Assembly: GCF_001717955.1 (NCBI RefSeq)
Contig: NZ_CP014168.1
Span: 3,999,501 to 4,063,500, forward strand
Direction: 5' to 3'
Length of the DNA: 64,000 bases
From: Sphingomonas panacis
GTDB lineage: Bacteria; Pseudomonadota; Alphaproteobacteria; Sphingomonadales; Sphingomonadaceae
Below, piece by piece: positions 1-64,000 of this stretch. Position 1 is the first letter of the stretch; the number at the start of each line of letters is the position of its first letter. Made by a program: the position numbers and the translations under genes. A model generated the notes under the pieces. It was not told the DNA's origin. It was given only the letters and a program-made list of their open reading frames with translations, and did no database searches.

Positions 1-2
1 CG

Positions 3-113
3 CTCGATGCCGCGCTCGATGCGGCGATGGCAAGCAAGCCCGAACGCCACGAGTTCGACATCGCCGCCGCCACCCCCGCCGTCGCGCGCCACATGAGCGT
101 GACCGGCGGCTGA
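3..113 (+). CDS. moaA: GTP 3',8-cyclase MoaA, C-terminal tail (partial)
   Basis: Only the last 36 codons are in the window. The frame ends in the sequence RHMSVTGG followed by TGA. The terminal Gly-Gly pair is the conserved C-terminus of MoaA, the radical-SAM enzyme that begins molybdopterin synthesis from GTP, and the preceding Ala/Pro-rich stretch fits alphaproteobacterial MoaA tails. The stop is one base before the ATG of nadK, so the two genes are probably cotranscribed. The identification rests on a short tail only. Confidence 0.6.
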   Translation, partial: LDAALDAAMASKPERHEFDIAAATPAVARHMSVTGG

Positions 114-114
114 A

Positions 115-903
115 ATGAATCGCGGTGCCGCGCCACAGAAGCGAGCGCTCGTCGCGTCGCCGACCCCGCCCGCCCAGGCCGCCGCCGAGGCGCTCGCCGA
201 TGCGTATGACTGGGTGGCACCCGAAGAGGCCGACCTGATCGTCGCGCTCGGCGGCGATGGCTTCATGCTCCAGACGCTGCATTCGATCCTGGAGCGCCGC
301 AAGCCGCCGATTCCGGTGTTCGGCATGAACCTCGGCACCGTCGGGTTCCTGATGAACGAATGGCGCCATTTCGATCTCGACGGGCGGCTGGCGCGCACCA
401 AACCCTTCAAGGTCACCGCACTGTCGATGACCGCGACGACGATCGACGGCGCGATCCACACTCTGCCGGCGATCAACGAAGTGTCGATGCTGCGCGAGAC
501 CCGGCAGACCGCGAACCTTGAGGTCACCGTCAACGATCGAGTCGTGCTGCCCGAACTGGCCTGTGACGGCATCCTCGTCGCGACCCCGGCGGGATCGACC
601 GCGTACAACCTCTCCGCGCAGGGGCCGATCCTTCCGCTCGGCTCCGCGCTGCTCGCGCTCACCCCGATCAGCCCGTTTCGCCCCCGTCGCTGGCGCGGCG
701 CGATCCTGCCCGACAAGGCGCGGATCGTCGTGCGCGTGCTCGATCCCGGCAAACGCCCGGTCAGCGCCGTCGCCGACCAGCGCGAGGTGCGCGATGTCGC
801 CTCGGTCGAGATCGCGATCGACCGGTCACGCGAGTTGACGCTGCTGTTCGACCCCGAACACGCACTCGATGATCGCATCACGATGGAGCAATTCGTCGCG
901 TGA
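115..903 (+). CDS. nadK: NAD kinase
   Basis: ATP-dependent NAD kinase, which makes NADP+ in the cytoplasm. The 262-residue protein has the diagnostic GGDG motif at residues 46-49, NLGTVGFL near 72-79, and the PAGSTAYNLSAQGP substrate-binding loop near 157-170, all normal for the family. Length is typical. The ATG follows the moaA stop by one base, indicating translational coupling. This is ordinary host chromosome just upstream of the tRNA used as an integration site. I see no sign of damage. Confidence 0.95.
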   Translation: MNRGAAPQKRALVASPTPPAQAAAEALADAYDWVAPEEADLIVALGGDGFMLQTLHSILERRKPPIPVFGMNLGTVGFLMNEWRHFDLDGRLARTKPFKVTALSMTATTIDGAIHTLPAINEVSMLRETRQTANLEVTVNDRVVLPELACDGILVATPAGSTAYNLSAQGPILPLGSALLALTPISPFRPRRWRGAILPDKARIVVRVLDPGKRPVSAVADQREVRDVASVEIAIDRSRELTLLFDPEHALDDRITMEQFVA

Positions 904-957
904 TCGATAAGGGGTTGCATCGCCGTTTCAGCCGGTTATAGAGCCCCTCCACGCTGT

Positions 958-1032
958 TCCCTGATAGCTCAGCGGTAGAGCTCTCGACTGTTAATCGAGC
1001 GGCCGTAGGTTCGAATCCTACTCAGGGAGCCA
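958..1032 (+). tRNA. tRNA-Asn (anticodon GTT)
   Basis: A complete cloverleaf is visible. The acceptor arms are TCCCTGA and TCAGGGA. The anticodon stem is CTCGA/TCGAG around loop CTGTTAA (anticodon GTT, Asn). The T-arm is GTAGG-TTCGAAT-CCTAC. A G discriminator and an encoded CCA end at 1032. The tRNA is the boundary between host genes and the mobile element. The recombinase gene on the other strand terminates inside it, as expected for an element integrated at the 3' half of the tRNA. Confidence 0.97.
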
Positions 1033-2576
1033 TTTTGGATAGGCTGTTTTTTCGGCCCGGAACCCGACGATCCGTCGTCGGGAATTTCTACCAATATATC
1101 AAAGGGATGCCTGTACTGGACAGTCAGCTCCCGGTGGGCCCAAGAGCAGTTCGATATGAGCAAATTTAAAAGCGTTTTTTGATCGCCATTTGGCCGTTCG
1201 GCGAAGGTGCGATGCGCATTGGTTGCAAGGCCGAGCAGAGCAACTCCGTCGTCCACCAAGGCATCCTCGGCCGAGTAAAGGCGGTCGATATCGTTGAGAC
1301 AGCGGAGCCGCTCCTCGCGCCATGTTGCAGACATCCGATCATGAAACTCAGCCGTGATCGTTCCATCGACCTTATCGATGTACAAAGTGTCGAGTCGGGC
1401 CTGTAGGCGATCGGCTTCGGCTCGGAGCCTCGCGATCGTTTCATCGCGCTCACGTCGCTCATCGCCGTGGGCCTCGAGGATGCCTTGGCGAATCAGGGAC
1501 AGAATCACATCGTCGACGCGCAACTTGCTCAGCGCCTCTACGAAACGCTCAGCGAGCACCTCTTCACGAACATAGGGCTCAGGGCATTTCCCTTTGAACC
1601 TTGAGCAGTGGTAGTAAATGTACTTAGCCTTTTTGATCTCAGCGGTCATCACCGACCCGCAGTGACCGCAGTGGACCAGTCCCGAGAAGCGGAACGAAGT
1701 GACGTTTACGGGGATGTTGGAATAGCTGCGACCATCCAGGATCTCCTGCACATTCTCCCAAGTCTCAAGGGGAACCAGGGCCTCATGGACCCCTTGATAG
1801 AGCCGCCCCAGCCAGTGGAAGGAACCAGTATAAATTCGGTTCCTGAGAATCACGTGGATTGTACTGACGCCAACGGGACGCTGGGTTTTCGGATTTACGA
1901 ATCCGGCATCCCGGGCCATTTTGCTGACATCCTTGAGTGAATATCGCCCCGACTCGAACCATTCATAGAGCCGCGAGACCATTTCTGCGGTCGTGGGATC
2001 GGGCACGATGATTCTCTTTTTTTCGGCCGACACCGTATTTTGATATCCGATGGGCGCGAAGGATGGCCAAAGCCCCTGACGGGCTTTTTCCAGCATTCCC
2101 TTCCGAGTTTCCTCGGAAAGGTTATCAATATAGTTCTTCGCCATAAGGACCTTAATCCCATGCATGAACTTTTCAGAAGATCGAGAGTCGCGTGAGAGAA
2201 TAACATTCTCCTTAACCAGATGTATCTCCACATCCAGATCGTCTATCGTAACCCAATCTCTGATATTGCGATAAAGGCGGTCTGTTTTTTCAACCAGCAC
2301 GACGTCAACAGCAGGGTGTGAGCGGAGAAAGCGAAGCATCTCTTCGAAATTGGTACGTCCCGCTTTTTTTGCTGTTTCAACATCAACAAACTCTTGTGCG
2401 ATCGCGATGCCATGTTGGGCGGCATATTCTTTAAGGACGGCCAACTGCGCGGGAATCGAAAATCCCTCTCGCTCCTGCTCCGGCGTAGAGACACGAGCAT
2501 AAAGAACCGCCCGCTTGCGGCTGCGAGGACGTTCGCTCGCGGTTTTCGCCCGTTTGTTCACTCTTGGCCGCGCCAT
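969..2576 (-). CDS. Large serine recombinase (integrase)
   Basis: Site-specific recombinase that would integrate and excise the element. The ATG at 2576 has AAGGAG 7 bases upstream, giving 535 residues; a longer reading to 2666 lacks that support. The resolvase domain starts with LYARVST (catalytic Ser about residue 30). A recombinase domain follows, then a zinc ribbon (HCGHCG plus two later Cys, about residues 305-335) and a coiled-coil region. The last ~20 residues are encoded by the antisense strand of tRNA-Asn, so the gene crosses the attachment site and its C-terminus would change on excision. Confidence 0.92.
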   Translation of the reverse strand: MARPRVNKRAKTASERPRSRKRAVLYARVSTPEQEREGFSIPAQLAVLKEYAAQHGIAIAQEFVDVETAKKAGRTNFEEMLRFLRSHPAVDVVLVEKTDRLYRNIRDWVTIDDLDVEIHLVKENVILSRDSRSSEKFMHGIKVLMAKNYIDNLSEETRKGMLEKARQGLWPSFAPIGYQNTVSAEKKRIIVPDPTTAEMVSRLYEWFESGRYSLKDVSKMARDAGFVNPKTQRPVGVSTIHVILRNRIYTGSFHWLGRLYQGVHEALVPLETWENVQEILDGRSYSNIPVNVTSFRFSGLVHCGHCGSVMTAEIKKAKYIYYHCSRFKGKCPEPYVREEVLAERFVEALSKLRVDDVILSLIRQGILEAHGDERRERDETIARLRAEADRLQARLDTLYIDKVDGTITAEFHDRMSATWREERLRCLNDIDRLYSAEDALVDDGVALLGLATNAHRTFAERPNGDQKTLLNLLISNCSWAHRELTVQYRHPFDILVEIPDDGSSGSGPKKQPIQNGSLSRIRTYGRSINSRELYR

Positions 2577-2696
2577 TGAATCACTCCTTGAACGTTTCAC
2601 TCGCCCTCTACGCTCCCCTCCTTGGGCAAGCAGGTTCAGACCCGAAAGACGACTCCGGTGGAACATACTGGCAATGAGGTCTTGTGGGAATCCGTC

Positions 2697-3035
2697 CTAT
2701 CGATGCCTTCTTCGTGTACGCGGACGCGTGAGGGCAGACTTTTCAGGTTCGATGGTCTCGGTGCTGACTTCCCACTCGATTAGCAGACACATGAAGTCCG
2801 TCAGATCACCAAGCATGTTCCTTGCCTCGTTCGGGGAAACCGTTCTTCCCAACCGCTGCTCGAATACGAGCCGCGCTTCTTCCACGAGGGCGGAGGAAAA
2901 TTTTCGCCGTCGAGCGATCCTGGCGTGGGATAACCCCCGGAATTGCTCCGTCTGGTCAGCCTCGCCTGCCCCCGAAGCTTCAGATGCCTCGGTCGGGGTT
3001 CCGTAGGACGTCGTATCCAGCCGCATCCTTTTCAT
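2697..3035 (-). CDS. Small protein of unknown function next to the recombinase
   Basis: Not recognised. It has 112 residues with a Ser/Thr/Glu-rich N-terminus, then a basic helix region (RIARRRKFSSALVEEARLVFEQRLGR) and an amphipathic C-terminal half ending in an Arg-rich tail. The ATG at 3035 overlaps the stop of the upstream transglycosylase gene as ATGA, which decides the start over an in-frame GTG at 3059. Position between integrase and transfer genes is compatible with an excision or regulatory factor, but nothing in the sequence proves it. Confidence 0.65.
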   Translation of the reverse strand: MKRMRLDTTSYGTPTEASEASGAGEADQTEQFRGLSHARIARRRKFSSALVEEARLVFEQRLGRTVSPNEARNMLGDLTDFMCLLIEWEVSTETIEPEKSALTRPRTRRRHR

Positions 3036-3634
3036 GGAACATTTCCGCGGTTTGGACACGCGCCTGACCTAAACGAGCCATCGATGGTATTGGTGCATCG
3101 GGTTGGCGGGACCGAATGCGGCTTTCCAAAAATTTCCGATCCGAAGCGACGCTCAAGTCGAATTGCGACATTGCTCGCGTACCGGCGACGTCTCCATGTT
3201 GTGGGGCTGTGATATGCGCCAACGGCATCCCAGTAGTTTCTCGTCATGCCGAGGCACGAAAGAAAAATCCATCGAGCGGCATCGACGTTGAAACAGGCGT
3301 CCTGCTTTAACCAGTAGCGGACATGAGACTCAGGTCGACCCGTTATGGCAGCGAGCTTTGGAACCCACCAACTGTTGATTTGCAGCGGACCTAGATCATG
3401 GCTCCCATTGTCATTCTTGATCTCCGCTCCGATCCATCCCGCCTCCTGATCGCGCAATCCCCAGAGCGTCTTCTCGAGCCACGGTTTCCCTTCTGCGGAC
3501 TTTCGGATGCAGGCAGCGATTCGTCCCTCGGACTGTGGATCGATTGGCGCCCGCGCCGAGGCGCTATTTGCCGGCCAAAGGCAAATGACGAACAGGGAGG
3601 CAGCCAGACAACTCCCAAGCGAAATGTGCGACAT
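3032..3634 (-). CDS. Lytic transglycosylase, VirB1/IagB-like, periplasmic
   Basis: Cuts peptidoglycan to make room for the conjugation machinery. The 200-residue protein starts with a signal peptide (about residues 1-28, ending ANSASA). An SLT domain follows, with catalytic-type Glu in DQEAGW, then NDNGSHDLGPLQINSWWV, and an AVGAYHSP motif near the end of the domain. The C-terminal 40 residues are unconserved-looking. GGAGG lies 9 bases before the ATG. Its start overlaps the stop of the nuclease gene (TGATG), so it is translated in the relaxase operon. Confidence 0.88.
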   Translation of the reverse strand: MSHISLGSCLAASLFVICLWPANSASARAPIDPQSEGRIAACIRKSAEGKPWLEKTLWGLRDQEAGWIGAEIKNDNGSHDLGPLQINSWWVPKLAAITGRPESHVRYWLKQDACFNVDAARWIFLSCLGMTRNYWDAVGAYHSPTTWRRRRYASNVAIRLERRFGSEIFGKPHSVPPTRCTNTIDGSFRSGACPNRGNVP

Positions 3635-4170
3635 CAGATTGCCTCCGTGCCGATGATGAAGGGGTCTCCGGACAACAGTGCGAGAAGACGGCGGCCGGAG
3701 ATGATTTCAATCTCGGCGGACCGCGTCACAATGCTACGGCTCGCAGGCCCGGTGCGCCCGGTATGGACAAAAAGGCCCGGCATGTTGCGACGGCGGCAGA
3801 GCTGGGCGAACTGCTCCACGTGCTCCGGGCGAATCGCAGACTGGTACCGCTTTGCTTGGATGAGCCAACGCCTACCGTCGAGGGTGACCTGTCCGTCGAT
3901 CCCGCCATCTCCAGTGTAGCGGCTATTGCGAGTGATGGGATGGCCGCGACAACGGAACGATTCCAAAAGGAGCTCTTCGAAGGCCAAGGCGTCCATCGCC
4001 CGGACCCGCGCGTAGATGAGGCCGGCGGGCTGGCAACGATCCCGGCCGCGGAGTTGAGCGGACATCGTCCTGGCCTGACGCCGGCGCCATCGATGCCGGA
4101 CCGGCACTCGGCAAAAGTGAACCATCGCCGCTAGAAGAATGATGGCGAAGGCAAGCAATCCGATAAGCAT
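3634..4170 (-). CDS. Membrane-anchored Mrr-like restriction endonuclease domain protein
   Basis: A 178-residue protein with an N-terminal hydrophobic segment (about residues 3-20) followed by basic residues, predicting a membrane anchor with a cytoplasmic domain. The rest is a PD-(D/E)XK Mrr/RE_Mrr-like fold: FEELLLESFRCRGH, GDGGIDG (catalytic Asp), then LIQAKRY (Q-x-K), and RSIVTRSAEIEII towards the end. It sits in the relaxase operon. It could process DNA during transfer or act against competitors; the role is inference. AAAGG precedes the ATG. Confidence 0.8.
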   Translation of the reverse strand: MLIGLLAFAIILLAAMVHFCRVPVRHRWRRRQARTMSAQLRGRDRCQPAGLIYARVRAMDALAFEELLLESFRCRGHPITRNSRYTGDGGIDGQVTLDGRRWLIQAKRYQSAIRPEHVEQFAQLCRRRNMPGLFVHTGRTGPASRSIVTRSAEIEIISGRRLLALLSGDPFIIGTEAI

Positions 4171-4175
4171 GGGCT

Positions 4176-7148
4176 CTACCTTTCCGGACCTTCTGTTTGT
4201 TCAGGCTGGTGAGTGTGTTCGGGCCCTTGTCGGCCGACATGATCCGCCCCGGACCGGTCACTGCGCTGTGTGTCGCGCGCACCATCACGATCCCGCATCG
4301 ACTGCAGGAACCAATCCAGAACTTCACCGATACGGAAGGCGCTTTCGGCGATCCGTTCGCCGAGCCCCTGTGGCTCACGGCTTCGCCCAAGCTGCTTCTC
4401 GAGCGTGCGGTCACGCCGCTCCTGCCGAATTCGTTCCTGCTCGCTTCTCGCTTGGTCCAACCGATCGGAATGGCGGTCCGCGAGCGCTCGACGTCCGTCA
4501 CGCTCCAGCCGGCCAAGACCCTCGAGCGAGGAGGTCTTTTCACCTGAACGCGACGCCAGCTTCTCGGCGAGCCGCTCAGGGTCTTCGGTCCAAAGCTTTA
4601 CGCCAAATTCGGCCCGCGTTATGGCGGTGTAGTAGTTCTGACCGTTGACCAAACCTGAGTTGACGGGAGCCAAAACGTAGACGCGGGCATAGGTCTTGGA
4701 TTGCGCGGAATAGACTGTCTCCGCGTAGCCGTGGTCCCAGGTTTTGTGCTGAGAAAGATCGACCTCCTGAATCGGCCCGTTACCACGATCCCACCGGATC
4801 GTTGCGATATGCCCGTCCAACTTTTCGACCGTGCCTCGTTCCGCATTCTTTAGGCCGAGTTCCTTGTTGACCAAGCGCCACTGAATGCGGTCACCCTCGG
4901 CGAGATCACGTTCCTCGCGATTGAACACATTGACGTGCTGCGCCTTACCCAGTCTGGGATCCCAGCGGATCATCCGGCCGTTCTCATCGACCAAGCGGAC
5001 AACCTGCCGACCGCTCGCTTCACGGCCAATTCCGACGACGCGATATTCCGTGTTCCGGGCGATTCCGGCGGCGACGAGATCGCGTGCAAACGTCACCACC
5101 TGTCCGCCGGAATAAAAACGGGCGTGGTGCTTCTCCTCATCCGACATACCCGACGGGGTCAGCACGGCGAGCCTAGCATCCTCGGCGGCGAGTGCACTTT
5201 CCGATTTGAGCGTCTCGCGAATTGCGCTGTTCACGATGAGCCGGGTTGCGTTTTCGAGCACAAGAATATTAGTATTGGCCCGATTGATCGGCTTAAGGCG
5301 CGTCCATTCGGCTACCAGTCCCTTTGCCAGGGCCTCCGCCTCCTCGCCGCTTACCACCTTATCCAGCTTGGCCAGGGAAGCCGCATAATCGCCGGCGCGC
5401 GCATGCGTGACCGCATCCTTCATGGCGTCGGTCTTCTGCCGCATGGACTCGGTCAATTGCGCAGTTACGAGGCCAAACTTCTGCATGAGCCAGAATGGCT
5501 TGCCCTGCTCGATAGCACCGGTCTGCCGGTCATCGCCCAACAGGATGACGCGGGCACCGGTAGCGCGGCTGATCTCCAGGACGCGGAGGGCCTGCCGGGT
5601 ACCCAGTTGCCCAGCTTCATCCAATACGAGAACATGTCGGTCGGTGATGCCATATCCACCGCCCGCCAGAAGGCTCGCCACTGTCTTCGATTCGACGCCG
5701 GCCATTTCACCGGCCGTTGCTGTGGCCGACGACGTTGGCGCCAGCGCGATCAGTATGGTTCCCGGCTCGGCCGCCTGGTCTAGCACTTTGATGAGTGTCG
5801 ACTTGCCCGCGCCGCCTACACCGTGAATACCCGTCACCCTGTCACGCGATAGCGCGACCTGCACCAGAGCCTGCTCCTGATGTGGCGTTAGCCCCGCCCG
5901 TTCCAGGACAGTCAGGAGTCTGTCCGCTGATGCGACCGGCCGAGCATCATCGACGGCAAGTGCCAGGTGCTGAGACAAAGCGAGTTCCTGGCGCGCGCTG
6001 CGTCGACTGGTTCGCCCGCGCGTATTGACCTGGTCTCCTGTCTGGTGCGTCGTGGCGAGCAACTTGCGGCTCGCCTCATGCTCCGCAATCAGTGGCCGAA
6101 TATCGACGAGCCGTACCTCTCCGAGGTGGCTCGCGAGGCCCAGTCTGTACATGCGGCCGATGTTGTTGACCGCCTCTCTTGATTCCGCCTGGCGTATCCC
6201 GAACAGGCTTGCCCGTCCGGCGGTTCCCGGATCGACAGGGATCGTGCGCTCGCCTCGCTCGTTCACTTCCGCCATGAGCTTGGCGAGTTCTGCCTCATAC
6301 GGCTTGATGCGCTCAGCCCATTGCGCGCCTAGCTCCTCGAGGTTTGCCTTCACCTTCGGCCCCCTGGTCTCATAAAAGGAGACGCGGCGGGCGGCCTGGC
6401 CAGTCAGCCCATGTTCGTTCGCATGGGCATCGATCTGCTCCGAGCGCTGAGACATGTCCTTGATGAGGCCCTTGGGGACACCCGCCAGTTCAAACAATCC
6501 GCTCCGCGGATCGCCTTCAATTTCCCAGCCGATCTCCCGCACGCGATGCGCGAGCTCGTTGCGATAGACCTGTCCCATGACCATCTGCTCGGCGTACATT
6601 GCGCGCGTCTCGAGACTGGCCATGGGCGAGCCACCTTCGCGGTTGGTGATATTCATCACGACCGTGTGGGTATGAAGATGAGGATCGAGTTCGCGGCTGG
6701 AGTGCTCCGTAAACCGGGCGAAGATCAGGCGTCCCGTAGTCTCATGGACGATCTTGCCATCATCCCGTCGGCGGAGCGTGGCATGCTCCTCCATATATGC
6801 CAGGGTTGCCGTGACAGCCTTTTCATGGGCTTCGATGATCCGCTTGTCGCCCATGACAAGTGCCATGATCGACACCGATTTCGGGGCATTGACGGAGAAG
6901 TCCCAGCCAGGATGGTGCTCGATCTGACCATCGGCTCGGTGCCGCCCTAGTTGCTGGTCGCCGATCTTGCCGGCAAGCAGATCCCTGAATATTTCGGGAT
7001 CGACCTTCTCTCCTTCGAGTCCGAGTTCGGCTGCGATCGCCCCACCCCATTCGGAATGTTCGTCGCCTCCTTTGGTGTAATAATCTCCTACCGTATAATA
7101 GCGGGCGATGTTTTGGGGCGTTCCCTTGAGGCGTCGGGGATGGATCAT
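4176..7148 (-). CDS. traI: MobF-family conjugative relaxase/helicase (TraI/TrwC-like)
   Basis: Nicks oriT, stays attached to the 5' end and unwinds DNA during transfer. Of 990 residues, the N-terminal relaxase domain has paired tyrosines (Y17-Y18 and Y23-Y24) and the HUH metal triad H157/H159/H161 in the DPHLHTHTVV region. The helicase half has Walker A GVGGAGKS (about 445-452), VLVLDEAGQL as Walker B, and UvrD-like C-terminal motifs (VYSAQSKTYARVYV). It looks intact. Its ATG overlaps the coupling-protein stop (ATGA). Gene order from the candidate oriT matches R388 trwA-trwB-trwC. Confidence 0.95.
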   Translation of the reverse strand: MIHPRRLKGTPQNIARYYTVGDYYTKGGDEHSEWGGAIAAELGLEGEKVDPEIFRDLLAGKIGDQQLGRHRADGQIEHHPGWDFSVNAPKSVSIMALVMGDKRIIEAHEKAVTATLAYMEEHATLRRRDDGKIVHETTGRLIFARFTEHSSRELDPHLHTHTVVMNITNREGGSPMASLETRAMYAEQMVMGQVYRNELAHRVREIGWEIEGDPRSGLFELAGVPKGLIKDMSQRSEQIDAHANEHGLTGQAARRVSFYETRGPKVKANLEELGAQWAERIKPYEAELAKLMAEVNERGERTIPVDPGTAGRASLFGIRQAESREAVNNIGRMYRLGLASHLGEVRLVDIRPLIAEHEASRKLLATTHQTGDQVNTRGRTSRRSARQELALSQHLALAVDDARPVASADRLLTVLERAGLTPHQEQALVQVALSRDRVTGIHGVGGAGKSTLIKVLDQAAEPGTILIALAPTSSATATAGEMAGVESKTVASLLAGGGYGITDRHVLVLDEAGQLGTRQALRVLEISRATGARVILLGDDRQTGAIEQGKPFWLMQKFGLVTAQLTESMRQKTDAMKDAVTHARAGDYAASLAKLDKVVSGEEAEALAKGLVAEWTRLKPINRANTNILVLENATRLIVNSAIRETLKSESALAAEDARLAVLTPSGMSDEEKHHARFYSGGQVVTFARDLVAAGIARNTEYRVVGIGREASGRQVVRLVDENGRMIRWDPRLGKAQHVNVFNREERDLAEGDRIQWRLVNKELGLKNAERGTVEKLDGHIATIRWDRGNGPIQEVDLSQHKTWDHGYAETVYSAQSKTYARVYVLAPVNSGLVNGQNYYTAITRAEFGVKLWTEDPERLAEKLASRSGEKTSSLEGLGRLERDGRRALADRHSDRLDQARSEQERIRQERRDRTLEKQLGRSREPQGLGERIAESAFRIGEVLDWFLQSMRDRDGARDTQRSDRSGADHVGRQGPEHTHQPEQTEGPER

Positions 7149-9205
7149 GCCGGCCTCGCTGCTTCCCGAGGTCCGGCACGACGCGCATGGCTTTGAAGGG
7201 GCACCCGCATATCGCCCTGCGCGGGTCCCAACAGAAGATCGTCGATGCCACTCGGTGGTGCCGCATTCTCACCCGTGTCTGCGGTCTTCTCCTGCTGGGT
7301 TTCCTCCCGTTTGTGGCCGGGCTCCTGATCATCGGCGGGGGTTGACTGGACGGTAAAGAGATCAGGCTCCGGTTCCTTCTGCTTTCTGGCCACTGGTTTT
7401 TGGGGCGGCGTTTGCTCGACTGCTTCGCGGGCGTCGGCCTCATCCTTTGCCCGCGCGATGATAGTTTTTCCCTGCGGAAGACGGAGCGGCGGGGTCTGCC
7501 TTTCGATAAAGGCCGGCGCGACGTCGGGCACCTCATTGTAGCTATCCGAAAAGCGAACGACGGGCAGGTTTCGACCGAACCGGAGAAATCCCGATAGGTT
7601 GGGAAGGTTGGTGACCTCCGTGTGCATCACGAGCGGCCGCGTCACTTGAAGACGGGATAGGTTCACGCCGTCACGCATGTCGTTGACGCCGTAGCTCATC
7701 CCCTCATTGGCCTCGATCTGTTCGACCTGGCCGAGGTTCTCAGAAACATGCTTTGCGGTCGGCGTGTCGTTCGCGCGCAGGGCTACCCAGGTCGAGCAGT
7801 AACCGGTGATGGCCGCCGCGTCCTGAATGCCATATGTTGCCTCCAATTGAGGATAGGATTGGAACCCCAGGATACCGCAGCCGCCATACTTTCGGGCCCG
7901 CGCGAGGAAGTCGGAGAGCGATGGCAGCTTCTGGAGAGTCGGCAACTCATCGATGACGCAATAGAGTCGCCGCTCCCGATCCGGCGTAAGGCTCATGATC
8001 GCTGAAATGGCGATGTCGAGCCACACCGTGATCAGCGGCCGCAGGGAGGGCAACTGGTCAGCCTTCACGGTGATGAAGAGCCAGCTGTCATCCTCGTCGT
8101 CCTCTACCCATTTGCGGATCGAGAAGCCGTCCTGTGTATCGTCGAGATAGGCGAAGCTGCGCATGACGGACGCCAGCTCTGCCTGGATACCGGCAGAGGT
8201 TCGCTCGCCTTCGGTCGAAATGAAGGCAGCGGCGTCGGTGCCCGCTGCAAAAGCGGCGAGATCCTTGAGCTTGGAGCGCAGCAGACGATCGAGGAGCACC
8301 GACACCAGTATGTGTCCCTGGAAGGCGAGCTTGCGCATGACCGCAACCAGCGTGCCCCTGGCAGCCTTGGCCCAGAAGGGATCGCCCGCCTTGTCGGGGA
8401 TCGTGGACTCCGCAATCTGATCGTAGTGATAGTCCCGAGGGACATCGACCCAGGGGGACCATTGGCTCGTGCGCCGGTCCAACGGATTCAGAAGTTCGTC
8501 GATTCCTGGGCGGTAGAATTTCTCGACGAAGGTGCCGGCCGTGTCGTAGACGATTGCTCGACGCTTGGCCTTGCGAATCCCCGAAAGCGTCTTGACGATG
8601 AGGTTTGTCTTCCCGGTCCCGGGCGCCCCGCAGATCAGGAAGTGCTCCGGCTCAAAGGCATCGGGAACGGGAACGCCCCCAATTGAAAAGCTCCCCTTCC
8701 TTTGGCGCCAGAGCGCGCGCTTGACCTGACGGATCGTGCCAAATCGGGCACCCCGCAGGTACTCGTTGGAACCGAGCCCCTTCCCCGTACGAGTGAAATA
8801 GAACCAGGCCCAGGCCAGCGCGCCGAGCGCAAAGAAACCCGAGAGGAGCGCGCCGTGAATGAGATAGGTCTCGAAGCTGTGAAGCGTTTTCTTCGCCAGC
8901 GACGACGCCAATAGCCAATCAGCCGACGTCCAGTATTGCTCCCCGGAAGGGGTCTTGAAGAGGACGGGATCATTCGTTCCAGGGGCAGCGTCGGTCTTGA
9001 ACGTCGCCTCGATGAGCTTCATCAGGACGAAGCGCTCATACTCGCTCGACTTCTCCAGCCCGTACCAGATGATGCCCATCACCCAGATCACAAAGCCTGC
9101 GATGAAGGTTTGAAAGAAGACCTGTGTGGTCATCCGAACATTGTGGACGATCGCCTGACCGCCCCTTGTCCATGACCCTAATGTGTCGTTCCGGAAGATG
9201 CTCAT
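7145..9205 (-). CDS. traD: Type IV coupling protein (TraD/TrwB-like)
   Basis: Inner-membrane ATPase that links the relaxosome to the secretion channel. Start ATG at 9205 has GGAG 9 bases upstream; the open frame runs further but without support. The protein has 686 residues, two membrane helices (about 30-50 and 115-137), Walker A GAPGTGKT (193-200), Walker B YCVIDE (about 415-420), and a hydrophilic acidic C-terminal tail after about residue 590 typical of relaxosome-contacting tails. It is followed directly by the relaxase (4-base overlap). Intact. Confidence 0.93.
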   Translation of the reverse strand: MSIFRNDTLGSWTRGGQAIVHNVRMTTQVFFQTFIAGFVIWVMGIIWYGLEKSSEYERFVLMKLIEATFKTDAAPGTNDPVLFKTPSGEQYWTSADWLLASSLAKKTLHSFETYLIHGALLSGFFALGALAWAWFYFTRTGKGLGSNEYLRGARFGTIRQVKRALWRQRKGSFSIGGVPVPDAFEPEHFLICGAPGTGKTNLIVKTLSGIRKAKRRAIVYDTAGTFVEKFYRPGIDELLNPLDRRTSQWSPWVDVPRDYHYDQIAESTIPDKAGDPFWAKAARGTLVAVMRKLAFQGHILVSVLLDRLLRSKLKDLAAFAAGTDAAAFISTEGERTSAGIQAELASVMRSFAYLDDTQDGFSIRKWVEDDEDDSWLFITVKADQLPSLRPLITVWLDIAISAIMSLTPDRERRLYCVIDELPTLQKLPSLSDFLARARKYGGCGILGFQSYPQLEATYGIQDAAAITGYCSTWVALRANDTPTAKHVSENLGQVEQIEANEGMSYGVNDMRDGVNLSRLQVTRPLVMHTEVTNLPNLSGFLRFGRNLPVVRFSDSYNEVPDVAPAFIERQTPPLRLPQGKTIIARAKDEADAREAVEQTPPQKPVARKQKEPEPDLFTVQSTPADDQEPGHKREETQQEKTADTGENAAPPSGIDDLLLGPAQGDMRVPLQSHARRAGPREAARPA

Positions 9206-9353
9206 TGGGGCGCACTCCAGCACCCCGCGCTCACTCGCCCGGCGGGGAACGATAGAGTCGATGGATTGTCTGAAGCGGGACGGGTAGCGACATCGAGATC
9301 CGCATCGTCGGGACGACTGTTGATGACCCAGACGCTGTTTCGAATGCACGCGT

Positions 9354-9653
9354 TCACCGGTCGAACTCCGGCGCAAGCAGCCCCTTTTTCCGGAGCAGTT
9401 CACGCGCATCGGACATGCCTTGGGTCAGCGTGTCGGGTGCCCGATTGCGAAGCGATGCCGCAAGGATCGCGAGGATCTGGATCGTGGTCGCGAGGATCTC
9501 GTCCTGCGACGTATAGACGTAACCGCGATCGGGATCAGCCGCCTGCTCGATCGCAGGACGGACCAGGTCTGAAACGGATATGCCGGCGGCATAGGCACGA
9601 CGCGAAAGGCGCTCGTGCAAGGCATCGTCGATGCGCAGATTAAGCTTTGCCAA
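9354..9653 (-). CDS. Ribbon-helix-helix accessory transfer protein (TrwA-like)
   Basis: The 99-residue protein begins MAKLNLRIDDALHERLSRRA, a classic RHH/CopG DNA-binding strand followed by two helices. The second half (ILATTIQILAILAASLR) is hydrophobic and probably a tetramerisation helix. It is the first gene leftward from the palindromic non-coding region, in the place of trwA in R388. TrwA-type proteins bind oriT next to the nick, stimulate the relaxase and repress the operon. The two palindromes at 9743-9758 and 9841-9856 are likely binding sites. Function is by position and fold. Confidence 0.82.
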   Translation of the reverse strand: MAKLNLRIDDALHERLSRRAYAAGISVSDLVRPAIEQAADPDRGYVYTSQDEILATTIQILAILAASLRNRAPDTLTQGMSDARELLRKKGLLAPEFDR

Positions 9654-10043
9654 GCGAAGGCTCCGAGTAGGAGCTTCGCGAGGACATGAGGAGCAAGTGC
9701 TTTATAACTGGAAGATCGGCGGATTCACAAGCTTTTTAGTCTGTCCTACCTGTAGGACGTGCAAGAATGGTGGAATTGCGCCATTCGAGTGACACCGAAG
9801 GCAAAGTGGTGATACGCGTGGGACAGCGAAACGCGAAATTGTCCCACCTGTAGGACACGTATATCATATTGATTTAGAGCGATAATCGCTTCGCAGCACC
9901 CGTGCGTACGGTGCATTACAAACGCCTCTGCGCGTGCGTCCACTAAGCGCAGCGACTGCGTCGCTGCGAATGCCTCGTCCGGGCACGGGCGGGGCATCCC
10001 CGCAAGGGGATCGGCAACCTCGTTTCATATGCCTGTGCCTCAC
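9654..10043. other. Candidate origin of transfer (oriT), palindrome-rich non-coding region
   Basis: No convincing gene occupies this stretch. It contains a perfect palindrome GTCCTAC-CT-GTAGGAC (9743-9758) and a second, one-mismatch copy GTCCCAC-CT-GTAGGAC 98 bp away (9841-9856). There is a 9-bp hairpin CGCAGCGAC-TGC-GTCGCTGCG (9948-9968) and a hairpin ATCCCC-GCAA-GGGGAT (9996-10011). It lies directly upstream of the RHH, coupling protein and relaxase genes. Gene content diverges in style on its two sides, as expected around oriT. The nick site is not identified. Confidence 0.65.
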
Positions 10044-10078
10044 AAAAAAAGGGGGAGAGGCGTTCCCGCCCCTCCCCT
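10044..10078 (-). terminator. Rho-independent terminator after the 73-aa gene
   Basis: On the minus strand GGGGAGGGGCG, a short loop and CGCCTCTCCCC (one mismatch) are followed by seven T. It is 9 bases past the stop of the 10087-10308 gene and separates that gene from the candidate oriT region. Confidence 0.8.
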
Positions 10079-10086
10079 TCGCTTTT

Positions 10087-10308
10087 TCAGTATTCGTCGA
10101 TCAGCCCGCAAGGCTCGGTGTAGATGATCCGGTCGATGATGGCCATCGGCAGCGCGCCGTAGTCGCCCTCGTCGATGGCGATGTAGCCCCCTTCGTCATC
10201 CGTAATGACATGCTGGTCGAAGTAGCTGTTGAACGCCCGGCGTTGCGCTGTGCCGAGCGCTACTTGGTAGGATTCGTTTTGGGCGACGCTGCTCGGAATG
10301 ATGTGCAT
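10087..10308 (-). CDS. Small acidic protein of unknown function, first gene of the leading side
   Basis: Not recognised. The 73-residue acidic protein has a DEGGYIAIDEGDYGALPMAIIDRIIY segment. AGGAG lies 6 bases before the ATG. The gene is a single transcription unit: its own terminator follows at 10044-10078, and a cloverleaf element sits 59 bp upstream (10367-10493). As the first gene beyond the candidate oriT in the direction of entry it would be among the first expressed in a recipient. Small acidic leading-region proteins are often DNA mimics or inhibitors, but that is only a possibility here. Confidence 0.75.
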   Translation of the reverse strand: MHIIPSSVAQNESYQVALGTAQRRAFNSYFDQHVITDDEGGYIAIDEGDYGALPMAIIDRIIYTEPCGLIDEY

Positions 10309-10366
10309 GATAAGCTCCTGTCTGTCTTGAATGACAGGAGCGGCGCGTCGGGCGGCCGAGACCGGG

Positions 10367-10493
10367 TCAAGGATCGCGAAGCGACCGCGAAGCGGCGGTG
10401 GGGGTCACGATTTTCTTCGGCGGCCACGGACACCGAAGGAGAAGCGCCGCGCTTGATCCGCCGAAGAAAATGGTGGGGCCCCGCCGTCCTTGA
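10367..10493 (+). repeat. Cloverleaf-like structured element, copy 1
   Basis: Every arm can be paired on the plus strand. P1 is TCAAGGA (10367-10373) with TCCTTGA (10487-10493). P2 hairpin is TCGC-GAA-GCGA (10374-10384). P3 hairpin is CCGC-GAA-GCGG (10385-10395). P4 is CGGTGGGG (10396-10403) with CCCCGCCG (10479-10486). P5 is ATTTTCTTCGGCGG (10410-10423) with CCGCCGAAGAAAAT (10458-10471), closed by a 34-nt variable loop. P1, P2, P3 and P4 abut without spacers. It lies 59 bp upstream of the 73-aa gene start. A further hairpin GCGGACC-GAAT-GGTCCGC follows at 10578-10595. Confidence 0.85.
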
Positions 10494-10632
10494 TGCGGTC
10501 TCGGACGTCCGACATAATGGGAAGTCTGTGAGAGATGTTTCCTCTCGTCGGGAGACCCCGGCAAGGCGTAGCGGCATGCGGACCGAATGGTCCGCTTGGG
10601 CCGCGAGCGAGCCGGGACTTGCTGCCAGCGGT

Positions 10633-10665
10633 AAAAGAAAGGGACCGAGCGCGAGGCCCGGTCCC
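10633..10665 (-). terminator. Rho-independent terminator after the 212-aa gene
   Basis: On the minus strand GGGACCG, an 11-nt loop and CGGTCCC are followed by TTTCTTTT. It begins 8 bases beyond the stop of the 10674-11312 gene. Confidence 0.8.
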
Positions 10666-10673
10666 GGGTGCCG

Positions 10674-11312
10674 TCAGGGATGACGGCCGCAGGGGCAGCA
10701 ATCTTCGTCGATGCCCGTGAGGGAGCAGTAACCCGGGCCGAAGTCGGGATAGAGTTCGTCCTCGTCCTCGGTATAGCCGTGCTCGCTGGCGATTATGACC
10801 GCGTAGCGCCGGATCTGGGGATCGAGCCTGTCGATATAGCCCGCGCATATCCCGCTGAAGCGGCAGACGTAGAGTTCGTAGGACGCGCAAGAGGTCGCCC
10901 GCATCTCGGCGTCAGCGATCCGCTCCGCGTCCGCCCGGAATTGTTGAAGGGCGAGGAATAGCGGCGTCTCGGCGGCGCGAGTTTCGACGGCCAGTGGGAC
11001 AGGTTGGCGCTGGACCATGACGCGATAGGCTGGGCTATCGTCAGCGCGTGCCCGTAATATAGTGTAGCCGTTTGATCGGGAGACCTGCCGGGCGATCCGA
11101 CAGATTGTCTGGTGAAGGCGGTCATACTCGGCTCTGAAGAAATCTCGTTCAGTGTGGGTCTGTGCAGTGCTGATGAGGTGTCCGCAAAGGTCGGCGAGGC
11201 CAATGTATTTCTCAAGGAGACGAATGAGTCGGAAGCCTGTGGCTTGCGCGCGCCAGTAGTCGGGTTCGTGCGACGCGACGATGCGGGTGAGGTAGGATTT
11301 CGTGTAGGTCAT
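10674..11312 (-). CDS. Protein of unknown function (212 aa), leading region
   Basis: Not recognised. The ATG at 11312 has GGAGG 7 bases upstream, preferred over longer readings. The N-terminal half is helical and basic. The C-terminal part is Cys- and acid-rich, ending with TEDEDELYPDFGPGYCSLTGIDEDCCPCGRHP; the CCPC cluster suggests metal binding. It is a stand-alone unit with a cloverleaf element 76 bp upstream (11388-11482) and a terminator downstream. No family is claimed. Confidence 0.75.
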   Translation of the reverse strand: MTYTKSYLTRIVASHEPDYWRAQATGFRLIRLLEKYIGLADLCGHLISTAQTHTERDFFRAEYDRLHQTICRIARQVSRSNGYTILRARADDSPAYRVMVQRQPVPLAVETRAAETPLFLALQQFRADAERIADAEMRATSCASYELYVCRFSGICAGYIDRLDPQIRRYAVIIASEHGYTEDEDELYPDFGPGYCSLTGIDEDCCPCGRHP

Positions 11313-11387
11313 GAGAGCCTCCATCATGAAGCGCTCCCCATCTCCATCAGATGAGGATGGAAACATCAGGACGCGGTGTTGAGGGAG

Positions 11388-11482
11388 TCAGGGACGGCGA
11401 AGCCGCCGCGTAGCGGGCAGTGGGGGAACCGATTTTGTTGTCGCGGAGCGGCCGCAAAATTGGGGGGACCACTGATCCTTGA
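11388..11482 (+). repeat. Cloverleaf-like structured element, copy 4 (short variant)
   Basis: Same arm order as copy 1. P1 is TCAGGGA with TCCTTGA (one G-T wobble, plus an extra G-C). P2 is CGGC-GAA-GCCG. P3 is CCGC-GTA-GCGG. P4 is CAGTGG (11418-11423) with CCACTG (11469-11474), a fully compensated version of the copy 1 stem. P5 is reduced to ATTTTG/CAAAAT with an inner GCGG/CCGC. It lies 76 bp upstream of the 212-aa gene. A second hairpin with TGCTTTGC (11553-11560) and GCAAAGCA (11591-11598) arms follows in the 11483-11801 non-coding stretch. Confidence 0.8.
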
Positions 11483-11801
11483 CGGCCGATGGACACCCAG
11501 CGTCATGCTTTGGCGATGAAGCCCCGTCTGATACCGAGATGTGAAAGCGCACTGCTTTGCCCCCGATCCCCGCAGGGGTCGGGGTTAACAGCAAAGCACC
11601 GCATGATTGAGCCGAAGGTGCTAACTCGCAGGAGATTTTATGACGGACAAGTATCCGTCGAGGAATGGCTGGCGTGCGGTTCTTACCGGAGGAGGTTTCT
11701 CTTCGCCGGCGAACGCCGGCCATCAATCTCAAGGGCTTGCAAGGAAGGCCCGGTTGAGCGATGTCATGCATTGGCGGGCAGGCCATCGCAAGGAAGATGA
11801 C

Positions 11802-12041
11802 ATGCCTAAGATGAGTGAAAGAGAACGACTCGCTGACCTCGAAGCACGCCAGCGTAAAGCAGCGGAGGAAGTGGAGAACGCACGCCGCGCATTGCGCGGT
11901 AAATATGCCGCTATCGTAAGCGATCTACCGGTCGAAGGGTTGACCGAACGCGAATTCAAGGACGTTCTGGTCGGCGCGATCCGTGTGGGCGGAGCCCCCT
12001 CTATTGCGGCGTTAAAGGTGCTGCCCGCAGTCAAATCCTGA
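11802..12041 (+). CDS. Small coiled-coil protein, plus strand
   Basis: The 79-residue protein starts MPKMSERERLADLEARQRKA and is almost entirely charged helix for the first 45 residues, predicting a coiled coil, followed by LTEREFKDVLVGAIR. The ATG at 11802 is preceded by AAGGAAG; an open frame extends upstream but has no ribosome site there. Architecture resembles small TraC/TraD-type accessory proteins of alphaproteobacterial transfer regions, though I cannot assign it. It is one of very few plus-strand genes here, so it would not be read from the incoming plus strand. Confidence 0.7.
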   Translation: MPKMSERERLADLEARQRKAAEEVENARRALRGKYAAIVSDLPVEGLTEREFKDVLVGAIRVGGAPSIAALKVLPAVKS

Positions 12042-12188
12042 TCGATCAATTCGCCCGTAGGGCGGCCCTGCGACGAGCACGGCGGAGCCGCGCGCAGGAG
12101 GCCGGCACCGCAGGTGTCGCATCGCTGCCCGACGGACCAGGCGCGAAAGCGTCTGGCTCCTGAGGGCGGCGATTAGTGAAGCGAAGAG

Positions 12189-12233
12189 AAAAAAAGCGGG
12201 ACCGACCCGGGATGTCTCCCGGACCAGTCCCGC
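12189..12233 (-). terminator. Rho-independent terminator after the first DUF2493 gene
   Basis: On the minus strand GCGGGAC and GTCCCGC flank an inner hairpin and are followed by seven T. It starts 12 bases past the stop at 12245. The rest of 12042-12188 holds no gene I can support. Confidence 0.8.
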
Positions 12234-12244
12234 CCTTCATCGGA

Positions 12245-13231
12245 TCAGGAGGCCCAATGCGCTGGCCCGCCATAGAGTGAGAGTAGCGTAGGCTCGATGC
12301 CGGTGGATCGTAGCACCCGGACCAGTTGTGCCTGCACCCCGCTCCCTTCGGCGACAATCCCATCCACCGGTTGCAGTCTGGCAATCTGATCGTTGCGGAC
12401 AAACCCCGCACGCTTCGATCCCCAGCGCGCGACGTCCAGTCCCAGCCTGACCAGTGGAGTCTTGGTCCGTGCTGCCCATGCTTCGGCAATCGCATCCCCT
12501 CCTCTGTCCTGTGCGGTCGTGAGGAGAACCATAGTCGGTCGGATCGCCTTCATCTCGTCCAGCGCTTTCCAGATTGGCCTGAAATCACTCCACTGCCTGC
12601 CGCCTGAGAAAGCCACCAGCGGTCCTGCCGGGTGGTGCTGACCAATGCGCTTCTGGCGGCGTGCGGCAAGGTAGTCGGTCCCTTGGATGACCGCGTGCGT
12701 GCGCTTCGAGGATACCAGCGTCGCCTTCGGTGCCGACCACGGACGTCCGGTCTCGGCGTGAAACACCTCGGTTGCGTGATCCCGCATGCATCCGAGCGCG
12801 TCGGCTCCCTCGTCGAGGAGTTCCAGCAGGTCATGAACCCGTTCCAGTTCGACGCTGTGGATTTCGCTTCCATCCGCTGTTCCGAGCAGGTCCTGCACGT
12901 CTCGCGTCGCCTTGTCGGCTTGCGCGGCCCACTGGTCGGCGACCCGATGGAAGCTGAAGATGACGCCCCATGCGATACGTTCGGCTGCACTTTCGAGGCG
13001 CGTGTCGCGGAGAACATCGAAGACGGTCGTGATGATGAGTTCGACAGCGAGCTGGACCTCGGTCGCATCAGGCATGTCGGTGGTCAGTTCCTCCTCACCA
13101 CGCCCGACCCGAACGCCGTCCAGATCGGAAGCGAAGGCAGTGGCGAAATTGTCATTCGCCTGTCCTGTCTCCTCCGCAATGAGAGCGGCGATGTCCTTGA
13201 AATCCCGAATGCTGCGCTTGAACTGAGCCAT
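12245..13231 (-). CDS. DUF2493 (YspA/cpYpsA-related SLOG) domain protein, paralogue 1
   Basis: A protein of 328 residues. Start at the ATG at 13231, with AAGGAGG 6 bases upstream. The C-terminal 130 residues form a DUF2493 Rossmann-like domain: GPLVAFSGGRQWSD, then GGDAIAEAWA and an EGSGVQAQLVRVLR segment. DUF2493 belongs to the SLOG superfamily, often nucleotide-ligand sensors or processing enzymes in conflict systems. The N-terminal helical part has no assignment. It is closely related in layout to the 14267-15319 gene. A cloverleaf element lies 60 bp upstream. Confidence 0.85.
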   Translation of the reverse strand: MAQFKRSIRDFKDIAALIAEETGQANDNFATAFASDLDGVRVGRGEEELTTDMPDATEVQLAVELIITTVFDVLRDTRLESAAERIAWGVIFSFHRVADQWAAQADKATRDVQDLLGTADGSEIHSVELERVHDLLELLDEGADALGCMRDHATEVFHAETGRPWSAPKATLVSSKRTHAVIQGTDYLAARRQKRIGQHHPAGPLVAFSGGRQWSDFRPIWKALDEMKAIRPTMVLLTTAQDRGGDAIAEAWAARTKTPLVRLGLDVARWGSKRAGFVRNDQIARLQPVDGIVAEGSGVQAQLVRVLRSTGIEPTLLSLYGGPAHWAS

Positions 13232-13290
13232 GATAACCTCCTTTGAATTGAAAGAGGCTTCCCATTCGGCACGGGCTTCGAGCGACGGGG

Positions 13291-13421
13291 TCAAGGATCG
13301 GGCAAAGCCCGACCGCGCAGCGGCGGTGGGGGAGACGATTTTCTTTGGCGGCCAGTGTGGTGACGAAGAAGTGCCCGCGCCCGACCCGCCAAAGAAAATG
13401 GTGGGGCCCCGCCGTCCTTGA
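13291..13421 (+). repeat. Cloverleaf-like structured element, copy 2
   Basis: P1 is TCAAGGA/TCCTTGA (13291-13297, 13415-13421). P2 is TCGGGC-AAA-GCCCGA (13298-13312). P3 is CCGC-GCA-GCGG (13313-13323). P4 is CGGTGGGG/CCCCGCCG (13324-13331, 13407-13414). P5 is ATTTTCTTTGGCGG/CCGCCAAAGAAAAT, with a C-G to T-A compensated pair relative to copy 1. It is 60 bp upstream of the first DUF2493 gene. An 11-bp hairpin CGAATCAGGGG/CCCCTGATTCG (13477-13505) follows. Confidence 0.85.
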
Positions 13422-13535
13422 GGCCGGCGTGGTCCCGTGCCACGCTAAGAAGACTTGAGAGAGAGGAGGAGGCTTGCGAATCAGGGGTTCGATGCCCCTG
13501 ATTCGTAATAGGTGCCGCTAGGCGCAACCTCGGAG

Positions 13536-13671
13536 TCAGGGAGCGCGAGCCTGTCCGCGACCGCGCAGCGTCGGTGGGGGTCACGATTTTCTATGGCGGG
13601 CACCAAAGCTGAAATTAAAAGGCTAACGCCTGCTCCGCCGAAGAAAATGGTGGGACCCCCGCCGTCCTTGA
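13536..13671 (+). repeat. Cloverleaf-like structured element, copy 3 (tandem to copy 2)
   Basis: P1 is TCAGGGA/TCCTTGA with a G-T wobble. P3 is CCGC-GCA-GCGT. P4 is CGGTGGGGGT/ACCCCCGCCG, ten pairs with one T-G. P5 is ATTTTCTATGGCGG/CCGCCGAAGAAAAT with one mismatch and one T-G. P2 is the least certain arm (CGCG/CGCG). An 11-bp hairpin GCCATTCGGGG/CCCCGAATGGC (13726-13756) follows, as in copy 2, so the repeated unit is about 220 bp. There is no gene between copies 2 and 3, and no gene in 13672-13833. Confidence 0.8.
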
Positions 13672-13833
13672 GGCTGGCGATGACACCGTGCCATCCTGGG
13701 AAGAGTTGAGAGAATGAAAAAGGCTGCCATTCGGGGGCGCGAAGTCCCCGAATGGCATCGAACAACGCGAGCCTTTGTTCGTGTTGTTCGTCCTGCGGCC
13801 GCGTTATGGAACGGTAGGTGGCTTATGCTAGAC

Positions 13834-13865
13834 AAAAAAAAGGCCGGCGCGCGAAGCCGCGGCCG
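13834..13865 (-). terminator. Rho-independent terminator after the 96-aa gene
   Basis: On the minus strand a GC-rich hairpin (GGCCGCGG arm, CGCCGGCC arm) is followed by eight T. It starts 35 bases past the stop at 13900. Confidence 0.75.
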
Positions 13866-13899
13866 ACCCACTGATGTTATAGCGTGATGATTGTGGACG

Positions 13900-14190
13900 T
13901 CAGGCCAGCCAAGGTGGCCGCGGTCGTGCTCCTTCGTTACGACGATCGCTTTCGAGGTTCGACTTCAGGTCGTCCGGGATGACCGCATAGGGACGAACGG
14001 CATCAATGGCCGCGTCTGGCTCCGGGAGTTCGGCATAGTGTGTTCCGATCCAAAGGAGCATATTATCCTCGTCATCGTTGGAGCGAGAGACGATCGCAAA
14101 AAAGGTCGCCAACGGTGGATCCCATCCGATTGCGATGGAGGACGGATAGGGTAGAACCCCCACCACTGGTTGGAGCAAATGACGGCTCAT
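13900..14190 (-). CDS. Small protein of unknown function (96 aa)
   Basis: Not recognised. AGGAG lies 8 bases before the ATG. A short stretch TFFAIVSRSNDDEDNMLLWIGTHYAELPEPDAAIDA is the most structured-looking part; the C-terminus is Arg/Pro-rich. It is an independent unit between two terminators (13834-13865 downstream and 14212-14236 upstream), so it must have its own promoter between 14190 and 14212 or be read through. No cloverleaf copy precedes it. Confidence 0.7.
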   Translation of the reverse strand: MSRHLLQPVVGVLPYPSSIAIGWDPPLATFFAIVSRSNDDEDNMLLWIGTHYAELPEPDAAIDAVRPYAVIPDDLKSNLESDRRNEGARPRPPWLA

Positions 14191-14204
14191 GGATTTCTCC
14201 TATA

Positions 14205-14236
14205 AATAGAAGAGCCGGCCACGAAGTGACCGGCTC
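14205..14236 (-). terminator. Rho-independent terminator after the second DUF2493 gene
   Basis: On the minus strand GAGCCGGTCAC-TTC-GTGGCCGGCTC is followed by TTCTATTT, 31 bases past the stop at 14267. Confidence 0.75.
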
Positions 14237-14266
14237 GATATTCGATGGGTGTTCCGTCGGGCCGTG

Positions 14267-15319
14267 TCAGGCGGCTGCGGAAAACTGGTCACTCGGCTGG
14301 CGTTTCCCGAAGGCATGCCCGGGTCCTCGGCGTGTGGCCGGTTGCGTGTCCGGAGCCTGATCGACTTTGCGGAAGGCATGGATCGGAATACCGGCCTTGC
14401 GCAGCGTCTGATAGAGGTTGGCCTGAAGGCCGGAGCCTTCACAGAGCACCGCCTCGACCGGCTTCAATTCGGCAAGCTTGCGGTTGCGGGTGAAGGCGGT
14501 CTTCTTGCCCGTGCCGTAGAGACCGTAGGCCACCACAGGGACGCGGGTCTCGGCTCGCGCAGCCCATGCGGCAGCGATCGCATCGGCTCCCTTACGCTGC
14601 CCGGTGGTGACCAGCGTCATATGCGGGACGCGGGCGTGAACCTCGTCGAGTTTGCGCCACAGCATTTCCCAATCATGCCACTGCGCCGGGCCGGAGAAGA
14701 CGACGATCGGGCCTTGCGGCAGATGCTTTTCGCGTTCGTTGAGAGCACGTTCCCGCAGGAAATCCTGCGCGGCGATCTGGCTGGCCGTTGACGCTGAAGA
14801 TGCGCGTGATCCCCGGGCCGGGGACCATGGCCACCCGGACTGCGCGCGATACATCTCCGCCGCATAGTCGCGCATGCATTCGATCGCATCGCGCTGCTCG
14901 GTCGTCGATTGGCAGAGAAGCTGCTTTTCTTCGAGCTGGCTGTTATACACCTCGCTCATGTCGGGGTGGCGAACCATGTCTCCGATTTCCTCGGCGAGAC
15001 TGTCCTCGCGGCGTTCCAGTTTCGTAGCGACGAAGTGGAAGCTGTTGACGAACCCCCAAGCGATTTCCGCGGCGAGTGGTTCGAGACGTGTGCCCGCAAA
15101 AAGGTCGAAGATGGTGGCGATAATGCCCCCGCATTCTGCCTGCGCGGCGAACGGGCTCGGCATATCATGCTCCCCCGGCTCTTCGCCCGGCTCGACGATC
15201 GAAAGCGGGATGGGATCGCCGAATGACGCCTGAAATTCAGGTGTGGCGACCTGTTCGGCGTAGAGTTCCTTGAGGTCCGCCAAGCTGCTCACCTGACGCG
15301 ACTGTGCCTTGCTGGCCAT
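14267..15319 (-). CDS. DUF2493 (YspA/cpYpsA-related SLOG) domain protein, paralogue 2
   Basis: A 350-residue paralogue of the 12245-13231 product. It has the same N-terminal helical region (IIATIFDLFAGTRLEPLAAEIAWGFVNSFHFVA against IITTVFDVLRDTRLESAAERIAWGVIFSFHRVA). The C-terminal DUF2493 domain has GPIVVFSGPAQWHD, KGADAIAAAWA and CEGSGLQANLYQTLRKAG. It carries an extra C-terminal tail ending HAFGKRQPSDQFSAAA. The last residue of the FSG-G motif differs (FSGP here, FSGG in paralogue 1), so the ligand site may have diverged. It is flanked by terminators on both sides. Confidence 0.85.
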   Translation of the reverse strand: MASKAQSRQVSSLADLKELYAEQVATPEFQASFGDPIPLSIVEPGEEPGEHDMPSPFAAQAECGGIIATIFDLFAGTRLEPLAAEIAWGFVNSFHFVATKLERREDSLAEEIGDMVRHPDMSEVYNSQLEEKQLLCQSTTEQRDAIECMRDYAAEMYRAQSGWPWSPARGSRASSASTASQIAAQDFLRERALNEREKHLPQGPIVVFSGPAQWHDWEMLWRKLDEVHARVPHMTLVTTGQRKGADAIAAAWAARAETRVPVVAYGLYGTGKKTAFTRNRKLAELKPVEAVLCEGSGLQANLYQTLRKAGIPIHAFRKVDQAPDTQPATRRGPGHAFGKRQPSDQFSAAA

Positions 15320-15345
15320 GACGCAATTCCTTCGATTCTGGAGAA

Positions 15346-15385
15346 AGCAAAGGGCCGGAGAAGCGGCTCACCGCTCCCCCGGCCC
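15346..15385 (-). terminator. Rho-independent terminator after the DUF736 gene
   Basis: On the minus strand GGGCCGG and CCGGCCC arms enclose an inner AGCGG/CCGCT hairpin and are followed by TTTG; 32 bases past the stop at 15417. Confidence 0.65.
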
Positions 15386-15416
15386 GGTTCAGGCTGTGAG
15401 GTTCAGCCCTTTGTGC

Positions 15417-15911
15417 TCAGGAGAACGGGATCTCGTCGTCGAGATCTGCACCCGCTCCGACCAGCGTGCCGTCGGTGCCGGCCGTGCTATCGCCGAAGCC
15501 GCCCCCGCTCCGATCGTCATACGAACGCTGCGCGCCACCGAAACCGCCGCTGCCAGCGGAGCCCGAGCCGAAGCCGCCGCCGAACTCGGCACGCACCGTC
15601 TCGCGACGCCACGCGATCGAGAAACCGTCGTTCTCGGTCGGAAACAGGGCCACCGGGAGCGGCTCGGGCAGGCTCGGATCGTCGATATTCCCGGCGAGGA
15701 ACTCCTCACCCGTCTTCTTCGAATACGCCCTCCAGAGCGCACCGATCTGCACCCAGCGGCGGGCGACGTTGAGGGCGAGGATTTCGTAGACCGGCGCGCG
15801 CTCATTGTCGCTTTCGACCACGCGCAAACCGATCCGGGGAAGATCGATCGTGCGGGTGGCGATAGAACCCATCAGACGACCATTGACGCTGCGAATTTCA
15901 CCGATATTCAT
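15417..15911 (-). CDS. DUF736 protein with SSB-like acidic C-terminal tail
   Basis: The 164-residue protein has an N-terminal DUF736 domain (about 1-105: MNIGEIRSVNGRLMGSIATRT, LNVARRWVQIGALWRAYSKKTGEEFLAG). A Gly-rich linker follows, then the C-terminus ADLDDEIPFS. That ending closely resembles the DDDIPF tail by which single-stranded DNA-binding proteins recruit replication and repair partners, and domain, Gly-rich linker and acidic tip is SSB layout. DUF736 is common on alphaproteobacterial mobile elements and has no settled function. A role on incoming single-stranded DNA is inference. Confidence 0.88.
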   Translation of the reverse strand: MNIGEIRSVNGRLMGSIATRTIDLPRIGLRVVESDNERAPVYEILALNVARRWVQIGALWRAYSKKTGEEFLAGNIDDPSLPEPLPVALFPTENDGFSIAWRRETVRAEFGGGFGSGSAGSGGFGGAQRSYDDRSGGGFGDSTAGTDGTLVGAGADLDDEIPFS

Positions 15912-15929
15912 GGACTTAACCTTTCGAGT

Positions 15930-16470
15930 ATCACTCGGAACTCATTCCCGAGGACACTCTCTCAAGTCCTTCTCTCCTCTATGGCGCAGGCCTCTCCGCC
16001 GGGCACTCCGTTGCCATCAATGCGCCGAGATCGCCCCATTCTCTCTTCAGCCAACGGTTGCTCGAAGCTCGTTCGCACGAAGAGTGGTTTGCGATTTGGC
16101 CTGTCGACGCCGGAGGGACGGGCTCCATATGAAGATCGTTGGACGGCCTGCGATCAGCCCATGGACGACCGGAATCTGCAGGTGATCAGCGTTGGTCCTG
16201 GAACAGGGGACCAGGGCGTAACGGGAAGGGTAAAAATCGATTACGCGGCGGTCACGCGCTCGCGATCCGCCCTCCCCCCTCCCCCCGCTCCCCACCTTTC
16301 TCGCCCGCGCAACCATCAGGCGGATGAGGAGTGGGCACGACGCCTCCCGGCGCGCAGGAGGCGCGCATTTTAAAGACGGTTGGCACGGTCAATGAAGGAA
16401 ACGCGGTAAGCAGAAAGGTGGTCGAGTACTCTGTTGCGCAGGAACATGGGCGCTGGCCGGCAGCAGCCGA
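15930..16470. other. Non-coding stretch between DUF736 and DUF5818-like genes
   Basis: No gene I can support. Possible features are a C/T-rich tract at 16269-16300 (see findings) and a hairpin CGCCTCC/GGAGGCG near 16351-16370 followed by four T on the plus strand. An 89-codon minus-strand frame at 16047-16316 has Arg/Gly-rich composition and no ribosome site, so it is not called. Confidence 0.5.
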
Positions 16471-16713
16471 CTAGTCCGTGGCTGCCCCGATCCAGACCAA
16501 CTTGAGGAGGTCCGTTCCGGACAGGTGGCCTTCGACGATCACGCGCGTCGCATCGAAGCCGGAAAGTTCTTCCGGACTCGCGAGGCGGATAAGGTCCCCT
16601 TCGTCGGTCTCGAGGATCGAACTGCGCCCGCTCGAGCGCAGCATTCCCGTGAGGCGGCGATACGGACCGCCTGTCATGACCGGACCAAACGTGAAGATCT
16701 TGGGAATGCCCAT
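16471..16713 (-). CDS. DUF5818-like small protein
   Basis: The C-terminal 80 residues of a longer open frame look real. GPYRRLTGMLRSSGRSSILETDEGDLIRLASPEELSGFDATRVIVEGHLSG resembles the small beta-rich DUF5818 domain (gain of TG-x-L, then D-G-x-x-x-x-L, then G-F-x-x-x-R-V-x-V-x-G). The upstream part of the frame is antisense to the 16840-17253 gene, so I place the start at the ATG at 16713, although no strong ribosome site is present. Function unknown. Confidence 0.6.
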   Translation of the reverse strand: MGIPKIFTFGPVMTGGPYRRLTGMLRSSGRSSILETDEGDLIRLASPEELSGFDATRVIVEGHLSGTDLLKLVWIGAATD

Positions 16714-16839
16714 ATCCGATTGTGGCGTGATAAAATCGTATGCTTCATATTCTCGCTTCCCTGAGGATGCGCTCTGGCACGCCGAAAGCCATTCTTGCAA
16801 TCTTGTTCTGATTATGTTCCGTGTGTTTTGGAGGAAACC

Positions 16840-17253
16840 GTGATTGCCGCATTGCTCGAAACCTATGATTTCGATCTCCCTCTGCTCGATGTTATCGAGG
16901 ATCCGGCGTCGGACGAGAGGCAACGAAAGCTGGCGTCGATTTCCCTCAAGCAAGGGCTTGATGGCGGCTATTATGAGAGTCGGCAGCTCGCGGATCTGAC
17001 GCTTGGCGTGGCCTCGGACAATGATCTCGGGCTTGATATGCTCGAAAGCAAGGCTGCTCAGGATCTTATGGAGCTGATCGCGTGTCCGGCCTGCCACTAT
17101 CAGCGCAGCCTTCACGAGGCTGTCGCGGATTTGACCTTTGTGGAGGCTCTGGCGTACTTTCGCTGGCTTGCGGATTTGATGGGCAACCGCGCGGATATGT
17201 ATCGCGTGATTCAAGCCACGGGCGCCGCCATGCCCGCATTGCCGAACGCATAG
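16840..17253 (+). CDS. Protein of unknown function (137 aa), plus strand
   Basis: Not recognised. The GTG at 16840 has GGAGG 6 bases upstream, a better start than the ATG at 16795. The protein is mainly helical and acidic, with CPAC in the middle (a possible half metal site) and DLTFVEALAYFRWLADLMGNRADMYRVI near the end. It is transcribed away from the DUF5818-like gene. Being on the plus strand it is not readable from an incoming plus strand, so it belongs to a different expression phase from its neighbours. Confidence 0.65.
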   Translation: MIAALLETYDFDLPLLDVIEDPASDERQRKLASISLKQGLDGGYYESRQLADLTLGVASDNDLGLDMLESKAAQDLMELIACPACHYQRSLHEAVADLTFVEALAYFRWLADLMGNRADMYRVIQATGAAMPALPNA

Positions 17254-17264
17254 ACTGCAGAATC

Positions 17265-17765
17265 CTACGCGTGCCCGTGGGGCCCGGGGGAGTGCCTGAC
17301 TTGCACGACCTGCCGCATACGAAGTGTTTTCAGAAGAAGGTTTTCGGTGCGTTGCAACTCGGCGAGTGTTGGGAATATCTCCGACGTATATTGGTCCCGG
17401 GCGAACTGCTCGCTATCTGAGTGAACCACGGCGCGATAGGCAGCTGGCCAGCAACATAAGAGCAGCCACGGCCAGTCCGGCTGTAGCGGGGCGTATCGGG
17501 CGAAAATTATGTCTTCGGTCACGAGCGCAGAGGAGCGCCGGTCAAAAAGATTGGGTGGCACCTCGGTCGGACGTTGCGTCTGAAGGAATTGTTCCATTTC
17601 TGCGGCCTCGGCATGCGTTTCCAGGATGACGGGATAATAGCGGCCCATCGGGAGGGTTGGAGCGGCAAACCGTGAGGGTATGTCGATCAGCAAAATGTCC
17701 GGAAGTGTCGGGATGGACCGACTGTAAAGGAGCCGACGGGCGGCGAGTTCATCGACAAGGCGCAT
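17265..17765 (-). CDS. Protein of unknown function (166 aa)
   Basis: Not recognised. Features seen: LPDILLIDIPSRFAAPTLPMGRYYPVILETHAEAAEMEQFLQTQRP, a Trp-rich patch PDWPWLLLCCWPAAYRAVVHSD, and a basic C-terminus. Its start overlaps the end of the upstream 17749-17997 frame by 17 bases, suggesting an operon with that gene and the PAPS-reductase-like gene. The ribosome site is weak, so coupled translation is likely. Confidence 0.6.
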   Translation of the reverse strand: MRLVDELAARRLLYSRSIPTLPDILLIDIPSRFAAPTLPMGRYYPVILETHAEAAEMEQFLQTQRPTEVPPNLFDRRSSALVTEDIIFARYAPLQPDWPWLLLCCWPAAYRAVVHSDSEQFARDQYTSEIFPTLAELQRTENLLLKTLRMRQVVQVRHSPGPHGHA

Positions 17766-17997
17766 GCGATTCCCGGGCGTTCAGAAGCGCTTGCCAGCAT
17801 ATCACTGGCGCCGTTGGCTTGGTTGTAGAAATGCTTCCTCGTGGGCCTTCGAAGCAGAGATCGAAGTCATTTCCGAAGCGTTTGCAGAATTGCTCGGCCT
17901 CCTGCTGAGCGTCGGCGGGCTCCGTGATCTTCTGATCTCCGGCACGCGGGATAAGCATTTGCCTTATACCCCTAGGAGGACGTTCAGGTTTCGACAT
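17749..17997 (-). CDS. Small protein of unknown function (82 aa)
   Basis: Not recognised. It has a basic Pro-rich start, then QQEAEQFCKRFGNDFDLCFEGPRGSISTTKPTA. It sits 15 bases downstream of the PAPS-reductase-like gene and overlaps the next gene. The start at 17997 has no clear ribosome site; an internal ATG at 17958 with AAGG just upstream is an alternative giving 69 residues. Confidence 0.5.
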   Translation of the reverse strand: MSKPERPPRGIRQMLIPRAGDQKITEPADAQQEAEQFCKRFGNDFDLCFEGPRGSISTTKPTAPVICWQALLNARESHAPCR

Positions 17998-18012
17998 ATC
18001 AGTTTGTGACTG

Positions 18013-19008
18013 TCAGGCTGCCAAGCCTTCATCGCGAGCATTCAACCGGTCGAGCCCGGCATTGAAACGGTCGAGCCAGTGTCGAAGTGGCTCGCGTTCC
18101 TCAAGCGGAACGAGTGCCGCGACGTCTTGGAACCGAACAAGGTCGGGCGGTGCATTCGCAACGATGTGCTCGATCTCATTGCGTGGCAGTAATCCTTCGA
18201 TGCGTATGAACTCGGTCATCGAGCCGGGATGGGCCTCGCGACCGCGGAGCCCTTTGGTGCCCTTGCGCCATAGCCCATCGATGGTGCGAAGGCGTGGTGC
18301 GGCGCGTGCTTCCAGCAGGACGATAAGACGAAGGCACCAAGGCGGCAGTGTTCTGATTTCTGAAGGCTGGGTTGCGAGACAACAAATGCAAGCGCTCTTG
18401 TGCACGACCGGCAAGCCTTCCTGCTGGATCCGGCGGATACAATCGTCCCGATCCCAGCCCCATGTTCGTAGAGGGTAGTGATAGTCGTAGCGATCGTCGA
18501 GATGGCCTTCTCGATGTGCGTAGCGACGACTGTCTGCAGGCGAGGAATCGTAGCCGATCAGTTTGAGGACTTTTTCACCGACCGCCCAGGCCCGCTGCGC
18601 AGGTTCCCATTCTTGGACCCACTTGTTTTGGGGCTGAATTTTCCATTTTGCGCTGCAGCTATGCGTCACCCCAAAGCTAATGGAAGGCAATGTGCCATTG
18701 GTGAGGCAATTTTCGATGATGGTGTAATATGGTGGCCAATTCTTGAACCGCTTGGGTTGATAGCGAACGACATGGTTCGGGATTCCGCGAGCATCCATCC
18801 ATTTCTGGAAAATTGGCAGAAAAGCGTAGGTTTCAGGTCTTTCTGCGCCCGTATCCGCCGCAAGCACAGCGTGGAGCGGGTAGCCACGGGCCACCCATTC
18901 GATGATCATGGCCGTGCTGTCGACTCCCATTCCCCAGGCCGCGACGATGGGAGATGATAGATCGGGGGCGTGCGCCGTCGCCGACGCTACATGCGCGTTG
19001 ATTGGCAT
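18013..19008 (-). CDS. PAPS reductase-like / N-type ATP pyrophosphatase, 331 aa
   Basis: A PP-loop ATPase fold: IVAAWGMGVDSTAMI (about 21-35) is the pyrophosphate loop in the form G-x-G-V-D-S-T, followed by VLAADTGAERPETYAF. Cysteines occur at THSCSAKWK and SACICC (about 207-212), a possible metal or sulfur-transfer site. Such enzymes adenylate a substrate before sulfur or other nucleophile transfer; relatives include CysH, phage PAPS-reductase-like proteins and DndC. No Dnd partners are nearby. A second PAPS-reductase-like gene is at 29360-30493. Confidence 0.8.
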   Translation of the reverse strand: MPINAHVASATAHAPDLSSPIVAAWGMGVDSTAMIIEWVARGYPLHAVLAADTGAERPETYAFLPIFQKWMDARGIPNHVVRYQPKRFKNWPPYYTIIENCLTNGTLPSISFGVTHSCSAKWKIQPQNKWVQEWEPAQRAWAVGEKVLKLIGYDSSPADSRRYAHREGHLDDRYDYHYPLRTWGWDRDDCIRRIQQEGLPVVHKSACICCLATQPSEIRTLPPWCLRLIVLLEARAAPRLRTIDGLWRKGTKGLRGREAHPGSMTEFIRIEGLLPRNEIEHIVANAPPDLVRFQDVAALVPLEEREPLRHWLDRFNAGLDRLNARDEGLAA

Positions 19009-19155
19009 ATCGGATATCCTGGAGGGTAGGCAGCCTGTAACAGCGGTGCAGAATGATGTTGCCGGCGCGGAAGGCAGGTGATTCCGGCTGGCCGTAGGCG
19101 AAACTGCTGCGCTCAGAGCGCTGGCGGGTTGATCGATGGACGCGGCGCGGATCTC

Positions 19156-19362
19156 TCAGGCGACGTGCATAACGACGTCCTGGGCGTCCACCGGCGGCAC
19201 CGTCGTCACGCGATATGGCTGTAGTGGTTCGTCTGTGTGGATAACGAACTGATGTCGCCCGGTTTCGCGGCGGCGCTGTACAGCAACCGCATAGGCATGG
19301 TCGAACGACGCCAGTTCGGCGCGGCGCGGAGAGAGCGCGAGTGCGTGGGTGCGCGGTGCCAT
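19156..19362 (-). CDS. Small protein of unknown function (68 aa)
   Basis: Not recognised. It is a basic N-terminus followed by AVAVQRRRETGRHQFVIHTDEPLQPYRVTTVPPVDAQDVVMHV, which looks like a small beta-rich domain. A weak GGAA precedes the ATG. It lies alone between the GHKL ATPase and PAPS-reductase-like genes. Confidence 0.5.
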   Translation of the reverse strand: MAPRTHALALSPRRAELASFDHAYAVAVQRRRETGRHQFVIHTDEPLQPYRVTTVPPVDAQDVVMHVA

Positions 19363-19514
19363 GGGGAATTCCGATGCGAGAGCAAGAATGGTTCAGCTGT
19401 CAGCGGATGGCGGAAATATTTCCGCCAAAGGCGGGACGTGACCAATGACGTTACCATCGGCGCTGGGCGGTGCTGCCGCAGCGCGGTGATCGATCGGGTG
19501 ACGTTTGGACAGCG

Positions 19515-21188
19515 TCAGGCCGGGTCAGCAAACAGTAGCGAGAGTTCGTTGTTGGATGCGGTGATCTCGATGCGACGATCCTTGGGAATGAGCCAGAGTA
19601 TTTCCTCATGCATGGCGTTGCGGATATGCTCTAGCAGGGCTTCCTCTTCACCGAGGAGAAGGATATTCGCGAGGTTTCTGGCATTTTTTTCGAACTCGCG
19701 GTGCTGAGTGTCCCAGCTGTCACAATCGGAGTCGTCATTGTGCCAGAAGCAGCATAGCTCCATCAGCGATGCGAGGCGCGCCGGTGTCACCGAGGCCCCT
19801 GCCCTGACGAAGATGATGGCTTCATCAAGATCGCTACCGTCGTTGCGGCAGACCAGAATGTCGAGCGGGATACTGAGCATGGCGATTGGTTCGTCGTCAT
19901 ATTCGGCCGACCGCGCGACGGGGACGAGAAGACGAATGTCGATGGCATCGCCCGACGACGTGTCTGGCGGCAGCGATTGATCGCTGGAGTAGGAGAGAAC
20001 GCCTTCGCTTCGTTTGATCGTGAAGGATAACTCGATGACGCGGGGCAACTCGTCATACCAGCTATAGCCTTCGAGGCTCTGTTCCGCACGGACTGCGCGA
20101 TAACCGAGTGGCATACCATCCTGATTCAGCACTTGTGCTGCACACTGTTCAATATCGGGCTCGTGAGCGGGAATGATGATCATCGGTTCTTCGCGGATGG
20201 GCTCGCCCATTTCGCATTGGTAATTCTCGGCCGTCGTCGGTTGCCATGCTTCGAGCCATTCAGCAGCCTCTGGAAGTGAAATTCCGAGTTCGGCTGCCCG
20301 CTTCCACGACTTGAATGGCAGGCGGTGTTCGGATTCGGCGCGGATGGTGCGGTAGGTCGTGGCTTCTATTTCGAGGCGGAGCGCAGCCAGGGCATCACTC
20401 TCGGCCATCTCCTTGCGTGCCGGTAGCACCAACTGAAGAGCCGGCGCGTCGACGATATCGACCTTGGCGATCCATCGGTGGGGTGCATCGATCTCGGACA
20501 CGGTCGGCAGGTGACAGGGCACTTTGACGCCGTGGAAATTGATGCGCGGCGGATGCGGCGGTTCGTGATCGTGATTGCGGAATACGCCGATCCGACACCC
20601 GTTCCATTCCTCGACGCGGTGTGCCTTGGCGAGAAAGTCTTCGCGTTGAAGCAGCTTGCCCTGGAAGCGAACCGCCAGGGGATAGTAGAGGGCAACGTCT
20701 TTGATGGCCCCTTCGACTTGTTGCATCCAGATGTCGGGCATTTCGATGAGAAAGCTCGTGCCCTGCAGGACGTCGCAAGGCTGCACAGCCAAATGAGCCG
20801 TGCCATGCCAGGCATCCGCAGGGATCTCGACTTGCCATCCACGACCGGCGTCGCGCGAGAAGGACCGAATCCGGACGCGCCGGCCTGCAAGGCTGAATAT
20901 GCCCATTCCGGCAGGATCTTCGCGACGGGCGAGGTCGTCATTCCATCCCGACTGCCCGAGCGTGACAATATTTGCCGGATCGTCTATACCCCAACCGTTA
21001 TCGCTTATGATCAGTGTCGGCTTCTCGTCGAATTGGGCGAGATCGATTTCCACATCGGTGGCCCCGGCTCGGCGCGAATTTTGCAGCATTTCACTGAGGA
21101 CGTCAGTGATCGTGCCATTGAACAGGCGCGACACTTTCGTGATCAATGACTGGCCGACAGATGGGCGGATCGTGGCTGGCAAGGTCAT
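19515..21188 (-). CDS. GHKL (Hsp90/MutL-type) ATPase, 557 aa
   Basis: The N-terminal Bergerat ATP-binding fold is clear. N-box EMLQNSRRAGA (E33, N37), G1 box DNGWGID (63-69), and G2 box GMGIFSL (94-100) after GQSGWND. The remaining 450 residues have no recognised domain, so it is not MutL, gyrase or a sensor kinase. Stand-alone GHKL ATPases are frequent in prokaryotic conflict systems. It is followed upstream by an unknown gene, a Myb-repeat protein and a HerA-like ATPase, all the same strand with short gaps. GGAG precedes the ATG. Confidence 0.85.
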   Translation of the reverse strand: MTLPATIRPSVGQSLITKVSRLFNGTITDVLSEMLQNSRRAGATDVEIDLAQFDEKPTLIISDNGWGIDDPANIVTLGQSGWNDDLARREDPAGMGIFSLAGRRVRIRSFSRDAGRGWQVEIPADAWHGTAHLAVQPCDVLQGTSFLIEMPDIWMQQVEGAIKDVALYYPLAVRFQGKLLQREDFLAKAHRVEEWNGCRIGVFRNHDHEPPHPPRINFHGVKVPCHLPTVSEIDAPHRWIAKVDIVDAPALQLVLPARKEMAESDALAALRLEIEATTYRTIRAESEHRLPFKSWKRAAELGISLPEAAEWLEAWQPTTAENYQCEMGEPIREEPMIIIPAHEPDIEQCAAQVLNQDGMPLGYRAVRAEQSLEGYSWYDELPRVIELSFTIKRSEGVLSYSSDQSLPPDTSSGDAIDIRLLVPVARSAEYDDEPIAMLSIPLDILVCRNDGSDLDEAIIFVRAGASVTPARLASLMELCCFWHNDDSDCDSWDTQHREFEKNARNLANILLLGEEEALLEHIRNAMHEEILWLIPKDRRIEITASNNELSLLFADPA

Positions 21189-21282
21189 GAGACAGAACTC
21201 CGGGAGGACAGCGGACTATTCCCCGTCCCGCTCTCTTCGCCGCCTCCTCCCTCCTGCAATTGGGGGGCCAACGTGCGGAGCG

Positions 21283-22227
21283 TCAGACGTCCAGATAGCA
21301 ACCGTGGGTGAGGATGAACGTAGCGGCCACATTCTCTCCGTCATACAGATCGCGGGGTGTGCCGGTCCCACCCCAGCGGGGTCGTGGAAGATGATCGCCC
21401 ATTTCGAACCGCCAGGTTTGTCCGCCATCGCCGGCTTCAAGAAGGAAGCCGCTCGCAGTGGCAGCAAAGCGGACTACGCGCGGCCGTAGCTGCGCGAAGT
21501 CAGGCAGATCCATGATGGGATCATGGCTGCAATAGCGATGCTCCCAAGGCCAGAATTCCTGCATGCCATTAGGGTGGACGCCGATGATGCGTTGATCGAT
21601 CTTGATGTCGAGACGAGCGCGATCGGCACTGGGGTTCATTTCCTCTTTGGTCAGCGTGATCCAGCTCTGAGAATCCGAGATCGGCAGCACTATCCAGGAG
21701 CCGCCATTGAGCTGCCATCCCGAAAGTCCGACGCCCCCTTGTCCGTAACTGCCGAGATATTGGGAATAGGCAGTTATGGTGCGGTCCACCGGCCATTGTG
21801 CCGGCATAGGGCCGATGACGGACGCACCTTTGATCGTGTGGAAGGATGCCCCGCCGAAAGATCGGTCGTTTCCCGGGCGTCGATAGCGCGGCGCAATCAC
21901 AATCGGCAGATCGAGCAGTCGCTTTGCCTTTTCGACAGGGTCTTGAGCATCGGCGAGATCGACATCGATCGACAGCCGCGCCGTGGGGCCGTTGGGAAGC
22001 GCGCTCGCGGCGGCATAGTCGAGGACCAGTGTCGCGGGATAAGCAGTTGAATGGGATTTCTGCCGGGGAGTCGGCGTTTTGTCGCTCACGTGCCACGCGA
22101 TCGTGCGACGATCCAGCCATGTATTGTACAAGACGTGGCTCATGCGGACCGGGTCCATGATGCCGGCAGGTGAGTCCTTGGCAGCTGTGGAAAGTTGCGC
22201 GTGAAATGTGACGCGGATCATCGTCAT
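21283..22227 (-). CDS. Protein of unknown function (314 aa) between GHKL and Myb-repeat genes
   Basis: Not recognised. The sequence alternates short beta-like segments: FHAQLSTAAKDSPAGIMDPVRMSHVLYNTWLDRRTIAWHV near the start, ARLSIDVDLADAQDP in the middle, GWQLNGGSWIVLPIS later, and DLYDGENVAATFILTHGCYLDV at the end. Composition is normal for the region, and there is no signal peptide or membrane helix. The start codon at 22227 has a distant GAAGG; a second ATG is 6 bases in. Position inside the ATPase cluster suggests a shared role. Confidence 0.75.
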   Translation of the reverse strand: MTMIRVTFHAQLSTAAKDSPAGIMDPVRMSHVLYNTWLDRRTIAWHVSDKTPTPRQKSHSTAYPATLVLDYAAASALPNGPTARLSIDVDLADAQDPVEKAKRLLDLPIVIAPRYRRPGNDRSFGGASFHTIKGASVIGPMPAQWPVDRTITAYSQYLGSYGQGGVGLSGWQLNGGSWIVLPISDSQSWITLTKEEMNPSADRARLDIKIDQRIIGVHPNGMQEFWPWEHRYCSHDPIMDLPDFAQLRPRVVRFAATASGFLLEAGDGGQTWRFEMGDHLPRPRWGGTGTPRDLYDGENVAATFILTHGCYLDV

Positions 22228-22305
22228 CTGCTAAACCTTCGGCATGGGCGTGGGCTGCTGCGGTGAAGTGGTTCACGAGCAAAAGATGCGGGTATGGAAG
22301 GCCGT

Positions 22306-23637
22306 CTACGATGAGGCGCTTGAGCTGGCCTTTGTCCCGGCTCGCGTCGTTCGGTCACGGGAAAGCCCCAACTGCTCTGGATCGAGGCCTACGAGTTCGG
22401 CAAGCGTGATTGTCGGTCGCTTCGACCTGTCGTTGCGCGGTGCGCGGGCAGGACGGTTTGGGTCGCTGAAGCGGTAGCCGAGACGGATGGCATGCTTGCT
22501 GATTACTGCGGAATCGCGGTTCAGCGCCTCGGCGACGTCGGTCAGCGATGTTCCATGAGTCCAGGCGTTGCGAATGGCGATGTCCTCGTCCTTGCTGAAC
22601 CCACGGATGTAGCCATGCACGAGCCCCAGAATATTGGCCCGGCTGAACATGGCGGCCGGGCTGCGACCAAGGGATCGAGCCAATTCGCGGCTCGGGATTT
22701 TCCCGTATCCGGCGCGAAGGATTTGCTCGTCTGCCTCCGACCAGATCGGCCCCAGGCGGAAACCGTCCCGGTTGGCATGGGTGCCGCGCAGCCCGAGCGC
22801 TTCGGCGCGCCATCGTATGGAATGCGGCGATCGTCCGAGGCGGGTGCGAAGGAGCGTGAGGCTGGCGCTTGTTTCATAGGCGTGGCGAAGGAGTTCATCC
22901 TCTTCCGGAGTCCAAGCCCTGCCCCAACCCCGGCCATAGCCAAGCTGGCGCAGCCGCGGACCGAGGCCTTGCTTGGACCGGCGGGGATACCCCTCCGATA
23001 CAAGCTGTTCGATGATCGCCAGATATCGCATGCCGGTTTCGGCCAGTTCCAGCGCCCGGTTCATCTCTTGCGCGGTCCAGCCAGATGGCTGGGCCGCGTG
23101 ACGAATACCGAGCAGGCTGGCACGGCCGATAACACCCGTCATCGGCCGCCCGATCAGTGTGGCGATCTGTCCTACAGGAACACCGGTTTCATAGCCCGTT
23201 CGAATCTGGGCGTCTTCCCAACCGTCATAAGGCGGTGCCGCAGGTTCCGTTAGATCCAGCAGTCGTGCGCGGGCGTAGACGGCGCTGACACCGCGGCCCA
23301 GTTCGGCGGCGATCCGCGAAGTTGGATCCTGGCTATACCGGGAATGCAGCAACGCATCGTCCCATTCGGTCCAGCTTCGCTTGGAATTCCGCCTGAGGCC
23401 GAGGTCATAGATCCGGGTCGAAATGCTTGCGCGGGTCCGCCCGAGCGAGAGGGCGATCTCATCGAGTGACTGATCGCCTGCAAACAGCGTCTTCAGCCTC
23501 GATGTCTCTTCGGGGAGCCAGGCGTCGGTCCGGAACGCGATTTCGCGTAGTGGTCCGGCGGCGGTGGGAGACCCGGGCACATAGGGTGCCAGTTCGACGA
23601 CATCGGCATCGAGATCGAGAATGTGGCTGTTGGCCAT
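22306..23637 (-). CDS. Seven-repeat Myb/SANT-like DNA-binding protein
   Basis: 443 residues, with about seven tandem helix-turn-helix repeats of 40-45 residues. Each begins with an aromatic (W-T-P/E-E-D type), then L...Y, then IA..LGR....I..RA..LGL. Repeats start near residues 40, 88, 136, 184, 238, 294 and 341. Good examples are AWTPEEDELLRHAYE and IWSEADEQILRAGYG. The third helix of each repeat carries basic residues. Several repeats would read an extended site. AGGGAG precedes the ATG. Bacterial proteins with this many Myb-like units are uncommon. Confidence 0.8.
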   Translation of the reverse strand: MANSHILDLDADVVELAPYVPGSPTAAGPLREIAFRTDAWLPEETSRLKTLFAGDQSLDEIALSLGRTRASISTRIYDLGLRRNSKRSWTEWDDALLHSRYSQDPTSRIAAELGRGVSAVYARARLLDLTEPAAPPYDGWEDAQIRTGYETGVPVGQIATLIGRPMTGVIGRASLLGIRHAAQPSGWTAQEMNRALELAETGMRYLAIIEQLVSEGYPRRSKQGLGPRLRQLGYGRGWGRAWTPEEDELLRHAYETSASLTLLRTRLGRSPHSIRWRAEALGLRGTHANRDGFRLGPIWSEADEQILRAGYGKIPSRELARSLGRSPAAMFSRANILGLVHGYIRGFSKDEDIAIRNAWTHGTSLTDVAEALNRDSAVISKHAIRLGYRFSDPNRPARAPRNDRSKRPTITLAELVGLDPEQLGLSRDRTTRAGTKASSSASS

Positions 23638-23649
23638 GCCTGGCTCCCT

Positions 23650-24855
23650 TCAGGCGAGACCTACTACGGGCGTATCGACCACACGCAGGCGGAGACGCGC
23701 CGCCAGTCGTGCGATGCGGGTATCGTCTCTCGGCATGGTGTCGGCGGCGCCGATCATCGCCAGCAGATCGAGGCCAGCGTCGATATCGTCGCGTGGAAGA
23801 GCGAGATGGCCCGAAAGTTCGCCAGCGGTGGTCGCATTGGGCGCGATGGGCCGAAGGGCCGCAAGAATTCGGACGGCGGTCGGCGCGGCAGGATCGAGCA
23901 GGAAGCTGTCGAGTGCCCTCATTCCCCGAAGCGCGTGCTCGGTTCCGCGGCGAGACTCGCCCGTCTCACGCAGAGCCTCGAGATTGAGCAGCGCCCTGGA
24001 TTCATCGGCTGAGAGGTCCGAAGCGGATACAAGGTCCGGCGTGCGGCCGATATGGGGTGTGATCGTCGGATCGATCTTCACCAGACAGGGCGTCGAACTC
24101 AAGGCAGGCCCGAAAGCGAAGAACTCACCTGGTGGGAGCTGGCGAAGGAGGTTGGCTTGCTCGCTGCCGAAGCCGAGAAGATCGGCTGCCCGAACCACAT
24201 CGCGGTCGAAGATGTTGAGGCCAATCAGATGATTGTGGAGTTCCGAGACGACGGAGCTGGCGAGCTTGGCTAGGCGCTGGGTGGCTATCACCGTGCCGAT
24301 GCCGCGCTTGCGGCCGCGGGCGCACATGTCGGTCAGGGTGGCGACGCCGAGGCGGCGGGTTTCTGCATCACGCGCCGACGCTGCCAGATGGGGTGCGAGG
24401 AGATGGGCTTCGTCGATGCACACCAGCACGGTATTCTTCCAGTGCTCGCGCGGAGCGCCGAGCAGACCGGCGAAAAAGGCGGCACTCTTCGTGATCCGCT
24501 GGTCGGGCTCCAGATCCGTCAGATCGAGATGGAGTGGCAGGCGGTGCTGGCGTGCGCGCAAAGCGGTCGCTGTGAGGCCGTCTGTCGCGATCTTGCGCGC
24601 TTCGACGGTTGTGGCGCCTATATGCTCGGCAAGATTGCCGAACTCGCCTTCGGGGTCGACGATGATGGTGGTGAGGTAGTCGAAAGCCTCTTCGACAATG
24701 CGGCGGAGTGTCTGGCTCTTTCCAGCCCCGGAGGAGCCCTGGATCAGGCAACGACCTGACATCAGACGGGGAAGATCAAGTTCGAGGGGACCGTTAGCGC
24801 TGTGACCAAGAGGGACACTGGCCTCCGCTGTAAAACTATGTGTGGCGAGGTTCAT
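23650..24855 (-). CDS. HerA-like (DUF87) ATPase, 401 aa
   Basis: FtsK-HerA superfamily ATPase. Walker A GSSGAGKS (40-47), TTIIVDPEGEFGNLA (62-76, the HerA-type D-P-E-G-E), Walker B VLVCIDEAHLL (143-153), then GRKRGIGTVIATQRLAKL, a sensor-like Q motif. HerA ATPases translocate DNA as hexamers, with a nuclease (NurA) or with effectors in defence systems. No NurA is seen. The C-terminal 140 residues are probably a partner-binding domain. AAGGAG precedes the ATG; the gene is 12 bases upstream of the Myb-repeat gene. Confidence 0.87.
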   Translation of the reverse strand: MNLATHSFTAEASVPLGHSANGPLELDLPRLMSGRCLIQGSSGAGKSQTLRRIVEEAFDYLTTIIVDPEGEFGNLAEHIGATTVEARKIATDGLTATALRARQHRLPLHLDLTDLEPDQRITKSAAFFAGLLGAPREHWKNTVLVCIDEAHLLAPHLAASARDAETRRLGVATLTDMCARGRKRGIGTVIATQRLAKLASSVVSELHNHLIGLNIFDRDVVRAADLLGFGSEQANLLRQLPPGEFFAFGPALSSTPCLVKIDPTITPHIGRTPDLVSASDLSADESRALLNLEALRETGESRRGTEHALRGMRALDSFLLDPAAPTAVRILAALRPIAPNATTAGELSGHLALPRDDIDAGLDLLAMIGAADTMPRDDTRIARLAARLRLRVVDTPVVGLA

Positions 24856-24951
24856 GGGCGTGCTCCTTCACGCGCCGCGACGGAGCAACTCGCGGCACGG
24901 GGCTAGGACAAGAAGGGATCGAAGTGTTGATCGCCGGCGCGCGGGCCGTGC

Positions 24952-25782
24952 CTACAACGAGGCGAGAAACGCCGGTCCGTCGCCGGATGCGAGAGCATGG
25001 CGGACCATATCGAGGTCTGGTCGGGCGTCGGCGGCGAGCTGCGCCATAGCGGCCGGGTCGTCGCGAAGGCGGCTGATCAGACTGGAGAGATAGGTCGCGA
25101 AATCTAGACCCGCGCCAAATGGGGCTTCATGGATGACGCAGATCGCAGTTTGAAGCTCGGCAATGACCGACCAGGCACGTTCTTCGACAGCTTTTTTGCC
25201 CGCTATTGCCCGGCGTAGACGCAACAAGGCTGGCGACCAAACCACGTCATCGTGTTTGCACAAGCTTGCGCGTATGGCTGCGAGCCATCCTGTGTCCGTG
25301 AGTTCATCGGGCTCGATGGGGTAGCATAGGTCGCCGACGCCCCTGAGGCATTCGAGGGCGTGAATTCGAGCCGCTATGGCATTGTTCTGATCGAAGGCAT
25401 CAGGATGATCGGCCCGCAGGCCGGCCGCAAGTTCGAACGGATCAAGGCGATAGAATTGGGGCTCGGTTGCTCCTGGTGGCATGATACGCGTGGCATAGAT
25501 GTGTTTGAGCGGCTGGGTGCCGGGGCCGTTCGGCAGGCTCGGGATCGCAGATGCCACTACGCGCCAGATTGGTTCTGGAAAGCCGCACAACGGGACAAGA
25601 TGGCGAATCGCGCCACTGTCATCGTCGTCGATCGTATTGATGCGCGCACCTTGCCGGATGGCAAGGGCAGCGTCGGGATCGAAGTCGAGGAGAAGCAGGG
25701 CGGACAGTTCAAAGCTGTTGAGCGCGACATGGGTGGGAGCTAGATCCGACGATGCTGGCGTTTCGAGGAGCGACGACGTCAT
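24952..25782 (-). CDS. Protein of unknown function (276 aa) upstream of HerA-like ATPase
   Basis: Not recognised. It is acidic and helical. Notable segments are FELSALLLLDFDPDAALAIRQGARINTIDDDDSG, a central IHALECLRGVGDLCYPI, and DFATYLSSLISRLRDDPAAMAQLAADARPDL near the end. AGGAGG precedes the ATG at 25782, which overlaps the upstream gene stop by four bases. It heads the run leading into the HerA, Myb-repeat and GHKL genes and may be part of that unit. Confidence 0.75.
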   Translation of the reverse strand: MTSSLLETPASSDLAPTHVALNSFELSALLLLDFDPDAALAIRQGARINTIDDDDSGAIRHLVPLCGFPEPIWRVVASAIPSLPNGPGTQPLKHIYATRIMPPGATEPQFYRLDPFELAAGLRADHPDAFDQNNAIAARIHALECLRGVGDLCYPIEPDELTDTGWLAAIRASLCKHDDVVWSPALLRLRRAIAGKKAVEERAWSVIAELQTAICVIHEAPFGAGLDFATYLSSLISRLRDDPAAMAQLAADARPDLDMVRHALASGDGPAFLASL

Positions 25783-26081
25783 GCCGTAACCTCCTGAAGA
25801 GCTGGCTTCTGGGCTTCATGCTCGATCCGGAGGCGGGCCTTGTCGAAGCCGGCGGGTTTGCGGCCGGAATTCCGGATATGGACAACGGTGGCCACAAAGC
25901 TCTCGGCCGAAGCGCGCAAGCGGTGGCCTGTCTTGTCGAGCTTGGCCTTCACCTCGGCGAGCTTTGTCGCCTCGAATTCTTCTCGAAGAATCGGGTTGAA
26001 AGGCTCGAACTTGACGAAGCCGACACCATTCACGGGAGGGCTGAACTCGGCGGCGTGGGCGATGATGACGAAGCGGGACAT
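25779..26081 (-). CDS. Small protein of unknown function (100 aa)
   Basis: Not recognised. ATG at 26081 with AGAGGAG 6 bases upstream, preferred to a longer frame. The N-terminus SRFVIIAHAAEFSPPVNGVGFVKFEPFNP looks like a beta strand pair. The rest is a charged helix region (EEFEATKLAEVKAKLDKTGHRLRASAESFV). It ends in ATGA overlap with the next gene, so both are co-translated. A C/T-rich tract lies 67 bp upstream (26148-26165). Confidence 0.7.
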   Translation of the reverse strand: MSRFVIIAHAAEFSPPVNGVGFVKFEPFNPILREEFEATKLAEVKAKLDKTGHRLRASAESFVATVVHIRNSGRKPAGFDKARLRIEHEAQKPALQEVTA

Positions 26082-26211
26082 GGATGTCTCCTCTGTCTGT
26101 AGGGAAGCAAGGCGGCTGGACCCGTCCAGATCCTTCGGCCGCAGACCGCTCCCCTCCTCCCCTTCAGTTCCCACGCCGCGACCCTGGGTGGCCGTTAGTG
26201 GGCTGGACCAA

Positions 26212-26409
26212 TCACGGAGTGGGTATTCGCAGACGGGTTTCCGGCGATACCGTCACATCGATCTTTGACGCGCCTCGGTGCCGCTTCTCGACAGCGGTCT
26301 GTGCGAGGCTGACGGCGGCACTCATATTCTCGGCCTCAAGCATATCCGACCAGGTGCGGGCGTTGCCGTTTCGCGTGCAGTAGCGGGCGCTGAGGAAGAA
26401 TCTGGGCAT
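26212..26409 (-). CDS. Small basic protein of unknown function (65 aa)
   Basis: Not recognised. PRFFLSARYCTRNGNARTWSDMLEAENMSAAVSLAQTAVEKRHRG then IDVTVSPET. The pattern of beta strand, helix, beta strand is compatible with a small ferredoxin-like fold. GAGG precedes the ATG. It starts 3 bases past the stop of the 26413-27150 gene, so it is in that operon. Confidence 0.65.
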   Translation of the reverse strand: MPRFFLSARYCTRNGNARTWSDMLEAENMSAAVSLAQTAVEKRHRGASKIDVTVSPETRLRIPTP

Positions 26410-26412
26410 AGC

Positions 26413-27150
26413 TCAGGCCTCGGGTGCTTCGATCAGCGCGGTTTCAACCCTGCTGACCCAGTCGGGATCGACGGTAAGCGCCACGTCAGACCAGCGATTG
26501 ACGATGGCCTCGACGGGATCGTGCTCGTCCTGCGGAACGAGAGATATCTCATCGTCACCTGCGCCTTCGATGTCATAGTCGACGGTGTGCAGAATCACGG
26601 GTCGGTCCGTGACGACGCCGGAGACCAGGCCTCCTTCGATGGCTACGACGATCCGAGGAACATCATCGGATCCATCGGCACCATTCAGGCGCTCGCAAAG
26701 ACCGTCGATCTCGCCCGGGTCTAAAGCCGTAACCGTATCGCCCTTGGTGACGATGTCGACAAGATCAGCTGGACAGCTTTGCCGCTGCAAGAGGCGAAGC
26801 GCGGCGAGGATAGCAGCGAGTTCACGATCGCCCAGCACCGGGAACGGCGCGATGTTGTCGACGTTCGCACGTTCGATCCAGACATCGCACTCGGCTTGGG
26901 TCGCAAGGTCATCACTATCCAGATTTTGGACGTCTTCGCCCAGCTGGCGGAGGCGCTCGCGCTGAGCTTCGCGCAGCCCCTGCTGCCACTCTTCAGCCGA
27001 AACGGGTGGAAGCTTGTCCTGGCCGATATGCTCGCGGAGGAGATTGACCATATCGACAGCCGCTTCACGTGCCGCTGAATAGGTCCCGAAATGGCGTCGT
27101 AGGATCGTCGGGTGAGCGCAATGCGTACCGGTCGTGATGTAGATCATCAT
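26413..27150 (-). CDS. Protein of unknown function (245 aa)
   Basis: Not recognised. Start ATG at 27150, with CCAGGAG 8 bases upstream; a longer frame is not supported. The protein begins MMIYITTGTHCAHPTILRRHFGTYSAAREAAVDMVNLLREHIG, then a helical region and an acidic C-terminal half (LHTVDYDIEGAGDDEISLVPQDEHDPVEAI). The N-terminal YITTGTH segment resembles other small ORFs here that begin with a beta strand followed by a helix, for example at 28441. Confidence 0.7.
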   Translation of the reverse strand: MMIYITTGTHCAHPTILRRHFGTYSAAREAAVDMVNLLREHIGQDKLPPVSAEEWQQGLREAQRERLRQLGEDVQNLDSDDLATQAECDVWIERANVDNIAPFPVLGDRELAAILAALRLLQRQSCPADLVDIVTKGDTVTALDPGEIDGLCERLNGADGSDDVPRIVVAIEGGLVSGVVTDRPVILHTVDYDIEGAGDDEISLVPQDEHDPVEAIVNRWSDVALTVDPDWVSRVETALIEAPEA

Positions 27151-27270
27151 CGTCTGAACTCCTGGGGACATGATAGTGGGCAGACGCACCCGATGGGCGT
27201 GGAAGCTGATGCTCGGGATCGCAGCGGTTACCGCGTCACGCGCTCGATCGGCTCTGCGGAGCGCGATAAT

Positions 27271-27870
27271 TCAGCTATGTCTGTCAGGTTGGCCGGACGG
27301 AGACAGCGCGTCGGCTTCGAACTCGTCAGAGATCGGATCGATGTCGATGGCTTCCCCGGCGGAACCGATGCTGAACTCGGTGACGGCGGGAACGCCAATA
27401 TCCGAACCTGCCGCGCAGCTGTGGCGCTCCTCGATCCGATTGAGAAGCTGCTTGGCGGCAGCGAGCGCAACTGGCTCACCGCCCCCGGTGCGGACGACTG
27501 CATTCAGGACGAGCGTTATCGCTACGTCGTAGCCCGGCGGTAGCGGAGCCGGCTCGGTTTCGCGAAGCGACGGCGAGTCATCCGATGACCAGTCGATATT
27601 CTCCAAAATCCACTCAGGGACGAAATGCTGGTCAAAAGATTTTTCGTAGGTCGGCTCGGCGTCGTACCAGGCGGCCTCGACATGTTCGGTCCAGCCGAGG
27701 ATATGATGCCGAAGAACAGTCATGCCCAAGCGATCGAAACTGGCAGCGATGTCGCGAGCGAGTGACGCTTCTTCAGGATTGCGCGAAGTGGTGGCATGTC
27801 GCATTTCGAGAATAGTGCCCCACAGGCAGGCGGCAGCGTCCAGCGTGTCATCGGTATAGTGACCCAGCAT
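27271..27870 (-). CDS. Acidic protein of unknown function (199 aa)
   Basis: Not recognised. ATG at 27870 with GGAGA upstream chosen over an ATG 24 bases earlier. The first 95 residues are helical (LDAAACLWGTILEMRHATTSRNPEEASLARDIAASFDRLGMTVLRHHI); the rest is acidic and low in positive charge, with IGVPAVTEFSIGSAGEAIDIDPISDEFEAD. It may be a DNA-mimic type protein, though I cannot support that beyond charge. Confidence 0.7.
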   Translation of the reverse strand: MLGHYTDDTLDAAACLWGTILEMRHATTSRNPEEASLARDIAASFDRLGMTVLRHHILGWTEHVEAAWYDAEPTYEKSFDQHFVPEWILENIDWSSDDSPSLRETEPAPLPPGYDVAITLVLNAVVRTGGGEPVALAAAKQLLNRIEERHSCAAGSDIGVPAVTEFSIGSAGEAIDIDPISDEFEADALSPSGQPDRHS

Positions 27871-27979
27871 GGCGAGATCTCCGTGTGACGGCACGCCCCA
27901 AAGGTGGACTCGTGCCGGTGGTTTCGATGGTCAGGTGCAGGAACCACGCGGTTGAACTGCGTGACGGCTCCGTCAGCGA

Positions 27980-28441
27980 TCAGGCAGCTCGAAGGTGGTG
28001 ATCCTGCGGAAGACCCAGGCTGGATGCCGTAAGTTGCGCCCATGCCGGTTCGAGGCGATCAAAGGCTGCAGTCAGATCGTCAATGGACGCCCATGTGCAG
28101 GCGTCGCCGGGATCATGGTCCAGCTGGAAAACCACTGGCAGTAGATCGGCGGTCATTTCAGGAAAGACGTCCTGCACAAGGAGGGTTTCGATCAGCTTCG
28201 CCAGGAGACCCACGCGCGCGGCGATGTCGACTCGACTGCAGTGGGGCAGGTCGAAATAGCGGGCTGGCGCGATGACTTGCGCGATCCGAACGCACGCGGT
28301 TCGGCCGGCGACCCGCGGCGAAACGATTGTGGCGACTTGGCTGCGGCGCGCCTGATCGACGCTGTCGGCAAGGACCAGCGCCCGATATTCGTAGAAAGGA
28401 AGTGTTCCCGCGATACGAGACCGCGTGACGATGATGTCCAT
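27980..28441 (-). CDS. Protein of unknown function (153 aa)
   Basis: Not recognised. Start ATG at 28441 with AGGAG 8 bases upstream. MDIIVTRSRIAGTLPFYEYRALVLADSVDQARRSQVATIV is followed by a helical segment with FPEMTADLLPVVFQLDHDPGDACTWASIDDLTAAFDRL. A C/T-rich tract lies 50 bp upstream at 28491-28506, as in front of several other genes of this cluster. Confidence 0.7.
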   Translation of the reverse strand: MDIIVTRSRIAGTLPFYEYRALVLADSVDQARRSQVATIVSPRVAGRTACVRIAQVIAPARYFDLPHCSRVDIAARVGLLAKLIETLLVQDVFPEMTADLLPVVFQLDHDPGDACTWASIDDLTAAFDRLEPAWAQLTASSLGLPQDHHLRAA

Positions 28442-28506
28442 GGGCTGACTCCTGTCAGGCAGGCGGACATTTCCGCCCACGCCCTCGTCAGCCCCCTTCC
28501 CTCCCC

Positions 28507-28741
28507 AATCCGCGCTCGTTGAGCTATACCCGGGCGATAGGGCGATCGAAGCCCCGCTAGACGGTAATCATCGATAGCCTGTCCAAGCGCGAGAATCGGT
28601 GCGCGGCGCGACCGGCATTTTGAGACGTGCGATGAATCGATCCGAGAGGCATTCAATGCTTCTGCAGTTCATGGCAGTATTGGTCGTGTGGAATATCGAT
28701 GCGTGCGAAAGGCATATGGCGGTTGACGGGAGTTTTGGAGA
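28507..28741. other. Non-coding stretch between divergent genes
   Basis: No gene I can support. It separates the minus-strand 27980-28441 gene from the plus-strand 28742-29323 gene and should hold both promoters. A 61-codon plus frame at 28599 has no ribosome site. Confidence 0.4.
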
Positions 28742-29323
28742 ATGGCGAAGCAACCGGCGCTTTCCGCCCGATCCAGGAGTGTAGAGCGTCGCGTTACGCC
28801 CTCTGCTAATCCATTGATCATTGCGCTGAGCGCCTGGGATCTGATCACCCTCAGAACCTATCACTGCCTCGATACGGCAACCCGCTGGTTCGCGGCCGGA
28901 GTTGGTCCGGGAGGGATCCCAGTGAAGGATCTCCGCCTCGGCGACGTTGCCGGGGTTTCCGCTGGCGAGATGTTTCGAGTGCCGAACTTCGGGCGGTATT
29001 GCTATTATGATCTCTACGCAGTGATGAAGATGTTCGGTTGGGCGTGGGGAGATCTTCCGCGACTGCGGCTTGCGCAGGAGCAGCGCGATTTGACTGCGGG
29101 TTTGGCTAATCGTGCCCGTCTTGCCGAGCAACGACGAGAGGCACTCGACCATGCGGTCGCGCTGCGGGATTTGCATGATCTGGAGGGACTGACCTGCCGT
29201 GTTATTGCCGGCCAGGTCGGGTTATCGGCGAGTCTCGTGCAGCGCAGGATCGCAGAGGTGCGGAAGATCGAAGAGATGCGCTCGCTCTATCCCTTGCCTG
29301 CGTGCGTTCGAACGCTCCACTAA
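28742..29323 (+). CDS. Putative helix-turn-helix protein (193 aa), plus strand
   Basis: No family assigned. The C-terminal part LTCRVIAGQVGLSASLVQRRIAEVRKIE (about residues 150-177) reads as a helix-turn-helix with the recognition helix LSASLVQRRI. The centre has an aromatic-rich FGRYCYYDLYAVMKMFGWAWGDLPRL. GGAG occurs 8 bases before the ATG. It is transcribed opposite to its neighbours, which fits a regulator of the adjacent operons. Plausible but unproven. Confidence 0.65.
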   Translation: MAKQPALSARSRSVERRVTPSANPLIIALSAWDLITLRTYHCLDTATRWFAAGVGPGGIPVKDLRLGDVAGVSAGEMFRVPNFGRYCYYDLYAVMKMFGWAWGDLPRLRLAQEQRDLTAGLANRARLAEQRREALDHAVALRDLHDLEGLTCRVIAGQVGLSASLVQRRIAEVRKIEEMRSLYPLPACVRTLH

Positions 29324-29359
29324 GCCTCGCTTGCCGACCCGCGAAGGCGACGCCCGACT

Positions 29360-30493
29360 TCAGCGGCGGCGTGCATGTTTGAGAGCGATCAGTTCTTCGA
29401 AGCGAGCCAGTACCGCTCCGGCTGTCGGATAGCGATTTTCGAGTTCGTGTCGTTGCAAAATGGGGGCGCGTGAGGCGGCGATAGCCGACGCCTCGTCGAA
29501 AGTCGGCTGGCGTGGCGGCCAGCCTTTGACGAAACGCAGGCCTGGGGGCATCGCCGCTTCGATTTGTCGTCGCTCGGCCGCGTCGCGTTTTGCGCGTTCA
29601 ATATCGCAGCGAAGCGACAGCGGGAGCAGATGCGGCGCAACGTCGGACAGCCATCGTTGAGGCTGAAAGGAGAATGTGGAGGCCGCCTCGAGCGAAGCGA
29701 GATGACGGTAGAGATCGATATTTCCTGCGGCGCGCGATGCGGCTTCAAGATCGCGGCCGGACGCGAGGACGCAGAAAGCGCACGACAGTCGCGTCGAATT
29801 GTACCGGCAATAGGCTTCGTGAAGCGGAAGACGATGACGATCATGAGCGTCGAAGACCTGGCTCGCGGTCCAGTCGACCAGCGGATGCCAGCTTATCATC
29901 CGCGTTCCCATCGCGTTTCCGGTTCTGGCGAAGCGATCATCGAGGCGGGATATGGGTGTGCTGCGGCGAGCGGTGCTTTCTTCGCGCCTCAGGCCCACGA
30001 CGGACACGATGGTTTCGCCGCGGAAGCGGCGGGCGAGTTCCGGGCCGATGACCTGGACCTTCAACTCGGAGGTGCAGAAGCGCAGCGAAGAGGAGGACCA
30101 TGGGCCGATGAGGTTGTAGGTTTCCAACGCCTCATAGCGCCGTTTGCCGCTGGCAAATCGCTGTTCCCAGCGTGCGACCATGTCGCCTGCGGATCGACGC
30201 AGGACAAGAAGCGGGAGATCCAGTCGACGCGCGACAGCTTCGACCAGGGCCGGCGTCGTTCGCCATTCGGCGCGGCCGAGGTCGGCATGGACCGCGATCC
30301 GGCGTTTGCGCGGATGTCCAAGCTGGTCAAGGAGCGCTGATGCCGCGTGCCCTGCGCAGGTGGAGTCCTTGCCTCCGGAAAGGTTGAAGGCGAACCAGGC
30401 GTTTTGCCGGATGGCATCCATGATGAGGTGGTCGGTTGCGATCTGCGGCTCGTGTTCGTGCGCGCACTGAACAGCCGCGAGTGCGGTAGCCAT
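29360..30493 (-). CDS. PAPS reductase family / DndC-like ATP pyrophosphatase, 377 aa
   Basis: The PP-loop is canonical: FNLSGGKDSTCAG (about 37-49), with IAVHADLGRAEW after it and RFCTSELK near 138. A CAFC pair near residue 240 could bind an Fe-S cluster or carry sulfur. The layout (PP-loop, Cys in the middle, CxxC) is like DndC/IbrA-type enzymes that activate sulfur for transfer; DndC itself makes phosphorothioate DNA with DndA, D and E, none of which is present. GGAGG precedes the ATG. Substrate unknown. Confidence 0.82.
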   Translation of the reverse strand: MATALAAVQCAHEHEPQIATDHLIMDAIRQNAWFAFNLSGGKDSTCAGHAASALLDQLGHPRKRRIAVHADLGRAEWRTTPALVEAVARRLDLPLLVLRRSAGDMVARWEQRFASGKRRYEALETYNLIGPWSSSSLRFCTSELKVQVIGPELARRFRGETIVSVVGLRREESTARRSTPISRLDDRFARTGNAMGTRMISWHPLVDWTASQVFDAHDRHRLPLHEAYCRYNSTRLSCAFCVLASGRDLEAASRAAGNIDLYRHLASLEAASTFSFQPQRWLSDVAPHLLPLSLRCDIERAKRDAAERRQIEAAMPPGLRFVKGWPPRQPTFDEASAIAASRAPILQRHELENRYPTAGAVLARFEELIALKHARRR

Positions 30494-30515
30494 GTCGGGC
30501 CTCCGGTTTTTGGCG

Positions 30516-30992
30516 TCAGCAGCTGGCCAGCAGGATGTCGAGTGCCTGGCCCAGCACGTCTTCGCTCGCGCCGTTGACGATGATGGCTGCTGGATTGGTG
30601 GCGCGCACGGCGCGCGTCACGATCTCGAGCGGACGTTTGCGGAGCGGATATTGGAAGACCTGGCCGTGCTCGACCGTGACAAGGTTGGTCTTGAGCAAGC
30701 GTTTGACGCGACGGCCCTCAAGTTCGCGCATCAGCAGGTCACCAATCTCGGTTTCAAGATCGTGGTCGTAGCTGAAAGCGTCACTGGTCCGGGGTGCGCG
30801 GTTTGCCTTGAGCCATGCATTGACCTCGGCTTCGGTCCAGCGCCCGACCTGATGAAAGAAATCGGCACCGCCTGTGCCCTGGTTGCGGGCGTGAAATGCC
30901 AGTTCGCCGTCGACGTAGATGTCGGCGGTATAGGCACTGGTTTCCTGGGACAGGGCGGCGCTGTAGGTGATGCGGCGCAGTTCGATCTTCAT
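30516..30992 (-). CDS. Protein of unknown function (158 aa)
   Basis: Not recognised. MKIELRRITYSAALSQETSAYTADIYVDGELAFHARNQGTGGADFF suggests a beta-sheet N-terminus. A helical stretch with DHDLETEIGDLLMRELEGRRVKRLLKTNLVTVEHGQVFQYPL follows. GGAGG precedes the ATG; a C/T-rich tract (31025-31048) is 33 bp upstream. It lies just upstream of the DndC-like gene (22 bp gap), so the two are probably co-transcribed. Confidence 0.7.
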   Translation of the reverse strand: MKIELRRITYSAALSQETSAYTADIYVDGELAFHARNQGTGGADFFHQVGRWTEAEVNAWLKANRAPRTSDAFSYDHDLETEIGDLLMRELEGRRVKRLLKTNLVTVEHGQVFQYPLRKRPLEIVTRAVRATNPAAIIVNGASEDVLGQALDILLASC

Positions 30993-31070
30993 GGGAGCCT
31001 CCGGTCTGCTCCCAAGCCGGGAGCGTCCCTCCGCTCCTCCTCCGCTTCCGAATAGCGCCCTGGCGCGCCG

Positions 31071-31256
31071 CTATGCGGGTTCGACCATCTCGCTTTCGAG
31101 GGTCCAGTGATCCTTCCAGGCACGCGGATCCGGCTTGTCGACTTCGCCGGTGTCCATCAGCTCGCAGGCGGTTTCTTCGGAAGCTGCCATGACATCCATG
31201 ATGACCTCGCGCTCGACACGGAAGATCTGGACGACCTTGATCTTGAAGCTTGCCAC
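31071..31256 (-). CDS. Small protein of unknown function (61 aa)
   Basis: Not recognised. GTG start, overlapping the upstream stop (TAGTG), with GGAGG 8 bases before it. MASFKIKVVQIFRVEREVIMDVMAASEETACELMDTG is a beta strand then helix layout; many small ORFs in this cluster share it. It is last in the tight operon 31071-32380. Confidence 0.7.
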   Translation of the reverse strand: MASFKIKVVQIFRVEREVIMDVMAASEETACELMDTGEVDKPDPRAWKDHWTLESEMVEPA

Positions 31257-31495
31257 TACAATGCCTCCACCATGACCCGGAATGCCGAATGATCGTCGAG
31301 GATCAGCGTGATTTCGACGCCGTCCTCATTGTCGGTGCTCGACAGGCTATCGATATTGGCTTGGGTCTTGTGTACTTCCGAAACGACATGAGGGGGTTGG
31401 TCATCGGGACGTTCGAGCGCGCGGTCGCAACCTTCGATGTGGGTCTCGATAAGTTCGCAAATCATTGCTGCGATCGTACGGGCCTGCGTCCTCAT
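31256..31495 (-). CDS. Small acidic protein of unknown function (79 aa)
   Basis: Not recognised. A helix with TIAAMICELIETHIEGCDRALE is followed by an acidic linker and GVEITLILDDHSAFRVMVEAL. Overlaps the genes on both sides by one to four bases (ATGA upstream, TAGTG downstream), so translation is coupled. Confidence 0.65.
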   Translation of the reverse strand: MRTQARTIAAMICELIETHIEGCDRALERPDDQPPHVVSEVHKTQANIDSLSSTDNEDGVEITLILDDHSAFRVMVEAL

Positions 31496-31767
31496 GATGG
31501 GGTGCTTTCGGGCTGGTGATCCGGGTCATAGTTGCGTGTGCGCAGGAAGTCCGGGTCGTTCGCTTCGTCGACGATGTAGCCGGTCACCTCTGCCGCATAT
31601 TCGGCATCCAGCACGGCGGCGGCATGAGGGACAAGCCGAACCGCAAAGCCATCGTCGAACAGGATATGGTCAGCGGACACCATCGCGTCCTGGTGGTTAA
31701 GCGCGTCCACTGCGACCTTGACGCGGATCGTCGCATAGACATGGACGAAGTGGCGTTTGGCTATCAT
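31492..31767 (-). CDS. Small protein of unknown function (91 aa)
   Basis: Not recognised. IAKRHFVHVYATIRVKVAVDALNHQDAMVSADHILFDD starts with paired beta strands; DAEYAAEVTGYIVDEANDPDFLRTRNYDPDHQPES ends it. GGGAG precedes the ATG, which overlaps the upstream gene stop. It is part of the 31071-32380 overlapping operon. Confidence 0.7.
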   Translation of the reverse strand: MIAKRHFVHVYATIRVKVAVDALNHQDAMVSADHILFDDGFAVRLVPHAAAVLDAEYAAEVTGYIVDEANDPDFLRTRNYDPDHQPESTPS

Positions 31768-32228
31768 CGCCCGTCTCCCATCTGCCAGATCGTATCGTCG
31801 AGGATTTCGACTTCAAATGGGCCGGTCCAGTCCCGTACCCATGCCGGTGCGCTGCCTTCGAACCGTATGTCATCGCGATCGTTGCCGTGCTGGTGCCAAC
31901 TCTCTCTCGTCGGAAACCGTTCGAGCAGGAGCGAGACGGGCACTTCCCAGGTATCGGGATGGTCTGGATCGGTATCGACGGCATAGTCCCTGATCCATGC
32001 CTGCGGCCTGAAGCGAAGGATTGTAGTTTTTGGCGCGGCATCGCCGTCATCCGGCGGTTCTTCGGAACTCTCGGGCGCCAAGTCGTGATAGGATCGCTGG
32101 ATTTCCTCATCGCTCATGCCGGTCCAGTGTTCCCGGAGGATCGATCGCATATAGCCATCGTCCTGACGGCATGTGTCGAACGTGTCGTCGATCAGAAAGT
32201 CGATCAGTTGGTCTCGGGTCATATCCAT
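31764..32228 (-). CDS. Acidic protein of unknown function (154 aa)
   Basis: Not recognised. It is strongly acidic. DQLIDFLIDDTFDTCRQDDGYMRSILREHWTGMSDEEIQRSYHDL is a helical N-terminus, and EEPPDDGDAAP forms a linker. The C-terminal domain is Trp-rich (RFRPQAWIRDYAV, TWEVPVSLLLERFPTRESWHQHG, PAWVRDWTGPFEVEILDDTIW). The start overlaps the stop of the 50-aa gene upstream (TGATG). Confidence 0.7.
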   Translation of the reverse strand: MDMTRDQLIDFLIDDTFDTCRQDDGYMRSILREHWTGMSDEEIQRSYHDLAPESSEEPPDDGDAAPKTTILRFRPQAWIRDYAVDTDPDHPDTWEVPVSLLLERFPTRESWHQHGNDRDDIRFEGSAPAWVRDWTGPFEVEILDDTIWQMGDGR

Positions 32229-32380
32229 CAGCGATGCCTCCTCCCTTGGCGAGCGAGCGCATGCCTGATTCTCTCAAGGACAAGCTTGCGGTGATCGTAG
32301 AAATCGTCCGTTGGCGTGCGCATGCGCCGGAGATTCCGGTCATAACCCGCCGGCTCGTCCCATTCGGCGGGGCGCGTCAT
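32228..32380 (-). CDS. 50-residue basic protein, overlapping operon member
   Basis: A short gene that overlaps both neighbours. Its ATG at 32380 overlaps the stop of the 32377-32781 gene as ATGA, and its TGA overlaps the next ATG as TGATG. The product begins MTRPAEWDEPAGYDRNLRRM and continues with TPTDDFYDHRKLVLERIRHALARQG, a charged helical peptide. The double coupling and protein-like composition support it, although 50 codons is short. Function unknown. Confidence 0.65.
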   Translation of the reverse strand: MTRPAEWDEPAGYDRNLRRMRTPTDDFYDHRKLVLERIRHALARQGRRHR

Positions 32381-32781
32381 GGCGCACCTGCGGCGAGGCG
32401 GTTGTCGTAGATAGGCTCCATGCCCGCATGGTAGGCTCCCAGCGGCCAGATACGGCCATTATAGCTGATGTGTGCGATCGGGATGCCATCGAGGAACAGT
32501 TCGCCATCGGGAAACTGACTGGCCCCAAGACAGAGGTCGTCGCGCCGCTCGCAATAGAGTCGCGATGCGTCGGCCCAGTGCACCGCGGGCACATCGGCAT
32601 AGCCATGTTGGCGCACTTGGAACGGGGCGGTCTTTTTCCGCGCGTAATGGGGAGGTCGAACAGCTTTGGCTATGTGGCCCGCATATACTGCGATGGTGAA
32701 CCAGTAAGCGGCGATGAAAGCCTTGCGGGTCCGCCACGCCTTGTCGGCGCGCTGGCGAGCGTCGCGCTGCATGTCATACAT
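32377..32781 (-). CDS. Protein of unknown function (134 aa), possibly 5'-frameshifted
   Basis: Not recognised. RTRKAFIAAYWFTIAVYAGHIAKAVRPPHYARKK looks like a short membrane-associated helix, followed by DGELFLDGIPIAHISYNGRIWPLGAYHAGM. The reading frame stays open upstream to the methyltransferase stop, encoding about 35 protein-like residues (PVLALPSTRALKAQHPQILALIAALM) with no start codon in frame. The ATG overlapping the methyltransferase stop (32890) is in another frame and stops after ten codons. A one-base slip in the GC run at 32879-32888 would join them. Confidence 0.65.
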   Translation of the reverse strand: MYDMQRDARQRADKAWRTRKAFIAAYWFTIAVYAGHIAKAVRPPHYARKKTAPFQVRQHGYADVPAVHWADASRLYCERRDDLCLGASQFPDGELFLDGIPIAHISYNGRIWPLGAYHAGMEPIYDNRLAAGAP

Positions 32782-32886
32782 CAGGGCGGCAATCAGGGCC
32801 AGAATCTGCGGATGCTGTGCTTTGAGAGCGCGCGTCGAGGGAAGCGCAAGGACCGGGTTACGGACCTCTGCGCGGCTGGCGCGCGC

Positions 32887-35325
32887 TCATGCCCCCGCTC
32901 CCATGTCGAGCTGGAAGGCAGCCTGGTCGGGATTGACGGCCAGCGCGAGGGCGAGTGGCTTCACCCAGATCTCGCGCGATGATAGCGTGAACGTCTCACC
33001 CATTTCGGCAAGCAGAAGCGCCTCGCCGATCACCTCGGCCATCGCCTTGGCGGACGCGCTGGGAACGGCGTTGCCGATCCACTCGCGGCGTGTCGAGTCG
33101 GAGCTTGATTCCAGATCGAAGCCCCGTGTCGCCCAACTTCGTTCCCAGCGGCGGACATAGGCATCCATCGCCGGGTCGAAGACGAAGATCTCTTCAGGAT
33201 CGAACAGCGACTGGATGGCGGCAAGCTCCAGCGTGGTGAAGGGTCGATGCCAGGTGTTGTCGAGCGCGATGATCCGGGCGACGAGGCGCTCGTCGAGGGA
33301 CGGCAAAGCCCAGTCGTTCGCGGGCTCGGGCAGGTCCGCAGGCTCACCTATCCTCGGATCGGCGAGAGACCAGCGCCCATTATTGTTCTTGGCGAAGGCT
33401 GGAATCGCGCCGGCTGCGCCGCCCCAAGAGACCACGCCGTAATGGCCCTGCGTCAGGTAGCTGTCCCGGCCGGGACGGGACAGGCAGGCTGGTCGTGGAT
33501 CGGCGATCGAAATGGCACCGCTACCGACGCGGTCGGCACCGGTGACGGTGGGCGACTGCCCGGACATGGCGACGACCTTGAGCTTGTTGCGATGGCTGTC
33601 GGGTCCCCATGTGCAGCGCGGGTCGGCGACAACGAACGCCCCCATGCCGGTCGAGCTCGCGCCGATCACGGCGTTTGCCGACATGGTGAACCCGGTGACG
33701 CGGTATTTGCCGTTGACGTGTCGACCTTCGGGCGCGCGCGGATCGGCGACGCATAGGCCGCCAGCGGGACCGCCCGGCCCGGCGACGGCGGGTGCATCGC
33801 GATCGAAGGGGACAACGCGATAGACGTTGTTGAACCGAGGCCGACCCTGGATGCGCGGGTCAGCGACCGAATGGGCTCCGCCGCCGGGCAATGACTGCGC
33901 GGTCACCGCACCCGCTGATCCGCGCCATGGGCGGACGCCATATTGCTGGTAGGTCAGGTTGCCGGTAAGCTGCCGCGGGTCGGCGACGCTTGCCGCACCG
34001 CCTGCGACATGCGATGCGCCCCCGATCGTCCTGGCGTGTGCGCCATAGGGTGTAACCGAAAGCAGGTTATGATGGGCGCCGGGCTTGTAGCCGGGCCGCG
34101 GATCGGCAACGCAGTTCGGGCCCGTGGTTGGGTTGGGCGTGCATGAAGCAACGCCTGCGCTTTGGCCCCAGCGACGGACACCCAGGACATGTCGGTGGGT
34201 GGCAACGCCGTAGCCGGGTCGCGGATCGGCGATGCTGTAGGCGCCATTGGTCGGCAGTCCCCTGGTCGAGATGACACCGGTCGAGCCGGCCCATAGATTG
34301 ACGCCGAGAAAGCCGCTGCCTTCGCGGGTCGATGGCGCGCGGGGATCGGCCACCGAGAAGCGACCTTGCCCCGGCGCGCGGGCCGATGTGATGACGCCGG
34401 CGGCGTCGGACCACCGCGCGACGCCGTAGGCGTTGGGCCTGAGTTCGGTTTCGGGGATGATGCCATAGTCACGAAGGAAGCCGTCTTCGACGGCAAGATC
34501 GTTGAGGCTGCGCCAGTCATGGCCGGCCTTGACGAAGGCGAGCCGGACCCACGTGCGCCATTGCAGGGCGGGCACGCGGTGCATCGGGCCGCCGGCCGGA
34601 TCGCCGGGGAGTGGCAGCTTGCCGATCACCTCGCCAACGCCGCGCAAGGGGTGCTTGGTCGGCTGGTAGATGAAGGGCGGCACCTTGTCCGGGTGGCGGG
34701 CGATCAGCAGATAGCGCTTGCGGGATTCGGCGAGCCAACCGATCTCGCCGCAGTCGTGCGTGTCTTCGGTGACGTGATAGCCATAGCCGCGCAGCAGTGC
34801 GATGATCTGGTCGAGCAGCCAGCGGCCGCGCGTCATGATGCGCGGGACATTCTCGAACAGCAGTATGGGGATGGGATCGTCGCGATAGGCTTCGAGGGTA
34901 AGCCACATGCCGCGGAGCGTCAGGCCATTGAGTGCCTGGTATTTCTGGGTCTTCGAAACCGCGTTGGAGAGAAGTCCGCTGAAGCCCTTACATGGATAGG
35001 AAGCGAAGCAGACATCGAGACGGCCGAACACCGCGCGGATGTCGGCGGGAACCACCTCCTTCCAGCCCGGCGGAGGCTCGTGTCCATGGAAGGCAGTATA
35101 TTGGCCGCGGTCGAAAAGATCCATGACCGTGCCCTTGACGCCGGTCATGCGCTCGAAATTGCGGATGGCGCCTGGATCGACGTCGATGCCGCCAGCACAT
35201 TCGAAGCGGGCAACCATGTTGCCGATGCGGGGGTTGGCCTGGTTGAAGCCACGTGCGCCGGCACCGATGCCGCACGCCATGTGTCCGTGGCGATAGACGC
35301 GCACGGAGTCGCGGGACTGAAGCAT
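32887..35325 (-). CDS. DNA cytosine-C5 methyltransferase with nine tandem ADPR repeats
   Basis: 812 residues. Catalytic motifs: I, CGIGAGARGFNQ (18-29); IV, SYPC (109-112); VI, ENVPRI (158-163); VIII, SRKRYLLIA (201-209); X, GNAVP (751-755). Between VIII and X, where the target-recognition domain belongs, are nine repeats of about 40 residues (299-665). Each opens with a YGV-x-x-W-x-x-x-AG-V-I type strand and ends with V/I-ADPR, the ADPR tetrads at about 326, 366, 407, 448, 488, 527, 567, 608 and 655. GGGAGG precedes the ATG. It modifies DNA at an unknown site. Confidence 0.9.
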   Translation of the reverse strand: MLQSRDSVRVYRHGHMACGIGAGARGFNQANPRIGNMVARFECAGGIDVDPGAIRNFERMTGVKGTVMDLFDRGQYTAFHGHEPPPGWKEVVPADIRAVFGRLDVCFASYPCKGFSGLLSNAVSKTQKYQALNGLTLRGMWLTLEAYRDDPIPILLFENVPRIMTRGRWLLDQIIALLRGYGYHVTEDTHDCGEIGWLAESRKRYLLIARHPDKVPPFIYQPTKHPLRGVGEVIGKLPLPGDPAGGPMHRVPALQWRTWVRLAFVKAGHDWRSLNDLAVEDGFLRDYGIIPETELRPNAYGVARWSDAAGVITSARAPGQGRFSVADPRAPSTREGSGFLGVNLWAGSTGVISTRGLPTNGAYSIADPRPGYGVATHRHVLGVRRWGQSAGVASCTPNPTTGPNCVADPRPGYKPGAHHNLLSVTPYGAHARTIGGASHVAGGAASVADPRQLTGNLTYQQYGVRPWRGSAGAVTAQSLPGGGAHSVADPRIQGRPRFNNVYRVVPFDRDAPAVAGPGGPAGGLCVADPRAPEGRHVNGKYRVTGFTMSANAVIGASSTGMGAFVVADPRCTWGPDSHRNKLKVVAMSGQSPTVTGADRVGSGAISIADPRPACLSRPGRDSYLTQGHYGVVSWGGAAGAIPAFAKNNNGRWSLADPRIGEPADLPEPANDWALPSLDERLVARIIALDNTWHRPFTTLELAAIQSLFDPEEIFVFDPAMDAYVRRWERSWATRGFDLESSSDSTRREWIGNAVPSASAKAMAEVIGEALLLAEMGETFTLSSREIWVKPLALALAVNPDQAAFQLDMGAGA

Positions 35326-35449
35326 GTCTGCCTCCCGGATTTGGGGTGAAGATGGAAGCGGGAACTGTCCCGATGAGACTGAACGTGGGCGCTTTGGTCA
35401 GCGCCCCGGGTCGGCTTAACGCGTTACAATCGCGCGGTGGTTGAAGGCG

Positions 35450-36184
35450 CTATCGGGTGCCCGCAGGACGCAGACTGCCAACGCTATTGCCATCGCTGTC
35501 GGTAGCCACAGCGGAGACGAGGTGATCGGTTCCCGGTTCGAAAGTGATGCAAAGCGTGGCCGGCGGGACCGGAATGCCGGTGTGATCGCAGGAGAACCAG
35601 ATGGTCCGGCTGAATATGTCGCCGGGTATGGTGGTCCACCATGCGTCGGCATCGCCAACGGGTCGGCCGAAGTCATAGCGTTTATAGATGGCGGTCGCGG
35701 TGGCTTGCTGGCGGGACGAAATGTCGGTTTCGGCGGAAGCGATGTCTGCGGCCGGGATGCTGGTCTCCGATGGACGGTCGGCGACCTCGCTTGGCGTGCT
35801 CTCCAGAGTGAGTTCGCTGGTCGAGAGCGATTCCTCGGGATGCTCCTCGAAATAGATCTGCGCGACGCGTTCATCGTCGATCCTGGCCGGGTCCTGGTCG
35901 TCCGGGAGCTCGTACCACCATTCCCGGCAATAGGCGGCGATTTCGCGGAAGAGCGCGGTGCGGGTGCAAGCCGCGTGGTGATTGACGCCTTCGCGGTGCG
36001 CGATCGATGCGACATGGATGTCGAGGGGCCAGTCCGAATTGCCGGCAGTTGCGGAATCGGCGGCGTTTCCGAGCTCGTCGAGCAGGACGACAAGGTCTGG
36101 CGCAGTGATACCCTCCGGGTTTTGGAGCGCGTCCCGGGCGCGGGACAGCAACTGTGTAACGCAGAGGGGTGTGGAACTGGGCAT
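35450..36184 (-). CDS. Accessory protein sharing an N-terminal helical module with two paralogues (244 aa)
   Basis: Not assigned to a named family. The N-terminal 100 residues (SRARDALQNPEGI, LDIHVASIAHREGVNHHAACTRTALFREIAAYCREWWYE) match the corresponding parts of the 36323-37021 and 38908-39636 products. The C-terminus differs from those two: RYDFGRPVGDADAWWTTIPGDIF and CDHTGIPVPPATLCITFEPGTD, rather than a DUF5983-like domain. It has an acidic middle. GGGAG precedes the ATG, and a C/T-rich tract lies 31 bp upstream. Confidence 0.72.
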   Translation of the reverse strand: MPSSTPLCVTQLLSRARDALQNPEGITAPDLVVLLDELGNAADSATAGNSDWPLDIHVASIAHREGVNHHAACTRTALFREIAAYCREWWYELPDDQDPARIDDERVAQIYFEEHPEESLSTSELTLESTPSEVADRPSETSIPAADIASAETDISSRQQATATAIYKRYDFGRPVGDADAWWTTIPGDIFSRTIWFSCDHTGIPVPPATLCITFEPGTDHLVSAVATDSDGNSVGSLRPAGTR

Positions 36185-36322
36185 GGCTTCGGTCTCCCGG
36201 ATTTGTCACCAAACCCGCCACCGCCTCCCCTCCGCGATGGCTGGAAGACGGCTCCAAGCGCGAACCATTCGATTGCCGGTGAATCGAGAGGGCCGCTGGC
36301 CCGGATATCCCGGCGGCTCATC

Positions 36323-37021
36323 CTACCAGTCGAAATGATCCAGTTCGTCCAGTTCGTCGGCGTCGCGATCGAGGAGCAGATATCGGAAGCCGTGAGCGCG
36401 GGCGAAGGAAAGGGCCGCAACCAGATCCGACGGCACTTGCGCGGTTGGAACCTGGACGCCTGCGTCGGTACGAACGAACCAGCCATAGCCTGTATCGGCG
36501 ATGCGCAGTGGTCGCTGGTCGGGCGGCAGCTGCGCCCAGGCGTCGAGAAGATCGCCAGTCGAAGGCAGGACATGATGGGTGCTGATGCTCAGGTAGCGGC
36601 CGCCTTGAACCGGCGCCGCCACATTGCTTTCGGGCCCGGGTATGGAGATGATTTCCGTGGCAAGACATTCGCTCTGGTTCTGCGAGAAATAGATGCTTGC
36701 GACCATGTCATTATCAAGCGCGGCAGGGTCACGCTTGTCCTCGATCTCCGACCACCAGAGGCGGCGATAGGCGCCGACCTGTGCCATAAGGACGTCGCGA
36801 TCAAGCGCAGCAAAGAGTTCGGCACCATGACGGTGGTCGATCTGACCGATATGAACAGCGATTTCCCAGGGAACGACATGCATGTCGAGAAGGCTTTCGG
36901 CACGCTCCAAATGGGAGATGAGCCGGAGGCGCGTCTCATGATCGGGACCATCGGGGCACTCGAGCGCGCTCCGAGCGCCTGCGAGCAGTTGCGCGAATTC
37001 GCGTCTTGCATTTGCCGACAT
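36323..37021 (-). CDS. DUF5983-like C-terminal domain protein (232 aa)
   Basis: The N-terminal helical module (LLAGARSALECPDG, IDHRHGAELFAALDRDVLMAQVGAYRRLWW) is shared with two neighbours. The C-terminus YLSISTHHVLPSTGDLLDAW, then TGYGWFVRTDAG, PSDLVAALSFARAHGFRYLLLDRDADELDELDHFDW resembles DUF5983 in the pattern STxH...LL, YGWFV, LxxxxxxARxxGxxxLLxDxDA, FxW. DUF5983 is a small domain seen on mobile elements with no known biochemistry. CGGGAG precedes the ATG. Confidence 0.78.
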   Translation of the reverse strand: MSANARREFAQLLAGARSALECPDGPDHETRLRLISHLERAESLLDMHVVPWEIAVHIGQIDHRHGAELFAALDRDVLMAQVGAYRRLWWSEIEDKRDPAALDNDMVASIYFSQNQSECLATEIISIPGPESNVAAPVQGGRYLSISTHHVLPSTGDLLDAWAQLPPDQRPLRIADTGYGWFVRTDAGVQVPTAQVPSDLVAALSFARAHGFRYLLLDRDADELDELDHFDW

Positions 37022-37055
37022 GGAAATATCTCCCGTTTGTGTGGTGATGCGGGGC

Positions 37056-37373
37056 TCAGTTGCCCTCGTGCATCCGCCAGAAATCGGCCGCCTGCCCGAC
37101 CGTCATGGTCTCAAAGCTGTCAGCGCAGAAACTCTGGAATTCGGATCGATGGATGAGCCCGGCGTGCTCGAGTTCTTCCGCCACGGCCCAGAGGAACCTG
37201 TCGGCCGGATCATGAATCAGGCTCGAGATGTCTGCGCATTGTTCCGCGAGGAAATCCTCGAAGGCGCCCGCCGAGTCCTGATTTTCAATGTAGCGGAGGA
37301 GCAGATCGACCTGGGCTTTTTCGGTCCAACGCTGTTCGCTTGCTGTCTTGGCGAATAGACTGCGTTCGCCCAT
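37056..37373 (-). CDS. Small protein of unknown function (105 aa)
   Basis: Not recognised. All-helical, with acidic patches: TEKAQVDLLLRYIENQDSAGAFEDFLAEQCADISSLIHDP and FLWAVAEELEHAGLIHRSEFQSFCADSFETMTVGQAADFW. GGGAG precedes the ATG. It lies 34 bp upstream of the DUF5983-like gene and is probably cotranscribed with it. Confidence 0.7.
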   Translation of the reverse strand: MGERSLFAKTASEQRWTEKAQVDLLLRYIENQDSAGAFEDFLAEQCADISSLIHDPADRFLWAVAEELEHAGLIHRSEFQSFCADSFETMTVGQAADFWRMHEGN

Positions 37374-37519
37374 GGTGTTTCTCCCGACTGACTTCGTTGA
37401 CTGGTTCGCGCATCGTTTCCTTCCATCTCGAAAGGCTTCAGTCTTTCGAAGGGGCCATTATGGGAGCGTGCGACTGGGGTCCGTGAATCGATGAACAATC
37501 GCCGGGCGGGAACGCACGT

Positions 37520-37999
37520 CTAATTGCGTCGATGCACTCGAGGAATTTGGCGTAGCGCCTGTCGAGCGATGCGCAGGACCGTCCGGTCGGCGGGCGCTGC
37601 TTCGAGCATCCTGGCGATGTGGAAGGCGTCTCCGGGCCGGAGGTCACGCGACAACGGATGCATCAGGTAATGATCGAGCTCCGAGGCAACGCCAATATCG
37701 TTAAGCGCATAGTCCAGAAGCGCGCCGCAAATGAGGCAGTGCTTGCATGTATCTTCGTGATGAAGCTCGGTGGATGAAACACGATGCTCATCCCGTTTGT
37801 CTCCCGACAGGTGGACCAGCGCCGTTCGAAGCAGCCCCTCTGCGCATTGCAGACAATATTCATGGCCTTCATCGCTGTAGAGGGTCTCGCCATCTGCGAC
37901 GATGTGAAACTCTCCCGATATGTAATAGGCGCGAACGGGCGCAATGCCGCCGGATCGCGCGAAGCTATCAAGCGTCATTTCCATGTCACGAGCGTGCAT
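37520..37999 (-). CDS. Cysteine-rich, probably zinc-binding protein (159 aa)
   Basis: Not a family I can name. Cysteines occur as CLQC (about 48-51) and CKHCLIC (about 83-89), with a His between (ELHHEDTC), so one or two zinc sites are likely. Start is the ATG at 37999, with GGAGAA upstream; the frame opens eight codons earlier without a ribosome site. N-terminus YYISGEFHIVADGETLYSD suggests a beta domain. The C-terminal third is helical and basic. Confidence 0.7.
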   Translation of the reverse strand: MHARDMEMTLDSFARSGGIAPVRAYYISGEFHIVADGETLYSDEGHEYCLQCAEGLLRTALVHLSGDKRDEHRVSSTELHHEDTCKHCLICGALLDYALNDIGVASELDHYLMHPLSRDLRPGDAFHIARMLEAAPADRTVLRIARQALRQIPRVHRRN

Positions 38000-38127
38000 G
38001 ATCTTCTCCGCGATATCGGCCATGCCGGCACGGTGTTATATCTGTTCAGGCCGACTCACCGTCCCTGCCAGGCAAGATAGACAAGGCATCGGCTGGGACG
38101 CCGCAGCTCAACAGGACTGGAACCGGG

Positions 38128-38319
38128 ATGCGCGAACTGGACGCCGAGGAAACCGAACTGCTGCGCATCCTCGACGAGGGCGTGCCGACACCCGCGCTGA
38201 TCGGCATGATGCGCGATCTGAGCGAAATTCTAGAAGGTAAGGGATATACGATTCAGGCGCGGGTCGCCGAAGTCGCGGCGGATCGGCTGCAATTGCTGGA
38301 GGCCGGCCTCAAAGCCTGA
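38128..38319 (+). CDS. Small helical protein (63 aa), plus strand
   Basis: Not recognised. MRELDAEETELLRILDEGVPTPALIGMMRDLSEILEGKGYTIQARVAEVAADRLQLLEAGLKA is two or three helices. It points toward the sigma-factor-like gene on the other strand and ends 10 bases from its stop. The ribosome site is weak (GGAACCGGG). Protein-like composition supports it more than context. Confidence 0.55.
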   Translation: MRELDAEETELLRILDEGVPTPALIGMMRDLSEILEGKGYTIQARVAEVAADRLQLLEAGLKA

Positions 38320-38329
38320 CGACTGTCGT

Positions 38330-38827
38330 TCACTCGGCCTCAAGGGCTTTGGAAATGGCGATGAGTGCCTCGGCGATGCGGCACTGGACATCGTTGATGC
38401 TGATGTCGAGCCGTTCTGCGATCGCGTCATAGGCAAGGCCTTTGACGCGATGGGCGATGAAGACCTGGCGCGTCAGGGCGGGTAAAGCTACGACCGCCGC
38501 TTCATATCGGGCGCGCAGTTCGGGCGCGGATTGTTCAAGGCTGATGTGGCCAATGAGGATCCAGCCCCGAACCCACCAGCCTGCGGTTGCCGGCTCGACG
38601 ACATGTTCGTCGGCGTCGATGCGAAGGAATGGCGTCGATGCCCAGCGATCCCTCGCTTCGGCGATTGCCGGGTGTGCTGGCGCGGTCCTGAGCGCAAGAT
38701 GGCGGTCGATGCGTGCCGCCAGATCATATGTCGTGCGGCGGCGGTCGCGGCGCAGGCCGAAGTTGGGATGGTCATTCAGGAATTCGAGCGCTTCAAGCAG
38801 AAGCGCCATGGTATCGTGGTCCGACAT
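38330..38827 (-). CDS. Sigma-70 region 4-like regulator lacking region 2
   Basis: 165 residues. Start ATG at 38827 with GGAGG 6 bases upstream. The C-terminal 50 residues LPALTRQVFIAHRVKGLAYDAIAERLDISINDVQCRIAEALI match sigma-70 region 4 (the -35-recognising helix-turn-helix). The N-terminal 110 residues have no sigma region 2, so it cannot be a full sigma factor; it has a Trp-rich segment GWWVRGWILIGHISLEQ instead. It could be a transcription modulator of the element. A C/T-rich tract is 44 bp upstream (38871-38893). Confidence 0.78.
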   Translation of the reverse strand: MSDHDTMALLLEALEFLNDHPNFGLRRDRRRTTYDLAARIDRHLALRTAPAHPAIAEARDRWASTPFLRIDADEHVVEPATAGWWVRGWILIGHISLEQSAPELRARYEAAVVALPALTRQVFIAHRVKGLAYDAIAERLDISINDVQCRIAEALIAISKALEAE

Positions 38828-38907
38828 GGGGGCCTCCATGGGCAGGGAAAACAGGCTCCAGCCCGCTCATCCACCCCTGCCCCCTTCCCTTCCGAACAGT
38901 GCGCGAT

Positions 38908-39636
38908 CTACCAGTCGTGGACGGGAAGATCCGGGACGGTGGCCGCATCGCAATCGAACAGAATATGATCATATCCCTGTCGTCGTCCGAACGACATGGC
39001 TGCAAGCAGATCGTCGGGGATTTGATCGTTGGTTTCCGAACTGACCTCCCTGGTGGGGACGAACCATCCGTAGATACTGCGGGCGATGAGGATAGGACCG
39101 CCGTCCGACCGTTCGCTGCACCATCGGTCGAGGAGATTGGCGGTCCCGGCGGAAACATGGGCAGTGCCGAGCACGCAATAGGTTCCCGCCTCCAGGCTCT
39201 CATGGTGCTGCGCGCTGGGGTCGCCGGCGCTGCTCGTCCAGATGCCGACACTGAGGCCGGAGACCCTTTCCTGATATTCTCGCAGGCGCCGGTCGATGCC
39301 TTGCAGCTGGTGCGGCGCAGGTTCGTCGGGGCATGGCCAGCGTTCACAGCAATAGGTGAGGAGTTGCTGCAGCAGCGCTTCGCGCGAATGGGCGGCAAAG
39401 ACGCTGACGCATCCCTCATGGGCGACGCGCCCGAGGTGAATGTCGTCCTTGCAGCATGCGGAAAGGGTCGCGAGCTGGTGTTCGGCTCTGGCGATGTCGT
39501 CGAGCAGAACTGCCCGCAGTGCGTCATCAATGTCCGCGGGCGCAGCGATCGCGGCGCGGGCCCTGGCAAGCAGCCGAGCGGTGGAACGTCCGGATAGAAA
39601 TTTCGGTTGGCCGCCGGCTTCGGTCGAGTTCGTCAT
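38908..39636 (-). CDS. DUF5983-like domain protein, paralogue (242 aa)
   Basis: A paralogue of the 36323-37021 product. Shared N-terminal module (LLARARAAIAAPADIDD, IHLGRVAHEGCVSVFAAHSREALLQQLLTYCCERW) and shared C-terminal pattern: CVLGTAHVSAGTANLLDRW, IYGWFVPTR, DDLLAAMSFGRRQGYDHILFDCDAATVPDLPVHDW. It has additional cysteines. GGAGGG precedes the ATG. Its tandem, rearranged placement with two related genes suggests duplication inside the element. Confidence 0.78.
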   Translation of the reverse strand: MTNSTEAGGQPKFLSGRSTARLLARARAAIAAPADIDDALRAVLLDDIARAEHQLATLSACCKDDIHLGRVAHEGCVSVFAAHSREALLQQLLTYCCERWPCPDEPAPHQLQGIDRRLREYQERVSGLSVGIWTSSAGDPSAQHHESLEAGTYCVLGTAHVSAGTANLLDRWCSERSDGGPILIARSIYGWFVPTREVSSETNDQIPDDLLAAMSFGRRQGYDHILFDCDAATVPDLPVHDW

Positions 39637-39649
39637 GACAGTGCCCTCC

Positions 39650-39937
39650 TCATGTCGAATTGTTCATCGGTTGCTCTTTCAGGGCGGCGCGGATCAGGGG
39701 AAGATAAACCCAGTGGTGGCGGGCGGCCGCAAAGCTATCGACCATCGGGTCCGACGTTCCGCGCGCCCGGTCGCCCCACTTGTGACGGTATGCCCGGCTT
39801 TCGCGAGCATAGCGGGACAGCGCGGCATCCTTCATCCTGGACCATGTGGGCCAGCGGGCCGCTATGTCCTCGCTGGTCATGGACATGCCGGATGCAATGA
39901 AGGCCAGGACCTCCAACGGGTCGGCTTTCGGGCTCAT
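39650..39937 (-). CDS. Small protein of unknown function (95 aa)
   Basis: Not recognised. Helical: PLEVLAFIASGMSMTSEDIAARWPTWSRMKDAALSRYARESRAYRHKWG, then a C-terminal SFAAARHHWVYLPLIRAALK. It overlaps the upstream gene by four bases (ATGA-type) and precedes the DUF5983-like gene by 13 bases, so it is in a polycistronic unit. Confidence 0.7.
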   Translation of the reverse strand: MSPKADPLEVLAFIASGMSMTSEDIAARWPTWSRMKDAALSRYARESRAYRHKWGDRARGTSDPMVDSFAAARHHWVYLPLIRAALKEQPMNNST

Positions 39938-40140
39938 GGCAGGTCGTCGGGCGTGTAGCCGTTGTGCTCGATCAGCGAGTGAAGCATCGCGTCGAACGCC
40001 AGCTCCTTGATTGCGGCCTGATTCTCCAGGTCGGCTTGCGTGTAGGCGTCCGCCAACAGCTTCCCGGCTTCACCGAGAAGCCGCCAGAAGGTGCTGCGCA
40101 TCGTGTAGGTTTCGGCAAAGCTTTTCGCTTGTCCGGTCAT
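39934..40140 (-). CDS. Small helical protein of unknown function (68 aa)
   Basis: Not recognised. Start ATG at 40140, with GGAGG upstream in the sequence GATGGAGGCAATC. MTGQAKSFAETYTMRSTFWRLLGEAGKLLADAYTQADLENQAAIKELAFDAMLHSLIEHNGYTPDDLP is predicted all-helical and acidic at the end. Overlaps the following gene start. Confidence 0.7.
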   Translation of the reverse strand: MTGQAKSFAETYTMRSTFWRLLGEAGKLLADAYTQADLENQAAIKELAFDAMLHSLIEHNGYTPDDLP

Positions 40141-40203
40141 GATTGCCTCCATCTGCAATTTTACTGATGATCTGCTCGGCTGACCCGATGGTTCGGGCTG
40201 TGG

Positions 40204-41076
40204 CTAGGCCGCCCGAGCCAGCAGCGGCAGAGCGGTCACGTCGCCTTCGACCGCGCGACGATCGAGCACTGGATAGGGTAGATTTGGCACCTTGCGCGCT
40301 GCGAGGCGGGCAGCTTTTGTCAGGGCATAGAGATAGCCATGACAGCCGGGATGGCGGCGCCGTTTCAGGAAGCCGACCCGCTCGAGCTCCGCGAGCCAAT
40401 CGGCCCTGTCCTCGCCGAAGCGAGGATCGCGCGCGCCAGCGCGGATCAGACCGTCCATCGCATAGCGTTGCCCGCATTCGGCATTGCGGATCTTCGAGAT
40501 CGCGCGGGAGGATATGGGACGCCCATCAGGCATGATGAGTTCGGTGCGCGGGCTGGAACGGCCGGTATATTGGCTTCCCATCACGGCATAGACGCCGCCG
40601 ATATGGCCCGGCATGAAAACGCGGCCCTGGGCATCGACGCGCCGCACCGGGTCCGCATAGGATATGACCGAGAGAATTTCCGGCTTTTCCCGGCGAAGGA
40701 GGCGAAAGGCCCGGGCCAGCAGGAAGGTTTCTGCATTGCCTCCAGTGCCTTCAAGCAGAACGAGGCGCCCGAGGTCGCAGGCCGATCGGGGATCGGAGAG
40801 CCCTGCATTCTTCGGGATACTCGCGTTGTTGACGGGGTGAGAGAAGACGCAGACGCCGACTAGTTCCGACCGGCCAGCGGGGCCGTTAGCGAACAGGCCG
40901 ACCGACAGGCGCGCCACCGGCATGGAAGCGGCATAATGGTGCGCCTTTACGAAAGGTGCGGCCTGCTTCCGCGTATCGATGACGTCGACCGCAAGCTGTC
41001 GCGGATCGATTTCGGTAGCGTTGGGAATCCAGCGGCAGCGCCGTTCGCGCCACCGCTGGGTGCGCTCGGTGATCAT
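40204..41076 (-). CDS. Mom-like DNA adenine modification protein (290 aa)
   Basis: The central region fits the Mom family (GNAT-related fold) of phage Mu. Conserved spots: KAHHYAASM (44-52), LVGVCVFSHPVNNAS (72-86), CDLGRLVLLE (100-109), FRLLRREKPEILSVISYADP (124-143), GHIGGVYAVMGSQYTGRSS (157-175). Mom turns target adenines into a bulky derivative that blocks many restriction enzymes. The C-terminal 100 residues are extra and may bind DNA. Its start overlaps the 41073-41471 stop (ATGA). On the leading side this would protect incoming DNA. Assignment is by motif pattern only. Confidence 0.75.
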   Translation of the reverse strand: MITERTQRWRERRCRWIPNATEIDPRQLAVDVIDTRKQAAPFVKAHHYAASMPVARLSVGLFANGPAGRSELVGVCVFSHPVNNASIPKNAGLSDPRSACDLGRLVLLEGTGGNAETFLLARAFRLLRREKPEILSVISYADPVRRVDAQGRVFMPGHIGGVYAVMGSQYTGRSSPRTELIMPDGRPISSRAISKIRNAECGQRYAMDGLIRAGARDPRFGEDRADWLAELERVGFLKRRRHPGCHGYLYALTKAARLAARKVPNLPYPVLDRRAVEGDVTALPLLARAA

Positions 41077-41471
41077 CGGACAGGGGCTGGATCGCCGGTC
41101 GTGCGGTCGATCGCGCGGCGCGTGAGGTCCGGGATACGGTCATTGTCGTAGATGCTGTCGTCGGCCTGGCGGAATGCGGCACGCTTCGCCGCGGTCCAGT
41201 CGACGGCGTCGACAGCATGGGTTTCGGCAGCGAAGCGCACGCCGCCGCTCAGGAACTCCACTTCCACGACGAACCGCTGCGGCACGGTCGGCATCGTGGC
41301 AATTTGCTGGGTCTCGCCTTCGAGGAGATCGCCTACTTCTGTTCGAATTCGGTCGATGTCGGGGTCGAAGTCCTCCCAATTTTCGTCTTCGGGGCACTCA
41401 TCGCCAAGATAGATCGACAGGAGATGGTACATGCTATCGAGAAGCTCACTACGGGCAGTTGTCGCGGTCAT
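41073..41471 (-). CDS. Acidic protein of unknown function (132 aa) upstream of mom-like gene
   Basis: Not recognised. An acidic first half (YLGDECPEDENWEDFDPDIDRIRTEVGDLLEGE) is followed by a small beta-like domain RFVVEVEFLSGGVRFAAETHAVDAVDWTAAKRAAFRQADDSIYDNDRIP. GGAGG precedes the ATG. Coupled by ATGA overlap to the Mom-like gene, so it may regulate or assist it, as com regulates mom in phage Mu, though no zinc-finger Com features are present. Confidence 0.7.
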   Translation of the reverse strand: MTATTARSELLDSMYHLLSIYLGDECPEDENWEDFDPDIDRIRTEVGDLLEGETQQIATMPTVPQRFVVEVEFLSGGVRFAAETHAVDAVDWTAAKRAAFRQADDSIYDNDRIPDLTRRAIDRTTGDPAPVR

Positions 41472-41531
41472 GGCTGAAATCCTCCATGCTAGGCGCCGCC
41501 GGGGTCTGGTGAGACCGCGGCGACGAACATT

Positions 41532-42725
41532 TCAGTTGGCGGTTGCGAGCAGCGTGCGCGCCTTGGTTTCGACTTCCAGGCGCGTGTCCTGATTGGTCTT
41601 GGTTCGGGCGTGCGCCGTGATCCCCTGAACGAAGTCGTACAGGGACGACGGGGGATGGCCCTCCTCGGCCAGGACCGTGGAGATGATCTTCGAGGTCTCG
41701 GCCTTCGAGAAGCCCCGCTTGCGCAGAAACGTCTCGCGATCCTCATCCTTGCGGGCGACGATGCGCTCACGCGCGGTCTTGATGCCCTGGATGAAGGTCA
41801 AGGGCGAGGAGTCCGCGAAGTGCTCGAGCGCAGGGGCCGCTTCGTGCGCGAAGCGATTGGCGGCGAATTTGGAATGGCGGATCGAGATTTCCTCGAAATT
41901 TTCCACGCCCCACAAGTTGCGATTCATGCACACTGCGCGGAGGTAAAAAGTAGCCATTCCCAATGTCTTGGAGCCGACTTCCGAGTTCCAACAATAAAAT
42001 CCGCGGAAGTACAAATCAGGATCGCCATTGGCGAGTTTGCCAGCCTCGATCGGATGCGTATCGTCGACGAGGAAGAGGAAGACGTCGCGGTCCGAGGCGT
42101 AGAGCGTCGTCGTCTCCAGGCTGACGTCGACATAGGGGTTATAGCGCATGCTGCCCCAATCGAGCACGCCAGGCACCTTCCAGCGCGTCTCGTCGACGCC
42201 GTTGCCGGCGATCTTCATGACGGCGCCGACAAGCTCGTGATCCCAGATTCTGCCGTAATCCGGGCCGGTTACCGCACGAAGCTCGGAGTGGCCTTCATCG
42301 GTCTGGAGCAACTTCACCTGCTCGCCGCGATGGCTGAGCAGACCGTGCTGGAGATTGATACCGGCGAGAGCCCCTGGAAGGGCCCGCAAGTAGGAGGCGG
42401 GGGCGCTCACGAGGCTGCACAACTGGCCGAACGACCAGTTGGTCGGCGCGATCGGGCGATCGTCGCCGGGCACGATCAGCGAAAGTCGCTCCGGATCTTC
42501 GCTGCGTGCCTCGACGCGAACGGCATTGCTTTCGATGACACGGGTCGTCGCGCGATCCGCGCGGGAACGAACGCTCGCATAGAGATCCGTCAACGAGAGG
42601 AATTTTTCGTCGTCGGGTCGCGAGAACCATTCGGAGGATACGCGGCCGACATTACGACCCCGCGAGATGTCGACGCGGTAAGCGCCATCGACGGGACGAT
42701 CGACGGTCTGGGCAAGACTGGCCAT
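41532..42725 (-). CDS. DUF932 protein (phage/plasmid-like, 397 aa)
   Basis: Start ATG at 42725, with AGGAG 8 bases upstream. The body matches the DUF932 family: SDIY-type N-terminus ISRGRNVGRVSSEWFSRPDDEKFLSL, FSFGQL-type NWSFGQLCSLVSAPASYLRAL, then AVTGPDYGRIWDHELVGAV, FRGFYCWNSEVGSKTLGMATFYLRAVCMNRNLWG and IRHSKFAANRFAHEAAPALEHF. DUF932 proteins are widespread on phages, plasmids and ICEs; their biochemistry is unknown. It is the last backbone gene before the cargo block, and a C/T-rich tract lies 61 bp upstream. Confidence 0.88.
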   Translation of the reverse strand: MASLAQTVDRPVDGAYRVDISRGRNVGRVSSEWFSRPDDEKFLSLTDLYASVRSRADRATTRVIESNAVRVEARSEDPERLSLIVPGDDRPIAPTNWSFGQLCSLVSAPASYLRALPGALAGINLQHGLLSHRGEQVKLLQTDEGHSELRAVTGPDYGRIWDHELVGAVMKIAGNGVDETRWKVPGVLDWGSMRYNPYVDVSLETTTLYASDRDVFLFLVDDTHPIEAGKLANGDPDLYFRGFYCWNSEVGSKTLGMATFYLRAVCMNRNLWGVENFEEISIRHSKFAANRFAHEAAPALEHFADSSPLTFIQGIKTARERIVARKDEDRETFLRKRGFSKAETSKIISTVLAEEGHPPSSLYDFVQGITAHARTKTNQDTRLEVETKARTLLATAN

Positions 42726-42832
42726 GGCGGCTCTCCTGATGATGGATGGGACGGACCGGAGCGACCTTCGCCAATCCGGCACTCATCCACTCCCCCCTTC
42801 CTTCTCCGGCCTGAAGGGCGTGGATCTGCCGC

Positions 42833-43691
42833 CATGGGGATCGGGATCCAGCGAGGTCCGCAGCGGCGCTTCATGCTGGTCGATCCGAACAACCGTCTGG
42901 TTGCCGACACTCTTGAACGGGAATGGAACGACAAGCTGCGCATGCTGGCCGACCTGCAGGAAGAAGGAGAGCGTGCTCTACGCGAAGACCGGCTAACACT
43001 GGACGATGCGATCCGCGATCGGTTGATCGCCATGACGACCGACTTCAAAACGGTCTGGTACGATCCAACCCTGCCGAACCGTGAACGCAAGCAGCTTCTG
43101 GCCTACCTTGTCGAGGACGTCACACTGCTCAAGTTCCCCGCCGAGGGAGAGACCAGGATCCACATCCGCTTCAGAGGCGGGAGGACCGAAACACTGACGA
43201 CCCAGAATCCCAAATCCTCCGCACAGCAGGTAAAGACGCGGCCCGAGGTGATCGAACTGGTCGACAAGCTTCTCGACGACCATATCTGCGCCGAAATCGC
43301 GGATATCCTGAATGCAAAGGGAATCCGACCTGGCGGCTCAGCGCGGCGTGATCAGGCCGATGCCCAGTTTACCGACCTGCGCGTCATCTATATCGTCAAA
43401 CAATATGGTCTGCGCTCTCGCTACGACCGGCTGCGCGAGCGGGGAATGCTGACAAAAGCGGAAGCCTGCGCAAAACTCGGCATCACCGAGTGTACCTTGG
43501 TCAGATGGGCGAAATACGGCATCGTAAAACGACACGCCTACAACGGCTATATCGGCCTCTATGAGCCGCCAGGACCGCACGTCCCGGCCAAGCAGTGCAG
43601 CCGATGGAACCAACTGGTCCACCGGGCTGAGACCGTCCGTCGGCTCAGCGGCTCAAAATGCACCGATCTCGACGATAGGGCTGTAGTATGA
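42833..43691 (+). pseudogene. Serine recombinase, C-terminal half only (truncated)
   Basis: Residues from RFMLVDPNNRLVADTLEREWNDKLRML onward match the C-terminal half of large recombinase-family proteins: the coiled coil, then HIRFRGGRTETLTTQNP, then two helix-turn-helix units (EVIELVDKLLDDHICAEIADILNAKGI and LTKAEACAKLGITECTLVRWAKYGI). No resolvase domain, recombinase domain or zinc ribbon precedes it; upstream is the C/T-rich leader of the DUF932 gene. So the 5' half has been lost at the junction near 42,830. It marks the left edge of the cargo and is unrelated to the element's integrase. Confidence 0.8.
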
Positions 43692-43697
43692 AACCGG

Positions 43698-43907
43698 TTA
43701 GTTGGCATAGAGCGACATGCCAATGCCGTCATGCCACAGGATCTTGCACAGGTCGCCGCGACGACCCCGGAAGACATACAGATCCCCGGCATGGGGATCG
43801 CGCTTGAAACTCTGCTGAATCTGCAAAGCCAGAGACCGCATGCCCTTCCTCATATCCGTATGCCCGGTCGCGATCCATATCCTGACACCCGAGGGGATCG
43901 GGATCAC
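43698..43907 (-). pseudogene. IS66 TnpB-like, truncated (69 aa)
   Basis: MIPIPSGVRIWIATGHTDMRKGMRSLALQIQQSFKRDPHAGDLYVFRGRRGDLCKILWHDGIG is the conserved IS66 Orf2/TnpB start, including TDMRKG and FRGRRGD. The family is normally about 115 residues; this ends after SLYAN, so the C-terminal 45 residues are missing. It overlaps the tnpA stop by four bases, as is normal in IS66. Confidence 0.85.
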
Positions 43908-44233
43908 CGTCGCAGCGACCGCAGGACGGCAGCAGCCAGATCCGGTGGTGTATCCGCAGCCAGGCGGACCGTGATGCTGCCCAGTTCCACGACAACCGCT
44001 GGCCCCATCGGCGGTGCTGGATCAGGCTTCACCGCAACGGCAGCAAAACCTTGTCCATCACCGAACATCTGACGCCGCCAGCGATATATCTGGCCGGGCC
44101 GCAGATCCGCTTCCCTCGCGATCTCCGCCGCGTTCGCACCGGGCTGCGAAACCGCCATCACCAGCGCCCGCTTCTGTTCATCAGACCAAGAGCGCCGCCG
44201 CTCGACCCCCGAAATTATCGTCACCTGACCCAT
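43904..44233 (-). CDS. IS66 TnpA-like helix-turn-helix protein (109 aa)
   Basis: WSDEQKRALVMAVSQPGANAAEIAREADLRPGQIYRWRRQMFG is the TnpA/IS3-like helix-turn-helix. The following GPAVVVELGSITVRLAADTPPDLAAAVLRSLR is the IS66 Orf1 C-terminal motif. It appears full length and precedes tnpB, but cannot transpose without TnpC. Associated with the cargo left edge. Confidence 0.85.
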   Translation of the reverse strand: MGQVTIISGVERRRSWSDEQKRALVMAVSQPGANAAEIAREADLRPGQIYRWRRQMFGDGQGFAAVAVKPDPAPPMGPAVVVELGSITVRLAADTPPDLAAAVLRSLRR

Positions 44234-44248
44234 CGCACCGTCTCTAGT

Positions 44249-44278
44249 ACCGGTGCAAGCACCAGTGCTTGCACCGGT
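44249..44278. repeat. Perfect 30-bp palindrome
   Basis: ACCGGTGCAAGCAC (44249-44262), two bases CA, then GTGCTTGCACCGGT (44265-44278): all 14 positions of each arm pair. It lies 16 bases upstream of the IS66 tnpA start. It has no T-tract, so it is unlikely to be a simple terminator. It could be a strong regulator operator, a cruciform or a scar of inverted insertion ends. Not explained by the annotated genes. Confidence 0.75.
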
Positions 44279-44737
44279 GCCATCTCCAAATATCAGCCAA
44301 TCACCGCAAGGCGGCCTTCACCGAAGGCGTACGATTGGCCAAGCGTCTCTCGGCAGCATCGAGCGTCGCCTTTTTGAGATCGAGGAGCCATGAGGGTCCG
44401 AAATGGTTGCGAACGTTGCGCAGCGAGGCGCTATTGGTTTCAAGTAACCGTGGCGCCGAGCTTTCAATCACCCACATCTTTGAGAGCAAGGTTGTATCCT
44501 GTCGAGATGTCCATGAGCCGTCGCCACTTTTTCGACATCACGGTGCGCGTGATTGAATCATAACTGTTTCATTCGCTTCAACAATTATTGCCCGAAGACC
44601 CGTAATTAATTAAAATACTTAGGGTACTCGCAAGCCTCACCGGACGGGTACATTGAACGAGCAACATCAAAATGACTTAATTAATGACGTGCAAAACAAC
44701 GGTATCTAGCTGATGGTATAAATCCGAGATAGCATGT
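44279..44737. other. Non-coding, increasingly AT-rich stretch
   Basis: No gene I can support. A 62-codon minus frame at 44301-44489 (SLRNVRNHFGPSWLLDLKKATLDAAERRLANRTPSVKAALR at its end) looks like the tail of a lost protein but lacks a start signal. From about 44560 the base composition shifts toward AT, foreign relative to the ICE backbone. It lies downstream of the TonB-receptor gene. Confidence 0.45.
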
Positions 44738-47038
44738 TCATGGCGGGTACTCCTTTCCGATCGGTACGGTCAGGGATATCAGGATTGAACGGCCCTCAGG
44801 CGCAAGCAACCACGGATTAAGGCGCGATGCGCCAGCTCGGCTGAAGACGGTGATGTTCGGACGTGCATCAAGAATGTTGCGTATCCTGCCCGTAACGCGG
44901 AAGGTAGGCGTCGACTGTGTATTCCCAGCATTTCCGAAGTCCCGGGATGCGGTGAAGTCAAGCATACCGAGCGGTTCGCTGTGTATGGCATCATGACCGT
45001 TTTGCGCTTGTGCATGTACTCCGCTGCGCCACGAATAGTCGACCACCAGACTTGTACGCGCCCCTGTCACCCCCCCTTGCAGGGTGAGATTCCATGCCGA
45101 TGGGGCCCCCCCCACAATACTGAGCGGGTGCGCCAGAAGGTCGATCGGCGCGAACCTGGGCATAAGTTGCAGCGATTGCTCCATAAGATGTTCGGCACGC
45201 ACGCCCAACCGCCATTGCAAGGGGCGTACAACGGTCGCCTTCGGCCCTGCTGTCGATGACGCGTCAGAGGTTCCGGCGAGATTAAGGGTTAGGGTCAGCG
45301 ATTTGCGTAGAAGGCGCCTGGCGTTGAATGGACGCGCATCGATGAGCGTCAACCTTCCGCCCGCGTCGCGGATAAAATGATCTGGAAAATACGCTTCCAG
45401 AAGCGGCGACGGTTCCGGCAAGCTGACAATTGGCTCGTTCGTCCGTATCGTTAAGTAGGTCGTTCCGAAGGCGGCGCTCATGCCTCCAAATGTTCGCGTG
45501 TAGTTGGCAGACAGCGTGATTGTATCGCTGCTCTCGCGTGCCAGCGCAGTGCCGCCGGTGAGATAGTTGGTTGCCACGATTCCGGCGACACGATAATCAT
45601 ATACGTTGACGTCAGGCACGACCAGTCGAGGGGCGCCGAGTTGTGCGATCGACGGAAAGCTGCCACGGCTTTCCATCACGGCATTCACTGACAGTTCCGG
45701 AAATATCAACCAACTCGCCGACAAAGCCCTGCCGAACATACGGCCGGTCCCGGCGAGGCTTTCGATCGTAAGCGTGGGACTGAAATCGATCGTACCCAGC
45801 ACCCCCAACAACGGTGTCTTCGGGCCGACAAGCGGTAGCGTCAGGGTCACTTGTGCGCGAGTGGAGCGGTATCGGTAAGTGGGGCGCGTTGCATAGAGCC
45901 GATCAAAGTTCACCACCGAGGATCGATCGTGTCCAGCATGAATGTCGAGCCGCACCTGCCCGGGCGTAAGATCCAGTAGCGGTCCGCCGAGTTGTGCGTC
46001 CACGGATCCGGTCGTGGTGCTCAAGGCGACGCTCTGGGAGCGGCAGACGGGCCCAACATCGGTGCAAAGTGCCGTCGAGGCATCCTGTTGCAGCCGCGTA
46101 ATGCTATGCGAGACAGAATGGCTTAATCCGATCATTATGCTGGTGAACCATGCGCCGCGATTAACGCTGTAAGTCGCGGAGATGTCCTGCGCATCGACAC
46201 TTGTAAGCTGTCGGCGCCGCTGCGCGGGGAGGAGGACGCCAGAGACATCGCTCAGAGCAAGCAAGCTGAAGGTACGGTCGTGGTTCGTTTTGACGCCCAT
46301 ATCGAGCATTCCGTTTCCAAGCGGCAGTGAGAAACCAAGCCTCGCGTCCAACTCCTTCCGTCCAGGGACCAGGCTGCGGTCCCGATTTCCCTGGACGCCG
46401 GTTTCGCTGTTGCCACCGACTGCGGGCCGCCGACTGGCGCGCACCTCTCCGTCCCTGACCGCAGACACGGTAGCGTTCAATCGACGATCTCCCCGCAACC
46501 GTGCGCCGCGTCCCACCATACTGACGAGCCCACGGTCGCGACGGGTCGTGCCGCCGGCTTTGGCTTCAACCGTCAGGCTCTGAAAATTGCGTTTCAGCAC
46601 GATATTGAGGGTGCGGCCCCCGCGTGGAGCAAAGCCGAAGCGCTGCCCAACGGGCGCATCGTATATCTCCACCCGCTCGACCGCTTCGGGCGGCAGTGCT
46701 TCGATATCCGCGAGGGAGCCGAGCCGCCGGCCATTAACGACGACGTCTGGCGCAACGCCTTCGTGCTGCGCGATGGCCTCCAGCAATTCGCCGAGCGTCG
46801 TTGTACGATAGGCAGACAGAGTATCGTCTGACAGGATCCGACGCGGCTTGATATCATCGATGGGCGTCAAACGCCTGCCTGTAACCACGATGGCCGTGTC
46901 GCTTAATTCATCTAAGGCAACCTTCGCCTCCGTCACCGCTGCCGACGGAAACTCCTGTGCATGAACCTGCGAAGCCGAAACAAGCACAATAGCCAACGAA
47001 GAAAGTGGCGCTAAGCGGAGAATGGCTAAAGGCAGCAT
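44738..47038 (-). CDS. TonB-dependent outer-membrane receptor-like protein (766 aa)
   Basis: The N-terminus has a signal peptide (VLVSASQVHA). A plug domain follows (LSDTAIVVTGRR, LGELLEAIAQHEGVAPDVVVNGRRLGSLADIEALPPEAVERVEIYDAPVGQRFGFAPRGGRTLNIVLK), then a beta-barrel of about 600 residues (LSVNAVMESRGSFPSIAQLG, ITLSANYTRTFGG). The end SILISLTVPIGKEYPP lacks the usual terminal Phe/Trp. The ligand is unknown. It follows the thioredoxin-like gene by 109 bp on the same strand, so uptake or export of something from that operon is possible. GGGAG precedes the ATG. Confidence 0.85.
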   Translation of the reverse strand: MLPLAILRLAPLSSLAIVLVSASQVHAQEFPSAAVTEAKVALDELSDTAIVVTGRRLTPIDDIKPRRILSDDTLSAYRTTTLGELLEAIAQHEGVAPDVVVNGRRLGSLADIEALPPEAVERVEIYDAPVGQRFGFAPRGGRTLNIVLKRNFQSLTVEAKAGGTTRRDRGLVSMVGRGARLRGDRRLNATVSAVRDGEVRASRRPAVGGNSETGVQGNRDRSLVPGRKELDARLGFSLPLGNGMLDMGVKTNHDRTFSLLALSDVSGVLLPAQRRRQLTSVDAQDISATYSVNRGAWFTSIMIGLSHSVSHSITRLQQDASTALCTDVGPVCRSQSVALSTTTGSVDAQLGGPLLDLTPGQVRLDIHAGHDRSSVVNFDRLYATRPTYRYRSTRAQVTLTLPLVGPKTPLLGVLGTIDFSPTLTIESLAGTGRMFGRALSASWLIFPELSVNAVMESRGSFPSIAQLGAPRLVVPDVNVYDYRVAGIVATNYLTGGTALARESSDTITLSANYTRTFGGMSAAFGTTYLTIRTNEPIVSLPEPSPLLEAYFPDHFIRDAGGRLTLIDARPFNARRLLRKSLTLTLNLAGTSDASSTAGPKATVVRPLQWRLGVRAEHLMEQSLQLMPRFAPIDLLAHPLSIVGGAPSAWNLTLQGGVTGARTSLVVDYSWRSGVHAQAQNGHDAIHSEPLGMLDFTASRDFGNAGNTQSTPTFRVTGRIRNILDARPNITVFSRAGASRLNPWLLAPEGRSILISLTVPIGKEYPP

Positions 47039-47147
47039 ATACTCCCGTGAACCTACACAGCGACTTTTTTTCTAGGCCTGACCCGAACGCGTCATAAGGA
47101 CGTTTTTGTCCAAACTTCTGACCTGTGACAGGCTGTCCATAAACCGT

Positions 47148-47915
47148 TCACCCATCGCAATGATAACGGCCTATGGCGACATCGGCAAAATGGGCCGTCC
47201 GACAGTGCATCATCGCATCAACATTCTGTTTGAAGTCTTTACTGGCGAAGGGTTGTGTCACGACAAACGTGCTATCATCGGGCTGTCCGTCTTTTTGGAT
47301 CGTCCTCAGCATCCCCCCGAAAAACGGTACGTCGGAAATATGTACCTCGCCTAGGAAGCGGCGGATGGCTTCATGCTCCTCGTTGACAACATCGCTTCCA
47401 GCGTCCGCTTGCAGCTTCCTCCAATCTAGCCCGGCCTGCGCAGCGGCGGCGTCGGGATGCCCGGTGGAAGTCGGGTCGTTCGTGACCGCATCGAGGAACT
47501 CTGACAGCTTTGCCTCACGAGCCGCAGCAAGAACGAGCTTGGCCATATCAACGCCTCCAGGCTGGGCGCTCGGCATTTCCAGATAGATGATACGTAAACC
47601 CTGAAGAGCGTTCGCTGATTGTCGCGCCTGTCGATACGTCTTGGCGCAACTTGGCGACTGGATACTGCAAACAAGGATTGTCAGACCACGCACTACCCCG
47701 GCTGGATTGTCCCTTCCAAAAAAGGGAAATCTTCTTCCCTCACGAAGATTTATCACGGCCTGCGGCAAGGCCTTGAATTGGCTTTGTGTCTTTGCCTTGT
47801 GGCTTTCAAATCTCTTGAGATCGGCATCTGCTCCAGCCCAGGTGGCAGGTAGAAGAATGAGAGACAACACCATCATAGAAGCGATCAGCCATGACTTGAT
47901 TGCGCGCATCTCCAC
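47148..47915 (-). CDS. Secreted thioredoxin-like (DsbA/DsbG-type fold) protein, 255 aa
   Basis: A signal peptide (MVLSLILLPATWAGADA) is followed by a disulfide-isomerase-like domain: LTILVCSIQSPSCAKTYRQARQS, where two cysteines flank five residues rather than the usual CxxC. Later IIYLEMPSA, KLVLAAAREAKLSEFLDAV and VPFFGGMLRTIQKDGQ (a cis-Pro-like region) fit the fold. Redox activity is uncertain because CxxC is absent. GTG start at 47915; an ATG is 6 bases in. Located between a small secreted protein gene and a TonB receptor. Confidence 0.65.
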   Translation of the reverse strand: MEMRAIKSWLIASMMVLSLILLPATWAGADADLKRFESHKAKTQSQFKALPQAVINLREGRRFPFFGRDNPAGVVRGLTILVCSIQSPSCAKTYRQARQSANALQGLRIIYLEMPSAQPGGVDMAKLVLAAAREAKLSEFLDAVTNDPTSTGHPDAAAAQAGLDWRKLQADAGSDVVNEEHEAIRRFLGEVHISDVPFFGGMLRTIQKDGQPDDSTFVVTQPFASKDFKQNVDAMMHCRTAHFADVAIGRYHCDG

Positions 47916-47988
47916 CCCGATTTCACTAGAAAGCTGGATGGCACCCCGTCAGCATAAGACGGGGTGCCAAAAGCGGTAAGAAGTGAAG

Positions 47989-48432
47989 CTAGTTTCCAAA
48001 TGACCAGATTGAACCGGAAGCAAACTGACACCCGGCACTTTGGATGTTGGCGCTGTTGAACGCCCCTGGCGCACTGAAGAACGTCTGGTATTGCGCACTA
48101 CAGTTTCCTGACGTGGAAATAGTCAGAGTCTCATCAATCTCCGCCGCATAGCTCGCGTAAGCACTATCCGTGCTAGTAAAGATGACCTTACCGAAATATG
48201 TTCCAGCAGACGAAGGTTTCGGGGCCCACAGGATCGTACCGGTGCCACCATTCGCAGACAATGTGGGAGCGGAACTGACGCGCGACGTGCTGGTCGGCCG
48301 ATAGGTTCCCCTTGTATCGTTAGACACATCGAGACGCCGCCCTCCACTCGTCGCCTGCGCTGGCCCGGCAACGGAAGAGATTAGTAAAGCTGCACCTAAA
48401 ATATTCAACGTAATGGCGAATATATTTTTCAT
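47989..48432 (-). CDS. Small secreted protein with two cysteines (147 aa)
   Basis: ATG at 48432 has GGAGG 6 bases upstream. A signal peptide is clear (MKNIFAITLNILGAALLISSVAGPAQA). The mature part is Ser/Thr/Gly-rich (TYRPTSTSRVSSAPTLSANGGTGTILWAPKPSSAGTYFGKVIFTSTDSAYASYAAEIDETLTISTSGNCSAQ...SAGCQF) and contains two Cys that could form one disulfide. Not a family I recognise; a pilin-like or surface-exposed protein is possible. First gene of the operon with the thioredoxin-like protein and the receptor. Confidence 0.65.
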   Translation of the reverse strand: MKNIFAITLNILGAALLISSVAGPAQATSGGRRLDVSNDTRGTYRPTSTSRVSSAPTLSANGGTGTILWAPKPSSAGTYFGKVIFTSTDSAYASYAAEIDETLTISTSGNCSAQYQTFFSAPGAFNSANIQSAGCQFASGSIWSFGN

Positions 48433-48708
48433 AAATTCCTCCAAATAATCGCAATATTTCCGACACATTATATAATATTCAAACAAATTAACACACGATC
48501 TCATATCTCTAGTAAGAGATAGTGTGTGAATCGCTATATACAAACATATATTATTTTGATCAATATTATATGATCCAATAATTCATACTAATTATGTAAT
48601 TAAATAAAATAGTTACATGTTATTATAGCGAAATTACTTATTGTTGTAAATTTAAGTACAATCATTTCTATATTACGCAAGGTTATTGCGTCCATTAAAG
48701 TCGGCTTA
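48433..48708. other. AT-rich foreign intergenic region with operon promoter
   Basis: No gene here. It is strikingly AT-rich compared with the rest of the window (long runs such as ATATATTATTTTGATCAATA at about 48,546-48,565). It contains the upstream control region of the secreted-protein operon and the downstream end of the amidohydrolase gene. The composition suggests a separate recent origin from the flanking GC-rich genes. Confidence 0.6.
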
Positions 48709-50208
48709 TTATCTGAAAATATCACGGGATATGCCGGACGCCTCGAACAGATAATCGCGGCTGGCTTCCAGTTCGCTCCTGAGTTTAGCAACATCGACGC
48801 CGACGACTTCCCCCCGCCATTTGCGGATCGCACCGGCGACCATCACGGTGTCGACGTTGGAGCGTTCCATCAACGTGACGACGGCGCCGGTCACATGGTT
48901 GAGCGGGGCGACGTTAATCGCCGATGCGTCGAGCAACAGGATGTCGGCGTCCTTGCCGGGTGTCAGGCTGCCGATCTTGCGATCAAGTTTCAGGCCTTTC
49001 GCGCCCTCGATCGTCGCGAAGCGTATCGCGTCGCGTGAGGTCACCATATCCGGCAGGTCGCTGTCGCCACTGAGTGCCCGTTCGTTGACGAAGGCACGCT
49101 GCAGCGTCATCGCGCTGCGCATCTGCGTGAAGGGGTCGGCCGTCATCGTGCATTCGACATCGCTCGAGAGCGACGGCTGCATGCCTAGATCGAGCGCCTT
49201 CTGGATCGGCGGCATGCCGTGCCGCATTGTCATCTCGATCGGCACCGACAGCGAGATATGGGCGCCTGCATCAGCCGCTGCCTTCCAGGCGAGATCGGAC
49301 ATGCCGGTCATATGGATGAAGATATTGTCCGCACCGAACTGGCCGGAACGGGCGAGCTCATCGAAGACGGCTTGCACGCCGAAGGTGCCAACCACATGCA
49401 GCGCGATCGGAATGGCCAGTTCCCGACCGATCTTCCAGGCTTCCGCATGGCCGGGCAAATAGATTTCGCCGCCCATGGCCATGGTCAGGAGCTGGTCGTC
49501 AGATGAGAAATGTTCCGATTTCAACCGCCGTGCATCGAGCGGGTATTGCGCGCGGTCGCCCCAACCCTCGAAATAGCCGAAAACCGCACGACGACCAGCG
49601 TCACGCAGCGCCTGTACGGCGGCGTCCGAATGTTCAGGAGAATGATGGATCTGTGAGACGTCCATGACCGTCGTCACCCCGGCGTCGATCTGCGAGAGCG
49701 AGCCGAAGAGCTCGCTAATGTAGACGTCCTGCGGACGGTAGACCATCGAGAACTTCTGGAGGATGTCCTCATGATAGTTGATCGCGCTATGCGGAAGCCC
49801 GTCGTTGATCAGGATGCCGTCCGCCAGGAAGCCGCGTAGCGCTGTCTCGAATTGGTGGTGATGGGTATCGACGAAACCCGGCATCACGATCATGCCATGC
49901 GCATCGAGAATCGCGGCGTCTCCGGCGTCGATATTCGGGCCAACGGCTTCGATGCGCCGGCCGGACACAAGGACGTCGGCGCAGGCGAAATCGCCGACGT
50001 GTGGATCCATCGACAAGACGCTGCCGCCCCGGATAAGAAGCCGCCGACCATCCTCGCCGGATGCGCTCGGCATCTCTGACGGTGTCGACCTCCGGGCATT
50101 GTCTAAAATAGGCGAGCCGCCGCCAGCCTTGCCCCCAGGATGATATTGGCCGGGCGTTGCGGCCGTCGGCAATGCGCCGGCATTATCCTGGCTATGGTGC
50201 TTGCACAT
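48709..50208 (-). CDS. Amidohydrolase (metal-dependent, TrzA/chlorohydrolase-like)
   Basis: 499 residues. Metal ligands: VDTHHHQFE, then ALHVVGTFG, IHMTGMSDL, and SDVECTM near residue 340. It ends LKLDRKIGSLTPGKDADILLLDASAINV, the usual C-terminal beta sandwich. Family members hydrolyse C-N or C-Cl bonds in nitrogen heterocycles and related substrates; here the substrate is unknown. GGGGAG is 7 bases before the ATG. The unusual 45-residue N-terminal extension is not part of the fold. It heads a cassette with an SDR and an indolepyruvate oxidoreductase. Confidence 0.82.
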   Translation of the reverse strand: MCKHHSQDNAGALPTAATPGQYHPGGKAGGGSPILDNARRSTPSEMPSASGEDGRRLLIRGGSVLSMDPHVGDFACADVLVSGRRIEAVGPNIDAGDAAILDAHGMIVMPGFVDTHHHQFETALRGFLADGILINDGLPHSAINYHEDILQKFSMVYRPQDVYISELFGSLSQIDAGVTTVMDVSQIHHSPEHSDAAVQALRDAGRRAVFGYFEGWGDRAQYPLDARRLKSEHFSSDDQLLTMAMGGEIYLPGHAEAWKIGRELAIPIALHVVGTFGVQAVFDELARSGQFGADNIFIHMTGMSDLAWKAAADAGAHISLSVPIEMTMRHGMPPIQKALDLGMQPSLSSDVECTMTADPFTQMRSAMTLQRAFVNERALSGDSDLPDMVTSRDAIRFATIEGAKGLKLDRKIGSLTPGKDADILLLDASAINVAPLNHVTGAVVTLMERSNVDTVMVAGAIRKWRGEVVGVDVAKLRSELEASRDYLFEASGISRDIFR

Positions 50209-50233
50209 ACGGCTTCTCCCCAAGATTTCGATA

Positions 50234-51004
50234 TTATCCTTGGTTTCCGCCGATGGATTGTCCGCGATCGACGCTGATCTCCTGTCCGGTGATTTCTGAT
50301 GCGCCGTCAGAGGCCAGGAACATATAGGCGCCAGCCAGATGCTTGGGATCGATCAGGCCGGGGCGAATCACCATCTGCGCCATCAGCGCCGCCTGATCGT
50401 CGGCCGTCAGCCCGTTCATGTTCATTTCGGTCGCCATTGAACCAGGACATACCGCGTTGACCGTGATGCCCTTCTCCCCGAGATCGCAGGCCAGCGAGCG
50501 AACCATGCCCAGGACCGCGTGCTTGGACGAGATATAGGCCAGGAAATTGCCCTTCATCGCCAGGCGCGCCCAGATCGACGCCGTGAAGATGATCTTCCCG
50601 CCGGGCTTCATGCGGGCGATGGCTTCCTGCGCGCACCAATAGAGGCCGAACACGTTCACCTCGAAATGGCGAACGAAAGTCTCGGCATTCTTGTCGCTGC
50701 GATCGGCTGGGGGGGTTGGGATGCCGATGCCGGCGTTGTTCACCAGGACGTCGATATCGCCCATGTCGGCAAAGGCGGCGATCACCTCCTCCCGGCGAGA
50801 AATATCGAATTTCAGGGCGGTGACTTTCGCGCCGGTCTCCTTCTGGATAGCGTCCCGCGCCTCAAAGACGTCGTCGAGATGCGAGGTAATCGTCAGATCT
50901 ACGCCTTGCCGCGCAAATTCTGTCGCGACGGCCAGTCCGATTCCGCTGCTTGCGCCCACGAAAACGATCTTCTTGCCCGACAATCCGTAATTAGCCTTGG
51001 TCAT
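50234..51004 (-). CDS. Short-chain dehydrogenase/reductase (256 aa)
   Basis: Classical SDR: GASSGIG (17-23) for NAD(P) binding, NNAG (89-92), catalytic Ser 143, Tyr 157 and Lys 161 (SIWARLAMKGNFLAYISSK). Oxidises or reduces an alcohol/carbonyl. The residue after the first strand (SHLDDVFEAR) lacks a clear acidic NAD-selective site. It sits between amidohydrolase and indolepyruvate oxidoreductase genes on the same strand, so it likely acts on an intermediate of the same pathway. GAGGAT precedes the ATG. Confidence 0.85.
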   Translation of the reverse strand: MTKANYGLSGKKIVFVGASSGIGLAVATEFARQGVDLTITSHLDDVFEARDAIQKETGAKVTALKFDISRREEVIAAFADMGDIDVLVNNAGIGIPTPPADRSDKNAETFVRHFEVNVFGLYWCAQEAIARMKPGGKIIFTASIWARLAMKGNFLAYISSKHAVLGMVRSLACDLGEKGITVNAVCPGSMATEMNMNGLTADDQAALMAQMVIRPGLIDPKHLAGAYMFLASDGASEITGQEISVDRGQSIGGNQG

Positions 51005-51045
51005 TGGTAAATCCTCTCATGATTCATTGTGCAGACATCGCGCCA

Positions 51046-54000
51046 TCACCCGGCTCTCACCAGCGGTCGCGGCGGATCGCTGGCAATCGGGGTTTCTCGA
51101 AAGGCGGCGTCGAGTTCGGCCAGCTTGGTCCGATAGGCGGCAACCGCCTGGTCCTTTACAGGACCGTAGCCGCGTATCTCGTCCGCCGCGGCCAGCAGCG
51201 CTACGGCCCGGTCGTAATTGGCCGGCGTGAGGGCTGCGAGTGTCGCCGACAGCAGCTGCGTATAATCCGCGATCAACCCGCGCTCCATCCGGCGTTCGGC
51301 GGTATAACCGAAAGGATCGAAAGCGGAGCCGCGCAAACCACGCAGCCGGGCCAGCACGCTGAGCGGGCCAAGGATCCATGATCCGAACTCGCGCTTGCGC
51401 GGCCTGCCATTCACCAGCCCCCCGCCCAGGATCGGCGGCGCAAGGTTGAAGGCGATGCGGGCCTTGTCATCGAACGCCTTGGCGATGTCCGCGCGCAGGC
51501 GATTGTCGGTCAGCATCCGGGCGACCTCATATTCGTCCTTATAGGCCAGCAGCTTGGCATAGGTCCACGCGACGGTTCGGGACATTCTATCGTTGCCGGA
51601 CGCGACGCCCGCGTCGACAGCCCGGACCTGCGCCATGACGTCGCGATAGCGCTGCGCCAGCGCCGCATTCTGATAGGCGGTCAGATGCGCGGCGCGATGC
51701 TCGACAATCTCATCGACGGTTTGCGCGCGCGGCGGCGGTTGCGGCGTGGCGCCCCGCGCCATGTCCAGCACGGCCCGCGGATCGGCAGCGTAGAGCCGCC
51801 CCAGCCGGAAAGCGCGGATATTGAACGGCACCGCCACGCCATTCAGCGCCACCGCCTGCTCGATCGCCTCGACCCCGACGGGCAGTTTGCCGCCCTGCGC
51901 CGCCACGCCGAGCAGGAACAGATTGGCCCCGATCGTGTCCCCCATGATGGCCAGCGCGATCGCGGAGGCGTTCGCCCCGGTGAAGCTGTCCGTGTCCACC
52001 GCGCGGCGCAATTGCGCGGTCAGCAACGTGGTATCGGGATCGAAGTCGCGATTGAACTGGAACGCCAGCGTCGGGGACACATCGCCATTGACGACGGCGC
52101 TGGTGCGCACGGGACTGAGCGTCATCGCCGCCTCCGCGCCGAGCGCGGCGACCAGATCGAAGGCTAGCAACAGGTCCGCCTCACCCCGGCCCAGCCGCTG
52201 GGCATGAACCGCGCCCTGATTGGCGGCGATCCGCACATGGCTGTAGACCGCGCCGTTCTTCTGGCTGAGGCCGGTCATGTCGAACAGCGACATCGACAGG
52301 CCCTCGATATGCGCCGCCATGCCCAGCAGCGCGCCGACGGTGACGACGCCGGTGCCGCCGATGCCCGTGATCATGACATTATAGCCCGCGTCCCCGATCA
52401 TGGCGCGCGGCGCGTCCGCAAGGTCGGCGAACAGCGCCTCATCGATCGTCAGCGCTTGGGGCTTGCGCGGTTCGGCGTCGTACACCGTCACGAAGGAGGG
52501 GCAGAATCCATTGAGGCAGCTATAATCCTTGTTGCAGCTCGACTGGTCGATCGCGCGTTTGCGGCCGAACTCGGTGTCTATCGGGACCAGGCTGACGCAG
52601 GTGGATTGCACCGAACAATCCCCGCAGCCCTCGCAGACCGATGGCGCAATGAACAGCCGCTTGGGCGGATTGGGAAAGGCGCCGGTCTTGCGGCGGCGAC
52701 GCTTCTCCGCCGCGCAGGTCTGTTCGTAGATCAGGACCGTACAGCCGCTGACCTCCCGCAGCCGCTTCTGCACATCGTCCAGCGTATCGCGATGCCCGAT
52801 CTCGACGCCTGCAGGCAGTTCGCGATTGCCCTCATGCCGCGATGGATCGTCGCTCAGCAGGATGATGGTCTTCACGCCCTCATCCTGCACCTGCCGTGCG
52901 ATTTCGGCGACGGAGATGGGACCGTCAACCGGCTGCCCGCCGGTCATCGCCACCGCATCATTGTAGAGGATCTTGTAGGTGATGTTGACGCCGGACGCGA
53001 CGGCCGCGCGGATCGCCAGCAGACCCGAATGATAATAGGTGCCATCACCCATATTCTGGAAAATATGCGGCGTGTCGGTGAACGGCGCCAGACCGATCCA
53101 GTTGCCGCCTTCCCCGCCCATTTGCGTGGGCAGCAACGCCACGTCGGGGCGGACGAAATTGACCATGGTATGACAGCCGATGCCGGTCATGCTGACGCTG
53201 CCATCCGGCACGCGGGTCGACCGGTTATGCGGGCAGCCGGAGCAGAAATAGGGGCTGCGACGTAGCGGTGCCGCGACCGCCTGGCCGGCACCCGCCAGAC
53301 GGGATCGCGTCGCCCGCACAGCATCATTCGACAGCCCGAGCCGGTCGAGTCGATCGGCGATGGCGATCGCCAGCCCGGACGGGTCAAGCTGCACGATCGA
53401 CGACAACAAGGGGGCGCCGTCCTCATCGGCCTTGCCGATGATCCGCGGATGACCGGGGATATTGACCAGCGTGGCCGCGATCTGCTGTTCTAGGAAGCTG
53501 CGCTTCTCCTCGATCACGAACAGCGTTTCCTGCGCCCGCGCGAAATCGATCAGGCCGACCGGTTCCAGCGGCCAGATGCACCCGACCTTGTAGAGCGACA
53601 GGCCCAGGGCAGCGGCGGCACCCTCGTCCAGACCCAGCAACGCGAGCGCGGCGCGAACATCGCCATAGGATTTGCCCGCCGCAACGATGCCCAGCGTCCG
53701 TTTCGGTGCATCAACCACGACCCGGTCGATGCCGTTGGCCCGCACGAAGGCGTGGACCAAGGGAAGACGATGCTCGACGACGATCTGTTCCTCGCGCAGC
53801 GGATTATAGGCCGCCTGCTCGATATTGATCCCGGTCGGCAGGTCAGCAGGGCGTTCCGGCACCGCTATATCGAAACCATCAAGGTCGAGGTCGATGGTGG
53901 CAGTCTGCTCGGCAACCTCGTTCACGCATTTGATGCCGACCCACGATCCGCTGAAGCGTGACAGCGCGATGCCGAGCAGCCCGAAGCGCAATATCTCCTC

Positions 54001-54546
54001 TACATTGGCGGGATAGAGCGACGGAATGAGGCTTGCCGCCACTGCCTGTTCGCTCTGGTGCGCGACGGTGGAGGATTTGCCCGCATGATCGTCACCATAG
54101 AAGACGAGCACGCCACCGTTGCGATGCGCGCCGGCATAATTGCCGTGCTTGAACGCGTCACCGGACCGGTCGACCCCCGGACCCTTGCCGTACCAGGCTG
54201 CGAACACACCATCATAGCGTGGGTTTGGCACAGCATCGAGCTGCTGCGTGCCGCGGACGGCGGTGGCGGCGATGTCTTCGTTGACCCCAGGCTGGAACCG
54301 GATATTCGCAGCTGTCAATCGATCGCCGATTGACCATAAGGTGGTATCGACATTGCCGAGAGGCGATCCACGATATCCAGTGATGTAGCCTGCGGTATTG
54401 AGTCCGCGGCGTTGATCCATGTCCTTTTGCGCGAGCATCACGCGTGCAATCGCCTGCGTGCCGTTCATTACGACACGCCCCCGGCTCAAGGCCCATTTGT
54501 CGTCCAGAGACACCGTCCGTAACGCCACAATCGCTGATCCAGGCAC
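51046..54546 (-). CDS. Indolepyruvate:ferredoxin oxidoreductase, fused alpha-gamma type (about 1166 aa)
   Basis: Oxidises aryl or other 2-oxo acids with CoA and thiamine diphosphate. N-terminal pyrimidine-binding region LNTAGYITGYRGSPLGNVD; ThDP domain with GDDHAGKSSTVAHQSE, SGCPHNRSTRVP and GGEGGNWIG. A ferredoxin-type cluster CEGCGDCSVQSTC with a further SCNKDYSC follows. The C-terminal gamma domain has GIGGTGVVTVGALLGMAAHIEG. Start set at the GTG at 54546, with GGGAG 6 bases upstream; a GTG at 54570 also fits. Fused large versions occur in aerobic proteobacteria. Divergent from the hydroxy-acid dehydrogenase gene. Confidence 0.9.
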   Translation of the reverse strand: MPGSAIVALRTVSLDDKWALSRGRVVMNGTQAIARVMLAQKDMDQRRGLNTAGYITGYRGSPLGNVDTTLWSIGDRLTAANIRFQPGVNEDIAATAVRGTQQLDAVPNPRYDGVFAAWYGKGPGVDRSGDAFKHGNYAGAHRNGGVLVFYGDDHAGKSSTVAHQSEQAVAASLIPSLYPANVEEILRFGLLGIALSRFSGSWVGIKCVNEVAEQTATIDLDLDGFDIAVPERPADLPTGINIEQAAYNPLREEQIVVEHRLPLVHAFVRANGIDRVVVDAPKRTLGIVAAGKSYGDVRAALALLGLDEGAAAALGLSLYKVGCIWPLEPVGLIDFARAQETLFVIEEKRSFLEQQIAATLVNIPGHPRIIGKADEDGAPLLSSIVQLDPSGLAIAIADRLDRLGLSNDAVRATRSRLAGAGQAVAAPLRRSPYFCSGCPHNRSTRVPDGSVSMTGIGCHTMVNFVRPDVALLPTQMGGEGGNWIGLAPFTDTPHIFQNMGDGTYYHSGLLAIRAAVASGVNITYKILYNDAVAMTGGQPVDGPISVAEIARQVQDEGVKTIILLSDDPSRHEGNRELPAGVEIGHRDTLDDVQKRLREVSGCTVLIYEQTCAAEKRRRRKTGAFPNPPKRLFIAPSVCEGCGDCSVQSTCVSLVPIDTEFGRKRAIDQSSCNKDYSCLNGFCPSFVTVYDAEPRKPQALTIDEALFADLADAPRAMIGDAGYNVMITGIGGTGVVTVGALLGMAAHIEGLSMSLFDMTGLSQKNGAVYSHVRIAANQGAVHAQRLGRGEADLLLAFDLVAALGAEAAMTLSPVRTSAVVNGDVSPTLAFQFNRDFDPDTTLLTAQLRRAVDTDSFTGANASAIALAIMGDTIGANLFLLGVAAQGGKLPVGVEAIEQAVALNGVAVPFNIRAFRLGRLYAADPRAVLDMARGATPQPPPRAQTVDEIVEHRAAHLTAYQNAALAQRYRDVMAQVRAVDAGVASGNDRMSRTVAWTYAKLLAYKDEYEVARMLTDNRLRADIAKAFDDKARIAFNLAPPILGGGLVNGRPRKREFGSWILGPLSVLARLRGLRGSAFDPFGYTAERRMERGLIADYTQLLSATLAALTPANYDRAVALLAAADEIRGYGPVKDQAVAAYRTKLAELDAAFRETPIASDPPRPLVRAG

Positions 54547-54700
54547 ACCATTCTCCCAATGGAATGGCACTTTAGCGGGGGATCGTCCCGTCCGCTGTCA
54601 ATCTGGCGACACCCACCCACAAAAGATCTGCGGTGTCGCGAAAGCGACAGCGAGAGCACATCGCGCCCGCTAGGTTGCTGACAGGGGGAAGGACTCATCC

Positions 54701-55867
54701 ATGCAAAATCATCATAATATTATGGACCTGCGTCGTGCGGCCGTACGGGCGTTACCGCGTCCGATCTTCGACTATCTCGACGGCGGGGCGGAAGACGAAA
54801 TCGTTCTGCGCCGTGCGACCAGCGCTTATGATGACATCGAGTTGCTTCCGCAGGCGCTGGTTGATCTGTCGGCGTCCAATCACCAAACGCAGATTTTCGG
54901 ACGCACCATCCCATTCCCCTTGATGCTGGCGCCGACGGGTCTGACCCGCTTGTTTCACAAGGATGCCGAAGTCGCGGTCGCCGAAGCAGCTAACAAGGCC
55001 GGATTACCGTATTGCCTTTCCACCCTGGGCACGACCACGATGGAGGACTTCGCACGCATGACCACAGCGCCGCGGCTGTTCCAGATCTATATCTTCAAGG
55101 ATCGCGGTCTGACAGAGGAGTTCATCTCGCGAGCCCAGGAGGGCGGATATGACGGTCTGGTCTTGACTGTCGATACGCTGGTCGCGGGCAAGCGTGAGCG
55201 CGATCTCGTCAATGGCCTCAGCCTTCCGCCCCGTCTCAACGCGCGAACCTTCCTGCAATTTGCGGCAAAGCCGCGATGGTCGCTGCCCGCTCTGTTTGGT
55301 CGCAAGTTCGATTTCGTCAACGTCGCGCACCGCGTCGCGACGATGTCGGACAAGCAGGTGCCGCTGCACGTTTATGTCGCCGGGCAGTTCGACAATTCCA
55401 TAACCTGGAAAGATGTCGAATGGCTGGCTGCACGGTGGAAGGGTCCGCTGGCGGTCAAGGGCATCCTGCGGGCAGAGGATGCCCGGCAGGCGAGCGAATG
55501 TGGAGCCGACACGGTGATGATCTCCAACCACGGCGGCCGCCAGCTAGAGACGGCGGTGGCGCCGATCGACCAGATCGCGTCCGTTGCCGATGCGGTCAGG
55601 GGCAGGGTCAAGATCATCTGCGACGGCGGGATCCGGCGGGGCTCGCATATCGCCAAGGCCTTGGCGCTCGGCGCCGATGCCTGCTCGATCGGCCGTCCCT
55701 ATCTTTACGGGCTTGCCGGCGGCGGCGCGCAGGGCGTGTCGCGCGCGCTGGACATCATGCGAGAAGAATATGAGCGCACGATGGCGCTGCTCGGCGCGGC
55801 GACGCCGCGGGATCTCAAGCCGTCCATGCTCAAGAGGATCGGGCCACGCGCATTCAGTGGCAGCTGA
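54701..55867 (+). CDS. FMN-dependent alpha-hydroxy acid dehydrogenase (388 aa)
   Basis: Family of L-lactate dehydrogenase (LldD), mandelate dehydrogenase and glycolate oxidase. FMN-binding and catalytic motifs: YLDGGAEDE, LMLAPTGLTRLFHKDAEVAVAEAAN, and SNHGGRQLETAVA (catalytic His), then DGGIRRGSHIAKALALGADACSIGRPYLYG. Oxidises a 2-hydroxy acid to a 2-oxo acid, which would suit the indolepyruvate oxidoreductase on the other side of the shared upstream region (54547-54700). GGGGGAAGGA precedes the ATG. Confidence 0.88.
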   Translation: MQNHHNIMDLRRAAVRALPRPIFDYLDGGAEDEIVLRRATSAYDDIELLPQALVDLSASNHQTQIFGRTIPFPLMLAPTGLTRLFHKDAEVAVAEAANKAGLPYCLSTLGTTTMEDFARMTTAPRLFQIYIFKDRGLTEEFISRAQEGGYDGLVLTVDTLVAGKRERDLVNGLSLPPRLNARTFLQFAAKPRWSLPALFGRKFDFVNVAHRVATMSDKQVPLHVYVAGQFDNSITWKDVEWLAARWKGPLAVKGILRAEDARQASECGADTVMISNHGGRQLETAVAPIDQIASVADAVRGRVKIICDGGIRRGSHIAKALALGADACSIGRPYLYGLAGGGAQGVSRALDIMREEYERTMALLGAATPRDLKPSMLKRIGPRAFSGS

Positions 55868-55891
55868 CGACAGGCGAGCCCTTGTGCAACT

Positions 55892-55926
55892 GCCCTGAGA
55901 CAAGCCGAGTTAGCTTGTCTCAGGGC
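55892..55926. terminator. Perfect 14-bp stem, bidirectional terminator
   Basis: GCCCTGAGACAAGC (55892-55905), 7-nt loop, GCTTGTCTCAGGGC (55913-55926). It lies between convergent genes (hydroxy-acid dehydrogenase ending at 55867, HxlR ending at 55931). No T-tract, but the position and the perfect stem support a shared terminator. Confidence 0.7.
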
Positions 55927-55930
55927 AGCT

Positions 55931-56284
55931 TCAGCCCTGTAGGCCTGCTCGCCAGTCGGCCAAACGATCCAGTGCCGGCCGCAGGGCATCCGCCATGGGC
56001 GCGAGCTCATAGACATGGCTTGCAGCGGGTGGCGGAAGATAGTTGCGTCTCACGAGTCCTGCAGATTCGAGCGAGCGCATCCGTGTGGTCAGGACATTGG
56101 CGCTGATCGCCGGTAGGGCATGTCGCAGATCCGAGAAGCGCCGCTGTCTTTCTTTCAGTAAGAGCAGAATTTGCAACGTCCATCGATTCTCGAGGATTTC
56201 TAACGAGTGTTCGGGTTCAGGCGTATCCAAAATTGCGGGCTGATGCAGCTTGGTTATCTCACATACCCCGGTCACACACGTCAT
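55931..56284 (-). CDS. HxlR-family transcriptional regulator (117 aa)
   Basis: Winged helix of HxlR type: EPEHSLEILENRWTLQILLLLKERQRRFSDLRHALPAISANVLTTRMRSLESAGLVRRNYLPPPAASHVYELAP. It lacks the usual cysteine near residue 15-20 at the canonical place, although CVTGVC is at the N-terminus. The ATG at 56284 lies in the cut end of the adenine methylase gene, so the start and perhaps the first residues were created by the junction. It probably controls the adjacent catabolic genes. Confidence 0.75.
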   Translation of the reverse strand: MTCVTGVCEITKLHQPAILDTPEPEHSLEILENRWTLQILLLLKERQRRFSDLRHALPAISANVLTTRMRSLESAGLVRRNYLPPPAASHVYELAPMADALRPALDRLADWRAGLQG

Positions 56285-56612
56285 AAGGGGTGAAGAACTG
56301 CCCGTGCGCCGCATTGTGGAGTTCGAGTTCTCCAAAAACTGTGCCCAAGACATCGCCGGGTTCAGCTCCCCGCGCGAGCGCCACCTCGGCAAAGATGCGC
56401 GGGAAGATTTCGACGATATCGCGGTCATAGCGGCCGACGATTTCGAGATAGCGGGCTTCTCTGGGTTCGCGTTGGTGTAGGTCGACGCTGTTCGAAATGC
56501 CGATAGCGCTCGCTTCCATGCTGTCGGAAAAGAACGTGTACGGGTCATGGCGGGGCTGACAGGATCTGAGCAGCTTGCACACCGCCTTGAGATGCGAGTC
56601 TCGAGACTTCAT
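56259..56612 (-). pseudogene. N-6 adenine DNA methylase, N-terminal fragment (truncated)
   Basis: The ICE-type N6 methylase is recognised by FPRIFAEVALARGAEPGDVLGTVFGELELHNAAHGQFFTPYDVC, which matches the segment just before the SAM-binding motif of type I-like methylases. The frame then runs into DRGM and stops; the catalytic NPPY region is missing. So a methylase of at least several hundred residues was cut at the cargo right junction (about 56,260-56,275). It is unlikely to be active. Confidence 0.8.
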
Positions 56613-56834
56613 CGGATCATGCTTTCTGGAACGAGCCGTGCGCGGCTGCTTGTCGGCGGCAGGACGGGCGAACGCGGGGTCACGGCCGGGGAATTAGTCG
56701 AAGGGGGTGCTGGCGCGTTTTATCCTGGGGCGCTTCGTCCCGCGGGCTGTCAGCCGGCGCCTCGCACGCGTACACACATGGTCGACGCCAGCAGCGGCCA
56801 GGCCGGGCTCGGTTATTCTCCAGTTGGCGGCGGG
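56613..56834. other. Non-coding stretch
   Basis: No gene with a ribosome site or family-like sequence is visible on either strand. It separates the cut methylase from the next backbone gene and probably contains the methylase promoter. Confidence 0.4.
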
Positions 56835-57152
56835 TCAGCCTTTGGCCACGAACGCGTGCGCGTTTACTGCATCGATGCCGAGGCCTTCGATCGGGAATAT
56901 GCGCTGCTCGCCGTCATAATCCGGGTAGTAGCGGCCCGAGATCAGCATGGATGTCCCTGCCCTGACGGCGAACTTGTCCGCGAGAGTTTGGAGTCCGCGG
57001 CTGACGCTCTCGAACTCGCCTGCGCGCTTCGGATTGGTGGCTCTGACGGCCTCCCATTCGCCGGTCGCGTTGTCGCGCTGTGCGAGCACCATACGGCGCA
57101 CTATTTCGATTTCGGCGGGGAAAAGGCCGAGAGTGAATATAGCGTCTGCCAT
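56835..57152 (-). CDS. Protein of unknown function (105 aa)
   Basis: Not recognised. Start ATG at 57152 with GAAAGGA upstream; a longer frame is not supported. MADAIFTLGLFPAEIEIVRRMVLAQRDNATGEWEAVRATNPKRAGEFESVSRGLQTLADKFAVRAGTSMLISGRYYPDYDGEQRIFPIEG. It is compact and may be a small alpha/beta domain. In a minus-strand run with the 57196-57477 gene (44 bp gap). Confidence 0.65.
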   Translation of the reverse strand: MADAIFTLGLFPAEIEIVRRMVLAQRDNATGEWEAVRATNPKRAGEFESVSRGLQTLADKFAVRAGTSMLISGRYYPDYDGEQRIFPIEGLGIDAVNAHAFVAKG

Positions 57153-57195
57153 TTTGGGTCCTTTCCGTTGCCGGGTGCCCGGTGCGTGCGGCGGA

Positions 57196-57477
57196 TCAGC
57201 ACTTCTCGAAAAGGGGAAGTGTTCCCTGAGCGGATGCGCGGTCGAGACCGCAGATTTTGAGCGGGCATGCGCCGTACCTGCCCTCGCGGTCGGCAAGCAG
57301 GTCGCGCGAGGCGTGGAAGTCCACGAAAGGACCGGACCAGCCACTCGGCCTTCGACAGCCGACCCCGGCCGGCGCCTTGCAGTCGGGGCATTGAACGGTG
57401 AGAACGGGATCGACCGGCCATGTCTTTCCGCAGCCCGGCTTCTGGCAGAAGGCCGTTCCCTTGACGATGTGCGCCAT
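57196..57477 (-). CDS. Zinc-ribbon-like small protein (93 aa)
   Basis: Cysteines in pairs: FCQKPGCGKTW, VQCPDCKAPAGVGCRRP, then YGACPLKICG and a final Cys. This suits one or two small zinc ribbons. AHIVKGTAFCQKPGCGK is the N-terminus. The ATG overlaps the stop of the 57477-58289 gene (TAATG). Nucleic-acid-binding or partner-binding role likely but not shown. Confidence 0.7.
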   Translation of the reverse strand: MAHIVKGTAFCQKPGCGKTWPVDPVLTVQCPDCKAPAGVGCRRPSGWSGPFVDFHASRDLLADREGRYGACPLKICGLDRASAQGTLPLFEKC

Positions 57478-58289
57478 TATCCGACGCCTTGGGAAATGGT
57501 CCGCTCTCTCTCAATATCGGTGGGGTTGGCGAGGAACACGGTCCAGTCGCCATAATAGACGCCGTCATAGTCGATGAGATCGCTGGTGACCGAGAATTGC
57601 CAGTCGCACAGTGGCCCGTCGGCGTTCGAAAGCCCGCGCTCGCGCCAGCCTGCCATGACCGTTGGGAAGAAACGGTCCATCACTTCGGGAGCGGCGGCGA
57701 ATTTGACGTCGCACATGTAAGTCGTCTGGACAAAGGCTAGAGGACCTATGATGGGGCCCTCGCTCCCCCAATCCTCGAGCTGCTCGGCCGGATCGCGCCG
57801 GCCATGGTATAGTCGAAGATAGAGTTGCGGCGGTTCACTGTCCTGGTCCGGATCGGAAGAGGCTGGGACAGTCGCGCGGGCAGGAATGTCGTTCCCGGAC
57901 CCTTGCGCGAGCGTGGCCCTCGCCATGTCGATGACATGGTCATCAAGATGCTCGGAGACTTGCGGCAGCAATGCCTTCAGCCGTTGGACCTCGGCTTCAA
58001 GCGCACGCAAGGCAGTCAGCGGTTCAATGCTGGCATCCGGAACACCGAGCATTTCATAGATATGCGTCGCAGAACCGTGACTCTGGACGATGGCCAGCGC
58101 CTGCTTGCTCGTCGTGCAACTGTCGAGCGCAAAGCGGCACGCCATCTCGTCAGGGAGAATGCCGGCATAGAAGAAGCTCGCTGGCAGACCGCTGGCCAAA
58201 GTGCATCGGAAGCTGCGATCGCTATCGCGGTGGATATAGGCGATATTGCCGTGCTGGTCGGTGGCCTTGATACGAATGGCGGGTTTCAT
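57477..58289 (-). CDS. Protein of unknown function (270 aa)
   Basis: Not recognised. An N-terminal domain MKPAIRIKATDQHGNIAYIHRDSDRSFRCTLASGLPASFFYAGILPDEMA, a coiled-coil segment LRALEAEVQRLKALLPQVSEHL, then a C-terminal domain with LYLRLYHGRRDPAEQLEDWGSEGPIIGPLAFVQTTYMCDVKFA. GGGAG precedes the ATG. A C/T-rich tract begins 22 bp upstream (58311-58340). Next gene (58552-59253) is 262 bp away. Confidence 0.72.
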   Translation of the reverse strand: MKPAIRIKATDQHGNIAYIHRDSDRSFRCTLASGLPASFFYAGILPDEMACRFALDSCTTSKQALAIVQSHGSATHIYEMLGVPDASIEPLTALRALEAEVQRLKALLPQVSEHLDDHVIDMARATLAQGSGNDIPARATVPASSDPDQDSEPPQLYLRLYHGRRDPAEQLEDWGSEGPIIGPLAFVQTTYMCDVKFAAAPEVMDRFFPTVMAGWRERGLSNADGPLCDWQFSVTSDLIDYDGVYYGDWTVFLANPTDIERERTISQGVG

Positions 58290-58551
58290 GCTGTTCTCCC
58301 ATTAGGATTGCACCCGCACCCCTCCCTCTCCGCTCCCGCCATCGGATGCGAAGCGGCTTGGGAGCAAAATGTGTCGGGGTGGCGGCGGTGATCGGTGCCG
58401 GCGGATCGCACTGGAAAGACACTGCAGGCGGCGGCGACCAGAGCGCGACGAGTATAGCGGTGAGCGGCGGACGTTCCGGGCTTTGGGAGGAAGAACGCAG
58501 GTGGCGTAGCGCTTACAAACCAGGCTGCAGCGTCCAAATCGGTCGGACCCG

Positions 58552-59253
58552 TCAGCCTCCGATTGGTTGCCATTCGTAGAGGAGATGATTGTCCGGGTCA
58601 TATTCGCTGCCAATGGCAAATCGCACCCGCTTGCCGTCACAGGCAAAGCACGAGGCACGCGGGAAGCTGAGATAGATTTTGCCTTCGAAGATGAGATCGC
58701 CCGACCGCACGGCTTGCACCGTGCGCGTGGTACCCAGCGCGCGATGCCCCGCCGCTGCAGAGATTAGTTTGAGCTGGTCGCCAGGCTTGAGACGGCGCTT
58801 GAAGACGGCGAGCGGGACCAACGGCTCGACTGGATTGGTGCAGCCGCGCCGCACGGCGAGTGCGGCCCAATAGGCACCGCTGATGCGCACCTCGATGAAG
58901 AAGGCGCAGCTCATATAGTCCTGGTAGAAATTGGAGTCGGTGAAGCTGAAGCGCTTGATCTGGTCGCGGACTTTGGCGACGAACGCATCGCGTGCGGACC
59001 TGTCCTGAAGATCATCCGCAGCGTCGAGAAGTTCGGCGATGATCTTCCTGCCACCTGCGAAGGTCTGGCTTTGGATGGTGAAGGAGGTATCGGCGAAAAC
59101 CTCAGGGAGGTGCCGTTCGATGCGCTTGCAGATCGAGGACAGGGGTTCGCGCTCACGGTAGAGGTCGCCCTGATAGTGGAAGTTGCCACGATCGTCATGT
59201 ACGGTCTGGCTGTACAGACGTGGCGAAGGGTTCGCCGGCGGTGCCTGCGTCAT
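58552..59253 (-). CDS. Protein of unknown function (233 aa)
   Basis: Not recognised. N-terminal region LYSQTVHDDRGNFHYQGDLYREREPLSSICKRIERHLPEVFADTSFTIQSQTFAGGRKIIAELLDAADDLQDR, then FTDSNFYQDYMSCAFFIEVRISGAYWAALAVRRG and a C-terminal section with LKLISAAAGHRALGTTRTVQAVRSGDLIFEG. AAGGAA precedes the ATG. No signal peptide. Backbone gene, single unit. Confidence 0.7.
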   Translation of the reverse strand: MTQAPPANPSPRLYSQTVHDDRGNFHYQGDLYREREPLSSICKRIERHLPEVFADTSFTIQSQTFAGGRKIIAELLDAADDLQDRSARDAFVAKVRDQIKRFSFTDSNFYQDYMSCAFFIEVRISGAYWAALAVRRGCTNPVEPLVPLAVFKRRLKPGDQLKLISAAAGHRALGTTRTVQAVRSGDLIFEGKIYLSFPRASCFACDGKRVRFAIGSEYDPDNHLLYEWQPIGG

Positions 59254-59275
59254 GAGAATGTTCCTTTTTGGGTGG

Positions 59276-59515
59276 TCAGGCCAGGAGCGCTGGATCGAGC
59301 CCTTCGGTCTCGGCGGTGTCGGTGCTCCAGACGATGGCGTCGATCAGCGTTTGGCCGCCCGCAACGACTTCGGTTTCGGGCAGAATGGCCGGCCAGGTCG
59401 CGCCTTCGCGCTGTACGATGCAGTGAGCGATGCCCGTGCGTGCGTGACAGGCGATCGCCTCGCGTTCGTGGCGGCGAAGATAGTCGCCAGTCCTGATTTG
59501 CGGAGAGGTCGGCAC
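59276..59515 (-). CDS. Small protein of unknown function (79 aa)
   Basis: Not recognised. GTG start at 59515, four bases after the upstream stop, AAGG 9 bases before. TSPQIRTGDYLRRHEREAIACHARTGIAHCIVQREGATWPAILPETEVVAGGQTLIDAIVW. Two Cys near the middle. Coupled to the 59517-59978 gene. Confidence 0.6.
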   Translation of the reverse strand: MPTSPQIRTGDYLRRHEREAIACHARTGIAHCIVQREGATWPAILPETEVVAGGQTLIDAIVWSTDTAETEGLDPALLA

Positions 59516-59516
59516 G

Positions 59517-59978
59517 TCAGGCGGCCTTGATGGCGGTCTCCGCTTCGCCGACGATCTCGACGAGGGCGCGGCTGTAACCGTGGCGATCGAGCCAGCTCTC
59601 GGCCGCAGCCCGGTCAGCCGCGACATGGAGCAGCTCGCGTTGATCGTTCCACTCCTGCAAGACAAGCGCAGCCCCCGGGGGCGGAACATCGACTATCTCG
59701 AAAACACGCTGATCGGTGACAGCGAACATCTTGTTCACGGAAAGGACAATGACGTCCTCGCTGCCATAATCGGCTTCGTGTAACGTGAAGGTAGCGGGAT
59801 AAGGGTGGCTGCCCGTACCTGCGGGAGAGAGCTGGGTGAGGCGTCCGCCGCCATTGCGGCTTTCCCATGCCCGCACTTTGCGCGTGAAGCGCTCCGGCGG
59901 CCGCGGCGTGCCATCTGAATAGCGAATGCGGGCGCCCAGGGGCGCGTCGTCATAGATCGATTGGGCTGTCTTGGTCAT
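59517..59978 (-). CDS. Protein of unknown function (153 aa)
   Basis: Not recognised. Start ATG at 59978 with CAGGAG upstream. MTKTAQSIYDDAPLGARIRYSDGTPRPPERFTRKVRAWESRNGGGRLTQLSPAG, then YPATFTLHEADYGSEDVIVLSVNKMFAVTDQRVFEIVDV and a helical end. The beta-rich middle could be an RNA- or DNA-binding fold. A terminator for the upstream gene lies 19 bases before its start. Confidence 0.68.
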   Translation of the reverse strand: MTKTAQSIYDDAPLGARIRYSDGTPRPPERFTRKVRAWESRNGGGRLTQLSPAGTGSHPYPATFTLHEADYGSEDVIVLSVNKMFAVTDQRVFEIVDVPPPGAALVLQEWNDQRELLHVAADRAAAESWLDRHGYSRALVEIVGEAETAIKAA

Positions 59979-59996
59979 AGAGAGTCTCCTGAAATG

Positions 59997-60019
59997 AAAA
60001 AGCCCGGCATGAGCCGGGC
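59997..60019 (-). terminator. Rho-independent terminator after the 55-aa gene
   Basis: On the minus strand GCCCGGC-TCAT-GCCGGGC followed by five T. It is 50 bases past the stop at 60069 and so close to the next start (59978) that the following promoter must overlap it. Confidence 0.8.
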
Positions 60020-60068
60020 CTTTTGCAGTCGATGAAGCTGGTGGCGGGTGGCGGCGCATGCACGGTGT

Positions 60069-60236
60069 CTAATTGGGCAGCGGTGGCGGCGATGCTTGCG
60101 CCCGGTCAGCGCATGATGCGACCCAGGCCCAATAACCTAGGCGCGTGTCGTCATTTTGGACTTCGGTTTTCCAATCGGAAAGCCGGTAGTCGGGATGCTC
60201 GCCCCATGGGCCGTATGCGCGTACGAGATCGTTCAT
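60069..60236 (-). CDS. Short acidic protein (55 aa), single-gene unit
   Basis: MNDLVRAYGPWGEHPDYRLSDWKTEVQNDDTRLGYWAWVASCADRAQASPPPLPN. AAGGAG is 7 bases before the ATG and a proper terminator follows, so I call it in spite of its size. It is rich in Trp and acidic residues. Function unknown. Confidence 0.7.
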   Translation of the reverse strand: MNDLVRAYGPWGEHPDYRLSDWKTEVQNDDTRLGYWAWVASCADRAQASPPPLPN

Positions 60237-60262
60237 GCCGGGGCTCCTTCTCGATACGACGA

Positions 60263-60727
60263 TCAGGCCTGACGGCGGGCGTCTGAATCGGAGAGCAGGA
60301 TTGGCGGGGGTGTGAACTCGGCGCCCGTGAACCAGATCTCGGCGCGCTCGTACGAGCCGATATCCTGCAATTCCCGCAGGGTCAGAACCACAGCGTCGGA
60401 TTCGTTCAGTTCATAGTGTCGCGGTTGGTCATGCCCATCATAGACGACACGCTCCGGGCCGAAGATGCCGGAACAGCTGCCTGAGGACCGCCGATAGGAA
60501 AGTTTGTGCCGTAAGCAGAAGCTTTCGACATGCTCGAAAATGCCGCCGGGAAGGTCGTAGGCGCAGATTTCGAGCGAAACACCTTCAACAATCTTTTCGG
60601 CGTCGAGCGCCTCGCCTTCCCAGTCCGCTCTGCCATGGTCGGTACCGATGGCGTCGATCAGTTCGGGGATGACGGAGCGGGATATGGTGCCGCCGATGAT
60701 GATTGATGCGGATGCGCGGTCTGCCAT
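60263..60727 (-). CDS. Protein of unknown function (154 aa)
   Basis: Not recognised. ATG at 60727 with GGGAGA upstream; longer frames cross the intergenic tract. ADRASASIIIGGTISRSVIPELIDAIGTDHGRADWEGEALDAEKIVEGVSLEICAYDLPGGIFEHVESFCLRHKLSYRRSSGSCSGIFGPERVVYDG; a small alpha/beta domain with several Cys. A C/T-rich tract is 44 bp upstream (60771-60798). Divergent from the MucR-like gene. Confidence 0.7.
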   Translation of the reverse strand: MADRASASIIIGGTISRSVIPELIDAIGTDHGRADWEGEALDAEKIVEGVSLEICAYDLPGGIFEHVESFCLRHKLSYRRSSGSCSGIFGPERVVYDGHDQPRHYELNESDAVVLTLRELQDIGSYERAEIWFTGAEFTPPPILLSDSDARRQA

Positions 60728-60903
60728 GGTGGTCTCCCATATAAGCATCGGCCCGAGACAATTCCCGGTGCACCCCGCTTTCTTCCCCCTCCCCTTTGAC
60801 TTCATGCATCGCGCAAGGCAGGAAGTCTGCTTTACCTCTTCGAAAGACGGTCTGTTTATCGGGGACCGACCCATCCGCAGTGGCAATTTCCATGGAGCTG
60901 AGC

Positions 60904-61710
60904 ATGTCCGAGGCAGAAAAGCCCGATCTTACGAATTTGACGGTGCAATTGCTGAGCGCCTATGTTTCGAACAACACGGTGGCCAGCAATGAACTGGCCG
61001 AGCTGATCCGGTCGACGCGTGTTGCCTTGGAAAGCGAGATTGCTCCGGCGCCGACAGCCGAGCTGCAATATGTGCCGGCGGTGACGGTTCGAAAAAGTTT
61101 GGGATCCCGCGACCACATCATCAGTCTGATCGACGGTAAGCTCTATAAGAGCCTGAAGCGCCATCTCTCCTCGCATGGGCTCACGCCTGCCGAATATCGC
61201 GCCCGTTATAATCTTCCATCGGACTATCCGATGGTCGCTCCGGGCTATTCACAGCAGCGACGGGAAGTCGCCCAGCGTCTTGGTTTGGGGAACAGGAAGA
61301 GCGTCGCTTCGGCACCCGTCGCGGCGGCAGAGCCTGCGGCCGAAACGGCGCCCCCGGCGGAAGCCCCCGCTACGATCGATGCGCCGCTCGCAGCGGAGGC
61401 AACACCCGCAGCCATCGTTGCGCCGGTAAAAGCCTCGCGCGCGCACAAGGCAAAGTCTGAGCCCGTCGTTGGCTCTGCGGTCGAAACTGAGCAGGCAGCG
61501 CTCGAAGGTGCACCTGAGGCTGCTGCAAAGCCACGTAAGCCACGGCCCGGGAAGCTAGCGACGGTCAAGGCCAAGCTGGACAGGCAGGGCGAACCAACGG
61601 CCCCGAAGCAGACACGCGCACGGCGCGCCAAGAGCAATGCAGCACCCGCTCCTGAAAAGGTCGGTGGTAGGAAGACTGCGAAGGCTACACCAGCGGAGCC
61701 CGTGGAATAA
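60904..61710 (+). CDS. MucR/Ros-family regulator without zinc-finger cysteines, long Ala/Pro/Lys-rich tail (268 aa)
   Basis: Core: LTVQLLSAYVSNNTVASNELAELIRSTRVAL, YVPAVTVRKSLGSRDHIISLIDGKLYKSLKRHLSSHGLTPAEYRARYNLPSDYPMVAPGYSQQRREVAQRLGLG. This is the MucR/Ros pattern; in most relatives a CxxxxxC-x9-HxxxxH zinc finger starts near DHIISLID, but here both Cys are replaced. Start ATG at 60904 (GGAG 8 bases before). After residue 140 comes a 130-residue tail of Ala/Pro and Lys, like a histone H1 or nucleoid-protein tail. May silence the element's own AT-rich promoters. Confidence 0.85.
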   Translation: MSEAEKPDLTNLTVQLLSAYVSNNTVASNELAELIRSTRVALESEIAPAPTAELQYVPAVTVRKSLGSRDHIISLIDGKLYKSLKRHLSSHGLTPAEYRARYNLPSDYPMVAPGYSQQRREVAQRLGLGNRKSVASAPVAAAEPAAETAPPAEAPATIDAPLAAEATPAAIVAPVKASRAHKAKSEPVVGSAVETEQAALEGAPEAAAKPRKPRPGKLATVKAKLDRQGEPTAPKQTRARRAKSNAAPAPEKVGGRKTAKATPAEPVE

Positions 61711-61769
61711 CGCTGATTGCCCATCGGCATTTGCATGCCGATGGGCAAGTCCGGCAGAGCCGGACAACG

Positions 61770-62066
61770 TCAATCCTTGCCTGCGACCCCGATCAGATGG
61801 CGAAGCTTGGCCCAGGCCATTTCTTCACCTGCGTGCAGACCGCGATTGAGTCCCTGGCCATAGAGACGATATGCTGCGGCTGTAACTTCCGGCGTCGCCG
61901 TAGCGGGTAGCAGGGTCACGAATTGTCCCTCATCGTCATGCAACTCGAACACGTCTCCGGCATCTGTCAGCGTCGTGATCGCGATGGAGGCAGAACTGCC
62001 GATCTTGGTGAGCGCGAGATTGAAGGACTCGACGAAGGTGTCGTCGACGACGATTTTGTCGGGCAT
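61770..62066 (-). CDS. Small protein of unknown function (98 aa)
   Basis: Not recognised. MPDKIVVDDTFVESFNLALTKIGSSASIAITTLTDAGDVFELHDDEGQFVTLLPATATPEVTAAAYRLYGQGLNRGLHAGEEMAWAKLRHLIG. GGAGAG precedes the ATG. A C/T-rich tract (62103-62136) is 37 bp upstream. Convergent with the MucR-like gene. Confidence 0.7.
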   Translation of the reverse strand: MPDKIVVDDTFVESFNLALTKIGSSASIAITTLTDAGDVFELHDDEGQFVTLLPATATPEVTAAAYRLYGQGLNRGLHAGEEMAWAKLRHLIGVAGKD

Positions 62067-62344
62067 GGATTCTCTCCGGGCTACGACCGCAGAATTTGCG
62101 ATCCCCTGCCTTGTCCTCCTTCCCTTTTCCCTCCGGCAGATAGCGGCCAGTTGCGAGACGGTGCAGGAACGGGGTGAAGAAAAGTGGGGAACTGGAGAAT
62201 TAAGCTGATATCGAACTGTGTTCGATAAGATCGGCCCAACAGGATTTCAGCCGAGGCAGTTTTGTGGGTCGCACTTACAGTTCGCATGGGTGGAGAGGCA
62301 AAGAGCTGAACGCAGTCGACGATGAAGGCGCAACTTTGAGCTAG

Positions 62345-63149
62345 AGGCTGTTATGGACTTGGCGGCGGGAGTGATTCATCCGATATTGGATGAGCATTTG
62401 CCGCAAGCCGTATCCGTCTGACGTCAGCGATGAGGAATGGCAGTTGGTCACGCCGTACCTGCTGTTGCAGCGTGAGGATACGGGCCAACGGGAGCACGAT
62501 CTGCGCGAGGTGTTCAGGGGTCTGCGCTACATCGTGAAGACCGGCGCGCCGTGGCGTTGGCTGCCCAATGAACTGCCGCCCTGGGCCGCGGTGTACGAGC
62601 AGACACAGCGGTGGCTGGCGGCGGGTCGCAACGCCGAGCCGACTCCCGCAATCATCGACAGTCGGACGCTGCGATCGACGCCCGAGAGCGTGGAGCGCGC
62701 CGGTTATGACGGGGACAAGCGCAAGAAAGGCTCGAAGATCCACATGGCGGTCGATACGCTGGGCCACCTGCTGGCGCTCCACGTGACGCCGGCCAGTGCC
62801 GAGGGCCCCGGCGAGGTGGAGCGGCTCGCGCGTACCGTGCAGGGGGTCACAGACAAGGCCGTCGAACTCGCCTGGGTCGATCAGGGCTACCGGCGAGCGT
62901 GCTGCCAATGCTGCAGCCAGACACGGCATAGTCCTCGAGGTCGTCAAACTGCACGAAGCCAAGCGTGGCTTCGTTCTTTTGCCACGACGCTGGGTGGTCG
63001 AGCGATCATTCGCATGGGCGATCCGCTTCCGGCGTCTCGTCAAAGATTACGAACGCTATGCTGAAACACTCGCAGGATTTCACGTCGTCGCATTCGCCTG
63101 CCTCATGATGAAACAGGCCATTGCACTCGCCACAGGTTCATAACAGCCT
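62345..63149. mobile_element. IS5-family insertion sequence, decayed (805 bp)
   Basis: Terminal inverted repeats AGGCTGTTATG (62345-62355) and CATAACAGCCT (63139-63149), with the same CTAG on both outer sides (62341-62344 and 63150-63153) as a likely target duplication. The transposase inside is broken twice, so it cannot move by itself. It inserted between the 98-aa gene and the 63174-63413 gene. Confidence 0.85.
62390..63143 (+). pseudogene. IS5-family transposase, frameshifted and internally deleted
   Basis: First frame: PSDVSDEEWQLVTPYLLLQRED, REVFRGLRYIVKTGAPWRWLPNELPPWAAVYEQTQRWLAAG, then [49 protein letters not shown]. The second frame has [43 protein letters not shown], the C-terminal DDE Glu region. 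They join near 62,890-62,925. Between QRWLAAG and RNAEPTPAIIDSRTL about 20 usual residues are missing, so there is an internal deletion as well. Confidence 0.85.
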
Positions 63150-63173
63150 CTAGGGAACAAATTGGAGGTAGAC

Positions 63174-63413
63174 TTGAGTTTTGTCGATGAAATGGTGGAG
63201 AACGGCGGACACTTTTTCGCAGAATGCAGGGGGAAGAGCGCGACATTTCGGCCGGTCAGCGATCGTATCGAAGATATCGAGTCGTTTCAGACCGTCGTGC
63301 GGCGGCTTCGCGAGCATGAGGGCGATGGCTACACGATCTTCCAGGATCATATATTGGCCGATCATGGACGTGGGCGTGTCGACTTGATGGTTGTTTCGAT
63401 TGGCGCCGGCTAG
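63174..63413 (+). CDS. Small protein of unknown function (79 aa)
   Basis: Not recognised. TTG at 63174 has GGAGG 5 bases before it; the IS5 relative ends only 24 bases upstream, so the promoter may have been changed by the insertion. SFVDEMVENGGHFFAECRGKSATFRPVSDRIEDIESFQTVVRRLREHEGDGYTIFQDHILADHGRGRVDLMVVSIG. Operon with 63446-63748 (gap 32 bp). Confidence 0.65.
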   Translation: MSFVDEMVENGGHFFAECRGKSATFRPVSDRIEDIESFQTVVRRLREHEGDGYTIFQDHILADHGRGRVDLMVVSIGAG

Positions 63414-63445
63414 ATATGAGGGAATGGCGCCTCAGACGGAGACAA

Positions 63446-63748
63446 ATGATGACCGATCCCAATCCGCCGGTTGCAGAACTCGATGCGTTGATCGCGAAGC
63501 ATGGACAAGACGACAAGGCCATCGAAGCTATTGTTCGTGGATATCTGCGATGCGCGATTTACGTGTACCAGAGGCATGCCCTGATCCGTGCTCTTCGCCA
63601 TCTGAAGATAGACGAGTTTGGACTAAGCGACGAACTGGTCGCCGACTTTCAGGCAGAAGGCAGCAAGTATGTTGCGCAATTTCGAGACTGGTTCGTGGAG
63701 GAATTCCGGGCATTCGGTATAAAGCCCACGTCTGAATTGCCCAATTAG
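63446..63748 (+). CDS. Small helical protein of unknown function (100 aa)
   Basis: Not recognised. ATG at 63446, GGAG 5 bases upstream. MMTDPNPPVAELDALIAKHGQDDKAIEAIVRGYLRCAIYVYQRHALIRALRHLKIDEFGLSDELVADFQAEGSKYVAQFRDWFVEEFRAFGIKPTS; mostly helical with amphipathic heptad-like spacing. It follows the 63174-63413 gene. Confidence 0.65.
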   Translation: MMTDPNPPVAELDALIAKHGQDDKAIEAIVRGYLRCAIYVYQRHALIRALRHLKIDEFGLSDELVADFQAEGSKYVAQFRDWFVEEFRAFGIKPTSELPN

Positions 63749-63800
63749 CCGGCGGCTGGGGCAGAAATGCTGGCGAGCATCCGGCTGCGCCCGGAAATCG

Positions 63801-64000
63801 CTATGATCGCTCGGCTATGATCGTGACGAGCAGTTCGTTCGCGCGGTCGACGGGCAGGAACAGACGGGTCTTGTAGCTGATCACCTCGCTGAACGCCCCG
63901 CGCGCCTTGAGCCAGTCGCGGTCATGCGGTTTGAAGTCCCGAATTTCGAGTCTCCGGCTGTTGTTGACGAAAGCGGACACCAGGCGGGCGCCGTCGAGAC
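63801..64000 (-). CDS. C-terminal end of an unidentified ICE protein (partial)
   Basis: The reading frame is open to the window edge and ends ARLVSAFVNNSRRLEIRDFKPHDRDWLKARGAFSEVISYKTRLFLPVDRANELLVTIIAERS. It looks like the tail of a larger protein, with a beta-rich end. Not enough to assign; a large mobile-element helicase or nuclease tail is possible, and the rest is outside the window. Confidence 0.55.
   Translation of the reverse strand, partial: LDGARLVSAFVNNSRRLEIRDFKPHDRDWLKARGAFSEVISYKTRLFLPVDRANELLVTIIAERS

Follow-up and report, generated by a model that had tools for sequence, protein, structure and literature searches.

The window, by which we mean the whole 64,000-nucleotide stretch analysed, carried the integrase and transfer genes of an integrative element on its minus strand, together with a candidate origin of transfer:

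969..2666, minus strand: serine integrase of the integrative element; the frame overlaps tRNA-Asn (958-1032)
4176..7148, minus strand: MobF (TrwC/TraI) relaxase
7145..9409, minus strand: TraD/TrwB coupling protein
9354..9653, minus strand: ribbon-helix-helix gene in the trwA position
9892..10009, no strand assigned: candidate oriT, a conserved non-coding stretch between the ribbon-helix-helix gene and the first leading gene
10087..10308, minus strand: leading gene of copy 1, a conserved small protein of 73 aa, function unknown
10674..11312, minus strand: leading gene of copy 2, read from a start at 11312; function unknown
12245..13231, minus strand: leading gene of copy 3, read from a start at 13231; YAcAr/SLOG domain

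The candidate oriT was conserved at 76-83% identity over 110-195 nt in six of seven related loci, and the seventh had a 29-nt exact match. An F-like GCGTGGG stretch at 9816 was rejected as the nic site, since the string occurred in only one of the seven related loci, twice there and in unlike surroundings. At E ≤0.001 the 73-aa protein matched 46 database entries, of which one is probably the window protein itself. The longer frame of the second leading gene (10674-11366) gave no Pfam match; that of the third (12245-13294) matched PF10686 with 65.1 bits. This third gene is the DUF2493-type gene of related plasmids.

Four copies of a cloverleaf element lay on the plus strand among the leading genes:

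10364-10496, plus strand: cloverleaf of copy 1 (covariance model, 102.6 bits)
10347..10518, plus strand: copy 1 with outer stem P0 (5' arm 10347-10363, 3' arm 10497-10513); -35 TTGATG 10490-10495, -10 CATAAT 10513-10518, spacer 17
11385-11485, plus strand: cloverleaf of copy 2 (96.7 bits)
11370..11509, plus strand: copy 2 with P0 (5' arm from 11370, 3' arm 11486-11504); -35 TTGACG 11479-11484, -10 CATGCT 11504-11509, spacer 19
13288-13424, plus strand: cloverleaf of copy 3 (98.4 bits)
13268..13446, plus strand: copy 3 with P0 (5' arm from 13268, 3' arm 13425-13441); -35 TTGAGG 13418-13423, -10 CACGCT 13441-13446, spacer 17
13533-13674, plus strand: cloverleaf of copy 4, in tandem (73.5 bits)
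13533..13697, plus strand: copy 4 with -35 TTGAGG 13668-13673 and -10 CATCCT 13692-13697

The four cloverleaf copies that a preliminary description had noted, with the arm order P1, P2, P3 and P4/P5, were thus real: all lay on the plus strand and scored 73.5-102.6 bits, with a model built partly from copies 1-3 themselves. A core pattern matched three times in the window (copy 2 was unmatched) and never in 100 shuffles. DNA folding z-scores for copies 1 to 4 were -7.1, -2.6, -4.4 and -3.2 on the plus strand, and -5.7, -1.3, -3.1 and -2.1 on the minus strand. The same description had placed copies 59, 76 and 60 bp before leftward gene starts. These values were correct, but they belong to the copies at 10367, 11388 and 13291; its labels were scrambled, and the tandem copy lacking its own gene is the one at 13536, not a third copy in tandem to the second. 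In copy 4, moreover, P1 and P2 do not form in the minimum-energy fold in the way it had drawn them. At the gathering score, Rfam found only a tRNA in the window. Matches to MIR7510 at a relaxed threshold were discarded, as they scored 31.3 and 27.4 bits where 93 is required.

The four copies belong to a large alphaproteobacterial family, with members in 106 of the 298 genomes of the host's family. Among plasmid records 210 were matched, 31 of them over most of the query, and a phylum-wide search gave 20 matches, those in four genomes (G843, G893, G926 and G928) being weak (36-49 bits). A search of open-licence papers found none on such elements in alphaproteobacteria. The covariance model gave 228 hits (131 + 97). 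Later steps used the 131 in full and 49 of the 97, with near-duplicates omitted by hand, and the 125 loci and the strand count given next rest on these 180 rows. In every multi-copy locus (41/41) all copies lay on one strand. MobF was to the left and on the opposite strand in all 54 loci that had it, a count that includes the window and some near relatives, and the Ti-type TraA took the same side and strand in 4/4 loci. The preliminary test, set beforehand, that copies should adjoin relaxase genes with a single polarity was therefore borne out by the MobF loci. In 53 of the 125 loci the stretch examined showed no relaxase and no coupling gene of the types searched, and in 12 a leading-type gene was missing as well. 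In the loci with MobF the element therefore sits on the leading side, and on the strand that transfer would be expected to carry; this polarity is drawn from the R388/F-like gene order and from general knowledge of these systems. If the element were a dispersed repeat or a hairpin bound by a protein, and took no part in transcription, it would also be multi-copy and palindromic, but its strand and side would hardly be fixed relative to MobF, nor would -35 and -10 boxes be conserved outside the repeat core; we regard this explanation as extremely improbable.

In the cloverleaf alignment (131 distinct rows), 94.6% of cells were paired and two-sided changes occurred in 25 of 34 pairs, a count reached in none of 500 shuffles; the alignment was fitted to the model. 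Covariation in the stems thus extends well past the four copies in which it had first been noticed, and the element also withstood the second refuting test of the preliminary description, a lack of significant covariation. P1, which bears the -35, was paired in 99.1% of cells, and P3 had a GNA triloop in 67 of 131 rows. The G.T to A.C ratio was 290:7 in the plus-strand sense, a ratio that leans towards the model's strand because the model was built on it. Wobble was greatest at the first T of TTGA (G.T in 84 of 129 paired cells): the 3' arm of P1 holds TTGA constant while the 5' arm is free to vary. The minus strand folds too; the plus strand was the more stable as DNA in 66 of 66 elements, by 10.6 kcal/mol on average. 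Prediction and covariation together support folding of the transferred strand.

For analysis of the flanks, the 157 distinct elements among the 180 rows were reduced to 141 by dropping 16 without TTGA, and to 66 by dereplication at 75% of the right flank, copy 3 being the only window copy included; alignment A3 used 91 of 145 sources. The outer stem P0 (e.g. 10347-10363 with 10497-10513) and the -35/-10 boxes are absent from the preliminary description; they are the main feature of the element, and P0 is new here. TTGA, as the -35, sits on the 3' arm of P1, and P0 forms a paired spacer that ends at -12, followed by an unpaired right flank with a -10 of the form NAnnnT and then G-rich bases. 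The best -10 at 14-20 nt past TTGA on the right flank had A2 in 66/66 and T6 in 65/66 elements, the hexamers being weak apart from these two positions. Mean pairing fell from 0.71 at -12 to 0.14 at -11 across the 66 elements, and over -11..-7 the -10 was unpaired (mean pairing 0.14-0.24). An open promoter forks at this same -12/-11 step. A motif-free version of the analysis gave C as the last paired base in 65%, A as the next in 57% and T four further on in 49%. A strict fork test (-12 or -13 paired and -11..-7 all unpaired) identified only 41/66 elements, and a structure-only helix end fell at the expected 16-20 nt past the -35 hexamer in 35/66; spacers were non-ideal in some, at 15 nt in 8/66 and 19 nt in 13/66.

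Spacer pairing depends on the native left flank. Over -26..-12 the right flank paired with the left at a mean of 0.76, which dropped to 0.35 when elements exchanged their left flanks; over -11..-6 the corresponding values were 0.18 and 0.16. In the window, the pairing probability at -12 and -11 was 0.93 and 0.00 in copy 1, 0.88 and 0.05 in copy 2 (0.41 at -10), and 0.93 and 0.04 in copy 3. P0 was absent from copy 4 (0.0 over -17..-6). The sole window copy with no directly adjoining gene is thus also the one in which the fork is lost, and it is probably decayed. An AAAW run in P5 lay 22-24 nt upstream of TTGA in 55/66 elements, a distance that suits an upstream contact better than a -10. A promoter within the long arm P4/P5, with AAAAT as its -10, was rejected, as inspection by eye gave no fitting -35.

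Transcription starts on the opposite flank were predicted from the partner of -12, which was clear in 59 elements and not in the remaining 7 of the 66:

10335, minus strand: predicted start of copy 1, 27 nt ahead of the start codon at 10308
11358, minus strand: predicted start of copy 2, 46 nt ahead of the start codon at 11312
13256, minus strand: predicted start of copy 3, 25 nt ahead of the start codon at 13231

In 58 of 59 elements the predicted +1 was followed, at a median of 28 nt (quartiles 25-34), by a leftward start codon that had a Shine-Dalgarno sequence, frames of any length being counted. Such a pair was found within approximately 170 nt leftward in 64/66 and rightward in 41/66 and is therefore common by chance, so this count is weaker than its tight distance. 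When a frame of at least 50 aa was required, the numbers were 47/66 leftward and 16/66 rightward. These rightward frames, and a TTGA-N17-CATAAT that is plausible on duplex DNA, would suit a rightward double-strand promoter with a large inverted repeat, giving a short antisense RNA between leading genes, with the fold secondary. Such a promoter leaves unexplained why left-flank complementarity runs through -12 and stops there, why the fork lies at so tight a distance from the leftward start, and why wobble is biased to the plus strand; we consider it unlikely.

The minus strand could instead encode a structured leader RNA of the leading genes, which a conventional promoter would produce and which would regulate translation or termination. 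Its folding, and a predicted hiding of the Shine-Dalgarno sequence in longer transcripts (accessibility 0.24 in those from -12 against 0.42 in those from +1), fit this proposal; the native value was below that of its own shuffles in 43/55, which is suggestive only. Yet the wobble has the wrong sense for a minus-strand RNA and the plus strand is the more stable as DNA, and on these two grounds a minus-strand RNA was rejected. Rfam likewise gave no family at its gathering score beyond the tRNA, and NAnnnT occurred at the mirror place on the left flank in at most 4/66 elements. A conventional leftward promoter on the same P1, with a minus-strand -10 at 14-20 nt from TTGA, was accordingly found in no more than these. 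A leader RNA is thus very unlikely.

The reading we favour, with a probability of about 0.78, is that the element is a single-strand promoter with a fork, which would work in the manner of F's Frpo and is predicted to drive the leading gene. On entering the recipient, the transferred strand would fold so that its 3' flank serves as non-template and its 5' flank as template, and RNA polymerase would read from the folded strand into the leading gene. P5 may stack on P4 and P1 and offer a UP-type contact through the AAAW run, while P2 and P3 would lock the junction. As the boxes are placed, the leading gene would be read from the plus strand in its folded form alone, which strengthens the earlier idea of a single-strand promoter on the incoming plus strand; that idea is supported by a -35/-10 pair positioned for the leading gene and by the predicted fork. 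After second-strand synthesis the same boxes would point away from the gene, so that the gene would be expressed only for a short while once the strand has entered. Seen more broadly, the element may well be a self-opening promoter that senses its own strandedness, forked on entry to drive establishment genes and reversed and off once duplex, with one family serving plasmids and integrative elements in several alphaproteobacterial families, with MobF and Ti-type relaxases alike.

A priming role is compatible with the favoured promoter. As the sole function, with RNA polymerase or a primase starting the complementary strand at an ssi- or sso-like site and gene expression incidental, it would match the repetition of the element in the leading region and the report that Frpo does both (PMC7690428). 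One such site would suffice, however, whereas the copies precede successive genes at a set distance from the start codon, and we give priming alone very little probability.

If the favoured reading is true, single-strand promoters, already established for F and its relatives, also occur in sphingomonads and rhizobia, in a sequence family unrelated to those. The design would be physically simple, the fold giving the -35, the spacer and the fork, and the flanks giving the -10 and the template, and start sites would be predicted to the base. It could explain leading genes that are silent in carriers and active in new recipients, and the model offers a route to establishment genes beside relaxases.

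No homology to Frpo of F was found: F 48-68 kb gave the covariance model nothing at E values of up to 10, and blastn of the F Frpo2 region against the present loci gave no significant similarity (best E=0.26 among the matches listed). A scan for forks in the R388 leading region gave a best score of -19.0, within the range of six shuffles (-15.7 to -20.4), a negative that means little because, of 40 elements sampled from the present family, at least a quarter also received a score of zero. In the F leading region one match exceeded its shuffles; on folding, a single long hairpin with a 3x3 loop enclosed both its -35 and its -10, and it was therefore rejected as a fork and is instead Frpo-like.

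Among other systems, the virion polymerase of phage N4 has single-strand promoters in the form of small DNA hairpins whose loops are three bases long, but it is a special phage polymerase and its promoters have no -35/-10. The P3 triloop of the present element is similar, and its -35/-10 boxes set it apart. At the sso of rolling-circle plasmids and at the M13 complementary-strand origin, RNA polymerase acts on folded single strands for primer synthesis, not for placing a gene on the template side. The present element would likewise offer RNA polymerase a folded single strand, and differs in having a gene on the template side. The sso of rolling-circle plasmids is named in PMC7690428. Samuel et al. 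(2024) proposed Frpo-like candidates upstream of leading-region frames for early expression, selected either for resemblance to five known Frpo/ssi sequences or for a -35/-10/UP consensus in chosen islands (PMC11541004); the present elements share their position, and the strings rhizob-, Agrobacterium and alphaproteobacter- are absent from the main text of that paper. Frpo1 and Frpo2 (ssi) of F are described as single-strand promoters that fold in the leading region and from which the transferred strand is read into leading genes, with an upstream A/T-rich element (PMC9849209, PMC11541004, PMC7690428). Promoters of the Frpo/ssi kind are characterised by use of the host RNA polymerase, by priming of the second strand and by stimulation through SSB. 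The present element resembles them in its leading-region position and, by prediction, in having the transferred strand as template and in folding on that strand. The Frpo -10 and -35 boxes are described as double-stranded (PMC7690428), whereas here the -35 is paired, the -10 is unpaired at the fork and the free 5' flank would act as template. In place of a 328-bp region there is a cloverleaf cap, in most cases 86-160 nt long. The analogy with Frpo that was drawn at the outset thus stands for what the element would work like, and falls for its sequence and the architecture of its -10.

All four copies of the cloverleaf-like element listed in the preliminary description were recovered on the plus strand, both from the sequence and by model matches. 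The analysis drew on sequence comparison and computed folding throughout. The copies lie in an integrative element whose genes for a serine integrase (at tRNA-Asn), a MobF relaxase, a TraD/TrwB coupling protein and a ribbon-helix-helix protein all point leftward. Past the ribbon-helix-helix gene, a non-coding gap is followed by the leading genes, and those adjoining the copies are also leftward. The gene order is the same in R388. The features in the window are:

9892–10009: candidate oriT, a conserved non-coding stretch between the ribbon-helix-helix gene and the first leading gene
10364–10496, plus strand: copy 1
11385–11485, plus strand: copy 2
13288–13424, plus strand: copy 3
13533–13697, plus strand: copy 4, with long arm, −35 and −10 kept, outer stem (P0) absent and no gene directly adjoining

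No nic site was found in the candidate oriT stretch. Plus-strand DNA folding reproduced the arm order described earlier (P1 closing, P2 and P3 as small hairpins, P4 and P5 as the long arm) in copies 1–3; the minimum-energy fold of copy 4 keeps the long arm only. The minus strand folded more poorly in each of the four copies. Copy 4 is probably a natural decayed copy and thus a potential natural negative control. The suhB/mmgR sRNA family gave a sub-threshold match (10627–10703, minus strand; 27.4 bits, threshold 41) that is probably a terminator hairpin.

In blastn, copy 1 matched 210 plasmid records (E ≤0.01), and in 31 the match covered 80% or more of the query; the genera most often represented were Agrobacterium (56), Sinorhizobium (45), Rhizobium (27) and Sphingobium (18). 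A core-pattern search yielded 41 genome-contig stretches. A covariance model (R1), built on the plus strand from 21 family members, matched 106 of 298 genomes and 55 of 96 genera in the host's family, 10 of 289 genomes in its class, and 20 of 398 in its phylum, all 20 inside the class and four of them weak matches. The host genome contains seven copies in three places. The seventh (L192:10011–10106, a host chromosome stretch at ~2.406 Mb) sits at a second site on the chromosome, near a DUF736-type gene and with a match to a group II intron at L192:3962–4045; this site is probably another mobile element. No report of the element was found in the open-licence papers searched.

Covariation supported the cloverleaf. 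In an alignment of 131 distinct rows fitted to R1 (A3), 94.6% of cells were paired and 25 of 34 pairs showed two-sided changes; slid controls were 37–54% paired, and none of 500 shuffles reached any of five measures. A MAFFT alignment of the 21 members, with the consensus fold adjusted by hand, gave 18 of 34 compensated pairs. Wobbles on the plus strand were G·T in 290 cells versus A·C in 7, although G·T is favoured in R1's own pairs because R1 was built on that strand. The P3 loop had three bases in 84 of 131 rows, 67 of them GNA, a triloop that is unusually stable in DNA; the remaining 64 of 131 had loops other than GNA.

A second stem, P0, wraps most elements outside the limits drawn in the preliminary description. 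Its sequence varies between elements while its arms match each other. On the 3' side, a TTGA (the predicted −35) in P1 is followed by P0 and then by an unpaired flank. TTGA was at the expected place in 141 of 157 distinct elements, which were dereplicated at 75% right-flank identity to 66. With flanks included, the plus strand folded more stably in all 66. In 65 of 66, the right flank carried a −10 hexamer with A2 and T6 both present, at spacings of 15–20 (mostly 17–19), and the bases after it were G-rich (47%, 71% and 74% G). A duplex promoter for the gene, if built on P1, would require a −10 at the mirror position of the left flank; NAnnnT occurred there in at most 4 of 66. By its sequence, the duplex form plausibly holds a rightward promoter. 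R1 did not include P0, the −10 or the start codon, which are independent of it.

In partition-function folding, mean pairing was 0.65–0.89 from −28 to −12 and fell to 0.14 at −11. When left flanks were swapped among elements, pairing over −26 to −12 dropped from 0.76 to 0.35, and −11 to −6 stayed at background. Where the helix end was set by structure, without seeking a −10, the last paired base was C (65%), the one after it A (57%) and, another four bases along, T (49%); in 35 of 66 elements this end fell where expected, 16–20 nt past the −35 hexamer. A strict fork, with −12 or −13 paired and −11 to −7 wholly unpaired, was present in 41 of 66. Pairing at −12/−11 was 0.93/0.00, 0.88/0.05 and 0.93/0.04 in copies 1, 2 and 3. 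When a promoter opens, the pair at −12 remains closed and the first base to flip out is the non-template A at −11; the predicted fold therefore ends where the open complex forks. At this fork, the left flank would serve as template and the right flank as non-template strand.

With the predicted start placed by counting from the base paired to −12, 58 of 59 elements had a start codon and its Shine-Dalgarno sequence downstream (median 28 nt, quartiles 25–34; any frame length). One of them (stretch L048, at 12003) has a very short frame. Predicted leaders in copies 1, 2 and 3 are 27, 46 and 25 nt. A Shine-Dalgarno and start within ~170 nt, a common signal, occurred leftward in 64 and rightward in 41 of 66 elements; when the frame had to reach 50 aa, the counts were 47 and 16. 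On annotated plasmids, the element was 51–79 nt from an annotated leftward gene in nine of ten cases and 286 nt in one, with element ends taken from R1 matches, but from the blastn match for stretches L217 and L218. By eye, the first frame past the element starts like M..(Q/H)I(E/Q/N)ELRAEL in stretches L120, L133, L170, L178, L187, L202 and L211, an unnamed leading-gene family.

The 3' strand is continuous through P5, P4, P1 and P0; in 55 of 66 elements, P5 has an AAAW run that begins 22–24 nt before TTGA. Stacking of P4 on P1 would put this run where UP elements lie relative to a promoter. P2 and P3 would form hairpins at the side of the junction. The Shine-Dalgarno is overlapped by a small hairpin at 10314–10341 of the window, and likewise in the left flanks of further elements. 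Because the predicted start cuts this hairpin, the ribosome site would be hidden in transcripts that begin further upstream. Predicted Shine-Dalgarno accessibility was 0.24 for transcripts begun upstream versus 0.42 from the predicted start; shuffling the upstream 12 nt gave 0.34, and the native value was lower in 43 of 55. In these folding models, such hiding may keep read-through transcripts silent.

Wherever a MobF gene was found (54 loci, the window and near relatives included), it lay to the left of the element on the opposite strand; identity to the window's MobF was 26–76% in the other loci. Four of four Ti-type TraA loci had the same arrangement, and all copies shared one strand in 41 of 41 multi-copy loci. 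Because the relaxase and the leading genes flank oriT on opposite sides, the folded strand is, by analogy with T-strand polarity in R388 and F, the one expected to enter first. Within the stretches examined, 72 of 125 loci had a mobility gene of the types searched, 113 a mobility or leading-type gene, and 12 neither.

A 20-kb stretch around F's leading region contained no R1 match. Samuel et al. 2024 (PMC11541004) reports Frpo and Frpo-like candidates; a word search of its main text returned no rhizob-, Agrobacterium or alphaproteobacter-. On plasmid F (~56.4–56.8 kb; stretch L213:8447–8826), the T-strand upstream of the antirestriction gene forms a long hairpin whose 3' arm carries TTGCAT and TAAGAT, with a 3×3 loop at the −10. 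Its fork-scan energy was −30.4 versus −14.6 to −19.5 in six shuffles, and its modelled fold makes it a possible further Frpo-like promoter in F. The element differs from Frpo in showing no sequence similarity to F in R1 and blastn comparisons and in its −10, which is unpaired in folding, in contrast to the double-stranded −10 described for Frpo in PMC7690428; for both reasons we did not file it as Frpo. It resembles Frpo in that its predicted promoter activity would require the transferred strand to be folded.
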